Origin: Cellulomonas sp. NS3
GTDB taxonomy: Bacteria > Actinomycetota > Actinomycetes > Actinomycetales > Cellulomonadaceae
DNA: 64,000 bases
Assembly: GCF_024757985.1 (NCBI RefSeq)
Contig: NZ_CP103289.1
Location: 1,054,001-1,118,000 of the forward strand
Reading direction: 5' to 3'
A model generated the notes under the pieces. It searched no databases, was not told the DNA's origin, and was given only the letters and a program-made list of their open reading frames with translations. This document shows, piece by piece, positions 1-64,000 of the stretch; within the stretch, counting starts at the first letter, position 1, and every line of letters starts with the position of its first letter. Position numbers and translations under genes: made by a program.

Positions 1-1095
1 GGCGCCGTCATGCTCCTGGTCGGTCTGCTCTTCAAGGTCGGGGCCGTGCCGTTCCACGCCTGGACGCCGGACGTGTACCAGGGCGCCCCGACGCCGATCA
101 CGGCGTTCATGGCGGCGTGCACCAAGGTCGCCGCGTTCGGCGCGCTCGTGCGGATCGTCTACGTCGTGCTGCCCGACCTGCAGTGGGACCTCGCGCCCGC
201 GCTCTGGGCGGTCGCGATCCTCACGATGGTCGTCGGCACCGTCGCGGCGCTGCTCCAGACCGACGTGAAGCGCATGCTCGCGTACTCGTCGATCGCGCAC
301 GCGGGCTTCGTGCTCACCGGGATCATCGCGCTCACCCAGGAGGGTCTGGCGTCGGTGCTGTTCTACCTGCTCGCGTACGGCGCCGCGACGATCGGCGCGT
401 TCGCGATCGTCACGCTCGTGCGCGAGCGGTCCGGGGCCGCGGGTGCGCCGGCGCTCTCGGGGGACGACCTCGACGACGCGGCGGACGGCGCGGGCGGCGC
501 GGTGCTCGGCGAGGCCACGCACCTGTCGCAGTGGGCCGGTCTCGGTCGCACCAACCCGCTGCTCGCGGGCACGTTCACGCTGTTCCTGCTCTCGTTCGCC
601 GGGATCCCGCTCACCGCGGGCTTCACGGGGAAGTTCGCGGTGTTCTCCGCGGCGGTGGGGGGCGGCGCGACCGTGCTCGCCGTCGTCGGCGTGCTGGCCT
701 CGGCCGCGGCGGCGTTCTTCTACGTGCGGGTCATCGTGCTGATGTTCTTCACGAGCCCGGCGACGGACGTGCGCGAGCGGGACGAGCTGCGCGGCGCCGA
801 GGCGGCGGGGGCCACCGCGGCCGGTCCCGCGTCGGGCCCGTCGACCGCGGGCACGGAGGCGACGGGCACGCAGGCGGCTGGCACGCAGGCGGCCGGGACG
901 CAGGCGGCCGGGACGATGACGGGCGCCACCGCCACCGCCACGCTCGACGCGGCGCGGACGACCACCACGGTCGTGGCCTCCGAGGGCCTCACGACGGTGG
1001 CCGTCGCCATCTGCGCGGTCCTCACGCTCGTCCTCGGGGTCGTGCCCGGGCCCGTGCTCGAGGTCGTCGCCGACGCCGCGAGACTCCTCCCGTGA
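1..1095 (+). CDS. nuoN: NADH-quinone oxidoreductase subunit N, C-terminal part (cut by window start)
   Basis: Membrane proton-pumping subunit of respiratory complex I. The frame is open from base 1, so the N-terminal part of the usual roughly 500-residue antiporter-like protein lies outside the window. Visible are the conserved loop KVGAVPFHAWTPDVYQGAP and the helix segment VKRMLAYSSIAHAGF that carry key lysines of the proton path in this family, then several hydrophobic helices. Before the last membrane helix there is an extra loop of about 60 Ala/Gly/Thr-rich residues, made partly from a repeated AAGTQ unit (bases 850-909). The last helix (near VAICAVLTLVLGVVPGP) is intact and the protein ends normally, so the loop seems tolerated. 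It is the last nuo gene; a polyprenyl synthase gene starts 47 bases later. Confidence 0.95.
   Translation, partial: GAVMLLVGLLFKVGAVPFHAWTPDVYQGAPTPITAFMAACTKVAAFGALVRIVYVVLPDLQWDLAPALWAVAILTMVVGTVAALLQTDVKRMLAYSSIAHAGFVLTGIIALTQEGLASVLFYLLAYGAATIGAFAIVTLVRERSGAAGAPALSGDDLDDAADGAGGAVLGEATHLSQWAGLGRTNPLLAGTFTLFLLSFAGIPLTAGFTGKFAVFSAAVGGGATVLAVVGVLASAAAAFFYVRVIVLMFFTSPATDVRERDELRGAEAAGATAAGPASGPSTAGTEATGTQAAGTQAAGTQAAGTMTGATATATLDAARTTTTVVASEGLTTVAVAICAVLTLVLGVVPGPVLEVVADAARLLP
850..909 (+). repeat. 15-base tandem repeat inside nuoN
   Basis: Three nearly identical 15-base units (865-879, 880-894, 895-909; differing at two positions) follow one degenerate unit (850-864). In frame they encode AGTQA steps in the loop before the last membrane helix of NuoN. 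Being a multiple of three, unit gain or loss keeps the frame. Confidence 0.85.
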
Positions 1096-1142
1096 CGGCG
1101 CGCGGTTCTCGATCACGCGCCTGCGGCGGCTAGGTTCGTCCC

Positions 1143-2150
1143 GTGACCTCCTCGACCTCCCTCCCGCTGGCCGACCCCGAGCTGGCCGAGCTGCTCTCGG
1201 GGCGCCTCGCGCTCGTCGAGGAGCGCCTGCGGGACGCCGTGACCCACGCGGACGCGCTCGCCGACGTCGCGTCGCGGCACCTCGTCAACGCCGGCGGGAA
1301 GCGGACGCGGCCCCTCCTCACGCTGCTCGCCTCCGAGCTGGGCGACGGCTCGCGGCGCGAGGTGCTCGACGCGGCGATCGTCGTCGAGCTCACGCATCTC
1401 GCGACCCTGTACCACGACGACGTCATGGACTCCGCGCCGCTGCGCCGCGGGGCGCCGTCGGCCCACGAGGTGTGGGGCAACTCCGTGGCGATCCTCACGG
1501 GCGACCTGCTGTTCGCGCGGGCGTCGGCCACCGTGGCCGGGCTCGGCCCGGAGGCCGTGCGCATCCAGGCGGCGACGTTCGAGCGGCTGTGCCTCGGGCA
1601 GCTCCACGAGACGGTCGGCCCCGCCGCGGGGGAGGACCCCGTCGCGCACTACCTGCAGGTGCTCTCGGACAAGACGGGCTCGCTCATCGCCACGTCGGCG
1701 CGGTTCGGCGCGATGTTCGCCGGCTGCCGCCCGAGCGTCGTGCGGACCGTCACGGCGTACGGGGAGAAGGTCGGCGTCGCGTTCCAGCTCGCCGACGACG
1801 TCCTCGACCTCACGTCCGACGGCGCGGTGACCGGCAAGACGCCGGGGACGGACCTGCGCGAGCGCGTCCCCACGATGCCTGCGCTGCTCCTGCGCCAGCG
1901 TGCCGCCTCCCCCGAGGGGACCGACGAGGACCGCGAGCTCGTGGCGCTGCTCGACGGCGACCTGACGAGCGACTCGTCGCTCGCCGAGGCCGTCGCGGCC
2001 CTGCGTGCGCACGACGTCGTCGGCCTCACCCGGCAGCGGGCGGCGGACCTCGCGCGGGCGGCCGTCGTCGAGCTCGAGCCGCTGCCGGCCGGCGCCGCGA
2101 AGGACGCGCTCGTCTCGTTCGCCGACGCGCTGGTGGACCGGGCGTCCTGA
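1143..2150 (+). CDS. long-chain polyprenyl diphosphate synthase
   Basis: All-trans polyprenyl diphosphate synthase of 335 residues, which condenses isopentenyl units onto an allylic diphosphate in the cytoplasm. The first aspartate-rich motif is DDVMD, in the context YHDDVMDSAPLRRG, and the second is DDVLD in QLADDVLDLTSDG; GGKRTRP near residue 50 binds the homoallylic substrate. These are the features of IspB/HepT/GrcC-type enzymes. Its place directly after nuoN suggests that it makes the menaquinone side chain, as in other actinobacteria, but the chain length cannot be read from sequence. It starts at GTG, 47 bases after nuoN, with no strong ribosome site visible, so it may be cotranscribed. 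Confidence 0.93.
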   Translation: MTSSTSLPLADPELAELLSGRLALVEERLRDAVTHADALADVASRHLVNAGGKRTRPLLTLLASELGDGSRREVLDAAIVVELTHLATLYHDDVMDSAPLRRGAPSAHEVWGNSVAILTGDLLFARASATVAGLGPEAVRIQAATFERLCLGQLHETVGPAAGEDPVAHYLQVLSDKTGSLIATSARFGAMFAGCRPSVVRTVTAYGEKVGVAFQLADDVLDLTSDGAVTGKTPGTDLRERVPTMPALLLRQRAASPEGTDEDRELVALLDGDLTSDSSLAEAVAALRAHDVVGLTRQRAADLARAAVVELEPLPAGAAKDALVSFADALVDRAS

Positions 2151-2205
2151 CCGCGCGGCACCGCGCAGCCGCCCCCGCCGACCGATCACTTCGAAGGAGA
2201 GCACG

Positions 2206-3821
2206 ATGAGCACGGTCCCGCGGGTGCGCGCCCAGCCCCCGGCGACGGAGTCGCTCGCCGGGACGGGCCGGCGCGTCCTCGCGCTGCTGGTCGACCAGCT
2301 CGTCGCGCTCCTGCTGGCCGCGGGCGCGAGCTCGATCGGCTACGGTCTGGCCCTCGACGCGGTCCGCAGCTCCGCGACCGACGAGGTGGCGCCCGAGGTC
2401 GGCGCGATCCTGGCGCTGCCCCTCGTGGTGCTCGCCGTCTACGGCATCGCCCAGTGGGTCGCGGAGGCGTTCACCGGGCGCACGCTGGGTGGCCTCGCGC
2501 TCGGTGTCCGCACGGTCGACGCCGACACCGGCCTCACCGTGGGTCTGGTCCGCATCTTCGTGCGCAACCTCGTCCTGGGCCTCGGGTCGCTCGTGTGCGG
2601 TGTCGGGCAGTTCGTGGTCGGCGCGTCGGGCGCGTGGGACGCGGCCGGCCGGCTGCAGGGGTGGCACGACAAGGTGGCGCGCACCGTCGTCGTCCGCACC
2701 GGGACCGGGGAGCCCGCGGTCGCCCGCGCGCCGCGGACGGAGCCCGGTCGACGCGCGGCCGACCTGAGCGCCCGCACGACGAACCCGGCCGCGGAGGCGC
2801 CCCGGCGGGCCTCCGGGTCGGGCGGCGCCGAGTCGCTCATGCGCGCGGCCCGCGCGGGCGCCGCGGTGGCCGCGTCCTCGGCCGCGGGGTCGACCGCTCC
2901 TGCGTCGACGGCGCCGGTCACCGCGAGCGTCCCCGGGCTCGTCGGTGCCGCACCGCGTCCCGACACCGACGCCGATGCCGACGCCGACGCCCTCGCCGGA
3001 CGACGCGGGGAGGACCCGACGCCCCCGACCGGGACGGCGCGCGGACGGCTCGCCCCGGAGCCGGCGCGCCCGTCCGAGGCCGCGCCGGCACCCTCGTCCG
3101 AGGCCGCACCGGCACCGGAACCGGAACCGGCACCGGCACCCACGATCGACGTGCCCACCTGGTCCACCGCGCTCCCGGTCGCCCCGCCGCCCGCCGCCGC
3201 GCCGTCCGAGGTCATCACCGCGGCACCGTCGTGGGACGACCTGCTCCCGCAGCCCGGCGTCGCGGACACCGACCCGCGCCCGCGACCCGGCGTCCCGGAC
3301 GTCGACCCCGGCGCGGAGCCCGCCGTCGCGCAGGCCGCGCCGCTCGACGTCCAGACGCCCACGGCCCCGACCCGGCGGCTGCGCACCACGGCGCCGCTCG
3401 CCGACCCCCTCGACGCACCGGCCACCGACGGTGACGCCGTCGCACCCGAGGGACGCACCCCCGCCGACCGCACGCCCGCCGTCGCGCCCACGGCGCGGGG
3501 CGTCCGCCTCGTGTTCGACACCGGTGAGGCGGTCACGGTCGTGGGCCGCGGCGTCGTGGGGCGCAACCCGTCGACCGCCGACAGCGGGGTGGTCGCGCAC
3601 GTCGTCCCGATCGACGACCCGGCACGGTCGGTGTCGAAGACCCACCTCGAGTTCGGGGCCGACGACGGGGCGTTCTGGGTCCTCGACCGGCGCTCGACGA
3701 ACGGGTCCGCCCTCGTGCACGCCGACGGGACGCGCGAGCGGCTCACCGCCGGCGTGCGGACGGCCGTCCCCGTCGGTGCGGTCGTCGAGTTCGGCGACCG
3801 GCGCTTCCGGGTGCTCGACGC

Positions 3822-3825
<4 letters not shown>
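2206..3825 (+). CDS. RDD-domain membrane protein with C-terminal FHA domain
   Basis: Protein of 539 residues. Residues about 15-160 form an RDD domain with roughly three membrane helices and the Arg/Asp signature LALLVDQLVALLL. Residues about 165-430 are a disordered linker rich in Ala, Pro, Asp and Glu with local repeats (DADADADA, PAPEPEPAPAP). Residues about 431-539 are an FHA phosphothreonine-binding domain, with GRNP, the SVSKTHLEF strand that holds the phosphate-binding Ser and His, and RRSTNGS. The chosen ATG follows AAGGAGAG at 2194-2201; the frame is open further upstream, but that part overlaps the preceding gene. It overlaps the PP2C phosphatase gene by four bases, so the two probably act together: the FHA domain docks phosphothreonine proteins at the membrane and the phosphatase removes the mark. 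No Ser/Thr kinase gene is in the window. Confidence 0.88.
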
Positions 3826-4562
<737 letters not shown>

Positions 4563-5633
4563 GCGGGTTCCCGGTGCCGCCGGGCGCCGGGGTGCCGTCG
4601 GCAGGACCGGCTGCCGCCGAGCCGCGCCCGGCGGCCGCCGCCGAGCGCCGCGCGAGCCGGTCGACGTGGCCCTGGCGCGCGCCGTCGACCGCGAGCAGCA
4701 CGAGCGCGACCCACACGAGCCCGAAGCCCCACCACCGTGCCGCGGGCATCTGCTCGTGCAGCACGGCGACGCCGATGACGAGCTGCAGCGTCGGGGCGAT
4801 GTACTGCAGCAGCCCGACGAGCGACAGCGGCAGCCGCCGGGCGGCGGTGTTGAACAGCACGAGCGGGACGGCCGTGACGACGCCCGAGCCGACGAGCGCG
4901 AGCGTGTGCGCGGTGCCGTGCGCGCCGAACGCACCGAGCCCGGCGGCGTGCAGCCACACGAGGTAGCCGACCGCGAGCGGCGTGAGCACGAGGGTCTCGG
5001 CGGCGAGCCCGGGCACGGCGGTCACGGTGCGCCCGACGCGGTTCTTGAGCAGCCCGTACGCGCCGAAGCTGGTGGCCAGCGTGAGCGCGATCCAGGGCAC
5101 GCGCCCGTAGCCGACCGCGATCACGACGACGGCGGCGGCGCCGAAGCCGAGCGCGACCCACTGCGCGGGGCGCAGCCGCTCGTGCAGCACGAGCACCGCG
5201 AGCGTGACGACGACGATCGGGTTGATGTAGTACCCGAGCGCGGCGTCGACGACCTGGTCCGTGAGGATGCCGTAGACGAACACGAGCCAGTTTACGGCGA
5301 GCAGCAGGGCCGCGGCCGTGAGCAGCACGAGCGTGCGGCCGCTGCGCAGCACGGTCAGGAACGGGCGCCAGCCGCGCGTCAGGCCGAGCAGGAGCGCGCA
5401 GAAGGCCAGCGACCAGACGATGCGGTGGGCGATGATCTCGACGGCGCCGGCGGGGGCCATGAGCGGGAAGTACAGGGGGAGGAGCCCCCACAGCGTGTAG
5501 GCGCCGATGCCGCCGGCGAGCCCGCGTCGGTCGAGCGCAGGGGCGAGGGCGGGGCCCGGCTCGTGGGGGGACGCGGGCGCGTCGGGCCGGGGGTTCGGGG
5601 TGCTCACCGCCCGACGGTAAGCCGCGCGACCGG

Positions 5634-5662
5634 TTGACGACCTCATCGGCGTCGCCTACTGT
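5634..5662 (+). promoter_or_regulatory. sigma-70-type promoter of the alpha-amylase gene
   Basis: TTGACG (5634-5639) and TACTGT (5657-5662) separated by exactly 17 bases, the best promoter match in this intergenic region. It lies about 200 bases before the amylase start and immediately upstream of the TTGCAG repeat cluster. Confidence 0.65.
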
Positions 5663-5666
5663 CCGA

Positions 5667-5705
5667 TTGCAGCAAGTTGCAGCGAGCGTTTCTGGGTTTT
5701 TGCAG
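5667..5705 (+). promoter_or_regulatory. TTGCAG repeat cluster, likely operator for a maltose/starch regulator
   Basis: TTGCAG occurs at 5667-5672, 5677-5682 and 5700-5705, and a TGCAG at 5711-5715. The first two are ten bases apart, one helical turn, and fall on the expected transcription start after TACTGT at 5657-5662. Similar CTTGCAG-type repeats are known in front of Streptomyces amylase and maltose genes controlled by LacI-family MalR/Reg1. A role in glucose or maltose control here is an inference. Confidence 0.5.
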
Positions 5706-5869
5706 GTCGATGCAGACACCCGGGCGCGACGGGCAGCGAGCCGTTCCGCGCCCCGGGCCTGCCCCGGGACACCTCCTCCACGTGCCGGTCCCGCACCGGC
5801 GAGGCCTCCGCAGCGCCGCGGCGGCCGGATGCCCGACGACGCCGTCGGCCGACCTGAGGAGCACGACCC

Positions 5870-7693
5870 GTGTCCCGAACCCGCCCCACCCCGCCACGCG
5901 CGCGCCACCGGCTGCCGCGCGCCGCGGCCCTCGCCCTCGCCGCCGTGCTCGCGCTCGGCGGCCTCGTCACCGCGGCCGACGTCGCGACGGCCCCCGCCGC
6001 GCAGGCAGGCCCGCCCGGGCAGCGCAGCACCGGCGTCAACCTCTTCCAGTGGACCTGGACGTCGATCGCGCGCGAGTGCACCGACGTGCTCGGCCCGGCT
6101 GGCTACGCGTGGGTCCAGACCTCGCCGCCCAACGAGCACGCGCAGGTCGCCGGCCAGTGGTGGACGTCGTACCAGCCGGTCAGCTACAAGATCGAGTCCA
6201 AGCTCGGCACGCGCGCCGAGTACGCCGCGATGATCGCGACGTGCCGCGCCGCGGGCGTCCAGGTCATCGCCGACGTCGTCGTCAACCACATGAGCGGGCA
6301 GGCCGGCGGCACCGGGTGGGCGGGCACCCGCTTCTCGACCGAGCAGTACCCCGGCCCCGAGGGCGGCTACGGCCCGCAGGACTTCAACGACTGCCGCACG
6401 AACATCAGCAGCTACGGCGACCGGTACCAGGTGCAGAACTGCCGGCTCGTGAGCCTGCAGGACCTGCGGACGGGGTCGGAGTACGTGCGCCAGGAGATCG
6501 CGAGCTACCTGAACGACCTCATCTCGCTGGGGGTCCGCGGCTTCCGGGTCGACGCCGCGAAGCACATCCCGGCGGCGGACCTCGAGGCCATCCGGGCCAA
6601 GCTGTCCGACCCGAGCGTCTACGTCGTGCACGAGGTCATCGGCGCCGGCGGCGAGCCCGTGCAACCCCGCGAGTACCTCGGCTCGGGCGACTCGCACGAG
6701 TTCGGCTACGCCCGGCACCTCAAGGGGGCCGTCCAGGGCGGCAACCTCGCGCAGCTGCGCGACCTGCGCTCCGCGTCGTGGCTCCTACCGTCCGCCCGCG
6801 CGGGTGTGTTCGTCGACAACCACGACACGGAGCGCAACGGCGAGACGCTGACCTACAAGAACGGGTCCGACCACCGCCTGGCGAACGTCTTCGCGCTCTC
6901 CTACCCCTACGGCTGGCCCACGGTGTACTCGGGCTACGCGTTCGGCAGCAACGACCAGGGCCCGCCCCAGCAGGCGAACGGCAAGGTCAGCGAGGCCGCG
7001 TGCGGCCAGGGCACGTGGACGTGCGCGCACCGCTGGAACGAGACCGCGCACATGACCGCGTTCCGCAACGCCGTCGCCGGCACCGACCTCGTGCAGTGGT
7101 GGGACAACGGCGGCAACCAGATCGCCTACGGGCGCGGCGACAAGGGCTACGTCGCGCTCAACAAGGCGGGCGGGTCGCTGAGCCGGACGTTCCAGACCTC
7201 GCTGCCCGCAGGCCGGTACTGCGACGTGATCAGCGGCGCACCGACGTCATCCGGCTGCTCGGGGACGGTCGTGACCGTCGGCTCGAACGGTCAGGCGTCG
7301 TTCACCGTGCCGGGCAACGGGTCCGTCGCGCTGCACGTCGGGGCGAAGGCGGGCGGCACCGGTGCGACGCCGAGCCCGACGGCGAGCCCCACGAGCGCGA
7401 CGGCGGGGATCTCGTTCGGTGTCCAGGCGAGCACGCAGTGGGGCCAGAACCTGTTCGTCGTCGGTGACCGCGCGGAGCTCGGCGGCTGGGACCCGGCGCG
7501 GGCCGTCGCGCTCTCGTCGGCCACCTACCCGGTCTGGCGCTCGACCGTGGCGCTCCCGGCGGGCGCGAGCGTCGCGTACAAGTACGTCCGCAAGGACGCG
7601 TCGGGCGCCGTCACGTGGGAGGGCGGCGGGAACCGCACCACGACCGTGCCCGCGAGCGGCGTGCTCACGCTGACGGACACGTGGCGCGGCTGA
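5870..7693 (+). CDS. secreted alpha-amylase (GH13) with C-terminal CBM20
   Basis: Extracellular endo-acting starch hydrolase of 607 residues. An Arg-rich signal peptide with a hydrophobic core ends near residue 45 (after TAPAAQA). The GH13 barrel follows, with region I DVVVNH, nucleophile Asp228 in GFRVDAAKH, acid/base Glu255 in VVHEV and Asp319 in FVDNHD; the start of the domain (NLFQWTW) resembles actinomycete amylases of the Streptomyces AmlA type. A Pro/Ser/Thr linker (about 495-510) leads to a CBM20 starch-binding domain (about 512-607) with conserved aromatics in AELGGWDPARA and the YKYV strand. GTG start after TGAGGAG (5855-5861). Regulated probably by the upstream TTGCAG sites. It converges with the beta-propeller gene, with two hairpins between them. 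Confidence 0.95.
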   Translation: MSRTRPTPPRARHRLPRAAALALAAVLALGGLVTAADVATAPAAQAGPPGQRSTGVNLFQWTWTSIARECTDVLGPAGYAWVQTSPPNEHAQVAGQWWTSYQPVSYKIESKLGTRAEYAAMIATCRAAGVQVIADVVVNHMSGQAGGTGWAGTRFSTEQYPGPEGGYGPQDFNDCRTNISSYGDRYQVQNCRLVSLQDLRTGSEYVRQEIASYLNDLISLGVRGFRVDAAKHIPAADLEAIRAKLSDPSVYVVHEVIGAGGEPVQPREYLGSGDSHEFGYARHLKGAVQGGNLAQLRDLRSASWLLPSARAGVFVDNHDTERNGETLTYKNGSDHRLANVFALSYPYGWPTVYSGYAFGSNDQGPPQQANGKVSEAACGQGTWTCAHRWNETAHMTAFRNAVAGTDLVQWWDNGGNQIAYGRGDKGYVALNKAGGSLSRTFQTSLPAGRYCDVISGAPTSSGCSGTVVTVGSNGQASFTVPGNGSVALHVGAKAGGTGATPSPTASPTSATAGISFGVQASTQWGQNLFVVGDRAELGGWDPARAVALSSATYPVWRSTVALPAGASVAYKYVRKDASGAVTWEGGGNRTTTVPASGVLTLTDTWRG

Positions 7694-7712
7694 CCGGGCC
7701 GCGTCCCTGACC

Positions 7713-7754
7713 GGGGGTGGCGCCGGGCGCGTGGAGGTGTACGGCGCCACCCCC
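7713..7754. terminator. hairpin 1 between convergent amylase and beta-propeller genes
   Basis: Perfect 12-base inverted repeat (7713-7724 with 7743-7754) around an 18-base loop. The U-tract is minimal (TTCCC follows), as usual in high-GC actinobacteria. Confidence 0.6.
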
Positions 7755-7764
7755 TTCCCGACCG

Positions 7765-7806
7765 CCGCGCGTCCGCCCGGGTGAGCCCCCCGGGGCGGAC
7801 GCGCGG
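7765..7806. terminator. hairpin 2 between convergent genes
   Basis: Perfect 14-base inverted repeat (7765-7778 with 7793-7806). Being symmetrical, it could end transcription from either side; it is closer to the end of the leftward gene. Confidence 0.6.
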
Positions 7807-7868
7807 CTCGGTCGCGGGCGGACGCCGGGGGAGCCCTCGGCGTCCGCGCGGCCCGGCGGCAGCCCCGG

Positions 7869-8924
7869 TCAGGGCACCGGGATCCGCGAGACGGTGAACG
7901 GGCCCGGGGCCTCGCCCGCGTTGCGCTCGCCGAACTGGCTGTTCACCACGAGCAGGCTCCCGCGCACGAGCGCCGCCGTGGTCGGGTCGTCGAACGACGG
8001 GTCGGTCGTCCGGCTGACGACGGTGCCCGACGTCAGGCGCCGGTCGAGCTCGATCGTCACGACCTGCCCGAGGTCGCCCTGGCGCTCGACCGCGTGCAGG
8101 CGCCGGCCGTCGAGCACGAGCCCGTCCCCGGCCACCGCCTCGCCGCCCAGGTCGATGCGCTGCACCGCCCCGTCGTGGAGCCGGACGCGGAACAGCGCCG
8201 CCGCGTTGGACTGCGCGAGCACCGCGTACCGGCCGTCCTTCGTCACGACGATGCCGTTCACGTTGAACCCGGTGGTGTACGTGAGCGCGGTGCCCTCGAA
8301 CGCCACGTGCACCGGCAGCGTCTGCGTCCCCGAGGTCCGCCGGTCGCGCGCGTCGACCCGGTAGAGGAACGGCCGCAGCGAGTCGGTCACGTAGACGTCG
8401 CCCCGCGGGCTCACGGCGACGTCGTTGAGGAACGTCGGCGCGCCGGTCTGCTCGACCTGCCAGGACCCGACGAGCGCGCGCGTCCGCAGGTCGTAGGCGA
8501 ACAGCCGGCCCGTCGCGCCGCCCGCGACGAACAGCGTGCCCCGGTCGACCTTCAGGCCGATGGCGGCCGTGCGCCCGTCGGCCCCGCCGGGCAGGAACGG
8601 CGTCGCGACCGGGTCGTCGAGGTCGCCGCGGTAGATCGTGCCGTCCGTCGTGCTGCCGACGTAGAAGTCGTCGCGCGCGACCGCGACGCCCTCGGGGAAG
8701 ATGTCGTCGGCGGCGTCGCCGACCGGGTCGAGCAGGTAGGTCGTCGGCCGGTCGGGGCCGGGACCGCCGGGGCCGGCGGGGTGGCGGTCGTGCGCACCGG
8801 CGGTGCCGGGCACGAGGGCGACGAGCAGCAGCGCCGCGGCGGCCGCCGACAGCGTGCGGCCCGGGCGTCGGGACGGGCGTGCGGGGGTGCCTGCGGACGT
8901 GCGGGACCTGGGCTGGGAGTGCAT
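7869..8924 (-). CDS. secreted SMP-30/NHL-like beta-propeller protein
   Basis: Protein of 351 residues with a Sec signal peptide: Arg-rich start, hydrophobic core AAAAALLLVALVP, cleavage near GTAGA. The rest consists of repeated beta-propeller blades of the SMP-30/gluconolactonase type, such as EGVAVARDDFYVGSTTDG, FLNDVAVSPRGDVYVTDS and VNGIVVTKDGRYAVLAQS, with acidic residues typical of the metal site. The substrate is unknown; such proteins are often named superoxide dismutase-like or lactonase-like in databases without proof. ATG at 8924 was chosen over an upstream in-frame start because GGAGGGG lies just before it and the signal peptide follows. It stands alone, convergent with the amylase. 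Confidence 0.8.
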   Translation of the reverse strand: MHSQPRSRTSAGTPARPSRRPGRTLSAAAAALLLVALVPGTAGAHDRHPAGPGGPGPDRPTTYLLDPVGDAADDIFPEGVAVARDDFYVGSTTDGTIYRGDLDDPVATPFLPGGADGRTAAIGLKVDRGTLFVAGGATGRLFAYDLRTRALVGSWQVEQTGAPTFLNDVAVSPRGDVYVTDSLRPFLYRVDARDRRTSGTQTLPVHVAFEGTALTYTTGFNVNGIVVTKDGRYAVLAQSNAAALFRVRLHDGAVQRIDLGGEAVAGDGLVLDGRRLHAVERQGDLGQVVTIELDRRLTSGTVVSRTTDPSFDDPTTAALVRGSLLVVNSQFGERNAGEAPGPFTVSRIPVP

Positions 8925-9338
8925 CGGTGGACCCCTCCGTCGACGGGTGCCGTCGGTCCCGTCGGGCGGCGGCCCGCCGTCCCCCGCTGCCCGACGAGGG
9001 CACCGGTCCACGTCGGTCGGACGCGCGGGTCCGCGACGGACCCTGCCGGTGCAGCGCCGTCAGTCTCGCCGAGACGGCGGGTGCCTGCCTCTCGGGAGCC
9101 GCTGCTGCCGCGGCCGAGCGGGTGTCCACGCGGGTGTCCGCATGCTGGCGCCCCGTGAGATGGAGGGGTGGACCGCGACGTATGCTGGGTTCAGCACCTG
9201 TGCGCCCGGCAGCGCCGTGGGCCCCGCGACGTGTTGCACCGCCGACGTGATGATCCGCCGACGCGATGACGGCCACGACGCAGGACCGCGGCTCCAGAGC
9301 TGCCAGGGCCTCCCCGACCCGGAAGGCGTCCGCGTCCC
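8925..9338. other. intergenic region between divergent genes
   Basis: About 410 bases without a supported gene. It must hold the promoters of the leftward propeller gene and of the rightward reductase gene. A TATGCT at 9181-9186 resembles a -10 element, but no good -35 stands at the right distance. A direct repeat of GCGGGTGTCC occurs near 9118-9140. Confidence 0.5.
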
Positions 9339-10736
9339 GTGAGCACGAACCGCACCCTTCGCGTCGCCGTCGTCGGCGCAGGCCCGGCCGGCATCTACGC
9401 GGCCGACATCCTGTCGAAGACCGACCTCGACGTCAGCATCGACCTGTTCGAGCGGCTCCCCGCGCCCTTCGGCCTCGTGCGCTACGGCGTCGCGCCCGAC
9501 CACCCGCGCATCAAGCAGATCATCGTCGCGCTGCACAAGGTCCTCGAGCGCGGCGACATCCGCCTGCTCGCGAACGTCGACTACGGCACCGACCTCAAGC
9601 TCGACGACCTGCGCCAGTTCTACGACGCGGTGATCTTCTCGACCGGCTCGATCCGCGACGCCTCGCTCGCGATCCCGGGCATCGAGCTCGAGGGGTCGTA
9701 CGGCGCCGCGGACTTCGTGTCCTGGTACGACGGGCACCCGGACGTCGCGCGCACGTGGCCGCTCGAGGCCCAGCACGTCGCCGTCCTCGGCGCGGGCAAC
9801 GTCGCGCTCGACGTCGCGCGCATCCTCGCCAAGCACGCGGACGACCTGCTGCCCACCGAGATCCCCGCGAACGTCTACGAGCAGCTCAAGGCCTCGCCCG
9901 TCACGGACGTGCACGTCTTCGCCCGCCGCGGCCCCGCGCAGGTCAAGTTCTCCCCGCTCGAGCTCCGCGAGCTCGGTCACGTGCCGGACGTCGACGTCAT
10001 CGTCTACCCCGAGGACTTCGACTTCGACGAGGGCTCGATGGCCGCGATCCACTCCTCGAACCAGACCAAGCAGGTCGTCAAGACCCTCACGGACTGGACG
10101 CTCAAGGAGCCCGAGGAGAACACCGCGAGCCGGCGCATCCACCTGCACTTCCTGCACAAGCCCGTCGAGGTGCTCGGCGAGGACGGCAAGGTCGTGGGGC
10201 TGCGCACGGAGCGCACGGCGCTCAACGGCGACGGCAACGTCACGGGCACCGGCGAGCTGCACGACTGGCCGGTCCAGGCCGTGTACCGCGCGGTCGGCTA
10301 CTTCGGCTCCCCGCTCGTCGACATCCCGTTCGACGACGTCGCCGGCGTCATCCCCAACCGCGAGGGCCGCGTGGTCGACGTCGACGGCGAACGCGTCCCC
10401 GGCGTGTACGCGACCGGGTGGATCAAGCGCGGGCCCGTCGGGCTCATCGGCCACACGAAGTCGGACGCGAGCGAGACCATCCGCCACCTCACGGCGGACG
10501 CGGGCGACCCGAGCGACCCGGACAACCCGTTCTTCACGGCGGCCGACCGCGACCCGGAGGCGGTCATCGACTTCCTCGCGCAGCGCGACGTGGACGTCAT
10601 CGAGTGGTCCGGCTGGCAGCTCCTCGACGCGTACGAGCGGTCCCTCGGCGAGCCGCACGGCCGTGAGCGCGTCAAGCTCGTCCCGCGCGACCACATGGTC
10701 GCGATCTCGCTCGGCCGGGAGGTCGCGCAGGACTGA
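9339..10736 (+). CDS. fprA: ferredoxin/adrenodoxin-type NADP+ reductase
   Basis: FAD- and NADPH-dependent flavoprotein of 465 residues, cytoplasmic, similar to mycobacterial FprA and mitochondrial adrenodoxin reductase; it passes electrons from NADPH to ferredoxins, for example for cytochrome P450s. The FAD-binding GAGPAGIYAAD is near residue 12, followed by the family signature PFGLVRYGVAPDHP. The second Rossmann site is VLGAGNVALDVAR, and ATGWIKRGPVGLIG near the C-terminus is typical. GTG start after GGAAGG at 9321-9326. No ferredoxin or P450 gene is next to it. A strong hairpin follows the stop. Confidence 0.93.
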   Translation: MSTNRTLRVAVVGAGPAGIYAADILSKTDLDVSIDLFERLPAPFGLVRYGVAPDHPRIKQIIVALHKVLERGDIRLLANVDYGTDLKLDDLRQFYDAVIFSTGSIRDASLAIPGIELEGSYGAADFVSWYDGHPDVARTWPLEAQHVAVLGAGNVALDVARILAKHADDLLPTEIPANVYEQLKASPVTDVHVFARRGPAQVKFSPLELRELGHVPDVDVIVYPEDFDFDEGSMAAIHSSNQTKQVVKTLTDWTLKEPEENTASRRIHLHFLHKPVEVLGEDGKVVGLRTERTALNGDGNVTGTGELHDWPVQAVYRAVGYFGSPLVDIPFDDVAGVIPNREGRVVDVDGERVPGVYATGWIKRGPVGLIGHTKSDASETIRHLTADAGDPSDPDNPFFTAADRDPEAVIDFLAQRDVDVIEWSGWQLLDAYERSLGEPHGRERVKLVPRDHMVAISLGREVAQD

Positions 10737-10737
10737 G

Positions 10738-10760
10738 CCCACTGGGCCCACTGGGCCCAC
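10738..10760. repeat. short tandem repeat after fprA
   Basis: GCCCACTGG is repeated directly, with a nine-base period, immediately after the fprA stop. No function is apparent. Confidence 0.6.
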
Positions 10761-10772
10761 CGCACGCGACAC

Positions 10773-10815
10773 CGCCGACGGCGTCCTGGTCCTCGTGACC
10801 CGGACGCCGTCGGCG
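10773..10815 (+). terminator. terminator of fprA
   Basis: Perfect 14-base inverted repeat (10773-10786 with 10802-10815) with a 15-base loop, 36 bases after the fprA stop. No U-tract, which is usual in this genome type. Confidence 0.7.
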
Positions 10816-10839
10816 CGTCCGGACGGGCTCGCCGCCGCG

Positions 10840-10956
10840 ACGTACCCAGCGCGCGGTGAACCGGCGCAGGAACTCCTGCGTCCGGGGCTCCTGCGGCTCC
10901 CCGAGCACCTGCTCCGGCGTCCCGCGCTCGTGCACGCGCCCGGCGGGCCCGCAGGG
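10840..10956 (-). pseudogene. relic of the C-terminus of a GlnQ/HisP-type amino-acid ABC ATPase
   Basis: The leftward reading contains [14 protein letters not shown] and then RTQEFLRRF, which is the usual C-terminal end of polar amino-acid ABC transporter ATP-binding proteins (pattern EEGTPEQVL..P...RT..FL.RF). The reading is closed upstream by TGA at 10957-10959, and no Walker A, signature or Walker B sequence is nearby. This is therefore a leftover of about 40 codons from a deleted transporter gene rather than a working protein. The assignment rests on recognising the motif, not on a search. Confidence 0.5.
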
Positions 10957-11038
10957 TCAGCACACCGAGGGAACGTCGCCGTGGTCGTGCGCGTTGTCCG
11001 GGGGGAAGCACGCACGGACCGAGGGGAGCGGCGCACGG

Positions 11039-11902
11039 ATGGGTCACCAGCACTACAACGGGCTCAAGACCGCGGCGTTGTTCGGTGCCCTCTGGGCGGT
11101 GCTGCTCGGCATGGGCGCGCTGATCGGCAACGGTCGGCTGATCTGGGTGTTCGCGCTGGTCGGCGTGCTGACCACCGCGTACAGCTACTGGAACTCCGAC
11201 AAGATCGCGATCCGCGCGATGCACGCCCGCCCGGTGAGCGAGCTCGAGCAGCCGGCGATGTACCGGATCGTGCGTGAGCTCTCGACCGCCGCCCGCCAGC
11301 CCATGCCGCGCCTGTACGTGTCCCCGACGGCGGCCCCCAACGCGTTCGCGACGGGCCGCAACCCGCGCAACGCGGCCGTCTGCTGCACCGACGGCATCCT
11401 CGCGCTGCTCGACGAGCGCGAGCTGCGCGGCGTGCTCGGCCACGAGCTCATGCACGTGTACAACCGCGACATCCTCACGTCGAGCGTCGCGGCGGCCGTC
11501 GCGGGCGTCATCACCTCGCTCGCCCAGATGATGCTGATCTTCGGCGGCGGCAACGACCGCGACCGCGGGAACCCGCTCGCCGCGCTGGCCATGGCGATCC
11601 TCGCGCCGTTCGCGGCGATGCTCGTCCAGCTCGCGGTGAGCCGGACGCGCGAGTTCGACGCCGACGAGGACGGCGCGCGCCTGACCGGGGACCCGCTGGC
11701 GCTCGCCTCGGCGCTGCGCAAGCTCGAGCTCGGGACGCAGGTGCGGCCGCTGCCGCAGGACCGCGAGCTCGTGGACGTCTCGCACCTCATGATCGCGAAC
11801 CCGTTCCGCGGCGGGGGCGTCGGCCGGTTCTTCGCGACGCACCCCCCGATGCCCGACCGCATCGCCCGGCTGCAGCGCATGGCGGGCCTGCCGCCGGCGT
11901 GA
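11039..11902 (+). CDS. htpX: membrane zinc metalloprotease HtpX
   Basis: Integral-membrane M48 peptidase of 287 residues that degrades damaged membrane proteins. Two hydrophobic helices open the protein ([18 protein letters not shown] and the one after it). The zinc site is HELMH at residues 135-139 with the third ligand Glu205 in EFDADEDGA. Another pair of helices separates them. [15 protein letters not shown] is the conserved C-terminal end. ATG at 11039 follows GAGGGGAG (11021-11028); the frame is open upstream, but that segment overlaps the ABC ATPase relic and has no motif. Single gene. Confidence 0.94.
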
Positions 11903-12206
11903 CGCCGTGCGGCGGGCGTCGCACGGGCGCGGCACGGCCGGCGCACCGCCGGTGCGGTGCACCCGCCGCATCCGGGTGCACCGGGCGCGCATCCGGGTGA
12001 CGCGCGCGCGTCCCGCCCGGTTCGCGGTCCGCGCCGGGTCACCCTGTGAACGGACATAAGCGGACGAGCGGGACGAGCGCTAGCGTGAGCCGGCTCGTGT
12101 GCGGGGGCCGCGAGCGACGAGGGCCGGGCGGCACGGGGGCGTGCACGCCGGCACAGGCCGGTGCCGGGCCCGCTCAGGCACAGCGGTGGACGACGGAGGG
12201 ACGGTC
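11903..12206. other. intergenic region htpX to amine oxidase
   Basis: About 300 bases with no supported gene. It contains direct copies of GCATCCGGGTG near 11965-12000 and several short GC-rich inverted repeats, but no clean terminator or promoter can be named. Confidence 0.5.
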
Positions 12207-13415
12207 ATGGGGGAACGCGCGTACGAGGTCGCCGTGGTCGGCGGCGGGGCAGCCGGGTCGGCGACGGCCTGGGCCCTCGCGCGGCGGGGGGTTCCCGTCG
12301 TGCTCCTCGAGCGTGCGGCGGCCGACGTCGCGCTCCCCGAGACCGGCGACGAGCAGATCGTGCGGCTCGCGCACCCGGACCCCGCGTACGTGCGCCTCGC
12401 GCAGTCGGCGCACGACTGGTGGGCCACGCTCGGGTCGGAGTCCGGCGAGGAGCTGCTGACGCCCGTCGCGAGCGTCGAGCACGGCCCCGTGCGTGCCGTG
12501 CGGCCCGTCACCGAGGCGCTCCTCGCGTGCGGCGCGCCGTTCGAGTACCTCACGGGCCCCGAGGCGGCGGAGCGCTGGCCCGGCATGCGGTTCGACGACC
12601 GGGTGATCGTGCAGCCGTCCGCGGCGCGGGTCGACGCCCGGCGCACCGTCGCGCTGCTGCAGCGGCAGGCCGCGGCGCACGGGGCGGACGTCCGCCACGG
12701 CGCCGAGGTCCTCGGCGTCACGCTCACCGAGGACGGCGGGGCACGGGTGCGGGTCGCCGGGGGAGTGACCGAGGGCGGCTACGCGCCCGAGCACGAGCTC
12801 GTCGTCGGCGCGGTCGTCGTCGCCGCCGGAGCCGCGACCGCGGCCCTCGTCGACGGCGTCCCCGGCCTCGAGCACCTGCCGGAGCTCCGCGTCGCCCGGA
12901 CCGAGCCGGCCCGGTTCGCCGCCCGGGACGCGTCGCTGCGCGGCGAGGCGTGGGTCAGCTTCACGCACCACGTCGACCCCGAGGCGCACGCCGAGGCGCG
13001 CGGCTCGCTCGGCGTCGACGAGGGCTACCCGGCGCTCGCGGTCGACGGGCGGCACGTCCCGGGGGTCGGCGCCGTGGTCGGCCACCGGGTCCCCGCGGGC
13101 GACGCCACCGAGGACGGGTCCGGCACGAGCCCCGGCGTCCTGCGCGCGTACGTCGACGCCTGGCTGCCCGGGCTCGACCCCGACCGCGTCGAGCCCGTGA
13201 CGCGCACCGCCACGACGACGCCCGACGGCGGCTTCCTGGTCGACCGCGTCGGCCCGGTCGTCGTCGGCGCGGGCTTCGGCGGCGACGGCGCGGCGCTCGC
13301 CCCCGCGCTCGGCCAGCTCCTCGCCGACCTCGCGGCCGGCCCCGCGGAGCCGTCCCCGGAGGCGCCGGACCTCGCGGCGTTCACGATCGCCCGGTTCGCG
13401 ACCGTCGACGCCTGA
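12207..13415 (+). CDS. FAD-dependent amine oxidase of the DAO/MSOX family
   Basis: Protein of 402 residues in the D-amino-acid oxidase superfamily, closest in pattern to monomeric sarcosine oxidase and N-methyltryptophan oxidase. The dinucleotide-binding GGGAAGSATAWALARRG is at residues 11-27. The early stretch DEQIVRLAHPDPAYVRLA has the pattern seen after the Rossmann fold in this family, and GAGFGGDGAALAPALG near residue 360 is the second FAD contact. The exact substrate, a secondary or N-methyl amine, cannot be assigned. ATG start after GGAGGGA (12194-12200). It converges with yajQ across a symmetrical terminator and has no metabolic neighbours. Confidence 0.82.
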   Translation: MGERAYEVAVVGGGAAGSATAWALARRGVPVVLLERAAADVALPETGDEQIVRLAHPDPAYVRLAQSAHDWWATLGSESGEELLTPVASVEHGPVRAVRPVTEALLACGAPFEYLTGPEAAERWPGMRFDDRVIVQPSAARVDARRTVALLQRQAAAHGADVRHGAEVLGVTLTEDGGARVRVAGGVTEGGYAPEHELVVGAVVVAAGAATAALVDGVPGLEHLPELRVARTEPARFAARDASLRGEAWVSFTHHVDPEAHAEARGSLGVDEGYPALAVDGRHVPGVGAVVGHRVPAGDATEDGSGTSPGVLRAYVDAWLPGLDPDRVEPVTRTATTTPDGGFLVDRVGPVVVGAGFGGDGAALAPALGQLLADLAAGPAEPSPEAPDLAAFTIARFATVDA

Positions 13416-13420
13416 CGGAC

Positions 13421-13453
13421 GAGGGGCCGGTCGTCGACGACGACCGGCCCCTC
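13421..13453. terminator. bidirectional terminator between amine oxidase and yajQ
   Basis: A 33-base perfect hairpin: 15-base arms (13421-13435 and 13439-13453) with a three-base loop, centred between the two convergent stops. Confidence 0.8.
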
Positions 13454-13488
13454 GCACCCCGCCGGACGCGCCGGCTGCGGGCGTCCGC

Positions 13489-13986
13489 TCAGCGGTAGTT
13501 GGTGAACTGCAGCGCCGCGTCGAGGTCGGCGCCCTTGAGCAGCGCGATGACCTCCTGCAGGTCGTCGCGGCTCTTGGCGGAGACCCGCACCTCGTCGCCG
13601 GTGATCGTCGACTTGACGCCCTTGGGGCCCTCGTCGCGCACGAGCTTGCCGATCTTCTTGGCGATCTCGCTGCTCAGACCCTCCTTGATCAGGGCCTCGA
13701 GGCGGTACTCCTTGCCCGACGGCTTGGGCTCCCGCTCGCCCACGTCGAGCGACTTGAGGGAGATCCCGCGCTTGATGAGCTTCGTCTCGAAGACGTCGAG
13801 GATCGCGAGCACGCGCTCCGCGGAGTTCGCCGCCATGACGATCTTCTCGCCGCTCCAGGCGATCGACGCCCCGACGTTCTTGAAGTCGTAGCGCTGCTGG
13901 ATCTCCTTGACGGCCTGGTTGAGCGCGTTGTCGACCTCCTGCCGGTCGACCTTGCTGACGACGTCGAACGACGACTCGCTCGCCAT
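13489..13986 (-). CDS. YajQ family nucleotide-binding protein
   Basis: Small cytoplasmic protein of 165 residues, the usual size of the YajQ (UPF0234) family. The N-terminus [17 protein letters not shown] is diagnostic. Other conserved parts are QRYDFKNV and the C-terminal [15 protein letters not shown]. Some family members bind cyclic di-GMP; whether this one does is not known. ATG at 13986 follows GAGGAGGA. Convergent with the amine oxidase gene; the frame upstream of 13986 is open but overlaps non-coding sequence. Confidence 0.92.
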
Positions 13987-14201
13987 GGTTGTCCTCCTCG
14001 CGGCACGCCGTGGGCGGCCCGCATCTCTCGGTGTGTCCTGCGGTCGGTCGGTCCGGGGTCGCACGCGCGCACGCCCCGCCACCTGCACCCTACGAGGCCG
14101 GTGTGCCCCGGTCTGCACCGCACGGTCCTGGGCGGCTGCGCACGCACCTCGGATTCGTTGCTATCCTTCCACCCGCACGCCGTCCGCGGCGCGCGACCCT
14201 T

Positions 14202-14286
14202 GGCGGGTTACCCGAGTGGCCAAAGGGGGCTGACTGTAAATCAGCTGGCAACGCCTACGGGGGTTCGAATCCCTCACCCGCCACCA
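14202..14286 (+). tRNA. tRNA-Tyr (GTA)
   Basis: Acceptor 14202-14208 pairs with 14276-14282. The anticodon loop CTGTAAA gives GTA. The long variable arm is as expected for bacterial tRNA-Tyr, the T-arm GGTTCGAATCC is present, and CCA is encoded (14284-14286). A hairpin terminator follows after four bases. Confidence 0.97.
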
Positions 14287-14290
14287 CGCA

Positions 14291-14325
14291 GAACGGCCGC
14301 CCTCTCGACGAGAGGGCGGCCGTTC
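14291..14325 (+). terminator. terminator after tRNA-Tyr
   Basis: Perfect inverted repeat with 16-base stem (14291-14306 with 14310-14325) and a three-base loop. The leftward lipoprotein gene ends 33 bases further, so it may serve both. Confidence 0.8.
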
Positions 14326-14358
14326 CGCTTCGTGCGGTGGTCTGCTGCGCGGTCGGCG

Positions 14359-14808
14359 TCAGGCGGCGCAGGTGTGCGTGCCGGGCGTGACGGTGACGAC
14401 CGCACCCTCGAACAGGGTGTCGAACGCGCCGGCGTCCTCGGCCGTCGCGAACGGGACGCCCACGCCGAGCGGGTCGGCGTACCCGGTGAGCGCGATGAGG
14501 CTCTCCTCCGCGCCGGACTGGCACCGGGGGTCCCAGGGCAGCGTGTCGTACCCGACCTCGGCGAGCGCGTCGACGGAGGGCTGCAGCTCCGCCTCGACGT
14601 CGGCGCCCGACTCGGCGACCCCGGTCCACACGACCCAGAACTCGCCGTCGGCCTCGTCGACGTCGATCGCCTCGGGCCACGTGAGCTCGCCGCCGGTGGC
14701 CGCGGCGTCGTCGGGCTCCTCGGACGAGCCGGTGCACCCGGCCGTCAGGGCGAGGCCGAGTGCGAGGGCGAGGGCTGCTGCGGGCGACGTGCGCCGTCGG
14801 GTGGACAT
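14359..14808 (-). CDS. small lipoprotein of unknown function
   Basis: Exported protein of 149 residues. It begins with an Arg-rich signal peptide and hydrophobic core ALALALGLALTAGC, where Cys25 is the lipid-attachment cysteine of the LTAGC lipobox. The mature part is acidic, with SSEEPDDAAATGG as a linker and two further cysteines (Cys in DPRCQSG and in THTCAA) that could form a disulfide outside the cell. I do not recognise the family. It ends close to tRNA-Tyr and reads against it. A role as membrane-anchored extracellular protein is the most that can be said. Confidence 0.7.
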   Translation of the reverse strand: MSTRRRTSPAAALALALGLALTAGCTGSSEEPDDAAATGGELTWPEAIDVDEADGEFWVVWTGVAESGADVEAELQPSVDALAEVGYDTLPWDPRCQSGAEESLIALTGYADPLGVGVPFATAEDAGAFDTLFEGAVVTVTPGTHTCAA

Positions 14809-14960
14809 GGCGGGGATGCTGGCACGCCCGCGATGTCGCCCGCGACTTCCCTAAACGATTCGCCACCCGACCGGGAGCGGCGTGCGCGACGCGGGCGTCG
14901 ACGCGGCGGGAGGGGCGCCGGGGCCCCTGCTGTGAGCGCCTCGGGCGCGCCGCCCGGGGG

Positions 14961-15164
14961 TCAGGGGTGGTCGGCGCGGCGTGCGCGGCGCAGGTCGTCC
15001 GCGAGCTGCTGGGCCTGCGTCGACATGAGCGTGCGGTAGAGCCAGAACGCGGTCTCGACGGTCACGGCGGGCTCGCCGCCGTCGCGCGCCGCGAGCCAGT
15101 CCCGCTTGGCGGCGCGCACGTCGGCGTCGGTGATCTCCACACGGAGGGCATCGTCGATGGGCAC
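14961..15164 (-). CDS. small conserved-looking protein of unknown function
   Basis: A 67-residue acidic-then-basic soluble protein. It has a helical look (DADVRAAKRDWLAARD, and then the amphipathic segment LYRTLMSTQAQQLADDLRR) and no cysteines or membrane segment. Codon third positions are strongly GC, as in its neighbours, which supports real coding. Start ATG at 15164. The protein family is not recognised. It stands alone between the lipoprotein gene and the tRNA-Thr/tRNA-Met pair. Confidence 0.6.
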   Translation of the reverse strand: MPIDDALRVEITDADVRAAKRDWLAARDGGEPAVTVETAFWLYRTLMSTQAQQLADDLRRARRADHP

Positions 15165-15490
15165 GGACGTACTCTGACGGACGCCGGGGCGCCGCGCAGC
15201 CGTTCACGCGCGGTTCACCCGAGATATCCGGCCCTGGAGGGGCGCAGATCACCCGCCTGGAGTCATCCGGGTCTCACCATCCGGTGCTCGTGCCGGGACG
15301 TGCGTGGGTCCGCGCCACGAGCGGCGACGAGGGCCCGCACGTCGGGTGCGACGGGGCGCCGGCGGGCGTGCGGGGGAGCTCGGCCGTGGCGGCGCGGGCG
15401 CTCGTCGGGCCGCTGCCGACCTCGGTCGGGGCCCCGTCCACGGATCCGATTTCGCAGCGACGGCCCGGCCCGTGTAACCTTGCACGCGCT
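15165..15490. other. intergenic region before tRNA-Thr
   Basis: About 325 bases without a supported gene. It must contain the promoter of the tRNA-Thr/tRNA-Met/rpmG cluster. TAACCT at 15475-15480 is a possible -10, but no matching -35 was found. Open frames here are continuations of reading through the tRNA genes. Confidence 0.5.
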
Positions 15491-15563
15491 GCCCCGATAG
15501 CTCAGTCGGCAGAGCGTCTCCATGGTAAGGAGAAGGTCAAGGGTTCGATTCCCTTTCGGGGCT
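15491..15563 (+). tRNA. tRNA-Thr (GGT)
   Basis: Acceptor arm 15491-15497 with 15556-15562, discriminator U, no encoded CCA. D-arm GCTCAGTCGGCAGAGC, anticodon loop ATGGTAA giving GGT, T-arm GGGTTCGATTCCC. Confidence 0.96.
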
Positions 15564-15625
15564 CTGTTGGTGTGTCGGGGGCTGTGACGCTCGCAGGAGC
15601 GGAGCGGCCCCCGCGCACCGATGAA

Positions 15626-15699
15626 GGCGGGGTAGCTCAGGTGGTTAGAGCACACGGCTCATAATCGTGGTGTCGCGGGTTCGAGTCCCGCTCCCGCTA
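15626..15699 (+). tRNA. tRNA-Met (CAT), elongator type
   Basis: Acceptor 15626-15632 pairs with 15692-15698 with G-U pairs at both ends; anticodon loop CTCATAA gives CAT. The first base pair is not the mismatched type of initiator tRNA, so this is the elongator. No encoded CCA. It lies 82 bases before rpmG, in the order tRNA-Thr, tRNA-Met, rpmG common in actinobacteria. Confidence 0.95.
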
Positions 15700-15781
15700 C
15701 CGCCAAGAACACAACCGCGCGTCGGCCGGCGACGCGTGCGACCAGTACGTTGCGCCCCGGGGCGCGAGAGGTGGCAAGACC

Positions 15782-15952
15782 ATGGCCAGCAAGAGCGCAG
15801 ACGTCCGCCCGAAGATCACGCTCGCGTGCACCGAGTGCAAGGAGCGAAACTACATCACTAAGAAGAACCGCCGGAACGACCCCGACCGCCTGGAGCTGAA
15901 GAAGTTCTGCCCGCGCGACGGCCGTCACACCGCGCACCGCGAGACCCGCTGA
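15782..15952 (+). CDS. rpmG: 50S ribosomal protein L33
   Basis: Ribosomal protein of 56 residues, starting [16 protein letters not shown] and containing [11 protein letters not shown] and the terminal HTAHRETR, all standard for actinobacterial L33. The first zinc knuckle is CTEC. The second is FCPRDG, where family members of the zinc-binding form have CPxC; the fourth cysteine is therefore replaced by Asp. The ATG follows GAGAGG. The gene is followed 21 bases later by hadA. Confidence 0.96.
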
Positions 15953-15973
15953 CGCCTGGCGCCCACGCCAGCC

Positions 15974-16423
15974 GTGCCGGTCAACGCCGAGTACGCGGGA
16001 CGCACGTATCCCGCGAACGCGCCCTACGAGGTCGCGCGCGAGAAGCTCCGTGAGTTCGCGGACGCCGTGTGCGCCGCGCACCCCGCCCACACCGACGTGG
16101 ACGCCGCGCGCGCGCTCGGCCACCCGGACGTCATCGCGCCCCCGACCTTCGCGGTCGTGGTCGCCCAGCGTGCCGAGGCCCAGCTGTTCACCGACCCGGC
16201 CGCCGGGATCGACTTCAGCCGGGTGGTGCACGCCGACGAGCGCTTCACGCACCACCGGCCCATCCATGCGGGCGACCGCCTGGTGACGGTCCTGCACGTC
16301 GACTCGATCACCGAGCGCGCCGGCCTCGCGATGATCACGACGCGCGCCGAGATCGCGGACGCCGACGGTGCGCCGGTCGCGACCGTCGTCTCGACGCTCG
16401 CGGTGCGCGGGGAGGGCTCCTGA
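15974..16423 (+). CDS. hadA: HadA-like (3R)-hydroxyacyl dehydratase subunit, MaoC family
   Basis: Hot-dog fold protein of 149 residues of the FAS1-type dehydratase family. It resembles mycobacterial HadA, including YEVAREKLREFADAV, the segment PPTFAVVVA and the substrate-side FTHHRPIHAGDRL. HadA forms a heterodimer with HadB, in which HadB carries the catalytic Asp/His; HadA here lacks the hydratase DxNPIH motif. GTG start. Overlaps hadB as TGATG, so the two subunits are made together. In an organism without mycolic acids the pair may act in fatty-acid synthesis or another acyl pathway. Confidence 0.85.
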   Translation: MPVNAEYAGRTYPANAPYEVAREKLREFADAVCAAHPAHTDVDAARALGHPDVIAPPTFAVVVAQRAEAQLFTDPAAGIDFSRVVHADERFTHHRPIHAGDRLVTVLHVDSITERAGLAMITTRAEIADADGAPVATVVSTLAVRGEGS

Positions 16424-16851
16424 TGGCCGCCCGCCCCGTGCTCGCCGACCTCACCGTCGGCCAGGAGGTCGGCCGCACCGAGCTCACCGTCGACCGGGCG
16501 CGGCTCGTCCGGTACGCCGGCGCGAGCGGCGACTTCAACCCGATCCACTGGAACGAGCGCGTCGCGACCGAGGTCGGGCTGCCCGGCGTCATCGCGCACG
16601 GCATGTGGACCATGGGCGCCGCGGCCACCGTGGTCGCCGACTGGGCGCAGGACCCGGGTGCGGTCGTCGACTACCAGGTGCGCTTCACGCGGCCGGTCCC
16701 GGTCCCGGACCCGGGCCACGCGGTCGTCGAGGTCGTCGCCACGATCGGGGCGCTCGACGCCGGCGAGGGCACGGCCCGCGTCGACCTGACGGTCACGTCC
16801 GGCGGCACGCGCGTGCTGGGCAAGGCCCAGGCGGTCGTCCGGCTCGCCTGA
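16423..16851 (+). CDS. hadB: HadB-like (3R)-hydroxyacyl dehydratase subunit, MaoC family
   Basis: Hot-dog protein of 142 residues with the hydratase-2 motif SGDFNPIHWNE (catalytic Asp and His) and the following VIAHGMWTMG, both typical of HadB/MaoC dehydratases. Translationally coupled to hadA (TGATG at 16421-16425). In many actinobacteria murB follows directly; here almost 6 kb of other genes stand between. Confidence 0.87.
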   Translation: MAARPVLADLTVGQEVGRTELTVDRARLVRYAGASGDFNPIHWNERVATEVGLPGVIAHGMWTMGAAATVVADWAQDPGAVVDYQVRFTRPVPVPDPGHAVVEVVATIGALDAGEGTARVDLTVTSGGTRVLGKAQAVVRLA

Positions 16852-17014
16852 GCCCCGGCTCGTCGCACCCCGGCTCTTCCGGGCGCTCGGCCGCGCCCCG
16901 GACCACTACCCGATCGGGGGGAGTGGATGCCCGGTTCTTCCGGTTCGTGAATCGTGTCACTACGGTGTCCTCCGGGGGGTCGCACCGGCGCGGCCCCCGG
17001 GATGGGGAAACCAC

Positions 17015-18508
17015 ATGCACGAGACCGCATCACCCGCCGCGCAGCCGTCGCCCCTCGTGGCCGGCCCCTCGGACCTGACCTCGCGCCACGTCCTCGACCG
17101 GGCCGCCCTGACGCGCCGCGGCTTCCTCGCCGCCGCCGGTGTCGGTGCCGCGGGCTGGGCCGTGCTCGGCACCGCGGGCGGCGCGACCGCCCAAGGCCCC
17201 GTCGCGACCGGCGGCGGGCACGGGCACGGGTACGGCGGGGTCCGCCAGTCGAAGCGTGCCGCGCTCGAGTTCATCCGCGTCGCGACCGACTCCTACCCCG
17301 ACGTCAACCCGGGGCCGCGGCTCGCGCAGAGCTACGCCGACGAGCTCGGGCTGTTCAGCACCGCCTTCGTCTACGACAACGCGCTCGCCATCAACGCGCT
17401 GCTCGCGTCGGAGCGCGGCGTGCCCGAGCACGCCCGCGTGCTCGCCGACGGCCTCGTCTACGCGATGGAGCACGACCCGGTCCACTCCGACGGACGCCTG
17501 CGCCAGGGCTACAACGTCGGCCCGTACACGTTCTACGACGGCACGCAGCAGCCGTACGGCTTCGTGCTGCCCGACGGCACCGCGAACATCGGCTGGCAGT
17601 TCGGCTTCCTCGGCACCGCGGTGGGCGACATGGCGTGGCCGGGCGTCGCCCTCGTGCAGCTGTACTTCCGGTCCCGCGAGCGGAGGTACCTCGACGCCGC
17701 GATCCGGATCGGCGAGTGGATCACGACGAACACGTGGTCGCAGGCACCGCTGGGCGGGTTCTCTTTCGGGGTCAACGGCGCGAACGAGCCGGTGCCCAAC
17801 GGGTCGACCGAGCACAACATCGACTGCGTGGCGTTCTTCACGCTGCTCCTGCGCGCGACCGGCCAGCGGCGGTGGCGTGACGCCGCCGCGCACGCCCGCG
17901 CGTTCGTCGACCGCATGTGGGAGCCCGCCGTCGGGACGTTCTACACCGGGACGAACGACGGCGTGGAGATCAACCGCGCCCCGCTGCCGCTCGACCCGGC
18001 CACGTGGAGCTGGATCGCGCTGCGCGACCGGCGCTACGCGAGCTCGCTCGACTGGGCGGCCTCGGCCCTCGCCGTCACGGACGTGCCCGAGGCCCCGACG
18101 TCGCAGCTCCCGGACGGCGTGACGGTCTCCGGGGTCACGTTCAGCACCGCCAGCCTGACCTCGACCGCGCAGTACAACGGCATCACGGTGCACCCCCAGG
18201 GCGTCTGGCTCGAGGGGACCGCGCAGCTCGCGGCGTCGTACGCGGACCGCGGCGGGCGCCGGGACCGCCACCGCGCGGAGGCGCTGCTCGACCAGGTGCG
18301 CGTGGCCCAGTCGGAGCTGGGCGCGGGGCAGCACCTCGGTGGCGTGGAGCTGGCGCCCGGGGGCGGGGTCGTGGCGGCGTCGAGCCTGATCGACAGCGGC
18401 TTCGGCTTCGGCTACTTCCAGGTCCAGCACGTCGGCGCGACGTCCTGGTACCTGATGGCCGTGGAGGGCGCGAACCCGTTCCAGAAGAACGGCCTGCGCG
18501 GGCACTGA
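17015..18508 (+). CDS. Tat-exported protein, probable alpha/alpha-barrel (six-hairpin) carbohydrate enzyme
   Basis: Protein of 497 residues. A twin-arginine signal, LTRRGFLAAAG with arginines at 34-35, precedes a hydrophobic stretch and cleavage near residue 59. After a Gly/His-rich segment, the body is made of helical repeats with aromatic and acidic residues, for example FVYDNALAINALLA, WPGVALVQLYF, EHNIDCVAFFTLL, and the closing GATSWYLMAVEGANPF. That pattern is typical of six-hairpin glycosidase-like proteins, but the family and substrate are not certain. Export by Tat suggests folding or cofactor loading before export. It converges with the LacI gene and may belong to its regulon with the two sugar-type permeases. 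Confidence 0.7.
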   Translation: MHETASPAAQPSPLVAGPSDLTSRHVLDRAALTRRGFLAAAGVGAAGWAVLGTAGGATAQGPVATGGGHGHGYGGVRQSKRAALEFIRVATDSYPDVNPGPRLAQSYADELGLFSTAFVYDNALAINALLASERGVPEHARVLADGLVYAMEHDPVHSDGRLRQGYNVGPYTFYDGTQQPYGFVLPDGTANIGWQFGFLGTAVGDMAWPGVALVQLYFRSRERRYLDAAIRIGEWITTNTWSQAPLGGFSFGVNGANEPVPNGSTEHNIDCVAFFTLLLRATGQRRWRDAAAHARAFVDRMWEPAVGTFYTGTNDGVEINRAPLPLDPATWSWIALRDRRYASSLDWAASALAVTDVPEAPTSQLPDGVTVSGVTFSTASLTSTAQYNGITVHPQGVWLEGTAQLAASYADRGGRRDRHRAEALLDQVRVAQSELGAGQHLGGVELAPGGGVVAASSLIDSGFGFGYFQVQHVGATSWYLMAVEGANPFQKNGLRGH

Positions 18509-18516
18509 GCACGAGC

Positions 18517-18560
18517 GCCGGGTCGTCCCGCGTCCACGACGGACGCGGGGCGACCCCGGC
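18517..18560. terminator. terminator between Tat protein and LacI gene
   Basis: Long inverted repeat, 18517-18535 against 18541-18560, with one mismatch and a one-base bulge around a five-base loop. Placed just after the rightward stop and before the end of the leftward gene. Confidence 0.7.
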
Positions 18561-18589
18561 GGCAGGCCTGGCGTCGCGCCCTGCGCGTC

Positions 18590-19768
18590 TCAGGCGGGGA
18601 CGGGACCCGACGTCGTGCCGACGCGGAGCTCGACCGGCAGGACGACCGACTCGGGCTGCGACCCGGCGAGCAGCACCTCGACGGCGTTGCCGACCGCGAC
18701 GCCCTTCGCCTGCAGGGGCTGCACGACGGTGGTGAGCGCGTCGGGCGCGAGCCAGGGGAGGTCGAGGCCGTCGAAGCCGGCGACGGACACGTCCTGCGGC
18801 ACGCGCAGCCCGAGCTCGCGCGCGGCGAGCACCACCCCGGAGGCGAGCAGGTCGGACTGCGCGATCACCGCGGTCGGGCGGTCGGGGCGCGCGAGGAGCG
18901 CGCGTCCGGCGTCGGCGCCGTGCTCGACGAGCGACGCGGGGGTCTCCCAGGTCTCGACGGGCTCGACGCCCGCGTCCCGGACGCCCGCGAGGCGCCGGCG
19001 GGTGACCTGCCACTCGACCGCGGCGAGGCGCGCGTCGTCGACGGGGCCCGAGCGCCGGGCCTGGTCGAAGGGGAGCGTCACGGTCGCGATCCTGCGGTGA
19101 CCGAGGTCGAGGAGGTGCTGCGCCAGGACCGCCATCCCGGCGCGGTCGTCGATGCCGACGGCGGCGACGCCCTCGGTCGCCTGCCCCTCGAGGAGCACGA
19201 CCGGGATGCCGCGGCGGCGCAGCGTCGTCAGCACGGGGTCGTGCGGCGTCGAGCCCCACATGATGACGGCGACGTCCATCGCGGCGGACTCGACGAGCGG
19301 GTCGACCAGCGGGGCGCCGGGGCCGGTGGAGCCGGGGATGAGCAGCACGCCGAGCCCGAGCACGCCGAGCGTGTCGACCAGGCCGTCGAGCACCTGGATC
19401 GACACGGGGTCGCGGAACGAGCGCCGCAGGGCGTCGCCGATGACGACGCCGACGATGCCGGAGCGCCCGCTGCGGAGCTGGCGGCCGAGCGGGTTGGGGC
19501 CGCTGTAGCCGAGCTCGGACGCGGCGGCGAGGACGCGGTCACGGGTCGTCGCGGCGATCGGGCCCGCGCCGGAGAACGCGAGCGACGCGGTCGAGACCGA
19601 GACCCCGGCCGTGGCGGCCACGTCCGCGAGCGTGGGTCGCTGGTTCGACAGGGTGCACCGCCTCTGCAGGAGCGCCGCCGGGGCGGTCGCCGGGTGATCC
19701 GGGGTGACGTCGCGCGCCGTCGGTTGACGCCGCGGCCAGCGTACCCGCAGACTGGTCAGCATCCTCAT
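18590..19768 (-). CDS. LacI-family transcriptional regulator
   Basis: Repressor-type regulator with an N-terminal helix-turn-helix (PTLADVAATAGVSVSTASLAFSG) and hinge (RVLAAASELGYSGPNPLGRQL), then a periplasmic-binding-like sugar domain; VIAQSDLLASGVV and VPQDVSVAGFDG are the usual effector-domain motifs. The HTH starts unusually far from the first ATG: the long frame would begin at 19816 inside a perfect palindrome, which argues that translation starts downstream. Candidates are ATG at 19768 or 19762, or a CTG at 19651 preceded by GAGGCGG, which would give a normal LacI length. Divergent from two MFS genes; it probably controls them and itself through the palindrome at 19796-19813. Confidence 0.88.
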   Translation of the reverse strand: MRMLTSLRVRWPRRQPTARDVTPDHPATAPAALLQRRCTLSNQRPTLADVAATAGVSVSTASLAFSGAGPIAATTRDRVLAAASELGYSGPNPLGRQLRSGRSGIVGVVIGDALRRSFRDPVSIQVLDGLVDTLGVLGLGVLLIPGSTGPGAPLVDPLVESAAMDVAVIMWGSTPHDPVLTTLRRRGIPVVLLEGQATEGVAAVGIDDRAGMAVLAQHLLDLGHRRIATVTLPFDQARRSGPVDDARLAAVEWQVTRRRLAGVRDAGVEPVETWETPASLVEHGADAGRALLARPDRPTAVIAQSDLLASGVVLAARELGLRVPQDVSVAGFDGLDLPWLAPDALTTVVQPLQAKGVAVGNAVEVLLAGSQPESVVLPVELRVGTTSGPVPA

Positions 19769-19795
19769 ATCGTTTCGACCCGCGTCACGCGGTGT

Positions 19796-19813
19796 GATCG
19801 AATCGATTCGATC
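19796..19813. promoter_or_regulatory. perfect 18-base palindrome, likely LacI operator
   Basis: GATCGAATCGATTCGATC is perfectly symmetrical with a central CG, the architecture of LacI-family operators. It lies between the divergent regulator and the MFS genes, 54 bases before the MFS start. Confidence 0.7.
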
Positions 19814-19867
19814 CACTCGGCCACCACCACCTCGGCCGGGCTCTCACCCCCCGCTCTGGAGCTGTTC

Positions 19868-21421
19868 GTGACTCACCCGCGCGACCGCGTCGACCGCGTC
19901 GCTGCCCCCGTCCCCGCATCCGTCGCCCCCGCCGGCCCGGCACCCCGGACCTCGGCCGCCCTCCCGCTCGTGCGGGCGCGGTGGGTCCTCATGGGCCTGT
20001 TCGCGCTCAACGGCCTGACGTTCTCGAGCTGGCTCGCCCGGATCCCCGCGGTCCGCGACGCGCTCGAGCTCACGACGGGTCAGCTGGGATCGGTCCTGCT
20101 CGCGGGCTCGCTCGGCGCCCTCGCGACCGCCACGGTGGCCGGCGTGCTCGTCACCCGGCGCGGCGGGCGCCTCGCGCTGCTGATCTCGACCGTCGGCTTC
20201 GCGCTCGCGTACGTGCTCATCGGCGCCGGCCCGACATTCGGCTCGGTGCCGCTGCTCGCCGTCGGCATCTTCCTGACCGGCGTCTCGTTCGCGGTCGGCA
20301 ACGTCCCGCTCAACGTCGAGAGCGCCTCGGTCGAGCGCCGGATGGGGCGCACCGTCCTGCCGCAGTTCCACGCGGCGTTCTCGATCGGCGCCGTCGCCGG
20401 CTCGGGCGTCGGCGCCCTCGCCGCACACCTCGACGTGCCGCTGCTCGGCCAGTTCCTCGTCACCGCGGTCGTCGGGACCGTCTGGCGCCTGCTCTCGATC
20501 CCGCACGTGGTCGTCGCCTCGCGGCCGGTGCGTGAGCGCGTGCTCGCCGACGTCGCGCCCGCAGCCGCCGGGACGCCCGCGCCGCGCACCCCGCGCCGCC
20601 GCGGCCTCGGCACCGCGCTCGACGCGTGGCGCGAGCCGCGGACCGTGCTCATCGGCGTCGTCATCATGGCGGCGGCGCTGTCCGAGGGCTCCGCGAACGA
20701 CTGGCTCGCGCTCGCGGTCGTCGACGGGTTCGACCAGCCGGAGGCCGTCGGGGCCGCGGTGTTCGGGTCCTTCGTCGCCGCCATGACGGTCGTGCGCCTG
20801 CTCGGGACCCGCCTCATCGACCGCTACGGCCGCGTCGCGGTGCTCCGCACGTCCGGCGTCGTCTCGCTCGCGGGCCTGCTCCTGTTCGGCTTCGCGCCGA
20901 CCCTGCCGCTCGCCGGCGTGGGCGTCGTCGCGTGGGGGCTCGGTGCCGCGCTCGCCGTACCGCTCGGTATCGCGGCCGCGTCCGACGACCCGATGCTGGC
21001 GGCCGGTCGCGTCGCCGTCGTGTCCGCGTTCTCCTCGGTCGCCTCGCTCGCCGCTCCGCCGCTGCTCGGGCTCGCCGCCGAGTCGATGGGCGCCCGCCAT
21101 GCGCTCGTGCTCATCGCGGGGGCCATGGTCGTCAGCGTGAGCCTGTCGAGCCGCGTCGCGCGGGTCGAGCCGCCGGCGGTCGGCACTCCTGTGCCCGCCG
21201 CGGCGTCGCACGCCGGTCCGCAGCCGGACCCGACGCAGCCGGCCGCCCGCAGGCAGCCCGCCCCGACGCAGCCGGCCACGCCCACCGCCGCGTCCGACGG
21301 CCCGGCCCTTGCCGCGCTGGTCTCCCGCGTCGTCGCACCCGTGGGCGAGGATGACCGGGGGCGCACGTCCGCACCCGCGCCGGAGCTCGACGCCGTCGGC
21401 GCCGCCCCCGCCGCCCGATGA
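19868..21421 (+). CDS. MFS transporter (first of tandem pair)
   Basis: Integral-membrane permease of 517 residues with about twelve helices. The start FSSWLARIPAVRDAL and VTRRGGRLALL (loop 2-3 motif) and LIDRYGRVAVLR (loop 8-9) are typical of MFS; EGSANDWLALAVVDGF is shared with the next protein. The substrate is unknown; position beside a LacI regulator suggests a sugar or sugar derivative. GTG at 19868 was chosen because TGGAG stands six bases before it and the helices begin soon after; the frame is open far upstream over the LacI gene. The last 90 residues are a disordered Pro/Ala/Gln tail. Overlaps the next gene by four bases (ATGA). Confidence 0.85.
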   Translation: MTHPRDRVDRVAAPVPASVAPAGPAPRTSAALPLVRARWVLMGLFALNGLTFSSWLARIPAVRDALELTTGQLGSVLLAGSLGALATATVAGVLVTRRGGRLALLISTVGFALAYVLIGAGPTFGSVPLLAVGIFLTGVSFAVGNVPLNVESASVERRMGRTVLPQFHAAFSIGAVAGSGVGALAAHLDVPLLGQFLVTAVVGTVWRLLSIPHVVVASRPVRERVLADVAPAAAGTPAPRTPRRRGLGTALDAWREPRTVLIGVVIMAAALSEGSANDWLALAVVDGFDQPEAVGAAVFGSFVAAMTVVRLLGTRLIDRYGRVAVLRTSGVVSLAGLLLFGFAPTLPLAGVGVVAWGLGAALAVPLGIAAASDDPMLAAGRVAVVSAFSSVASLAAPPLLGLAAESMGARHALVLIAGAMVVSVSLSSRVARVEPPAVGTPVPAAASHAGPQPDPTQPAARRQPAPTQPATPTAASDGPALAALVSRVVAPVGEDDRGRTSAPAPELDAVGAAPAAR

Positions 21422-22761
21422 CCACCGACCCCACCCTCCACGAGAGAGCCGATCGACCCATGTCGAGCACCCCGCACGTCACCGCCGCACCCGCCGTGGA
21501 CCCGGCCCGCGTCCGCGCCGCGTCGTTCGCGGTGTTCCTCGTGTTCGTCCTCAACGGCGCGCACTTCTCCAGCTGGGCCTCGCGACTGCCGGCGGTCCGT
21601 GACGGGCTCGGCCTGACGCCCGCGCAGATGGGCGTGCTGCTGCTCGTGGGGTCGGTCGGGTCGCTCGTGTCGCTGCCGCTCTCGGGCGTCATCGTCACGC
21701 GCCTCGGCGCGGCGCGCACCGTGCTCGGGTTCGCGCTCGTCAACGCCAGCGGGCTCGTCATCGCGTCGGCGGGTGTCGCGATGGGGAACGCCGTCGTGGT
21801 CGGTGCGGGGCTCGTCGTCTTCGGCGTGGGCACCGGGGTCTGGGACGCCGCGATGAACCTCGAGGGCGCGATCGTCGAGCAGCGGCTCGGACGCACGGTC
21901 ATGCCGCGGTACCACGCCGGCTTCTCGCTCGGGACGGTCGTCGCGGCCGGGCTCGCGGCCCTCGCCGCCCGCCTCGACGTCCCGGTGCACGTGCACCTGC
22001 CCGCGGTCCTCGTCGTCTCGTGCATCGGGGTCGCGTGGTGCGTGCGCCGCTTCCTGCCCGCCGCCGGTCACGCGGAGCACGCGGACGCGAGCACGGGAGC
22101 GGTCGCGCGCCGGGCGTTCGGTGCGTGGCTCGAGCCGCGCACCCTGCTCATCGGGCTCGTGGTCCTCGCGGCCGCGCTCACCGAGGGCTCCGCGAACGAC
22201 TGGGTCGCGCTCGCCGTCGTCGACGGCTTCGGGACGGACGACACGGTCGGCGCGCTCGTCTTCGGGGTCTTCGTCGCGGCGATGACCGCCATGCGCTTCC
22301 TCGGCACGAACCTGCTCGACCGGTACGGGCGCGTGACGGTGCTCCGGCTCTGCGCGGCGCTCTCGCTCGTCGGCCTCCTCGTCTTCGGTCTCGTGCCCGA
22401 CACGATGCTGTGGCTCGCGCTCGTCGGCGTCGTGCTGTGGGGGATGGGCGCCGCGCTCGGGTTCCCCGTGGGCATGTCCGCCGCGAGCGACGACCCGCTG
22501 CGCGCCGCGGCGCGCGTGAGCGTCGTCTCGACGGTCGGGTACTCGGCGTTCCTCGCCGGCCCGCCGCTGCTCGGCCTGCTCGCGGACCAGATCGGGTACC
22601 GCCAGGCGCTGCTCGCGATCGCCGTCCCGGTGCTCGTCGGGCTGCTCGTGGTGCGCGCGGCGGCGCCCGTCGAGCCGGTGGCGGACCACGCCGCGCACCC
22701 GGACGACCGCGCGGACGCGACCCCGGCGGACGTCCCGCCGACCGATAACCTGGCGCGGTGA
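21418..22761 (+). CDS. MFS transporter (second of tandem pair)
   Basis: Permease of 447 residues, about twelve helices, clearly a paralogue of its upstream neighbour: FSSWASRLPAVRDGLGLTPAQMG, EGSANDWVALAVVDGF split around a helix, AMTAMRFLGTNLLDRYGRV, and AASDDPLRAAARVSVVS correspond one for one. ATG at 21418 overlaps the previous stop; a second in-frame ATG at 21460 is also possible. The pair may be a recent duplication or a heterodimer. It overlaps murB by four bases (GTGA), so murB may now be read from this operon. Confidence 0.85.
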   Translation: MTTDPTLHERADRPMSSTPHVTAAPAVDPARVRAASFAVFLVFVLNGAHFSSWASRLPAVRDGLGLTPAQMGVLLLVGSVGSLVSLPLSGVIVTRLGAARTVLGFALVNASGLVIASAGVAMGNAVVVGAGLVVFGVGTGVWDAAMNLEGAIVEQRLGRTVMPRYHAGFSLGTVVAAGLAALAARLDVPVHVHLPAVLVVSCIGVAWCVRRFLPAAGHAEHADASTGAVARRAFGAWLEPRTLLIGLVVLAAALTEGSANDWVALAVVDGFGTDDTVGALVFGVFVAAMTAMRFLGTNLLDRYGRVTVLRLCAALSLVGLLVFGLVPDTMLWLALVGVVLWGMGAALGFPVGMSAASDDPLRAAARVSVVSTVGYSAFLAGPPLLGLLADQIGYRQALLAIAVPVLVGLLVVRAAAPVEPVADHAAHPDDRADATPADVPPTDNLAR

Positions 22762-23921
22762 CGAACCCGGCTCCCGCCCCCACGCTCGCCGCGCTCACGA
22801 CGCTCGCCGTCGGCGGGCCCGTCGGGCGCTACGTCGAGACGAGCACCGAGGCCGAGCTGGTCGAGGCGGTGCGCGCGGCGGACGACGCCGGCGAGCCGCT
22901 GCTCGTGCTCGGCGGCGGCTCGAACCTGCTGGTCGGCGACGCGGGGTTCGACGGCGTCGTGGTGCGCGACGTGCGGACCGGCGTCGAGACGCCCGACGCC
23001 TCGGCGTGCGCCGGTGTCACGGTCACGGTCCCGGCCGGGACGCCGTGGGACGACGTCGTCGCGCACGCGGTCGCGACCCGGCTCGTCGGCATCGAGGCGC
23101 TCTCCGGCATCCCCGGCTCGACCGGGGCGACGCCCGTGCAGAACGTCGGCGCGTACGGCCAGGAGGTCGCGCAGACGATCTCCGTGGTGCGCGTCTGGGA
23201 CCGGGGGCGCGCGCGCGTGCGGACGCTGCCGCTCGTCGACCTCGCGTTCGGGTACCGCACCTCGCTGCTCAAGCGCTCGATGCGTCCCGTCGAGGGGGAC
23301 CTTAGGTCGCCGTGGGGGCCCACGCCGCGCTACGTGGTGCTCGACGTGACGTTCCAGCTCCGGATCGGTCCCCTGTCGGAGCCGGTCGCGTACGCGGAGC
23401 TCGCCCGCACGCTCGGCGTCCAGGTGGGGGAGCGGGCCCCGCTCGCCGACGTCCGCGCCGCGGTGCTCGCGCTGCGCGGGGGCAAGGGCATGGTGCTCGA
23501 CCCGGCGGACCCCGACACCGCGAGCGCGGGCTCGTTCTTCACGAACCCGGTGCTCGACGCGGAGGTCGCGGCCCTGCTGCCCGAGGGGGCGCCGCGCTAC
23601 CCGACGGGCGACGGCCGCACCAAGACGAGCGCCGCCTGGCTCATCGAGCAGGCCGGGTTCGGGCGCGGGCACGGGCTCCCGGGGCCGGCCGCGGTCTCCA
23701 CCAAGCACACGCTGGCGCTGACGAACCGCGGTGGGGCGCGCGCCGAGGACGTGCTCGCGCTGGCCCGCTCGGTGCGCGAGGGCGTGCGCGCCCGGTTCGG
23801 GATCGCGCTCGAGCCCGAGCCGGTGCTCGTGAACGCGAGCCTCGACGCCACGGGCTCGCCCGCGGCTGCGATCCGCGCACAATCCCCTGGTGAAGTCCGG
23901 GCGATCCCGGACATGGTGTAG
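22758..23921 (+). CDS. murB: UDP-N-acetylenolpyruvoylglucosamine reductase
   Basis: Cytoplasmic FAD enzyme of 387 residues that makes UDP-N-acetylmuramate in peptidoglycan synthesis. FAD-binding LGGGSNLLVGDAGFDG and GIPGSTGATPVQNVGAYGQE are present; SAGSFFTNPVL carries the Ser that protonates the substrate, and PEPVLVN lies near the end. GTG start overlaps the upstream MFS stop. In related genomes murB follows hadB directly, so the hadB-murB spacing here shows an insertion of foreign genes. Confidence 0.95.
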   Translation: MTNPAPAPTLAALTTLAVGGPVGRYVETSTEAELVEAVRAADDAGEPLLVLGGGSNLLVGDAGFDGVVVRDVRTGVETPDASACAGVTVTVPAGTPWDDVVAHAVATRLVGIEALSGIPGSTGATPVQNVGAYGQEVAQTISVVRVWDRGRARVRTLPLVDLAFGYRTSLLKRSMRPVEGDLRSPWGPTPRYVVLDVTFQLRIGPLSEPVAYAELARTLGVQVGERAPLADVRAAVLALRGGKGMVLDPADPDTASAGSFFTNPVLDAEVAALLPEGAPRYPTGDGRTKTSAAWLIEQAGFGRGHGLPGPAAVSTKHTLALTNRGGARAEDVLALARSVREGVRARFGIALEPEPVLVNASLDATGSPAAAIRAQSPGEVRAIPDMV

Positions 23922-23923
23922 GT

Positions 23924-24445
23924 ATGGGGATCTTCCTGGACTGGGCACGCTCCGCCTCGAAAGCGCTGCACCGTTCCCTCGGGAGCGCGCGCGACCGGCG
24001 CACCGTGCTGACCGCCCTCCTCGGCATCGCCTCGCTCCTGCTGGGCGCGACCCCGGTGCTCCCCGAGGACGAGCTCGCCACCGACCCCGGCCACCGGGTC
24101 CTCGAGACCGTGAGCCTGCAGGGTGGCGCGGTGCTCGTCACGCACGCCGAGGTCGGGACGCTCTCGTACAGCGACTGCGCGTCGGGGAACACGTGCATCT
24201 GGACCGCCTCGCTGTACGGCGGGACGCTGTTCCAGTTCCACCAGCCCGGTGCCGTCATCGGGCTCCCCGCGGTCCCGGTCGGCTCCTACGCGAACAAGCG
24301 GTCCAAGCGGTCGACGTTCTACGAGACCGCGGGCGGCGGGGGCAGCAGCGTGTGCGCCGCGCCCTGGACCCGCAACCAGGCCGTCGGGGGCTGGCTCGCC
24401 GGCGCCCGGTCCCTGATCCAGAACGCGACCGCGACGAGCTGCTGA
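23924..24445 (+). CDS. small exported protein of unknown function, I36-inhibitor-like
   Basis: Protein of 173 residues with a single hydrophobic segment (about 29-45) that may be a late signal peptide or anchor. The mature part has four cysteines, two in YSDCASGNTCIW, a pattern that recalls the peptidase inhibitor I36 (Streptomyces inhibitor) family, and a Gly/Ser-rich stretch. It starts two bases after the murB stop (ATG at 23924), so it is probably cotranscribed. The resemblance is weak and the function unproven. Confidence 0.6.
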   Translation: MGIFLDWARSASKALHRSLGSARDRRTVLTALLGIASLLLGATPVLPEDELATDPGHRVLETVSLQGGAVLVTHAEVGTLSYSDCASGNTCIWTASLYGGTLFQFHQPGAVIGLPAVPVGSYANKRSKRSTFYETAGGGGSSVCAAPWTRNQAVGGWLAGARSLIQNATATSC

Positions 24446-24515
24446 CGCGCGCCCGGCGCTCCCACCGCAGCGTCGTGTGCCTACACTCGCCCCTGAGGTC
24501 ACGAAGGGGCTGCGC

Positions 24516-25124
24516 GTGGACGAGGACCAGTTCGCGGCGATGTTCGCCGAGCTGTACCCCGTCGTGCTCGGGTACGCGGCCCGGCGCACCGACTGGCACG
24601 TCGCCGAGGACGTCGCCGCCCAGGCCCTCACCGTCGCGTGGCACCGCGCCGACGTCCTGCCCGAGGAGCCCGACGCACGCACCGCGTGGCTGATCGTCGT
24701 CGCGCGCAACATCCTCGCGAACTCCCAGCGCGCCCGGCTGCGCGCCGCGCGGCTCGACGTCCGCATCCGCGCCGGTCTCGCCGCGGGCGTGCCGATCGTC
24801 GAGATCGACCCCGCCGAGATCGTGACCGACCGGATGCTCGCCTCGACCGTGATGCGCAAGCTCGCCCCGCGCGACCAGGAGATCCTCCAGCTCGTCGCGT
24901 GGGACGGGCTGGACCTCGTCGCCCTCGGGCGCGTGCTCGGCTGCTCGCCCGGCACCGCGGCGATGCGTCTGCACCGCGCGCGGCACCGGCTCGAGCGGCT
25001 CGTCCAGGCGGGGCACGCGGTCGAGGACGACGGGCCCGCCCGCCCGTCCGCCCCGCGCACCGCCGAGGACGAGGACCAGGACCGGCTTCCGGGGCGCCGG
25101 GGGCTCGCGCCGCGGCGCCGATGA
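24516..25124 (+). CDS. ECF-type RNA polymerase sigma factor
   Basis: Protein of 202 residues. Region 2 spans FAELYPVVLGYAARR to VAEDVAAQALTVAWHR, and region 4 holds LAPRDQEILQLVAWDGL and GCSPGTAAMRLHRARHRL. That is the two-domain layout of extracytoplasmic-function sigma factors. GTG at 24516 follows AAGGGG; the longer frame from 24477 contains a TACACT that may be a promoter element. Overlaps the next gene by four bases (ATGA), as ECF factors do with their regulators. A basic tail of about 40 residues follows region 4. Confidence 0.87.
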   Translation: MDEDQFAAMFAELYPVVLGYAARRTDWHVAEDVAAQALTVAWHRADVLPEEPDARTAWLIVVARNILANSQRARLRAARLDVRIRAGLAAGVPIVEIDPAEIVTDRMLASTVMRKLAPRDQEILQLVAWDGLDLVALGRVLGCSPGTAAMRLHRARHRLERLVQAGHAVEDDGPARPSAPRTAEDEDQDRLPGRRGLAPRRR

Positions 25125-26221
25125 ACGACCACGAGGTCGAGAAGGTCCGCGCCCTGCTCGGGGACACGAACCCGGTGCCCGAGCGCGTGCTCGACCGCGC
25201 CCACGAGCGCCCGGCCGCGCGCGAGGCGCTCGACCGGATCGTCCGCACCCGGCCCGACCCCGCGCGCCGGCCGCTGCCCCGGGAGGTGCGTGCCCGGGCG
25301 GGCCGCACCCGGGACGGCCTGCCCGTCCGGGTGGCCGTCGGGGTCGCCGCGGTCACCGCGCTGGCCGTCGCGGTGCTCGCGGACCCGCTCGGCACGCCCC
25401 GCGCGGTCGCCGACACCCCGCCGCTGCTCAGCTACGGGCTCGTCGTCGACACCGAGCTCGCCGAGGCGTCGGGGGACGAGGCCGCGCCCGTGCTGGCGTC
25501 CCTCGCGGACGCGGCGCGCGCCCGGGTCGAGCCGCCGCGCACCGGCGACGTGCAGTACGTGCACGTCGCCCGCTGGACCTTCGAGGGCACGACCGACGCC
25601 GGCGGGACGCGCGCCGCCGTCGTGCCCGGGACCGTCGACACCTGGGTCCGGCCCGACGGGTCGCTGCGCAGCGTCGAGCGGTCGGGCGAGCCGCTCGAGG
25701 TCGGCGGCCGCCTCCCCGGGGGCGGGGCTGCGCCCGGGCCGCCCGAGGAGCAGACGTTCGGCCCCGGTGCGAGCGACGCCCCGACGCTCGACGCCCTCGT
25801 CGGGCTCGCGCCCGACGTGCTGCGCGAGCGCCTGCTCGACGGGACGGTGTGCGCCGCGCGCGAGTCGACGCCCGACGAGACCGCGGTGTGCCTGCTCGAG
25901 GGGACGGCGCGGGTGCAGGAGCGTGCGGTCGTGAGCGGCGCGGTCGACGGCGCGATCTGGTCGGCGCTCGCGGACGAGGACCGGCTCGTGACCCTCGGCG
26001 GCGTCCTCGACCGTGCCGGGCGTCGCACGGTCGCGATCACCGTCGGGTCCGAGGCCGGCGCCCCGGTGCGGCCGATCCTGCTCGTCGACCCGGCGGACGG
26101 GGCCCTGGTCGGCGTCGAGCGGGTGCTCGTCGACGAGTCCGCGGGCTACGGGGTCCCGGCACCCGCCGTCGTGGGGTTCGACGCGTACCTCACCCGGGCG
26201 TGGGTCGACGAGAGCGGCTGA
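25121..26221 (+). CDS. CU044_5270-like membrane protein, likely partner of the ECF sigma factor
   Basis: Protein of 366 residues: short cytoplasmic N-terminus (DHEVEKVRALLG), a single membrane helix near residues 66-86 (VAVGVAAVTALAVAVLA) and a large extracytoplasmic part with DVQYVHVARW, DTWVRPDGSLRSVERSG and a late VGFDAYLTRAW. This layout is typical of proteins annotated CU044_5270, found beside sigma factors in actinobacteria. Coupled by ATGA to the sigma gene, so an anti-sigma or sensor role is likely but unproven; no zinc-binding anti-sigma motif (HxxxCxxC) is seen. Confidence 0.7.
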   Translation: MNDHEVEKVRALLGDTNPVPERVLDRAHERPAAREALDRIVRTRPDPARRPLPREVRARAGRTRDGLPVRVAVGVAAVTALAVAVLADPLGTPRAVADTPPLLSYGLVVDTELAEASGDEAAPVLASLADAARARVEPPRTGDVQYVHVARWTFEGTTDAGGTRAAVVPGTVDTWVRPDGSLRSVERSGEPLEVGGRLPGGGAAPGPPEEQTFGPGASDAPTLDALVGLAPDVLRERLLDGTVCAARESTPDETAVCLLEGTARVQERAVVSGAVDGAIWSALADEDRLVTLGGVLDRAGRRTVAITVGSEAGAPVRPILLVDPADGALVGVERVLVDESAGYGVPAPAVVGFDAYLTRAWVDESG

Positions 26222-26228
26222 GCGCCCC

Positions 26229-27266
26229 TCACGCCGGGACGGCTGCGGCCGGGCCCGCGAGCCAGGCGTCGACACCGGCGAGCAGGCGGTCCCGCGTCGC
26301 GGTGCTGGCGCGGCTCGCCCGGATCGACCCGCGCGCGAGCTCGGCGAGGGCGGCGTCGTCGAAGCCGTGCACGTCGCGCGCGGTGCGGTACTGCTCCGCG
26401 AGACGGGAGCCGAACAGCAGCGGGTCGTCGGCGCCGAGCGCGACGGTCGCCCCCGCGTCGACGATGGCCCGCAGCGGCACGTCCGACGCCTGCCGGTACA
26501 CGCCGAGCGACACGTTCGACGCGGGGCACAGCTCGAGCGCCACGCCCTGCTGGACGACGCGGTCGAGCAGGGCCGGGTCCTCCGCGGTGCGCACGCCGTG
26601 GCCGAGCCGGTCGGGGGCGAGGTGGTCGAGGACGTCCGCGACGTGCTCGGGGCCCAGCAGCTCGCCGCCGTGCGGGACGGACGCGAGGCCGGCGCGGCGC
26701 GCGATCGCGAACGCCGGCGCGAACTCCTCGGTGTCCCCGCGCCGCTCGTCGTTGCTCAGCCCGAACCCGACGACCTCGCCCGGCCCCTCGCCCGCGTGGC
26801 GCGCCGCGAGCCGCGCCAGCGTCCGGGCCTCGAGCGGGTGGCGCATGCGCGACGCGGCGACGACGAGCCCGACCTCGACGCCGTGGCGGGCGCTCGCGGC
26901 GCGGGCCTCGTCGAGGATGATCTCGAGCGCCGCGGACAGCCCGCCGACGTAGGGCGCGTACGACGTCGGGTCCACCTGCAGCTCGAGCCGGCCGGAGCCC
27001 TCGGCGGCGTCGTCCGCGGCCGCCTCGTCGACGATCCGGCGCAGTGCCGCCTCGGTGCGCACGCACGCCCGCGCGGCGTCGTAGAGGCGCTGGAACCGGA
27101 ACCAGCCGCGCTCGTCGGCGGGGACGCGCAGCGGGTCGCCGTCGAGCAGAGCCGCGGGCAGCCGCACGCCGGAGCGCTGCGCGAGGTCGCCCAGGGTCGC
27201 GGTGCGCATGGAGCCGGTGAAGTGCAGGTGGAGGTGGGCCTTGGGGAGCAGGGCCACGTCTCGCAC
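26229..27266 (-). CDS. adenosine deaminase family protein
   Basis: Metal-dependent deaminase of 345 residues of the adenosine/AMP deaminase superfamily (purine salvage). Metal-binding HLHLH is in PKAHLHLHFTGSM, catalytic His and Glu in VPHGGE, VALELCPASNVSLG is the substrate strand and GADDPLLFGS gives the last metal ligand. The N-terminal HFTGS instead of HLDGS is the form seen in a subgroup of actinobacterial homologues, so adenosine as substrate is not certain. GTG at 27266 was chosen since the protein begins a few residues before the metal site. Ends seven bases from the convergent CU044-like gene. Confidence 0.88.
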   Translation of the reverse strand: MRDVALLPKAHLHLHFTGSMRTATLGDLAQRSGVRLPAALLDGDPLRVPADERGWFRFQRLYDAARACVRTEAALRRIVDEAAADDAAEGSGRLELQVDPTSYAPYVGGLSAALEIILDEARAASARHGVEVGLVVAASRMRHPLEARTLARLAARHAGEGPGEVVGFGLSNDERRGDTEEFAPAFAIARRAGLASVPHGGELLGPEHVADVLDHLAPDRLGHGVRTAEDPALLDRVVQQGVALELCPASNVSLGVYRQASDVPLRAIVDAGATVALGADDPLLFGSRLAEQYRTARDVHGFDDAALAELARGSIRASRASTATRDRLLAGVDAWLAGPAAAVPA

Positions 27267-27340
27267 GCCGACAGTGTGCCAGGGCTCGCCGGGTCCGGCC
27301 GCCCGGGCCCACCGCCCGGACCGCCGGACGTCGGCCGCGC

Positions 27341-28018
27341 TCAGACCCCCGCGGTCGCGTCCACGAGCCGGTAGCCGACCCCCCGCACGGTGTCGAAGTG
27401 CTCGGCGCCGAGCTTCTTGCGCAGGTAGCGGACGTACACGTCGACGACGTTCGAGCCCGGGTCGAAGTCGTACCCCCACACCTGCGAGAGCAGCTGCTCA
27501 CGGCTCAGGACGTGCCCGGGATGCCGCAGGAACGTCTCGGCGAGAGCGAACTCGCGCGCGGACAGGTCGACCTCCTGGGAGCCGACGCGCATGCGCCGCG
27601 TGCGCAGGTCGAGCTGGAGCGGCCCGTGGGTCAGCGTCGCGACCTCGCCGACCACCTGCGGGGTCCGCAGCCGCAGCCGGACGCGCGCGAGCAGCTCCTC
27701 GAACCGGAACGGCTTGGCCATGTAGTCGTCGGCGCCCGACTCGAGGCCCGCGACGGTGTCGGTCACCGAGCTGCGCGCCGTGAGGATGATGACCGGCAGG
27801 TGCGCCCCGGACTCCCGGAGCTGGCGCAGCACGTCGAAGCCGTCCATGTCGGCGAGCCCGAGGTCGAGCACCAGGAGGGCGTACTCGCCGGTGCGGGCCA
27901 GCGCGAGCGCCTCCGCCCCCGTCGCGACCGTGGCGGTCGCGAAGCCCTCGGACCGCAGGCCCTTGGCGATGAACGCGGCGATGCGTTCCTCGTCCTCGGC
28001 GATGAGGATCTGTGTCAT
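27341..28018 (-). CDS. OmpR-family response regulator
   Basis: Two-domain regulator of 225 residues. The receiver has acidic DEE near residue 9, phosphoacceptor Asp52 in LVLDLGLADMDG, and conserved Lys in MAKPF. The winged helix has LSAREFALAETFLRHPG and DVYVRYLRKKLG followed by TVRGVGYRL, standard for OmpR/PhoB proteins. Start ATG at 28018 overlaps the stop of the histidine kinase gene by four bases. Target genes are not apparent. Confidence 0.95.
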   Translation of the reverse strand: MTQILIAEDEERIAAFIAKGLRSEGFATATVATGAEALALARTGEYALLVLDLGLADMDGFDVLRQLRESGAHLPVIILTARSSVTDTVAGLESGADDYMAKPFRFEELLARVRLRLRTPQVVGEVATLTHGPLQLDLRTRRMRVGSQEVDLSAREFALAETFLRHPGHVLSREQLLSQVWGYDFDPGSNVVDVYVRYLRKKLGAEHFDTVRGVGYRLVDATAGV

Positions 28019-29535
28019 GTCTGCTCCAACAGCTCGGCGGGGGTGAGACGCGGTTCTTCGACGAGGTCCAGCGCGGGGAGGTCGAGCACGAAGACGGCCC
28101 CGCTGCCCGCACCGAGCGGGGGCCGTTCGAGGGTGACGCGGCCGTGGTGCGCCGCAGCGATCGCGGCGACGATGGGCAGGCCGAGCCCGGCGCCGTCACC
28201 GCGGCGCCCGATGCGGTCGGCGCGGCCGCGGTGGAAGCGCTCGAAGATGCGCGCCTCCTCCTCGGGGGCCACACCGGGACCCTCGTCACGCACCCACAGC
28301 AGCACGCGGCCCGAGCGGATCTCGCTGCCGATGCGGATCCAGGTGCCCGGCGCGGAGACCGACACGGCGTTCGCGATGAGCTGCAGCCACGCCTGGGTGA
28401 CGCGCTGGGAGTCGACGAGCACCGTCGCGTCGGCCCGGGCGGCGACCTGCCAGCGCCGGTCGCCGAGCCCGCGGGCCTTGTCCAGCACGTCGTCCGTGAG
28501 CCGCCCGACGTCCGTGGGCGCGACCCGGACGAAGTCGGGCCGCTCGGCGGTCGCGAGCGTCATGAGGTCGTTGACGAGGCGGTGCATCCGGTCGAGCTCG
28601 TCGAGCGCGAGCGCCTGGGTCGCCCGCACGTCGTCGGGGTCGTCGGGGTCGAGCAGCTCGAGGTGCCCGCGCACGATCGTCAGCGGTGTCCGCAGCTCGT
28701 GGCCCACGTCGTCGAGCAGCTCGCGCTGCGACCCGAACGCGTTCTGCAGCCGGTCGAGCATCGCGTTGACGGTGCGCGCGAGGTCGGACAGGTCGTCGGA
28801 GCCGCTGACCGAGATGCGCTCCGAGAGGTCCGACTCGGTGATGTGCCGCGCGGTGTCGCGCAGCAGCCGGACAGGCCGCAGCAGGCGCCCGACGACGAAC
28901 CACGCGACCAGCGCGATCACCACGAGCGAGCCCAGCGCGACCGACGCGTACGACCGGTACACCCGCGACATCGTCGCGATCTCGGCCTGGCGGTCGATCG
29001 CGACGACGAACAGGCCCTGGTGCGGGTCGCCCGTCACCGAGACGGGCATCGCGACGAGGCGGTACTCGGTCACGGACGTGCGCACGGTCTGCAGCTCCAC
29101 CGGGTCCTCGGGGGAGACCGCAGCGAGCCGGCGCAGCAGCTCCTCGTCGGCCTCGAGGCGCAGCGGCACGGACGTCGAGGCGAGCCAGCGCGGCTCGCCG
29201 TCGACGAGCGCGAGCACCCCCTCGTGCTCGGTGAAGCCGCGGCGCTGCACGGCCGCGTAGAGCAGGTCCGTCACGGTCGTGAACTCGAGCTCGGGGTTGC
29301 GCTCGGCGTCGGGGCCCTCGGCGGTCACGAAGCGCAGCACGTCGATCGCGCGCACGAGCGAGTCGTCGATGCGCTTGTCGGTGCGCTGCGCCTGCAGGAG
29401 GTACGCCGTCGCACCCGCGATCACGACGGCGAGCGCCGCGAGCAGCAGCACGGCCGAGAGGACCCGGGCGCGGACGGTCAGGTGCGCCACGCGGTCGTGC
29501 GGGGCGCGGCCCCGACGCCGTCGTGCCGAACGCAT
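28015..29535 (-). CDS. sensor histidine kinase, OmpR-type partner
   Basis: Membrane kinase of 506 residues. First membrane helix near residues 24-48 (VLSAVLLLAALAVVIAGATAY), extracytoplasmic sensor of about 130 residues, second helix (LGSLVVIALVAWFVVGRLL), HAMP, then a dimerisation box VGHELRTPL with His279, and an ATPase domain with VRDEGPGVA and GDGAGLGLPIV. ATG at 29535 overlaps the upstream gene stop as TGATG; two GTG codons just before it are alternatives. Sits between the Pro-rich membrane protein and its response regulator, all coupled by overlap. Confidence 0.93.
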   Translation of the reverse strand: MRSARRRRGRAPHDRVAHLTVRARVLSAVLLLAALAVVIAGATAYLLQAQRTDKRIDDSLVRAIDVLRFVTAEGPDAERNPELEFTTVTDLLYAAVQRRGFTEHEGVLALVDGEPRWLASTSVPLRLEADEELLRRLAAVSPEDPVELQTVRTSVTEYRLVAMPVSVTGDPHQGLFVVAIDRQAEIATMSRVYRSYASVALGSLVVIALVAWFVVGRLLRPVRLLRDTARHITESDLSERISVSGSDDLSDLARTVNAMLDRLQNAFGSQRELLDDVGHELRTPLTIVRGHLELLDPDDPDDVRATQALALDELDRMHRLVNDLMTLATAERPDFVRVAPTDVGRLTDDVLDKARGLGDRRWQVAARADATVLVDSQRVTQAWLQLIANAVSVSAPGTWIRIGSEIRSGRVLLWVRDEGPGVAPEEEARIFERFHRGRADRIGRRGDGAGLGLPIVAAIAAAHHGRVTLERPPLGAGSGAVFVLDLPALDLVEEPRLTPAELLEQT

Positions 29536-30689
29536 CACCACGTCCCGCCGTGCACGGCGCGTTCGTGGTGGCCGCGGTGGTCGCGGGCACCTGAGCCCGG
29601 GCCGCGCGGGTCGGGCGTCGCGGGCTGCGGTCGGGTCGGCGGGGCGACGTGCGTGTGGTCCCGCGTCGGGCGCGGGTCGGTGGCGCGTCCGGGCGCGCGA
29701 CCGGCGGGCGGGCGGGCCGGGGAGCGGTCGGTGGGCGACGAGGTGGCCGGTGCGGGTGCGGCTGCGGAGGGCGTCGCCGGCACGGGAGGCGGTGCCGGTG
29801 CGGGCGGCGCTGCCGGTGCGGGGGGCGCCGCGGGCGCGGGCGTCGCCGGTCGGGCCTCGGCGGCAGCCCGGGGGACCTGCGCCGTCGGGTCGTGCGGGAC
29901 CGGGCCGTGCCCTGCCCCGCCGTGGCGGCCGCCCGTCGCCGCTCGGGGGACCGGGTGCGGAGCGTCCCGGTCGTGCGGGTGCACCCGCTCGGTCGAGCTC
30001 GGCCCCCCGTTGTCCGTCTCACCGGTGGAGCCGGTCGACCGAGGGGACGGAGCGTCGCCCGACCACCACGTCGTCCGGCTGCTCCTGTCGTGCGCCGGGT
30101 CGGTCGCGAGCGTGAGCCAGGGCGTCGCGCCGGTCGCACGCGGCGTCGGGACGGTCGGCTCGGACGTCGCCGCGCCCGACGGCGTGGCCCCCGCGCCCGT
30201 CGGCACCGCAGGCCCACCGGTCGACTGCCGGCCCCTCGATGCGGTCTCCGGGTCGGCGGCACGGGCGGCGCGCGCCGTGCCCGAAACGCCGACCGGTCCG
30301 GGGGGTGCGCCGCGGGACGCTCGAGCGCCCGGTGCCGACCCTTCCGCACCGCGCCGGGCGTGCGCCGCGTCGTCGGGACGTACCGTCGCCGACCTCCCGG
30401 GCGCCGAGGTGGTCGGCGGCGGGAGCGCGGTCGCCGTCGCGCCGGGTGCGGAGTGCGCGGCCTCGTCCGGGCCGGTCGCGTCGACGTCATCCGCCTCGGC
30501 GGGGCCGGTGACGCCCACGCCGGGCGGCGACGCGGGCGGCGGGTCGATCACGGGCGGGACGGTCACCACCATCGGCTCGGCGAGCGCACCGCGGGGCTCG
30601 TTCGGCTCGGCGAAGATCGCGGAGACGCCCACGCCGAGCAGCACGACGGCAGCGGTGCCGCCGGCGACGATGCTCAGGCTTTCGGGCAT
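29535..30689 (-). CDS. Pro/Ala-rich membrane-anchored protein coupled to a two-component system
   Basis: Protein of 384 residues with one N-terminal membrane helix (about 7-28, IVAGGTAAVVLLGVGVSAIF) and then some 350 residues of low-complexity Ala, Pro, Gly, Thr and charged residues (for example APAAPPAPAAPPAPAPPP) and a His-rich end, likely disordered in the periplasm or cell wall. No family is recognised. Its stop overlaps the kinase start (TGATG), which supports that it is translated. A GATACT ends seven bases before its ATG and no ribosome site is seen, so its mRNA may be leaderless. It could act as a cell-wall sensor partner for the kinase (inference). Confidence 0.65.
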   Translation of the reverse strand: MPESLSIVAGGTAAVVLLGVGVSAIFAEPNEPRGALAEPMVVTVPPVIDPPPASPPGVGVTGPAEADDVDATGPDEAAHSAPGATATALPPPTTSAPGRSATVRPDDAAHARRGAEGSAPGARASRGAPPGPVGVSGTARAARAADPETASRGRQSTGGPAVPTGAGATPSGAATSEPTVPTPRATGATPWLTLATDPAHDRSSRTTWWSGDAPSPRSTGSTGETDNGGPSSTERVHPHDRDAPHPVPRAATGGRHGGAGHGPVPHDPTAQVPRAAAEARPATPAPAAPPAPAAPPAPAPPPVPATPSAAAPAPATSSPTDRSPARPPAGRAPGRATDPRPTRDHTHVAPPTRPQPATPDPRGPGSGARDHRGHHERAVHGGTW

Positions 30690-30696
30690 ACCGCAC

Positions 30697-30702
30697 AGTA
30701 TC
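30697..30702 (-). promoter_or_regulatory. possible -10 element for a leaderless transcript
   Basis: On the leftward strand GATACT is followed by seven bases and then the ATG at 30689, the exact spacing expected if transcription begins at the start codon. There is no Shine-Dalgarno sequence and no clear -35. Confidence 0.4.
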
Positions 30703-30833
30703 GGGGCACTGGCGACATCTGCAGGAGACCCCGACCACGGGTGGCCGCCGGGTCCGGGCCCCGTCCGGGTGACGGACGCGCGCCCGGGCGACGGGTCCCG
30801 AGCCGCCGGTCGCCCCGCGGTGAGCCCGCCGGG

Positions 30834-31463
30834 TCAGGGCGCCGGCAGGATCCCGCGCTGGATCGCGATCGTGACCGCGCGCGTGCGGTCGTCGACGCCG
30901 AGCTTGGCGAACGTCCGGATCAGGTGCGTCTTCACGGTCGCCTCGGCGATGAACAGCTCGCGCCCGATCGCCGCGTTCGACAGCCCACGCGCGACCCCCG
31001 CGAGCACCTCGAGCTCGCGGGCGCTGAGCCGGTCACGGTCGGACCGGAGCTGCTCGACGAGCCGGCGCGCGACCGTCGGGGAGAGCGCGGACTCGCCGCG
31101 CGCGGCTGCCCGGACGCCGGCGACAAGCTGCTCGCGCGGCGTGTCCTTGAGCAGGTAGCCGGTCGCACCCGCCTCGACGGCCCGCAGGATGTCGGTGTCC
31201 GTCTCGTACGTGGTCAGCACCAGCACGTGCACGGACGGCGTCTCGGCACGGATGCGCGCGGTCGCCGCGGCACCGTCGAGCACCGGCATCCGCAGGTCCA
31301 TCAGGACGAGGTCCGGCGTGAGCGTGCGCGCGGCGTCGACCGCGGCCTGCCCGTCCGCGGCCTCACCGACCACCTCGATGTCCGGCTCCGCGGCGAGCAG
31401 ACCCGTGAGCCCCGAGCGCACGACGGGGTGGTCGTCGACGACCAGGACGCGGACGGGGTTCAC
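30834..31463 (-). CDS. NarL/LuxR-family response regulator
   Basis: Regulator of 209 residues. Receiver domain with VVDDHPVVR, phosphoacceptor Asp56 in LVLMDLRMPVLDG, and Lys in GYLLKDTPRE. C-terminal LuxR helix-turn-helix: LSARELEVLAGVARGLSN and EATVKTHL. Its start overlaps the kinase stop by four bases. It is the last gene of a four-gene leftward operon with an ABC exporter. Confidence 0.95.
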   Translation of the reverse strand: MNPVRVLVVDDHPVVRSGLTGLLAAEPDIEVVGEAADGQAAVDAARTLTPDLVLMDLRMPVLDGAAATARIRAETPSVHVLVLTTYETDTDILRAVEAGATGYLLKDTPREQLVAGVRAAARGESALSPTVARRLVEQLRSDRDRLSARELEVLAGVARGLSNAAIGRELFIAEATVKTHLIRTFAKLGVDDRTRAVTIAIQRGILPAP

Positions 31464-32893
31464 GGTGCTCCTCCGGGTCGGCTGGTCGGAGCCGTGGCGC
31501 TCGCGGACCGGGCGTCAGTATCGCCCCCGCCCCCGCCCCCGCCCCGGCCCCCGCCGTCGCCGCCACCGTCGGCCGCCGCCGCAGGCATTCGTACGAGCAC
31601 CCGCGTCCCGCCGCCTGGCGCCGTGCCGACGTCGAGCGTCCCGCCGCCCGCGCGCACGCGCTCCTCCATCCCGCGCAGCCCGACCCCGCGGCCCACCTCG
31701 GGCGCCATGCCGCGGCCGTCGTCGTGCACCTCGAGCTCGACCGTCCCGTCCTCGGAGCCGAGCCGCAGACGGACCCGTCGGGCGTCCGCGTGCTTGCGCA
31801 CGTTCGCGAGCGCCTCCTGCGCACCGCGCAGCAGCACGACCTCGGTGTCGCGCGAGAGCGGTGCGTCCTGCCCGAGGTCGACGTCGACCTCGACGCCGGT
31901 CTCGGCGGTGAACCGCTCGGCGAGGCGCGTGAGGGCGTCGCGCAGCCCCTGCTGCTGCAGCCCCGCCGGTCCGAACGCGGCGACGAGCGCGCGGGCCTCG
32001 GCGAGGTTCTCGCGCGCGACGTCCTCGATCTGCTCGACGCGTCCCCGCGCGGCGTCGGTCGCCGCACGGTCGAGCTCCGCGCCGGCGGCCTGCGCGAGCA
32101 TCACGACGCTCGTGAACCCCTGCGCGAGCGTGTCGTGGATCTCCTGCGCCAGGCGCTCGCGCTCCGCGAGGACGCCCGCCGCGTGGTTCGTCGCGGCGAG
32201 CGCGGCCTGAGCCGCCTCGAGGCGCTCGATGAGCCCGGCGCGCTCCTCGCTCTGCTCGGCGATCTGCGTGATCCACAGCCCGAGCAGCACGCTGAACATC
32301 AGGCCGATGCCCATCTGCCCGGCGATCTCGACCCACGCCGCCCGGTCCGCCCAGCCGCGCAGGCCCATCGCGACCGAGGCGCCGACGGCGAGCACGAGCG
32401 CGATGGCCGCGGCGGTCGTGCGCCGCTGGCTGAAGAACCAGATCTGGGAGTAGGCGATGAACAGCAGCAGCGTCCCCATGGGTTCGAGGCGCACGACGAG
32501 CACCACGGCCGCGACCAGCACCGCGAGGTAGACGTGCGCGAGCCGGCCGTCGCCCCGCAGCGCGGCGCGGCGCCCGATCACGGTGTACGCGGTCGCGAGC
32601 ACCGCCATCGCACCGAACGAGACCGCCGTCGCAGCCGGGTCGTGGCCGTCGAACAGGAACGACGTGCAGGCGATCGCGACCATCACGTAGAACGCGACGT
32701 CCCACCCGCGCAGCGTGCGGGCCCAGAACTCCGCCCGCTCGACCCCGGGGCGCCGGGCGGGCCGGTCGGCCGGGTCCGGGGCGTCGGCCGGCACGAGTCC
32801 GATCCGGCGCAGCGCCCCGTGCGCGCCGATCGGCCGGTCGCCGCCCGTGGGGACAGCGGCCGGCCGGTCGGCGCCGGGGTCGTCAGCCCGCAT
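31460..32893 (-). CDS. HisKA_3-type sensor histidine kinase
   Basis: Membrane kinase of 477 residues. The N-terminal half has about five to six hydrophobic segments in place of an extracellular sensor. RERLAQEIHDTLAQGFTSV with His253 is the HisKA_3 phosphoacceptor box, and VHDDGRGMAPE and GVGLRGMEERV form the ATP pocket. The C-terminal 35 residues are almost only Gly and Asp then Ser/Ala/Pro (GGGDGGGRGGGGGGGD). This is the DesK/LiaS kind that usually pairs with an ABC transporter. It overlaps the ABC permease by 11 bases and the regulator by four. Confidence 0.93.
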   Translation of the reverse strand: MRADDPGADRPAAVPTGGDRPIGAHGALRRIGLVPADAPDPADRPARRPGVERAEFWARTLRGWDVAFYVMVAIACTSFLFDGHDPAATAVSFGAMAVLATAYTVIGRRAALRGDGRLAHVYLAVLVAAVVLVVRLEPMGTLLLFIAYSQIWFFSQRRTTAAAIALVLAVGASVAMGLRGWADRAAWVEIAGQMGIGLMFSVLLGLWITQIAEQSEERAGLIERLEAAQAALAATNHAAGVLAERERLAQEIHDTLAQGFTSVVMLAQAAGAELDRAATDAARGRVEQIEDVARENLAEARALVAAFGPAGLQQQGLRDALTRLAERFTAETGVEVDVDLGQDAPLSRDTEVVLLRGAQEALANVRKHADARRVRLRLGSEDGTVELEVHDDGRGMAPEVGRGVGLRGMEERVRAGGGTLDVGTAPGGGTRVLVRMPAAAADGGGDGGGRGGGGGGGDTDARSASATAPTSRPGGAP

Positions 32894-33749
32894 CGCGCCG
32901 CGTCCACCGGAACGTGCGGACCCCGAGCGCGAGCCCGAGGACGGCCCACACCGCGAGCACGAGCGCGGCCAGGGGGTGCTCCCACGACCCGGCGACCTCC
33001 ATGGGCAGGTAGGTGTCGGGCAGGAACACCGAGCGCATGCCCTGGGCCATCCACTTGAGCGGGAACACCGACGCGATCTGTTGCATCCAGGTCGGCAGGG
33101 CGTCGTACATGAAGAACACGCCGGAGACGAACTGCAGCACGAGCACGACGGGCGTCACGACCGCGCTCGCGCTGCGCCCGGTGCGCGGCACCGAGGAGAA
33201 CGCGACCCCGCACACGGAGCCTGCGGCGGTCCCGAGCAGGAAGACCCACGCGAACGTGAACCAGCGGTCGGGGTCGGTCGGCAGCGGGACGTCGAACAGG
33301 AGCGCCGCGACCGCGAGCAGGAGCGCGAGCTGGACCGCCGAGGCGACGAGCACCTGCCCGACCTTGCCGAGGAAGTACGCCGCGGCAGGCAGCGGGGTGC
33401 CGCGCAGCCGCTTGAGCCCGCCCTCGTCGCGCTCCACGGCGATGGTGATGGCGAGCGACTGGAAGCTCGAGAGCATCACGCCGGTCGCGACCATCCCGGG
33501 CAGGAAGTACTGCGCGAACGGCACGGTCCCCCCGTCGGGGCCGACGCGCGCGCCGTCCTGCCCGAACACCGTCGCGAAGATGGCGAGCATGATGACGGGG
33601 TAGAGGAAGATGAACACGACCGCGTCGCGCTCGCGGAAGTACTGCCGCAGCTCGAGGCGCGTGCGCCCGACGCCGAGGCGCAGCGTGCCGGGCAGCGCGG
33701 CGGCGCGCACGAGCGGGGGACGGGTCGCCGGGGCGGTCGTGGCGGTCAT
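32883..33749 (-). CDS. ABC-2 type transporter permease
   Basis: Permease of 288 residues with six likely membrane helices. ELRQYFRERDAVVFIFLYPVIM and the long helix-rich middle are typical of ABC-2 exporters such as DrrB and NodJ. AVERDEGGLKRLRGTPL is the usual cytoplasmic coupling region. ATG at 33749 overlaps the ATPase stop by four bases. Likely an exporter of a drug, lipid or peptide sensed by the downstream kinase. Confidence 0.92.
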   Translation of the reverse strand: MTATTAPATRPPLVRAAALPGTLRLGVGRTRLELRQYFRERDAVVFIFLYPVIMLAIFATVFGQDGARVGPDGGTVPFAQYFLPGMVATGVMLSSFQSLAITIAVERDEGGLKRLRGTPLPAAAYFLGKVGQVLVASAVQLALLLAVAALLFDVPLPTDPDRWFTFAWVFLLGTAAGSVCGVAFSSVPRTGRSASAVVTPVVLVLQFVSGVFFMYDALPTWMQQIASVFPLKWMAQGMRSVFLPDTYLPMEVAGSWEHPLAALVLAVWAVLGLALGVRTFRWTRRDAG

Positions 33750-34666
33750 CGGGTGCTCCCCTGGAGGGTCGGCACGACGGGTGCGGCCACGGAGGTCTCG
33801 ACGCCGATGAGCGCGAGGTAGACGTCCTCGAGGCTCGGGTGCAGCACCTGCAGCCCGGGCACCTCGAGCGGGGCGGCCGAGCCGTGGGCGTCGGACCAGC
33901 GGGCGGCGAGCTCGACCACGGTGCGGGTCGGCTCGTCGGTGCGCACCTCCCGCGGGGCCCCGTCCTCGACCCAGCGCACGACGGCCCGCCGCGCCGCGCG
34001 CCCGCCGAGCTCGGACGGCCGGTCGAGCGCCACGACCCGTCCGTCCTGGACGACCGCGACCCGGTCGGCGAGCTGCTCGGCCTCGTCGAGGTAGTGCGTC
34101 GTCAGCAGGATCGTCGTGCCCTGGTCGCGAAGGTCGCGCACGAGGTCCCAGAACGAGCGCCGGGCCTCGGGGTCGAAGCCGGTGGTCGGCTCGTCGAGGA
34201 ACAGCAGCTCGGGCCGACCGACGATGCCGAGCGCGACGTCGAGGCGCCGCCGCTGCCCGCCGGACAGCTGCCGCACGCGCGTGCGCACCTTGTCGCGGAG
34301 CCCCACGAGGTCGATCACGTGCTCGGGGTCGTGCGGGTGCGGGTAGTACGCCGCGAAGTGCCGCACGAGCTCCCCGACGTTCGCCTCGGCGAGGTCGCGG
34401 GTGTCCTGCAGCACCACGCCGATGCGCGCGCGCCACTCGCGTCCGGCGGTCTGCGGGTCCTCGCCGAGCACGCGTACGTGGCCGCCGTCGCGCTCGCGGT
34501 AGCCCTCGAGGATCTCGACGGTCGTCGTCTTGCCGGCGCCGTTGGGGCCGAGCACGGAGAAGATCTCGCCGCGGTGCAGGGCGAGGTCGAGGCCGTCGAC
34601 GGCCTGCTTGTCGCCGTAGCGCTTGCGCAGCCCGCGGGCCTCGAGGGCCAGGTCGGTGGGGGTCAT
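33746..34666 (-). CDS. ABC transporter ATP-binding protein
   Basis: Cytoplasmic ATPase of 306 residues, DrrA-like. Walker A GPNGAGKTTT at about 40-49, Q-loop GVVLQDTRDL, signature LSGGQRRRLDVAL, Walker B LLFLDEPTTGFDPEAR and switch His in TTHYLDEAE. A C-terminal extension of about 80 residues follows the core, as in DrrA-type exporters. ATG at 34666; the frame is open to 34729, but that region forms the aspC terminator. First gene of the ABC/kinase/regulator operon. Confidence 0.94.
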   Translation of the reverse strand: MTPTDLALEARGLRKRYGDKQAVDGLDLALHRGEIFSVLGPNGAGKTTTVEILEGYRERDGGHVRVLGEDPQTAGREWRARIGVVLQDTRDLAEANVGELVRHFAAYYPHPHDPEHVIDLVGLRDKVRTRVRQLSGGQRRRLDVALGIVGRPELLFLDEPTTGFDPEARRSFWDLVRDLRDQGTTILLTTHYLDEAEQLADRVAVVQDGRVVALDRPSELGGRAARRAVVRWVEDGAPREVRTDEPTRTVVELAARWSDAHGSAAPLEVPGLQVLHPSLEDVYLALIGVETSVAAPVVPTLQGSTR

Positions 34667-34715
34667 GGCACCAGCGTGGCCCGGCGGCGCGGGCACCGGT
34701 AGCCACCGCACGACG

Positions 34716-34749
34716 GTGCCCGTGTCCACCGCTCGGTGGACACGGGCAC
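34716..34749 (-). terminator. terminator of the aminotransferase gene
   Basis: Perfect 16-base inverted repeat (34716-34731 with 34734-34749), starting 33 bases beyond the aminotransferase stop on the leftward strand and lying upstream of the ABC operon. Confidence 0.8.
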
Positions 34750-34781
34750 GACGTGCTGTCGACGCGGGTGGGCCGGAGCGG

Positions 34782-36026
34782 TCAGTCCGCGTCGGCCAGG
34801 AGCGCCTGGATGCGCCCGACGCCCTCGGCGAGGTCCTCGTCGCCGAGCGCGTACGACAGCCGCAGGAACCCGCTGGGCCCGAACGCCTCGCCGGGCACGA
34901 CGGCGACCTCGGCCTGCTCGAGGATCAGCGCCGCGAGCTCCGCCGACGTCGCCGGGGTCACGCCGCGGATCGTGCGGCCGAGCACCCCTTCGACGGACGG
35001 GTAGGCGTAGAACGCGCCCTTCGGCACCGGGATCCGCACGCCGTCGATCTGCCCGAGCAGCTCGACCATCGTGCGGCGCCGGCGGTCGAACGCCTCGCGC
35101 ATCGCGTGCGCCGCGGACAGGTCGCCCGTGAGCGCCGCGACGGCCGCGCGCTGCGACACGTTCGCGACGTTCGACGTGAGGTGCGACTGCAGGTTGGTCG
35201 CGGCCTTGATGACGTCGGCCGGGCCGATCATCCAGCCGACCCGCCAGCCCGTCATCGCGTAGGTCTTCGCGACGCCGTTGAGGACGATCGTCGTGTCGGC
35301 GAGCTCCGGCACCGCGCGGACGATCGGCGTGAACTGCGCGTCGTCGTACACGAGGTGCTCGTAGATCTCGTCGGTCAGGACCCAGATCCCGTGCTCGAGC
35401 GCCCACCGCCCGATCTCCGCGGTCTGCTCGGGGGAGTACACCGCGCCGGTCGGGTTCGAGGGCGAGCAGAACAGCAGGACCTTCGTGCGCTCGGTGCGCG
35501 CCGCCTCGAGCTGCTCGACCGTGACCAGGTACTCCTGGTCGGCGCCCGCGAACACCTCGACCGGCACGCCGCCCGCGAGCCGGACAGCCTCGGGGTACGT
35601 CGTCCAGTACGGCGCGGGCAGCAGGACCTCGTCGCCCGGGTCGACCACGGTCGCGAAGGCCTGGTAGACGGCCTGCTTGCCGCCGTTGGTCACGAGCACC
35701 GCGGACGCGTCGACCTCGTAGCCCGAGTCGCGCAGCGTCTTCGCCGCGATCGCCTCGCGCAGGGCGGGCAGCCCCGCGGCGGGCGTGTAGCGGTGGTTGA
35801 CCGGGTCGTGCGCGGCCGCGACCGCGGCCTCGACGATGTAGTCGGGCGTCGGGAAGTCGGGCTCGCCCGCGCCGAACCCGATCACCGGGCGTCCGGCGGC
35901 CTTGAGCGCCTTCGCCTTCGCGTCGACCGCGAGCGTCGCGGACGGGGCGATGGCGGCGATGCGCGCGGAGACGCGCGAGCGGGCGGACGCGGGCTGGGCG
36001 GGTGTGTGCTGGCTCACAGGCGTCAT
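34782..36026 (-). CDS. aspC: class I aspartate aminotransferase (pyridoxal phosphate)
   Basis: Aminotransferase of 414 residues of the Igamma/Ib class, exchanging amino groups between aspartate and 2-oxoglutarate or similar. The N-terminus has the conserved [30 protein letters not shown] in the cofactor phosphate region, [13 protein letters not shown], and Lys of the Schiff base in [20 protein letters not shown] at 36026 is favoured; GTG at 36017 is an alternative three codons later. Single gene, bounded by its own terminator, divergent from tRNA-Trp. Confidence 0.93.
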
Positions 36027-36153
36027 CTTGGCAGACACCGGGCGTGCGGGCCGGGTGCGTCCCGGAAGCCGGGCGGGGGGACTCGGGGGAGTGCGGGCTG
36101 GGGGCGGGGCGTGCCGCGCCCGGGTCGGCGACGCGCGACGGCGTCGGGCCGGG

Positions 36154-36183
36154 TTCGACCCTGCGCCGCGCGTCGCGTACAGT
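36154..36183 (+). promoter_or_regulatory. promoter for tRNA-Trp/secE/nusG
   Basis: TTCGAC (36154-36159) and TACAGT (36178-36183) 18 bases apart, about 100 bases before the tRNA gene. A TTGACG at 36197-36202 lacks a good -10 at proper distance. Confidence 0.5.
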
Positions 36184-36287
36184 GGTTCCCCGGCGGTTGA
36201 CGTCCGCCATGATGAGCCGTGCCCACGCGTGGTCCGTACCCGGTCCGCTGCGCGCGCAGGTGCTGTCGTGGTGACGGAGAACGCCGT

Positions 36288-36360
36288 AGGGCAGTGGCGC
36301 AATTGGTAGCGCACCGGTCTCCAAAACCGGCGGTTGCGAGTTCGAGTCTCGCCTGCCCTG
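36288..36360 (+). tRNA. tRNA-Trp (CCA)
   Basis: Acceptor 36288-36294 pairs with 36353-36359, discriminator G. The anticodon loop CTCCAAA gives CCA. D-arm GGCGCAATTGGTAGCGC and T-arm GAGTTCGAGTCTC are normal. Stands just before secE, the order seen in most actinobacteria. Confidence 0.97.
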
Positions 36361-36461
36361 CGCATGGTCACGGTCCGGCGCCCAGCCGGGTCCGGCGAAG
36401 CGACGGTCCGGCGCTGCACCTCACGGGCGTCGGTGCCACACGACACACGTAGGGGACAGCT

Positions 36462-36749
36462 GTGAGCGAATCCGCACCGGCAGCGGCGTCCGGCGCCGAG
36501 GGCTCGGCGCCGCGCACCGAGCGTCCGAAGCCCGCGAGCACCGAGACCGCCCGTCGGGGCTTCGTCGCCCGCGTCGCGCTGTTCTTCCGCCAGGTCGTCG
36601 CCGAGCTCAAGAAGGTCGTGCGCCCGACGCGCTCGGAGCTCGTGACCTACACGGGTGTCGTGCTCGCGTTCGTCGCCGTCGTCATGGCGTTCGTGACCCT
36701 GGTCGACCTCGGGGTCGGCCGCCTGACCTCCTGGGTCTTCGGCGCCTGA
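36462..36749 (+). CDS. secE: preprotein translocase subunit SecE
   Basis: Single-span Sec translocon subunit of 95 residues. A disordered N-terminal extension of about 30 residues is followed by the conserved amphipathic segment [20 protein letters not shown] and one membrane helix ([19 protein letters not shown]). GTG start after AGGGGA. Neighbouring nusG follows after 100 bases. Confidence 0.95.
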
Positions 36750-36851
36750 CCGCAGGCGACCGCACCTCCGGCTCCGCGCCGGAGCACGCCGGCTCCCGCG
36801 CGCAGCGCACGCCGGTCCGCACCACAGACAGTCGAGAAAGCAGGTTTCCAC

Positions 36852-37769
36852 GTGACGTACGAGTCGCACGAGTCCGAGCAGGGTGCTGCCGAGACCGAGC
36901 TCGAGGACGCCCTGGCGTCGATCTCGGCGGTCGAGGCGCCCGCAGCGGGCACTGCCGACCCCGCGTCCGACGAGGACACCGCCACCACCGGTGCCGCGGA
37001 CGGCGCCGAGCGCGCTGACGACGAGGCCGACGACGACGACGCGGCCGACGAGGCCGACGACGACGAGCCGGCCGACGAGACCGGGGACGCGCCCGCCGCC
37101 GACGTCGAGGACGACGAGCCCGACGTCGACGAGGACCCCGCCGCCGACGTCGAGGACGACGAGCCCGACGTCGACGAGGACCCCGTCGCCGCGTTCAAGG
37201 CCCAGCTGCGCTCGCAGCCCGGCGACTGGTACGTCATCCACTCCTACGCGGGCTACGAGAACCGCGTGAAGGCGAACCTCGAGAACCGCACGCAGAGCCT
37301 CAACATGGAGGACTACATCCACCAGGTTGAGGTCCCCATGGAGGAGGTGACGGAGATCAAGAACGCGCAGCGCAAGGTCGTGCGGCGCGTGCGGATCCCC
37401 GGCTACGTCCTCGTGCGCATGGACCTGACCGACGAGTCGTGGGGCGCCGTGCGCCACACGCCCGGCGTCACGGGCTTCGTGGGGCACACGCACCAGCCCG
37501 TCCCGCTGACGCTCGACGAGGTCTTCTCGATGCTCGCCCCGTCGCTCACGCCGGCGGCCCCGAAGGCCGGCACGAAGGCCGCCGCCGCGGAGATCAAGGT
37601 CGACTTCACCGTCGGCGAGTCCGTGACCGTCACCGACGGCCCGTTCGACACGCTGCCCGCGACGATCTCCGAGATCAACCCCGAGAGCCAGAAGCTCAAG
37701 GTGCTCGTCTCCATCTTCGGCCGGGAGACCCCGGTCGAGCTGTCGTTCGGCCAGGTCGCCAAGATCTGA
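36852..37769 (+). CDS. nusG: transcription termination/antitermination protein NusG
   Basis: Protein of 305 residues, much longer than E. coli NusG (about 180). The extra part is an acidic N-terminal extension of about 115 residues rich in Asp, Glu and Ala, with a 15-residue block (starting [10 protein letters not shown]) that occurs twice in tandem. The NGN core follows: [21 protein letters not shown], then [14 protein letters not shown] and [11 protein letters not shown]. The C-terminal KOW domain has [15 protein letters not shown]. Binds RNA polymerase and links it to Rho or ribosomes. GTG start; the extension itself is typical of actinobacteria, but its tandem repeat is a local feature. 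Confidence 0.96.
37096..37185 (+). repeat. perfect 45-base tandem duplication in nusG
   Basis: Bases 37096-37140 and 37141-37185 are identical. They code for two copies of an acidic 15-residue block ([13 protein letters not shown] core) in the NusG extension. Confidence 0.95.
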
Positions 37770-37863
37770 CGGAGCGGCACGCCTGCGGGCCCGGCACCGC
37801 CGGGCCGCACTGCAACCGGGTCATCGCCCACGGCGTCGGCCCACGACACGAACGGAAGGCATC

Positions 37864-38295
37864 ATGCCCCCCAAGAAGAAGGTCACCGGCCTGATCAAGC
37901 TCCAGATCAAGGCCGGCGCGGCCACCCCCGCGCCGCCGATCGGTCCGGCGCTCGGTCAGCACGGCGTCAACATCATGGAGTTCTGCAAGGCCTACAACGC
38001 GGCCACCGAGTCGCAGCGTGGTGACGTCGTCCCCGTCGAGATCACGGTCTACGAGGACCGCTCCTTCACCTTCATCACGAAGACCCCGCCCGCCGCGGAG
38101 CTCATCAAGAAGGCCGCCGGCGTCGCCAAGGGCTCGCCGACCCCGCACACCGTCAAGGTCGCCACCCTGACGGCCGCGCAGGTCACCGAGATCGCCCAGA
38201 CGAAGCTCGTCGACCTCAACGCCAACGACGTGGCCGCCGCCGAGAAGATCATCGCCGGCACCGCGCGCTCGATGGGCATCAAGGTCGAGGGCTGA
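37864..38295 (+). CDS. rplK: 50S ribosomal protein L11
   Basis: L11 of 143 residues, binding the GTPase-associated region of 23S rRNA. Starts [18 protein letters not shown], contains [21 protein letters not shown] in the thiostrepton-binding domain and ends with [15 protein letters not shown] after GGAAGG. Cotranscribed with rplA. Confidence 0.98.
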
Positions 38296-38413
38296 CCTCG
38301 ACCCACCCCGGCCCCTGGGCCGGAGCAGCACCACCTGGAAGCATCACCCGATAAGTGCCAGTGGCAGGGCCCTGTGCGGCCCGACGACCACGACTGCCAG
38401 CCAAGGAGAGCAG

Positions 38414-39136
38414 ATGAGCAAGCACAGCAAGGCGTACCGCGCCGCCGCCGAGAAGATCGAGGCCGGCCGCCTCTACGCCCCGCTCGACGCCGTGCGCCTC
38501 GCGCAGGCGACGGCGACCACCAAGTACGACTCGACCGTCGAGGTCGCGTTCCGTCTCGGTGTCGACCCCCGCAAGGCGGACCAGATGGTCCGCGGCACCG
38601 TCAACCTGCCGCACGGCACGGGCAAGACGGCCCGCGTCATCGTCTTCGCGACGGGTGAGCGTGCCGAGCAGGCCCGCGCCGCGGGTGCCGACGAGGTCGG
38701 TGGCGACGAGCTGATCGAGAAGGTCGCGGCCGGGTACACCGACTTCGACTCCGCCGTCGCGACGCCGGACCTCATGGGCAAGGTCGGTCGACTGGGCAAG
38801 GTCCTGGGCCCGCGTGGCCTCATGCCGAACCCGAAGACCGGCACGGTCACGATGGACGTGGCGAAGGCCGTCACCGACATCAAGGGCGGCAAGATCGAGT
38901 TCCGTGTCGACAAGCACGCGAACCTGCACTTCATCATCGGCAAGGTCTCGTTCTCCGACGTGCAGCTCGTCGAGAACTACGCGGCCGCGCTCGAGGAGGT
39001 CAACCGTCTGAAGCCCGCGTCGTCGAAGGGCCGCTACATCGCGAAGGCGACGTTCTCGACGACGAACGGCCCCGGCATCCTCGTGGACCAGAACCGCACG
39101 CGGAACCTGACCGAGGAGGACACCGAGGCCGCCTGA
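38414..39136 (+). CDS. rplA: 50S ribosomal protein L1
   Basis: L1 of 240 residues, part of the ribosomal L1 stalk and usually autoregulator of the L11 operon. [50 protein letters not shown] and the end region [17 protein letters not shown] are all standard. ATG after AAGGAGAG. Followed by a strong terminator. Confidence 0.98.
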
Positions 39137-39159
39137 CCTCCGTCCCCGCACTGCACGCC

Positions 39160-39192
39160 CGAGAGCCCGGTCCCCAGCGGACCGGGCTCTCG
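39160..39192 (+). terminator. terminator of the rplKA operon
   Basis: Perfect 14-base stem (39160-39173 with 39179-39192), five-base loop, 23 bases after the rplA stop. Confidence 0.85.
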
Positions 39193-39412
39193 TGCGTGCG
39201 GCACAGGTCAGCGCCCCGACCGACCAGCCCGCCTCCGGTGCCCGGGCAGCGGGGCGCTGCCGAGCTGCCGCGTGCGACGGGCAGCAGCCCACTGCCGAGC
39301 CGCCTCGCGTGTCCGGGCAGTGCCCCTGCTGCGCCCCTGGTCCCCCCTGCGGACCGGGTGCGCGGCAGGGGCCCTGGCCCCGGGTGCGGGGTGAGAGCCG
39401 AGCGAGCTCAGG
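39193..39412. other. intergenic region between rplA terminator and the accessory island
   Basis: Non-coding stretch with several diverged copies of CGGGCAG and CTGCCGAG and no gene. It marks the left edge of the island; no transposase, integrase or flanking direct repeat is seen. Confidence 0.5.
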
Positions 39413-40756
39413 TCATCTCGGGGCGAGGAGCGCGAGGGGCCGCGCCCACAGCCCCGCGACCCAGGCGAGCTCGTCGTCGTCGGGCTCCTGGGCCCGCGCG
39501 TCGAGCGCGTCGCTCCAGGCGGCAGCCGTCACCACGGTCCTGGCGACCGCGAGCGGACGGTCCGGCTCGGCGTCGCCCCCGTGCGCCCGGTACGCGCGCA
39601 TAAAGCCCGCGACAGGATCGAGGTCCCACGCCGGGTCGAGCGTCGGGGCCAGGTGCACCGCGAGCCAGTCGAGCGCCGTCGCGACGTCCCACCGGGCGTC
39701 ACCGCGTCCGGCGCCGACGAGCTCGGCGCGCGGGCCGGCCGACAGCCCGACGCCACGCTCCGCCCCGAACGCCTCGGACCCCAGCCCGGTCGGCGGCCCG
39801 AGGCCTGACCACGGTCCGCCGGTCGTGGCTCCGCCGCCCGTGGTCGCAGTGCCGCCGGTGCTCGCTGCTCCGCCGGAGGCGAACGGCCCGTCGCCCGGTC
39901 GGTGGCTGCGCACCACGACCACGGCCTCGGGACCCGCGTCGTGCACCCACCGGTCCGCCACCCAGCCCGCGCCCGCCGCGGCGAGCGCGCGCCGGACCCG
40001 CGGGTGCTGCCGCACCGCCCACGCGCGACCGGCGACCGCGTGCGAGCCGTCGCGACGTCCCGTGAGGAGGTCGGGCACGAGCACCCACGGCAGGGCGACG
40101 GCGGGCGCCGTGCCCGGCACCGGGGTGCGGTGCAGCGCGACGAGGCTCTGGGCCCACGCGACGAGCAGGTCGGCGAGCGCCGCGCGGTGCGCGACCGTCG
40201 GCCCGTCGGCGCGCAGCTCGAGCACCTGCTCCTCGAGCTCCCGCACCAGGTCGACCCCCGCCTCCTGCAGGCCGCCCGGGAGCGTGCCCCAGCGGCTGCA
40301 CACGTCGCCCTCGGCGAGAGCGACGGGCCCGGTGAGGTCGCCGGCCCCCGAGGAGGCAGCGGGCCGACGGTGAGGGGCGACCGCGGGGCCGGCGACAGTG
40401 GCATCCGCGACGGTGCCGGGACCGGTGACGGTGCTGGGACCGGTGACAGTGCTGGGGCCCGTGACAGCGCCGGGACTCGTAACAGTGCCGGGGCCCGTGA
40501 GAGCGCCGGAACCCGGGGTCGCGCGAGGCCCCGTGGCGTCGCCGGCGTCCGTGGCGTCACCTCGGCCCGTGACCTCGACCTGCGCTGCGACCTCGCCGCC
40601 GCACCGGCCGGGGGAGCGGGCACCGCGTGCCGTGGAGCCTGCGCCGCCCGCTCCGCCCGTCGTCGCGTCATCGACCGGGCGCACCAGGTGCAGCCCTCGC
40701 CGCGAGGCGGCCCCCCGCGCGCGTCCGCCTCCGGAACGCCCGGCCGTGACCGTCAT
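39413..40756 (-). CDS. degenerate aminoglycoside-phosphotransferase-like protein with hexapeptide repeats
   Basis: Protein of 447 residues. The first 120 residues are low complexity, including six hexapeptides of the GPSTVT type. The rest resembles a kinase-fold phosphotransferase: VAWAQSLVALHRTPVPG, a long middle, then GDARWDVATALDWLAVHLAP and a final helical part. The usual HGDLHxxN catalytic loop is not present, so it is probably an inactive relative or a different protein altogether. It starts five bases after the stop of the protease gene and is probably cotranscribed with it. Function unknown. Confidence 0.5.
   Translation of the reverse strand: MTVTAGRSGGGRARGAASRRGLHLVRPVDDATTGGAGGAGSTARGARSPGRCGGEVAAQVEVTGRGDATDAGDATGPRATPGSGALTGPGTVTSPGAVTGPSTVTGPSTVTGPGTVADATVAGPAVAPHRRPAASSGAGDLTGPVALAEGDVCSRWGTLPGGLQEAGVDLVRELEEQVLELRADGPTVAHRAALADLLVAWAQSLVALHRTPVPGTAPAVALPWVLVPDLLTGRRDGSHAVAGRAWAVRQHPRVRRALAAAGAGWVADRWVHDAGPEAVVVVRSHRPGDGPFASGGAASTGGTATTGGGATTGGPWSGLGPPTGLGSEAFGAERGVGLSAGPRAELVGAGRGDARWDVATALDWLAVHLAPTLDPAWDLDPVAGFMRAYRAHGGDAEPDRPLAVARTVVTAAAWSDALDARAQEPDDDELAWVAGLWARPLALLAPR
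40407..40514. repeat. 18-base minisatellite (six units)
   Basis: Six consecutive 18-base units (40407, 40425, 40443, 40461, 40479, 40497) with point differences. In the leftward frame each encodes a hexapeptide close to GPSTVT. Confidence 0.85.
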
Positions 40757-40761
40757 CGCGC

Positions 40762-42501
40762 TCAGCGTCCCTGCGCGCCGTGGTACCGGGCGGTCAGGTA
40801 GCCGGCCCAGAACGCCTCGGCGAGCTCCCGCCGCCCCGGCAGGGGTCGCGCAGCCGTCGTCCGTCCGGGCCCGCCCGCGCCTGCCGCCTCGGTGAAGGGC
40901 TCGGTGAAGGGCTGGCGTGCGTAGGCCTCGGTGAACGGCTCCGTGAAGGGCTCCGTGAAGGGCTCCGTGAAGGGCTCGGTGAACGGCTGTCGCCCGTAAG
41001 CCTCGGTGAAGGGCTCGGTGAACGGTTCGGTGAACGGCTCCGTGAAGGGCTGGCGTGCGTAGGCCTCGGTGAAGGGCTCGGTGAAGGGCTGGCGTGCGTA
41101 GGCCTCGGTGAACGGCTCCGTGAATGGTTCGGTGAAGGGCTCGGTGAACGGCTGTCGTCCATAGGCCTCGGTGAACGGCTCCGCGAAGGGTTCGGTGAAC
41201 GGCTCCGTGAAGGGCTCGGTGAACGGCTCGGTGAACGGCTGCGCCGCCGTCCCGCCCGCGCCCGACCCCGCCACGCGCCCAGCCGGCACCGCGCGTCGCA
41301 CCCGCGCCGCGACGCCGTCGGACCCGTACCCCGCACGAGCCGCGACCCGCGCCCCGTCAGCCGGCGCCGCCCCGACGCGGCCCCGCACGCCCGCCGTCCC
41401 CGAGGACCCACGCCCCCGTGCGGCGCCCGCACGCGCGCGACGCGCCCGCTTGGCGACCGACCGCCGGGTGGCGATGTCGACGTCGAGCGCGTCGAGCACC
41501 GCGGCGATGGGGTTGGCCAGGCTGAAGCTCCCGTCGTCCTCGCCGGCGAACAGGAGGCCCACGACGCGCCCGCGCTCGTCGACCACGACCGAGCCGGAGT
41601 CGCCTCCCGCCGAGAACCGCTCCTCGTCGGGGCTGCGGTCGATCCGGACCTGGTCGCGCAGCGTCACGAGCCCGGTCTCGCCGCCGAAGTCGATCTGCAC
41701 GGTGAAGTCGACGGAGGTGACGGTCCCGTGGCGCAGCCCGGTCGTGCGTCCCCGCTTGCGCACCGTCTGCCCGACCTTGGCCTTCGCGCGGCCGGTGATC
41801 TCCCCGATCCCGAGCACCGCCGGGTACCACCGGGTGCCGCGCGCGAGCAGCACGGCGGCGGCGTCGACGTGCTCGTCGACCACGGCCCGCTGGAGCGTGC
41901 CGAACCGGTCGGACGGCACCGCCCCGTCGATGCGGGACGGCTGGACCTGCGGGTCGCCCGCACGCCAGCCGGTGTCCACCGCGGCGACGTGGAAGTTGGT
42001 CAGCGCGAGCGCACGGCCGGTGCGGCGGTCGGTCACGAGCGCACCGAGCGTCCCGGCGACCTGGTGGGGCGTGGCGGGGCCCGTCGCGGCGCGCCGGCGC
42101 ACCAGCCGCACCGGCCCGATGCTGGCCCCACCGACCATCGCGCCGTACCGCGTCGTGTCCTCGCTCGCGCCGCCGTGCTCCGGCGCGTAGGGCACCTCGT
42201 GCTGCAGGCTGATCCGGTGCGGGACGACGTCGGTCGGCACCCCGTCGATCGTCGGGGGGATCAGCTCGTCGGCGGGCACCTCGTCGGCGCTCCGCTTCGC
42301 CTGCACGTGCACGACGATCGACTGGGTCCCCGTGGGCAGACCGCCCGAGTACTTCTCGCCGATGTCGACGGCCACGACGCCGGGTCGGGAGATGAGGTCG
42401 TCCTCGGCGAGCCGCTTGACCGGGCGGATCTGCTCGCGGCTCAGCGGGGCCCCCGGCTCCGGGAGGTCGTCGCCGGCGGGCCGGTTCTCGTCTGCAGCCA
42501 T
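40762..42501 (-). CDS. trypsin-like serine protease with PFTE-repeat C-terminus
   Basis: Protein of 579 residues without signal peptide, so probably cytoplasmic. Residues about 1-110 form an N-terminal part ([23 protein letters not shown] onwards). The chymotrypsin-fold core has a full triad: His171 in LTNFHVAA, Asp213 in HVDAAAVLL, Ser302 in GGDSGSVV. A Gly/Ala/Arg-rich linker leads to residues about 421-537, built of 23 tetrapeptides PFTE (one is PFAE) grouped 6, 4, 2, 4, 5, 2 and separated by AYGRQ or AYARQ. The C-terminal tail is helical ([18 protein letters not shown]). ATG at 42501 follows GAGGAGA. Divergent from the sigma factor gene. Function unknown; probably a regulated protease of the island. 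Confidence 0.75.
40889..41242. repeat. 12-base coding repeat array (PFTE repeats)
   Basis: About 117 codons of near-identical 12-base units encoding PFTE, interrupted five times by a 15-base AYxRQ spacer. Units differ mainly at silent third positions (CCG/CCC, ACC/ACG), so the peptide is conserved more strongly than the DNA. Confidence 0.9.
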
Positions 42502-42589
42502 GGGGTGGGGTCTCCTCGGGGGTCGAGCGGGCACGTCGGTGGCGTGCCCGCGGCGGGTGCGCCCGTGAGGAGACGGGTCCGATCCGTCT

Positions 42590-42627
42590 GATACGTCCGT
42601 CCGGAAGACGTTCCCAGGACGTGTATC
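42590..42627. promoter_or_regulatory. imperfect dyad in the divergent protease/sigma promoter region
   Basis: GATACGTCC (42590-42598) faces GGACGTGTATC (42617-42627), an inverted repeat except for a two-base insertion. On the leftward strand GGGAAC (42610-42615) upstream of CGTATC could be an ECF-type promoter for the protease gene (14-base spacer to CGTA, shorter than usual). Suggestive only. Confidence 0.35.
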
Positions 42628-42679
42628 TGGGGCGGCGGGCGGCGCCCCTCTCCCTCGACTCCGACGGCGCCTGGGCGTC

Positions 42680-42709
42680 TTGTCGGGGTTGTCCTGGTCG
42701 CCCTACTGT
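42680..42709 (+). promoter_or_regulatory. promoter of the sigma/CHAT operon
   Basis: TTGTCG (42680-42685) and TACTGT (42704-42709) 18 bases apart, ending 41 bases before the sigma factor start. Confidence 0.5.
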
Positions 42710-42750
42710 GACGGTGGGCGGCCGCCCGACGATTCCCGTGCGAGGGGTCC

Positions 42751-43383
42751 ATGATGAGTGACGACCTGGTCGAGCCGGTCGCTTCCGAGCTCCGGCACCA
42801 GGGCGAGAGCCTGGTCGACAAGGCGGCCCACGCCGTCGTCTCCTACCGCGAGGGGGACCGAGCCCCGCTCGCCCAGCTCGTCGAGGTGCTCACCCCGCTG
42901 CTCTGGCACACCGTGCGTGCCCAGGGCGCCGAGCACGAGCAGGCCCAGGACGTCGTCCAGGGCGTCTGGCTCGCGCTGATCCGTGACATCGACTCGATCC
43001 GCGACCCCCGCGCGACCCTCCAGTGGATGCTCGTGACCGCGAAGCGGGCGGCGTGGCGCGCGGTGCGCAAGTCGCGCGACGACCTCGCGCGCGCCGAGCT
43101 CGACGAGCACGCGACCGACTGGCTCGCCGCCCCCTCCGAGGACCGTCCCGACGTCGTCGCGGTGCGCGACGAGCAGGACCGCATCCTGTGGGACCACGTG
43201 CGCGCCCTGCCCGACCGGTGCCGGTCGCTGCTGGGGCTGGTCGCGCTGGTCGACCGGCCGGACTACGCGGTGGTGTCCCGCGCGCTCGGGATGCCGGTCG
43301 GGAGCATCGGCCCGACGCGCGGCCGCTGTCTCGCCAAGCTCCGGCTCGCGCTCGTCGCGGACCCCGCGTGGGGTGCCCGGTGA
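42751..43383 (+). CDS. sigma-70 family RNA polymerase sigma factor of the CHAT island
   Basis: Protein of 210 residues with region 2 (PLLWHTVRAQGAEHEQAQDVV, LQWMLVTAKRAAWRAV) and region 4 (LPDRCRSLLGLVALVDRPDY, GMPVGSIGPTRGRCLAKL). The helix-turn-helix in region 4 uses PVGSIGPTRGRCL, a pattern of small sigma factors found beside CHAT or TPR proteins in actinobacteria. ATG at 42751 after GAGGGG (a second ATG follows at once). Overlaps the next gene by GTGA. No anti-sigma factor is recognised; one of the next two proteins may take that role. Confidence 0.87.
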   Translation: MMSDDLVEPVASELRHQGESLVDKAAHAVVSYREGDRAPLAQLVEVLTPLLWHTVRAQGAEHEQAQDVVQGVWLALIRDIDSIRDPRATLQWMLVTAKRAAWRAVRKSRDDLARAELDEHATDWLAAPSEDRPDVVAVRDEQDRILWDHVRALPDRCRSLLGLVALVDRPDYAVVSRALGMPVGSIGPTRGRCLAKLRLALVADPAWGAR

Positions 43384-43883
43384 CGGCGGACGACCGGGCC
43401 GTCGCCCGGTACGCGACGGAGCCCATGGACGACGGCGACCTCCAGGTCCTGCGTCGCCTCGCCGTGATCGTCGACCGGGTGGACCCGGTGCCCGCGGGGC
43501 TCGTCGACCGCATCGGCCTCGCGCTCACGATCGACGCGCTGCACACCGAGATGGCGGAGCTGCGCATGATCGGCACCCCCGAGCTCGCGCTGCGGTCCGA
43601 CGAGGCGAGCATCGAGGCCGTGACGATCACGTTCACCACGGACGTGCTCACGGTGATGATCACGGTGCACGCCGAGGCGGACCGCGTGCGCGTCGACGGC
43701 TGGGCGGCGCCCGCGGGCGAGCTGGCCGTCGAGCTGCACCAGGGCGGCCGGATCGAGCGCGTCACGTCGGACGCGGACGGGCGGTTCTCCTTCTCGGACC
43801 TCGGCCGCGGCCCGGCCCGGCTCGTGCTGCGCCGGCCGGAGCAGCCGGACGTCCCCGTCGTCACGCCGCAGATCGAGCTCTAG
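43380..43883 (+). CDS. small linker protein between sigma factor and CHAT peptidase
   Basis: Protein of 167 residues. The N-terminal half is acidic and helical (LQVLRRLAVIVDRVDPVPAG, DRIGLALTIDALHTEMAEL), similar in place and character to anti-sigma or adaptor parts. The C-terminal half is beta-rich, with GRIERVTSDADGRFSFSDLG, the core of carboxypeptidase-regulatory-like (Ig-type) domains. GTG start overlaps the sigma stop (GTGA); the CHAT gene follows six bases later. Probable adaptor between sigma factor and CHAT protein; not proven. Confidence 0.65.
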   Translation: MTADDRAVARYATEPMDDGDLQVLRRLAVIVDRVDPVPAGLVDRIGLALTIDALHTEMAELRMIGTPELALRSDEASIEAVTITFTTDVLTVMITVHAEADRVRVDGWAAPAGELAVELHQGGRIERVTSDADGRFSFSDLGRGPARLVLRRPEQPDVPVVTPQIEL

Positions 43884-43889
43884 CGGACG

Positions 43890-46508
43890 ATGCCCCCGCC
43901 CGACGGCCCGCGCACCGCGCCGGTCGCGCTGAGCAGCTTGGCCGACGCCGTCGACCGTGCGGTCGCGGAGAACGCCGACGGTCAGCCCGCCCGTGCGGCG
44001 CGGCGGCTGCGCCCGGTGCTGCGGGCGCTCGACGACCTCCCGGGAGGGACGGACGTCGAGCGCCTGCGGTCACGCGCGGCGATCGAGCTCGTGAAGAGCG
44101 ACTTCGAGCTCCGCGGGGACGTCGGTGCACAGCTCGCGCGGCTCGGCCAGCTCGCGGCGGACCCCGGCGACGTGCGCGGGGGGTGGCCGGGGCGCGAGCC
44201 GGCGCTCGCGGGCCTGCGGGGGCTGCTGTACCTGCGCGCCGGGCGCATCGAGGACTCGCTGCGCGAGCTCGACGCCGCGGTCGGGGCGATCGACGCGGCC
44301 GACCCGATCGACGCGTGCCGGGCGCTGCTCAACCGCGGCGTCCTGCACATGGACCGGGGGGACCTCGGGCTCGCGCGTGCGGACCTCGCCGAGTGCGCGC
44401 GGCGGGCGCTCGACGCGGGGTTCCCGCGGCTCGTGTTCAAGGCGCAGCACAACCTCGGCTACCTCGAGTTCCTGGCCGGACGGCTGCCGCTCGCGCTCGA
44501 GCGCATGGAGGCCGCCGCGCGCAGCCTGCCGGGCCCGGCGCGGGCTATCGCGCTGCTGGACCGGGCCCGGGTGCTCCTCGAGGCGGGACTGGTCGCGGTC
44601 GCGGACTCGACGCTCGCCGAGGCCGCCGAGATCTTCGCGGCCGACCGGCTGCCGCACGACCTCGCGGAGGTCGAGCTGGCGCGGGCCGAGTGCGCGATGC
44701 TGCGGGGCGACGTCGAGCAGGCGCGGGCGTTCGCGGCGTCGGCCCGGCGCCGGTTCGCGCGGCGCGGCGACGAGGCCTGGGTGCTGCGCGCGACGCTGCT
44801 CGGGCTGCAGGTCGAGACGGCGGCGCTCGAGGCGCGGCCCGACGAGCTCCCGGTCGCCGACGCCGCGGCCCGCCGCGCGTGGGGGTCGGTGTCGTCGCGC
44901 GCGTCCCGGCTCGCGGAGCAGTGCCGGCGGTCGGGCCGGCCGGTGTGGGCGTACGCCGCCTCGCTCGTCGCGCTCGAGGCCGACCTCGCCCGGGGTGCGC
45001 TCGCGGACCCCGGGGCCTGCCTGGCCGCGCTCGGCCCGGTCGCGGCGGGCGACCCCATCTCGGTGCGCCTGCACGGCCGCCGCGTCCGGGCCCTGCTCGC
45101 GCTCGCGGCGGAGGACCCGGCGCGGGCCGGGCGGCACGTCCGCGAGGGCCAGCGGGACCTCGGCGTGCACCGGGCCCGGTTCGGGTCGCTCGACCTGCGC
45201 ACGGCCGGCGCGGTGCACGGCACGCAGCTCGCGCGCATGGACCTCGACCTGGCGCTGGCCTCGGGGCAGCCGGGTGCCCTGCTCGACGCCGCCGAGCGCA
45301 CCCGCGCGGTGGTCGGCGGCGCGCAGCGCGTCAACCCGCCGCGGGACCCGGACTCCGCGGCGCTGCTCGCCGAGCTCCGCCAGCTCATCGACGGGGCCCG
45401 GGAGGTCATGACGCGGCCCTCGACCGACCGGGAGCGCACCCGCGTGCGGCGCGAGGGGCTGCGGCTGAAGCAGGCGATCCTCGCGCGCTCGTGGCACCGC
45501 TCCGGCGACGTGGGGGAGGACCGGGTCGGCACGCTGCGCGAGGTCCGAGCCGCCCAGCGCGCCCGCCCGGGGACGACGGTGCTCGACGTCCTGGAGCACC
45601 GGGGCCGGCTGCTCGCGGTGCGCGTCCAGGACGACCGCGTCGAGCTGCACGAGCTGGGCGACGCCGACCGTGCGCGCGAGCAGACGCGGCGCGTGCACGC
45701 GGACCTCGAGGTCGTCTCGAACCCGCTCGTGCCGCAGGAGCTGCGCGCCGCCGCCGGTCGCTCGCTCGAGCGGGGCCTCGACGTGCTCGGCGCGACCGTC
45801 GACGTGGTGACCCGCACGCCCGAGCGGCTCGTCGTCGTCGCGAGCGGCTGGCTCGGGCTCCTGCCCTGGTCGATGCTCGCCGCGCGCCGCGGCCTCGCGA
45901 CCGTCGTCGCGCCGTCGGTGCACCACTGGCTCACCTACGCGGGCTCGGCGTCGGTGGCGCCGCTCGCGGTCAGCACCGTGGCCGGGCCCGGCCTCCGGCA
46001 CTCGGCGACCGAGGCGGAGGAGGTCGGTCGGCTCTGGCCCGGGTCGACGGTCCTGACGGGGGACGGCGCGACGTGCGCCGAGACGATCCGGCTGCTCGCG
46101 AGCCCTGGGGTCGTGCACCTCGCTGCGCACGGGCGCCACGAGCCCGACAACCCGCTGTTCTCCTCGGTGCGCCTCGCGGACGGGCCGCTGTTCGCCCACG
46201 AGCTCGACGCCGGCGGCTCGGCCCCGCAGCTCGTCGTGCTGTCGTGCTGCGAGGTCGGCCGGTCGAGCGTGCGCCCCGGCGGCGAGGCGCTCGGCCTCGC
46301 GAGCGTCCTGCTGCGCGCCGGGGTGGGCTGCGTCGTCGCCGCCATCGCGCCGCTGCCGGACGAGACGGCGCTGCGCGTGATGACCCGGCTGCACGGCCTG
46401 CTGCGCGCGGGCGTGCCCGTCGCGGACGCGCTCGCGGTCGCCACGAGCGAGGGCAGCGCCGTCGACGGCACGCTCGTCCCGCTCGTCTGCCTCGGCGCGC
46501 CGGTCTGA
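43890..46508 (+). CDS. TPR-CHAT caspase-like peptidase
   Basis: Cytoplasmic protein of 872 residues. Residues about 15-470 are helical repeats of the TPR type (for example [41 protein letters not shown]). Residues about 560-872 form a CHAT domain of the caspase/separase clan: His747 in [17 protein letters not shown] and Cys787 in [10 protein letters not shown], followed by [16 protein letters not shown] and [10 protein letters not shown]. Both catalytic residues are present, so it should be active, presumably triggered by something bound to the TPR part. CHAT peptidases are known partners in bacterial self-destruction and signalling systems. Its proximity to a divergent trypsin-like protease and to a sigma factor is the reason to treat the island as one system. 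Confidence 0.85.
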
Positions 46509-46598
46509 GGGCCGGTCGTCCCCGGTCCGAGGCGCGCGTCCGACGTCCGGTCCGACGGGCAGCCCGACGTCCGCGTCCCCCGCGCCCGGGCAGCGGGT

Positions 46599-46627
46599 TT
46601 GGTCCCGCGCCGGACGTGACGTATCGT
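46599..46627 (+). promoter_or_regulatory. promoter of the rplJL operon
   Basis: TTGGTC (46599-46604), 17-base spacer, TATCGT (46622-46627). Placed at the start of the L10 leader. Confidence 0.6.
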
Positions 46628-46776
46628 GGACCCGCCCAAGACCGCAGGTCGTCGGCTCCCGGTCCACCCGAGCTCGTCTCGGTGCCCCGGAGGCCGCCCG
46701 AAGTCCCGCAGCAGCGGAGGCCAGCGCAGGTGAGAGTTCCCGTACGGATCGTGCCCCCGTGGTGCGTGTCCCGATG

Positions 46777-46810
46777 AGAGCCCCGCGCCTGCGCGGGGCT
46801 CTTTCTGTTG
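46777..46810 (+). terminator. attenuator hairpin in the rplJ leader
   Basis: Perfect 12-base stem (46777-46788 with 46791-46802) with a two-base loop, followed by TTCTGTTG, one of the few U-rich ends in the window. It lies 50 bases before rplJ, inside its own transcript, so it is suited to stop transcription conditionally. L10 leaders are known to regulate this operon; the mechanism here is inferred. Confidence 0.65.
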
Positions 46811-46860
46811 TCGGGGACGAGGGGTCCCCGACCCGCGGCACCACCATCGGAAGGATTGCC

Positions 46861-47394
46861 ATGGCGAGGCCGGACAAGGCAGCCGCAGTCGCCGAGCTCA
46901 CGGACCAGTTCCGCGACTCGAACGCTGCCGTGCTGACCGAGTACCGCGGGCTCACCGTCGCCCAGCTCAAGCAGCTGCGGCGCGCGCTCAGCGGCAACGC
47001 AACCTACGCCGTGGTGAAGAACACGCTGACCGCCATCGCGGCCAAGCAGGCGGGCGTCGAGGTTCCTGACGCCACGCTCGCCGGGCCCTCGGCCATCGCC
47101 TTCGTGACCGGTGACCCGGTCGAGGCTGCCAAGGGTCTGCGTGACTTCGCCAAGGCGAACCCCGCACTGGTCATCAAGGGCGGTGTCCTCGACGGACGCG
47201 CCCTGACCGCTGCGGAGGTCACCAAGCTCGCGGACCTCGAGTCCCGTGAGGTCCTGCTGGCCAAGACGGCCGGCGTGCTCAAGGCGTCGCTGTTCAAGGC
47301 GGCGTACCTGTTCACCGCGCCCTCGGCCCAGGCCGTGCGCACCGTCGAGGCCCTGCGCGTCAAGCGCGAGGAGTCGGCTGACGCTGCCGCCTGA
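46861..47394 (+). CDS. rplJ: 50S ribosomal protein L10
   Basis: L10 of 177 residues, base of the ribosomal stalk that carries L7/L12. [36 protein letters not shown] and YAVVKNTL are diagnostic. Its Ala-rich C-terminus holds the L12-binding helix. ATG after GGAAGG. Probably binds its own leader to control translation. Confidence 0.97.
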
Positions 47395-47477
47395 GCCACC
47401 CGGCTCACGCGCTCCCCACCCCTGCCCCGCGACGGTCTGACCGGACCCGCGGGCACCGTACGGAAGGACACGCCATC

Positions 47478-47864
47478 ATGGCGAAGCTCACCACCGACGA
47501 GCTCATCGACGCGTTCAAGGAGCTCACGCTCATCGAGCTCTCCGAGTTCGTCAAGGCCTTCGAGGAGGTCTTCGAGGTCACCGCTGCTGCGCCCGTCGCG
47601 GTCGCCGCTGCCGGCGGCGGCGCGGCCGCCGAGGTCGAGGAGGTCGAGGAGAAGTCGGAGTTCGACGTCGTCCTCGAGGCTGCCGGCGACAAGAAGATCC
47701 AGGTCATCAAGGAGGTGCGCGCCCTCACGAGCCTGGGCCTCAAGGAGGCCAAGGACCTCGTCGACGCCGCCCCCAAGGCCGTGCTCGAGGGTGTCAGCAA
47801 GGAGGCGGCCGACAAGGCTGTCGCCGCGCTCGAGGGCGCGGGCGCGACCGTCACCGTCAAGTGA
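47478..47864 (+). CDS. rplL: 50S ribosomal protein L7/L12
   Basis: L7/L12 of 128 residues with N-terminal dimerisation domain ([22 protein letters not shown]), Ala/Val/Gly hinge and C-terminal domain [21 protein letters not shown], ending with [11 protein letters not shown]. Recruits translation factors. ATG after GGAAGGA. A terminator follows within 90 bases. Confidence 0.98.
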
Positions 47865-47949
47865 CCCGCGCGCCCGGGCGCTGAGCGCTGCGCGCTGAGT
47901 CCCGCCCGGGCGTCTCCTCCGCACGACGCGAGGAGAGCTCTGCACCACC

Positions 47950-47983
47950 GCGAGGCCCGTACCCCCAGGGGTGCGGGCCTCGC
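47950..47983 (+). terminator. terminator of the rplJL operon
   Basis: Sixteen-base stem with one G-U pair (47950-47965 with 47968-47983), 85 bases after rplL. Confidence 0.75.
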
Positions 47984-48266
47984 GCCGTCCCTGGTGGCGT
48001 GGACTGGGTCGGACGACGCCGGCCCGGAGGTGACGCCCGTCGCCGCCCTCGCCGGCGCACCTCGCGCGACGGTGCAGGTCAGGCGCCGGAGGGCGCTCGT
48101 CGGCCACGTGCCCCGCGGCGGGCGGCTCCCCGTCGTCCCCAGCCCGACCCGGACGGGTGGTGCGCGCGGGCCCGCGTTGTGCCACGATGGGCGCCGACGG
48201 CGACTGCCGCACCTCCCCGGGCACGGGTCCTTCGCCCGGGTGGAGAGCGGTCGGGCGTGGGTCGGG

Positions 48267-48295
48267 TGGACATGTATGCTCCGCTCGGCTACGCT
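48267..48295 (+). promoter_or_regulatory. promoter of rpoBC
   Basis: TGGACA (48267-48272), 17-base spacer, TACGCT (48290-48295), about 140 bases before the rpoB start. TATGCT at 48275-48280 could be a second -10. Confidence 0.55.
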
Positions 48296-48444
48296 AGCGC
48301 TTTGCGCTGGCCTGTGCCCGCGATCCCGTATAACCCGAGCCTGTCGACTTCGTCGTGCGCGACGTCGACCGGGCTCGCGGCCGGGGGACCGCGACCCGCC
48401 GGGCCCTGCGCAGCGTGAACTCGATCCGCAGGGAAGGACCCCTC

Positions 48445-51954
<3,510 letters not shown>

Positions 51955-52070
51955 CGCCGAGCCGGCCGGGCGTGCACGACGCGCGCCCGGCCCGGCCGAC
52001 ACCACCGCCACACCCTCCATCCGCCGGAGGACTCGCCCGAGTCCCGGCAAGCGAAGGAAGTAGGACCCCC

Positions 52071-55940
<3,870 letters not shown>

Positions 55941-55970
55941 GCCGAGCCACCCGGTCCGTGTGACCGACGA

Positions 55971-56006
55971 CCCGAGGGGGTCCACCGCCAGGTGGGCCCC
56001 CTCGGG
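55971..56006 (+). terminator. terminator of rpoBC
   Basis: Sixteen-base stem with one G-U pair (55971-55986 with 55991-56006) and GCCA loop, followed by CGTT. Confidence 0.8.
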
Positions 56007-56054
56007 CGTTCCCGGGGGAGGCCGGCCAGAGGCGGCCCGCACGTAGCCCGGAGC

Positions 56055-56180
56055 CTGTGCGACGACGGCTCGCCGGTCGACGTCGTGGTCACGCCCGAGA
56101 TGGTGCAGTGGCCCGATGGCAGCCCGGCCTTCGTCGACAACCAGCAGCGCGGCGAGGAGTACGAGCTGTGGCCGCTCTGA
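56055..56180 (+). CDS. possible small protein or gene relic between rpoC and rpsL
   Basis: An open frame of about 41 residues ends at TGA 56178-56180. Its last 36 residues look protein-like (DDGSPVDVVVTPEMVQW, then DNQQRGEEYELWPL), with coding third positions almost all G or C. Upstream of about 56055 the codons become atypical (AGA, AGG, GTA). No good start is present: CTG 56055, GTG 56085 or ATG 56100. It could be a small protein with an unusual start or the C-terminus of a lost gene. Family not recognised. Confidence 0.35.
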   Translation: MCDDGSPVDVVVTPEMVQWPDGSPAFVDNQQRGEEYELWPL

Positions 56181-56246
56181 TGCGCGGTCTCCGCACGGTG
56201 TCCGCGGCGGCGCTCGCGCTCGCCGGTGTCGCCGGACGCCGGGCCT

Positions 56247-56275
56247 TTGACGCCCGCTGAACCGGGCGGTAACGT
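56247..56275 (+). promoter_or_regulatory. promoter of the str operon (rpsL-rpsG-fusA-tuf)
   Basis: TTGACG (56247-56252), exact 17-base spacer, TAACGT (56270-56275). The leader to rpsL is about 330 bases. Confidence 0.7.
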
Positions 56276-56612
56276 AGGACACCGTGCCCGCGCCGTCGGG
56301 CCCTCGTGCGTGCACACCGCCCGACGTCCCAGGGGTTCGTTCCCCGGACGGGGTCGGGTGCACCGGGTGGAGACCTCTTCTCCGCGTGCGAATCCCCGTC
56401 GATGACAGCTTCGACGAGGACCGCCGCGGGCGGACAGGGCGACACGCCCGGGCGCGGGGGTCGGTGTTCGTCGGTGCAGGAGGAAAGGCCTTCGGGCCGC
56501 TGGGACGAGGCGGGATCCGTGCGCAGCACGGGTCGGGTCGCGCTCCGGCGGTCCATCCGGACCGGGCAAGGACCCGGTCGACCAGAGTTCCACCAACAGA
56601 CTCGGAGACGTA
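56276..56612 (+). other. long rpsL leader
   Basis: About 330 bases between promoter and rpsL. A GTG frame beginning at 56284, eight bases after the -10, stays open and stops in TAG at 56611-56613, overlapping the rpsL GTG (TAGTG). Its 109-residue product has no recognisable family, so it may be chance or a leader peptide. A GCAGGAGGAAAGG at 56477-56489 looks like a ribosome site with no clear start after it. Confidence 0.45.
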
Positions 56613-56984
56613 GTGCCTACGATCCAGCAGCTGGTCCGCAAGGGCCGGCAGGCGAAAGTGAACAAGTCGAAGACCCCCGCGCTCCAGGGCAGCCCGCAGC
56701 GCCGCGGTGTGTGCACCCGCGTCTACACGACCACCCCGAAGAAGCCGAACTCGGCTCTCCGCAAGGTCGCGCGCGTCAAGCTCTCGAGCCAGGTCGAGGT
56801 CACCGCGTACATCCCGGGCGTCGGCCACAACCTGCAGGAGCACTCCATCGTGCTCGTCCGCGGCGGTCGTGTGAAGGACCTGCCCGGTGTCCGCTACAAG
56901 ATCGTCCGTGGCGCCCTCGACACGCAGGGCGTGAAGAACCGCAAGCAGGCGCGCAGCCGCTACGGCGCGAAGAAGGTGGGCTGA
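56613..56984 (+). CDS. rpsL: 30S ribosomal protein S12
   Basis: S12 of 123 residues at the decoding centre. [32 protein letters not shown] and [17 protein letters not shown] show the conserved lysines of the streptomycin-sensitive form. GTG start, GGAG at 56604-56607. Confidence 0.98.
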
Positions 56985-56986
56985 CC

Positions 56987-57457
56987 ATGCCTCGCAAGGG
57001 TCCGGCCCCGAAGCGGCCGCTCGTCATCGACCCCGTCTACGGGTCGCCGGTCGTCACGCAGCTCATCAACAAGGTGCTGCTCGACGGCAAGAAGTCCGTC
57101 GCCGAGCACATCGTCTACGGCGCGCTCGAGGGTGTCCGCGAGAAGACGCAGGGCGACCCGGTCGTCGTGCTCAAGCGTGCGCTCGAGAACGTCCGCCCCG
57201 CGCTCGAGGTCCGCTCGCGCCGCGTCGGTGGCGCGACCTACCAGGTCCCCGTCGAGGTCCGCCCCGTGCGCTCGACGACGCTGGCCCTTCGCTGGCTCAC
57301 CGACTACTCGCGCGCTCGCCGCGAGAAGACGATGACCGAGCGCCTGATGAACGAGATCCTCGACGCCAGCAACGGCCTCGGTGCCGCGGTCAAGCGTCGC
57401 GAGGACATGCACAAGATGGCCGAGTCCAACAAGGCGTTCGCGCACTACCGCTGGTAA
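56987..57457 (+). CDS. rpsG: 30S ribosomal protein S7
   Basis: S7 of 156 residues, organiser of the 30S head. [20 protein letters not shown] at the start, [13 protein letters not shown] and LALRWL in the core, ending with [11 protein letters not shown]. Starts two bases after the rpsL stop, so translationally coupled. Confidence 0.98.
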
Positions 57458-57502
57458 TCCCGGCTTCCGCGAACCCGAGCCAACCGACAAGGGGCTGAAC
57501 AC

Positions 57503-59605
<2,103 letters not shown>

Positions 59606-59727
59606 GTCCCACAGGTCGACACCTGAAGTACCAACCACCCGACCCGTAGGACCGAACGCTCCCGGCCGTGCCAGCATGGCCGGGAGCGATCCGGAAATCT
59701 CTACCAGAGTCCTGAGGAGGACCCACA

Positions 59728-60921
59728 GTGGGCAAGGCGAAGTTCGAGCGCACCAAGCCGCACGTCAACATCGGCACGATCGGTCACGTCGACCACGGCA
59801 AGACCACGCTGACGGCCGCGATCTCGAAGGTGCTGCACGACAAGTACCCCGACCTCAACCCCTTCACGCCGTTCGACGAGATCGACAAGGCGCCGGAGGA
59901 GAAGCAGCGCGGTATCACGATCAACATCGCGCACGTGGAGTACCAGACGGAGAAGCGTCACTACGCGCACGTCGACGCTCCGGGTCACGCGGACTACATC
60001 AAGAACATGATCACGGGTGCGGCGCAGATGGACGGCGCGATCCTCGTGGTCGCGGCGACCGACGGCCCGATGGCCCAGACGCGCGAGCACGTCCTGCTCG
60101 CCCGTCAGGTCGGCGTCCCGTACCTGCTCGTCGCGCTCAACAAGACCGACATGGTCGACGACGAGGAGATCCTCGAGCTCGTCGAGGTCGAGGTCCGCGA
60201 GCTGCTCAGCGCGCAGGGCTTCGCCGGCGACGACGTCCCCGTCGTGCGCGTCTCGGGCCTCAAGGCCCTCGAGGGCGACCCGGTCTGGGTCAAGTCCGTC
60301 GAGGACCTGCTGGACGCGGTCGACGAGAGCGTCCCGGACCCGGTCCGCGACATCGACAAGCCGTTCCTCATGCCCATCGAGGACGTCTTCACGATCACCG
60401 GTCGTGGCACCGTCGTCACCGGTCGCGTGGAGCGCGGCAAGCTCAAGGTAAACGAGGAGGTGGAGATCGTCGGCATCAAGGAGAAGGCGATCAAGACCAC
60501 GGTCACCGGCGTCGAGATGTTCCGCAAGCTGCTCGACTACGCCGAGGCCGGCGAGAACGTCGGTCTGCTCCTCCGCGGCACGAAGCGCGAGGAGGTCGAG
60601 CGCGGCCAGGTCGTCGTCAAGCCCGGCTCGATCACGCCGCACACCGAGTTCGAGGGCCAGGTCTACATCCTGGCGAAGGACGAGGGTGGCCGTCACAACC
60701 CGTTCTACGGGAACTACCGCCCCCAGTTCTACTTCCGCACCACGGACGTCACCGGCGTCATCACGCTGCCCGAGGGCACCGAGATGGTCATGCCCGGCGA
60801 CAACACCGAGATCTCGGTCCAGCTGATCCAGCCGATCGCGATGGAGGAGGGCCTCGGCTTCGCCATCCGTGAGGGTGGCCGGACCGTCGGTTCGGGTCGC
60901 GTCATCAAGATCATCAAGTGA
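59728..60921 (+). CDS. tuf: elongation factor Tu
   Basis: Aminoacyl-tRNA carrier GTPase of 397 residues, with [31 protein letters not shown] and the tRNA-binding domains ([21 protein letters not shown]). GTG after GAGGAGGA. A terminator follows at once, ending the str operon. Confidence 0.99.
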
Positions 60922-60926
60922 TCTGA

Positions 60927-60960
60927 CGAAGGGCCCGGGTGCTCGCACCCGGGCCCTTCG
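60927..60960 (+). terminator. terminator of the str operon
   Basis: Perfect 16-base stem (60927-60942 with 60945-60960) with a two-base loop, five bases after the tuf stop. Confidence 0.85.
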
Positions 60961-61417
60961 CATGCCCCCGGTCGTCCGGCGGGAGCCGCGGCCGCCGGTC
61001 GGTCGCCGGCCTCGAGCGGGTCGGCCCCACCGCCCCGGCGGCGGGTGACGGGGGAGCGTTCCTCGGGTGTGCAGCGTCACTCGCGGCAGGGATTGGAGTT
61101 CCTGCGGGGGATCTGGCACACTAGCGAGGTTGCCCGGTGAGGGTGCGCGCCACTGTGCACACGCAAGTGTGCGGATCTGCGCGGGGTTCTGCCCCTCGGA
61201 GGTCCAGCCGTGGGTGTGCATGACCCGCCCGGGCGCAGACACGTTGAGAGTCCTGCAGGCCCCGGGGTCACCCGGTGGCGGGGCTCAGTCAGCAACCAAC
61301 GACCTCGCACGGGTCCACAGCGGCTGGTGCGCAGCGCAAAGGTATGTCGCGCAGAGCGACACGCCCGAGTGCGGGGGTCGGACAGAAGCGGTTCGAGAGA
61401 GAGAAGTAGACGACGCC
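60961..61417 (+). other. leader region of the S10 operon
   Basis: About 450 bases without a gene. It contains the likely promoter (61093-61122) and, in the transcribed leader, a hairpin GCACAC-GCAA-GTGTGC at 61157-61172 with a GNRA-type loop. Leaders here often carry ribosomal-protein autoregulation; nothing beyond this can be claimed. Confidence 0.55.
61093..61122 (+). promoter_or_regulatory. promoter of the S10 operon
   Basis: TTGGAG (61093-61098) and CACACT (61117-61122), 18 bases apart; TAGCGA at 61122-61127 is an alternative -10. It lies about 300 bases before rpsJ. Confidence 0.4.
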
Positions 61418-61726
61418 ATGGCGGGACAGAAGATCCGCATCCGGCTCAAGTCCTACGACCACGAGGTCATCGACAGCTCGGCGCGCAAGATCGTCGACAC
61501 GGTGACGCGCGCTGGTGCGACGGTCGTGGGTCCGGTGCCGCTGCCGACGGAGAAGAACGTCTTCTGCGTCATCCGGTCGCCTCACAAGTACAAGGACAGC
61601 CGCGAGCACTTCGAGATGCGCACGCACAAGCGGCTCATCGACATCATCGATCCCACGCCGAAGGCGGTCGACTCGCTCATGCGTCTCGACCTGCCCGCGG
61701 ACGTGAACATCGAGATCAAGCTCTGA
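61418..61726 (+). CDS. rpsJ: 30S ribosomal protein S10
   Basis: S10 (NusE) of 102 residues: [39 protein letters not shown] and the ending [12 protein letters not shown]. Part of the 30S subunit and of antitermination complexes with NusB. ATG 61418. Confidence 0.98.
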
Positions 61727-61748
61727 CGCTGGGAAGGAACTGATCTCT

Positions 61749-62408
61749 ATGACTACCCAGCAGAACGCGCGCCCCGTCACGGCGCTGCTCGGCACCAAGC
61801 TCGGCATGACGCAGGTCTGGGACGCCAACGGGCGTCTCGTCCCCGTCACCGTGCTGCAGGTCGGCACCAACGTCGTGACCCAGGTCCGCTCCGCTGACAC
61901 GGACGGCTACGCCGCGGTCCAGCTGGCCTACGGCCAGATCGACCCGCGCAAGGTGAGCCAGCCGCTGAAGGGCCACTTCGAGAAGGCCGGGGTCACCCCC
62001 CGCCGGCACGTGGCCGAGATCCGCACGCCGGACGCCGCCGAGTACACGCTCGGCCAGGAGATCACCGCGGCGGCCTTCGAGGCCGGCACGAAGGTCGACG
62101 TCATCGGCACCACCAAGGGCAAGGGCACCGCGGGCGTCATGAAGCGTCACGGCTTCCACGGCGTCTCGGCCTCCCACGGCTCGCACCGCAACCACCGCAA
62201 GCCCGGCTCGATCGGTGGCGCCTCGACGCCGTCGCGCGTCTTCAAGGGCATGCGCATGGCCGGCCGCATGGGCGTCGACCGTCAGACGACCCAGAACCTC
62301 ACCGTGCACGCGATCGACGCCGAGAGGGGCCTGGTGCTCGTCAAGGGCGCCGTTCCCGGCCCCAAGGGCGGCGTCGTCGTCGTGCGCTCCGCCGCGAAGG
62401 GGGCATGA
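61749..62408 (+). CDS. rplC: 50S ribosomal protein L3
   Basis: L3 of 219 residues near the peptidyl-transferase centre: [28 protein letters not shown] and [20 protein letters not shown] with its basic loop. ATG 61749 after GGGAAGGA. Confidence 0.98.
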
Positions 62409-62412
62409 GCTC

Positions 62413-63108
62413 ATGTCTGAGACCCTCACCGTGGACGTCCTGAACGCCGACGGCAAGAAGGCCGGCACCGCCGACCTGCCCGCCGAGGTCTTCGACGTCC
62501 AGACGAACGTCCCGCTGATCCACCAGGTCGTCGTCGCGCAGCTCGCTGCGGCGCGCCAGGGCACGCACTCCACGAAGACTCGTGGAGAGGTCCGTGGTGG
62601 CGGCAAGAAGCCCTACAAGCAGAAGGGCACCGGCCGCGCCCGTCAGGGCTCGACCCGCGCCCCGCAGTTCGCCGGTGGTGGCGTCGTCCACGGCCCGCAG
62701 CCGCGCGACTACTCCCAGCGGACCCCGAAGAAGATGAAGGCCGCGGCGCTCCGCGGTGCTCTCTCGGACCGCGCCCGCGCCGGTCGCGTGCACGTCGTCT
62801 CCGGCTTCGCGCCGGGTGCCGCGCCGTCGACCAAGTCCGCCCTGCAGGTTCTCGCGAACCTCTCGGGCCGCAAGAACGTCCTCGTCGTGGTCGAGCGCCA
62901 GGACGAGATCACCTGGAAGTCGCTGCGCAACGTCGAGCGGGTGCACCTGCTGGTCGCGGACCAGCTCAACACCTACGACGTGCTGATCTCGGACGACGTC
63001 GTCTTCACGCAGGGCGCGCTCGACGCGTTCCTCGCCGGCCCGGCCAAGGGCCGGGGCGCAACTGCGGTGGCCACGGAGTCCGAGGCTGCTGAGGAGGAGA
63101 CGAAGTGA
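62413..63108 (+). CDS. rplD: 50S ribosomal protein L4
   Basis: L4 of 231 residues, lining the exit tunnel and regulating the S10 operon in other bacteria. [20 protein letters not shown] is the extended loop; [18 protein letters not shown] and a [15 protein letters not shown] acidic end follow. ATG 62413, four bases after rplC. Confidence 0.98.
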
Positions 63109-63407
63109 CCGCCGTCGCCAAGGACCCCCGCGACATCCTGCTCGCTCCGGTCGTCTCGGAGAAGAGCTACGGGCTGCTCGACGAGGGCAAGTACACGTTC
63201 ATCGTGGACCCGCGCGCGAACAAGACCGAGATCAAGATCGCGATCGAGCAGATCTTCTCGGTCAAGGTCGCCTCGGTGAACACGATCAACCGCAAGGGCA
63301 AGGCGCGCCGCACGAAGTTCGGCATCGGGCGCCGCAAGGACACCAAGCGGGCGATCGTCACCCTTCGCGAGGGCACCATCGACATCTTCGGCGGACCGGT
63401 CGGCTGA
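63105..63407 (+). CDS. rplW: 50S ribosomal protein L23
   Basis: L23 of 100 residues, docking site of trigger factor and [24 protein letters not shown] and [20 protein letters not shown] are standard. GTG overlaps the rplD stop by four bases. Confidence 0.97.
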
Positions 63408-63441
63408 CGCCGTCCTGAGAGCAGATTGAGGACAGATCCCC

Positions 63442-64000
<559 letters not shown>

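What the first reader, a model, noticed from the sequence alone, without database searches (positions are those of the whole stretch)
39413..46508. Divergent protease / sigma factor / CHAT island inside the ribosomal-protein backbone
Between rplA and rplJ, normally near neighbours in actinobacteria, there are five genes with no ribosomal role. Leftward: a trypsin-like protease (full His171/Asp213/Ser302 triad) and a phosphotransferase-like protein. Rightward and coupled by overlap: a sigma-70 factor, a small linker protein with an Ig-like end, and a TPR-CHAT peptidase with His747 and Cys787 intact. Seen directly: gene order, motifs, the GTGA overlap. Known: CHAT and trypsin-like peptidases recur in predicted bacterial conflict, programmed-death and signalling systems. 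Inferred: the sigma factor controls the protease arm and one peptidase activates or restrains the other.
Basis: partly seen in the sequence, partly recalled or inferred. Interest (0 to 1): 0.85.

Follow-up and report, generated by a model that had tools for sequence, protein, structure and literature searches.

The report
Sigma-factor and twin-protease switch island
Between two ribosomal-protein genes of a Cellulomonas bacterium sits a set of genes, recurring widely in actinobacteria, that looks like a cell-internal switch built from a gene-activating sigma factor and two protein-cutting enzymes, one of which carries a tail of many near-identical short peptides; in two distant relatives the same tail looks like a chemically cross-linked peptide with its own modifying enzymes.

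Summary
Between rplA and rplJ of a Cellulomonas genome lie a trypsin-like protease (PROT) with an APH-kinase relic (P1), divergent from an ECF sigma factor, a helix-plus-Ig-like protein (LINK) and a TPR-CHAT peptidase. It is the Cellulomonas form of an actinobacterial module. Elsewhere the serine protease is mostly a subtilase (S8); the CHAT tree fits one replacement by PROT. Both unrelated folds carry tandem peptide arrays: PFTE/PFTQ in PROT, P[FY][ST] units in 29 of 56 S8 arrays. A promoter-like element, GTATCWG-N14-16-CYCCT, stands back to back between PROT and the sigma operon and before 36 of 131 operons (0 with the reversed motif). In two distant genomes PROT heads an operon with intact APH kinase, HopA1 and LanC, class V lanthipeptide-type enzymes, and its tail is full of [ST][RK]..C pairs where the window has PFTE. 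The window's genome has neither HopA1 nor LanC. Likeliest working: an ECF-sigma switch gated by proteolysis, like CRISPR-associated CASP but without CRISPR genes in the island. All biochemistry is inferred.

The parts
39413..40756 (-). P1: relic of an APH-type kinase, second gene of the PROT operon; HGD motif lost here (WVHDAG), kept in most Cellulomonas homologues; N-lobe and second acidic motif missing in the Cellulomonas homologues aligned
   Evidence: no Pfam hit; family related to APH (phmmer down to 1.1e-9; hhalign 5.7e-22); alignment; APH stands behind PROT in the same place in L301 and L330
40762..42501 (-). PROT: trypsin-like (Nal1-related) protease, no signal peptide seen on reading the start, with C-terminal peptide array
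   Evidence: Nal1_C 1.1e-5, Trypsin_2 1.8e-4, both below cut-off; triad kept 14 of 14
40888..41238 (-). array of 23 PFTE units (one is PFAE) in blocks split by AYARQ/AYGRQ, residues 422-538
   Evidence: 7 different DNA 12-mers for the 23 units, one amino-acid change
40798..40809 (-). C-terminal WAGY motif behind the array
   Evidence: [FY]W[AS]GY at the end of L301, L330 and 8 of 12 other Cellulomonas PROT, near variants in 3 more, none in L213 as called
42568..42594 (-). candidate ECF-type promoter facing PROT: GTATCAG-N15-CTCCT
42623..42649 (+). candidate ECF-type promoter facing SIG-LINK-CHAT: GTATCTG-N15-CCCCT
42680..42709 (+). second, housekeeping-like promoter candidate TTGTCG-N18-TACTGT, largely conserved in the aligned Cellulomonas
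   Evidence: alignment; reading as a promoter is mine
42751..43383 (+). SIG: ECF sigma factor
   Evidence: PF04542 5.6e-7, TIGR02937 1e-12
43380..43883 (+). LINK: three helices plus Ig/CnaB-like sandwich; candidate anti-sigma factor
   Evidence: alignment A1, model pLDDT 81.9, no PDB match at E<=0.001
43890..46508 (+). TPR-CHAT peptidase; His747 codon 46128-46130, Cys787 codon 46248-46250
   Evidence: PF12770 3.8e-26; A2 invariant columns; fold match to separase and Csx29

Best explanation
The island is the Cellulomonas version of an actinobacterial system made of an ECF sigma factor, LINK, a serine protease bearing a tandem peptide array, and a TPR-CHAT peptidase. Proposed working: LINK's helices hold the sigma factor, and the helical superhelix of the CHAT protein docks on the peptide array of the serine protease, so the two proteases sit in one complex. 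A signal starts proteolysis, LINK is cut, and the sigma factor is freed. It then fires from the paired GTATCWG-N15-CYCCT elements and raises both arms. Shown by sequence: the gene set and its recurrence, the promoter-like pair, the exchange of subtilase for trypsin-like protease, and arrays on both protease folds. Inferred: LINK as anti-sigma factor, docking, the cleavage order and the signal.
For: LINK-like sequence was found in 103 of 394 class genomes and 26 of 296 phylum genomes at E<=0.001 (the weakest hits may be other Ig-like proteins). Of 40 such loci fetched, 25 hold SIG, LINK, S8 and CHAT within the stretch (recount). Of 80 named LINK loci, 61 have SIG+LINK+CHAT+S8, 13 SIG+LINK+CHAT+PROT, 1 all five, and 5 lack CHAT in the stretch held. 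Arrays of at least 3 units: 56 of 109 S8 (one, L078, looks spurious) and 16 of 17 PROT with LINK and CHAT beside them; codon differences between units S8 1313 synonymous to 401 not, PROT 332 to 211. The motif stands before the first operon gene in 36 of 131 operons, against 0 for the reversed motif and a shuffled mean of 0.0. Of 78 sites in the fetched loci, 38 face SIG, 12 S8, 12 PROT, 16 something else or nothing labelled. The CHAT tree has one clade of 16 rows (support 100) with all 13 PROT-only rows, sister to 73 rows mostly of S8 type. The CHAT model matches separase and Csx29, and further down the anti-sigma factor DdvA and the peptide receptor Rap. In CASP, Csx29 cleaves Csx30, an inhibitor of an ECF sigma factor whose motif lies in its own locus (PMC10028731, passages).
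Against: No assay exists. LINK shows no match to a known anti-sigma factor. 95 of 131 operons lack the motif as written. 53 of 109 S8 have no array by the rule used, which misses two-copy or spaced units; the two-CHAT Promicromonospora and Antribacter loci show none, so the array cannot be needed everywhere. The array stands before the catalytic domain in S8 and after it in PROT. Arrays were picked by amino-acid likeness, which biases the codon count. Of 40 wide loci, 8 have SIG and LINK but neither protease in the stretch, some at contig ends. Two CHAT loci (L079, L090) have no protease beside them. The fold matches have low TM-scores (query 0.2-0.5), and which part matches DdvA and Rap was not shown.
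Confidence: 0.42

Rival explanations
1. The array is, or descends from, a RiPP core: the protease tail is a substrate of class V-type lanthionine enzymes (APH kinase phosphorylates Thr/Ser, HopA1 eliminates, LanC cyclises onto Cys). In Cellulomonas the pathway decayed: HopA1 and LanC are absent, the kinase is eroded, the tail has no Cys, and PFTE remains.
For: Two operons PROT-APH-HopA1-LanC: L301 in G723 (Pfam APH 1.4e-20, HopA1 8.1e-19, LANC_like 1.8e-25; weak LxmK 4.5e-6) and L330 in G100 (HopA1 also by Pfam, 9.7e-15; the rest by local profiles). PROT tails hold 9 and 8 Cys against 1 and 0 in the core; 9 of 9 and 8 of 8 follow [ST][RK] within six residues; the window tail has no Cys. P1 follows PROT in the same order and is APH-related. 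HopA1 plus LanC stand beside the S8 module in Occultella. CaoK (APH-like) plus CaoY (HopA1-like) dehydrate Ser/Thr (PMC9486802, abstract).
Against: HopA1 is in only 4 of 119 relatives, 2 of these away from any PROT or CHAT module, and not in the window's genome; nor is LanC. None of 56 S8 array units has Cys and at least 8 arrays lack Ser/Thr. Only two such operons were seen; G100 is 88% complete with 7% contamination and its operon lies on another contig than its S8 module, so it may be foreign.
Confidence: 0.4
2. The units are cleaved off as short signal peptides that bind the TPR part of the CHAT protein, like Phr peptides and Rap.
For: Mostly 4-6 residue units, alike within an array and different between lineages; CHAT model matches Rap with bound Phr, 6t46, at 6.9e-6.
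Against: No exporter was looked for and no signal peptide was seen on reading the N-termini; TPR folds match one another widely; the array sits inside or behind a protease.
Confidence: 0.1
3. Abortive anti-phage or programmed-death system: infection activates the proteases, which kill or stall the cell.
For: [quoted passage not shown] CHAT is not discussed in the passages seen); patchy presence at one site.
Against: No PADLOC match of note for the window proteins; relatives give only weak subtilase, IetS and BovA hits.
Confidence: 0.2
4. Unrelated genes that happened to insert between rplA and rplJ.
For: Site is a short gap in 16 of 20 relatives without CHAT.
Against: The set recurs at the site in many genera and away from it; shared promoter-like motif.
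Confidence: 0.02

Closest known systems
CASP, the accessory module of type III-E CRISPR (Csx29 TPR-CHAT, Csx30, ECF CASP-sigma)
   Same: TPR-CHAT peptidase, ECF sigma factor, a partner gene, predicted own-promoter control; CHAT model matches Csx29 (8eey_B, E 9.5e-14)
   Different: No Cas7-11/gRAMP gene in the island (the rest of the genome was not searched); LINK is not shown to be related to Csx30; a serine protease with a peptide array is part of the set
Class V lanthipeptide synthetase (LxmK/CaoK APH kinase and LxmY/CaoY HopA1 lyase)
   Same: APH plus HopA1 (plus LanC) in one operon in L301 and L330
   Different: The presumed substrate is the tail of a protease, not a short precursor peptide; the window has only an eroded APH
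Nal1-like trypsin fold proteases
   Same: Catalytic core and triad
   Different: PFTE array and WAGY end, neighbourhood with ECF sigma factor and CHAT
Separase and caspase-like clan CD peptidases
   Same: Helical array followed by a CHAT/separase-type protease; His/Cys dyad
   Different: Bacterial operon with a sigma factor

Membership tests
TPR-CHAT peptidase | CHAT domain with His/Cys dyad behind TPR repeats | tested here: met
   PF12770 3.8e-26, TPR hits below cut-off, H747 and C787 invariant in 23, helical array in the model
ECF sigma factor | sigma-70 regions 2 and 4 only | tested here: met
   TIGR02937 1e-12 over residues 40-201; region 4 has no Pfam hit of its own
CASP (type III-E CRISPR accessory module) | Cas7-11/gRAMP and CRISPR array in the locus | tested here: not met
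   gene list and families of the island; the rest of the genome was not searched for either
CASP (type III-E CRISPR accessory module) | Csx30-type inhibitor cleaved by the CHAT protein | not testable with these tools
   needs biochemistry; no Csx30 name among LINK's hits
Class V lanthipeptide cluster | APH-like kinase with intact catalytic motif | tested here: not met
   window P1 lacks HGD; met in L301 and L330
Class V lanthipeptide cluster | HopA1-type lyase | tested here: not met
   PF17914 not found in the window's genome
Class V lanthipeptide cluster | Thr/Ser and Cys in the substrate | tested here: not met
   Thr but no Cys in the window tail; 9 and 8 Cys in L301 and L330
Known anti-phage defence systems (PADLOC-DB 2.0.0) | model match | tested here: not met
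   5 window proteins, best DpdI 0.027

The most novel reading that the evidence does not exclude
A protease-borne lanthipeptide: in the operon-intact relatives (G723, G100) a trypsin-like protease carries a Thr/Cys-rich tandem tail that its own class V-type kinase, lyase and cyclase cross-link with (methyl)lanthionines, so that an enzyme, not a secreted peptide, is the RiPP. The cross-linked array is the lock or docking ligand for a TPR-CHAT peptidase under a dedicated ECF sigma factor. The window shows the stripped-down descendant, with PFTE in place of the cross-linked core and a dead kinase as fossil.
Probability: 0.33. Interest if true: 0.95.

Novelty: new variant of a known kind. Interest (0 to 1): 0.8.

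Why it matters
If right, protease-released ECF sigma control by a TPR-CHAT peptidase, shown for CRISPR type III-E, exists as a free-standing chromosomal switch across actinobacteria. Two unrelated protease folds bear peptide arrays at one locus, which points to the array as the part that something in the system reads. The two operons with lanthipeptide-type enzymes would extend RiPP chemistry from secreted peptides to the tail of an enzyme. Each claim can be tested with purified proteins.

Tried and rejected
Reading the motif as AGGAG-N16-AGATAC: dropped because in subtilase-type loci nearly all copies near SIG would point away from the operon; read as GTATCWG-N-CYCCT they face it. A first own-genome pattern with the wrong spacer gave one site, before a membrane-protein gene, not followed.

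A genome-wide regulon: the corrected pattern gives 5 sites in the window's genome, two of them the divergent pair, 0 in the backward control. By a rough hand estimate from base composition 2-3 are expected by chance, so the other three (a DedA-like gene, an FAD oxidoreductase, one unclear; names from reading the sequence) are not claimed. Genes behind further copies near the module in L056, L150, L151, L155, L157 and L278 were not identified.

A second protein with the PFTE repeat: the tail searched as a protein against the own genome finds only itself (E 2.3e-49; next 0.69).

A general RiPP reading for all arrays: weakened (HopA1 in 4 of 119) and by arrays without Ser/Thr. Of the four, G084 and G100 have HopA1 beside S8 or PROT; G070 has it far from its module, and G024 has HopA1 but no CHAT hit. 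In G024 and G070 short ORFs that look like ordinary precursor peptides stand near it.

A shared array core everywhere: only 29 of 56 S8 arrays have three or more P[FY][ST] and 16 of 56 three or more P[FY]T[EQD]; the rest differ.

LINK by fold: no PDB match at E<=0.001. PROT homologues in L363-L366, L368 and L369 have no such operon around them by local profiles; L367 gave only two short calls, as the caller is tuned to GC-rich DNA.

Literature: searches listed no paper on an ECF sigma factor, subtilase/trypsin and CHAT module of this kind. The library holds only part of the literature.
Full report
What is there. The window lies in a 4.78 Mb single-contig genome of Cellulomonas, nearest to C. 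cellasea among the named records listed (LINK 98% identical). Between rplA (38414-39136) and rplJ stand five genes: P1 and PROT leftward, SIG, LINK and CHAT rightward. Neither protease shows a signal peptide on reading its start; this was not computed.

The gene set recurs. CHAT relatives are in 63 of 119 relatives. Of 60 neighbourhoods fetched around them (L031-L090), 36 have SIG, LINK, one CHAT and a subtilase (S8), 6 the same with two CHAT genes, 6 SIG, LINK, CHAT and PROT, and 12 lack one part or another by the gene caller used. LINK-like sequence was found in 103 of 394 class genomes and 26 of 296 phylum genomes; of 40 of these loci fetched, 25 hold SIG, LINK, S8 and CHAT, 8 only SIG and LINK, 7 other subsets. 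A scan of named genomes found 211 relatives and kept the best 80: 69 of 80 have rplA or rplJ beside them, including Frankiales and Pseudonocardiales MAGs, while in Nocardioides, Phycicoccus, Occultella and others the module lies elsewhere. Of 20 of the 56 relatives without CHAT, 16 have rplJ beside rplA and 4 show no rplJ in the flank. So rplA-rplJ is an old home of this module.

The serine protease was exchanged. In most lineages it is a subtilase (PF00082 1e-16 for L039), between LINK and CHAT or before SIG. In Cellulomonas it is PROT, divergent: 15 of 15 named Cellulomonas loci that hold LINK. The CHAT tree (137 rows, FastTree) puts all 13 PROT-only rows in one clade of 16 (support 100; the others are two rows whose PROT runs into the contig end, and L217, which has both proteases), sister to 73 rows, 71 of S8 type. 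That fits one exchange. PROT also stands beside a complete S8 module in G723, outside that clade, and G025 (L059, same family) has at the rpl site a subtilase with a CHAT of another clade.

Both folds carry an array. S8 has, just before its catalytic domain, tandem units such as PYTQPF, PFTQPL, PYTDPH, PFTEPH, PVTSGH, NPFHAS, GYGDGV, PFWGGH; PROT has PFTE or PFTQ behind its catalytic domain. At least three units were detected in 56 of 109 S8 (one likely spurious) and 16 of 17 PROT. P[FY][ST] occurs three or more times in 29 of the 56 S8 arrays, P[FY]T[EQD] in 16; the other arrays differ. In the window 23 units use 7 DNA spellings with one amino-acid change, so the array is not merely a fresh duplication; since arrays were picked by amino-acid likeness, the codon counts overstate constraint.

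Control region. Aligning the gap before SIG in the window and 14 Cellulomonas loci showed two inverted blocks in most (L218 was left out by my start rule). Read as GTATCWG-N14-16-CYCCT they stand back to back, one facing PROT, one facing SIG. In all fetched loci 78 sites (CTCCT form) were found, of which 38 face SIG, 12 S8 as first gene, 12 PROT, and 16 others (redundant loci included). Of 131 nonredundant operons, 36 have it in the 400 bp before (or first 90 bp of) the called first gene, 0 have the reversed motif, and 50 block shuffles average 0.0. It is conserved and oriented but not universal. A housekeeping-like TTGTC-N18-TANNNT is also largely conserved before SIG in Cellulomonas.

Structures. 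LINK: three helices and an eight-strand sandwich, pLDDT 81.9, with a weak stretch 60-77, no clear PDB kin (best E 6e-3). CHAT: pLDDT 86.3; best matches separase and Csx29/TPR-CHAT, further down DdvA, a transmembrane anti-sigma factor, and Rap with its Phr peptide, all at low TM-score.

The lanthipeptide link. Genes facing away from the same motif in other lineages proved to be APH (L169, L259) or HopA1 (L276, L281); Occultella has HopA1 and LanC there (L042/L303). In G723 (L301) PROT is followed by APH, HopA1 and LanC, head to head with S8-SIG-LINK-CHAT. In G100 (L330) the same four genes stand on another contig than its S8 module. There the PROT tail holds 9 or 8 Cys, each behind [ST][RK] within six residues, where the window has PFTE, and both end in the same [FY]WAGY motif. 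P1 of the window is an eroded member of a family related to these kinases in the same position. Against a general RiPP reading: HopA1 is in only 4 of 119 relatives and not in this genome, LanC is not in this genome, no S8 unit has Cys, and at least 8 arrays lack Ser/Thr. So chemical modification of the tail is likely only in a few lineages and lost here.

Working model and limits. The nearest tested analogue is CASP, where a TPR-CHAT protease cleaves an inhibitor of an ECF sigma factor (PMC10028731, passages). By analogy LINK would be the inhibitor and the array the dock of the CHAT protein. That the parts belong together is shown; that LINK binds SIG, that either protease cuts anything, and what the signal is, are inferred. 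No literature on this module was listed in ten searches.

Noticed in passing
L051 (G000:C1:2835000-2852000): The window's genome has a second TPR-CHAT gene (35% identical) divergent from a subtilase in which no array was found, a related but separate pair.
   Followed up: partly
L217 (Cellulomonas sp. 73-92): Two sets at one rplA-rplJ site: PROT, a leftward LINK, SIG and S8 with a rightward CHAT, then SIG-LINK-CHAT.
   Followed up: no
L300 (G000:C1:401500-412500): A PROT paralogue (39% identical core, triad kept); no CHAT, sigma or LINK gene labelled within the 11 kb fetched.
   Followed up: partly
L302 (G665:C30): A PROT homologue with a decapeptide array (EPHYQAVTGL) inside the protease domain, divergent from a CHAT gene.
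   Followed up: no
L207, L208, L220: PROT runs into the contig end in these draft genomes, so array lengths there are lower bounds or unknown.
   Followed up: partly
L332 (G024), L331 (G070): HopA1 genes away from any module; short ORFs nearby with a GYTAY leader (two 69-aa ones in G024 ending DNTFDHGC) look like ordinary class V precursor genes.
   Followed up: no
window 36852-37769: NusG has an acidic N-terminal extension with an internal repeat ([15 protein letters not shown]).
   Followed up: no
L246 8785-10995: A 737-aa protein with a secretion-signal-like start sits between CHAT and rplJ in this MAG locus.
   Followed up: no
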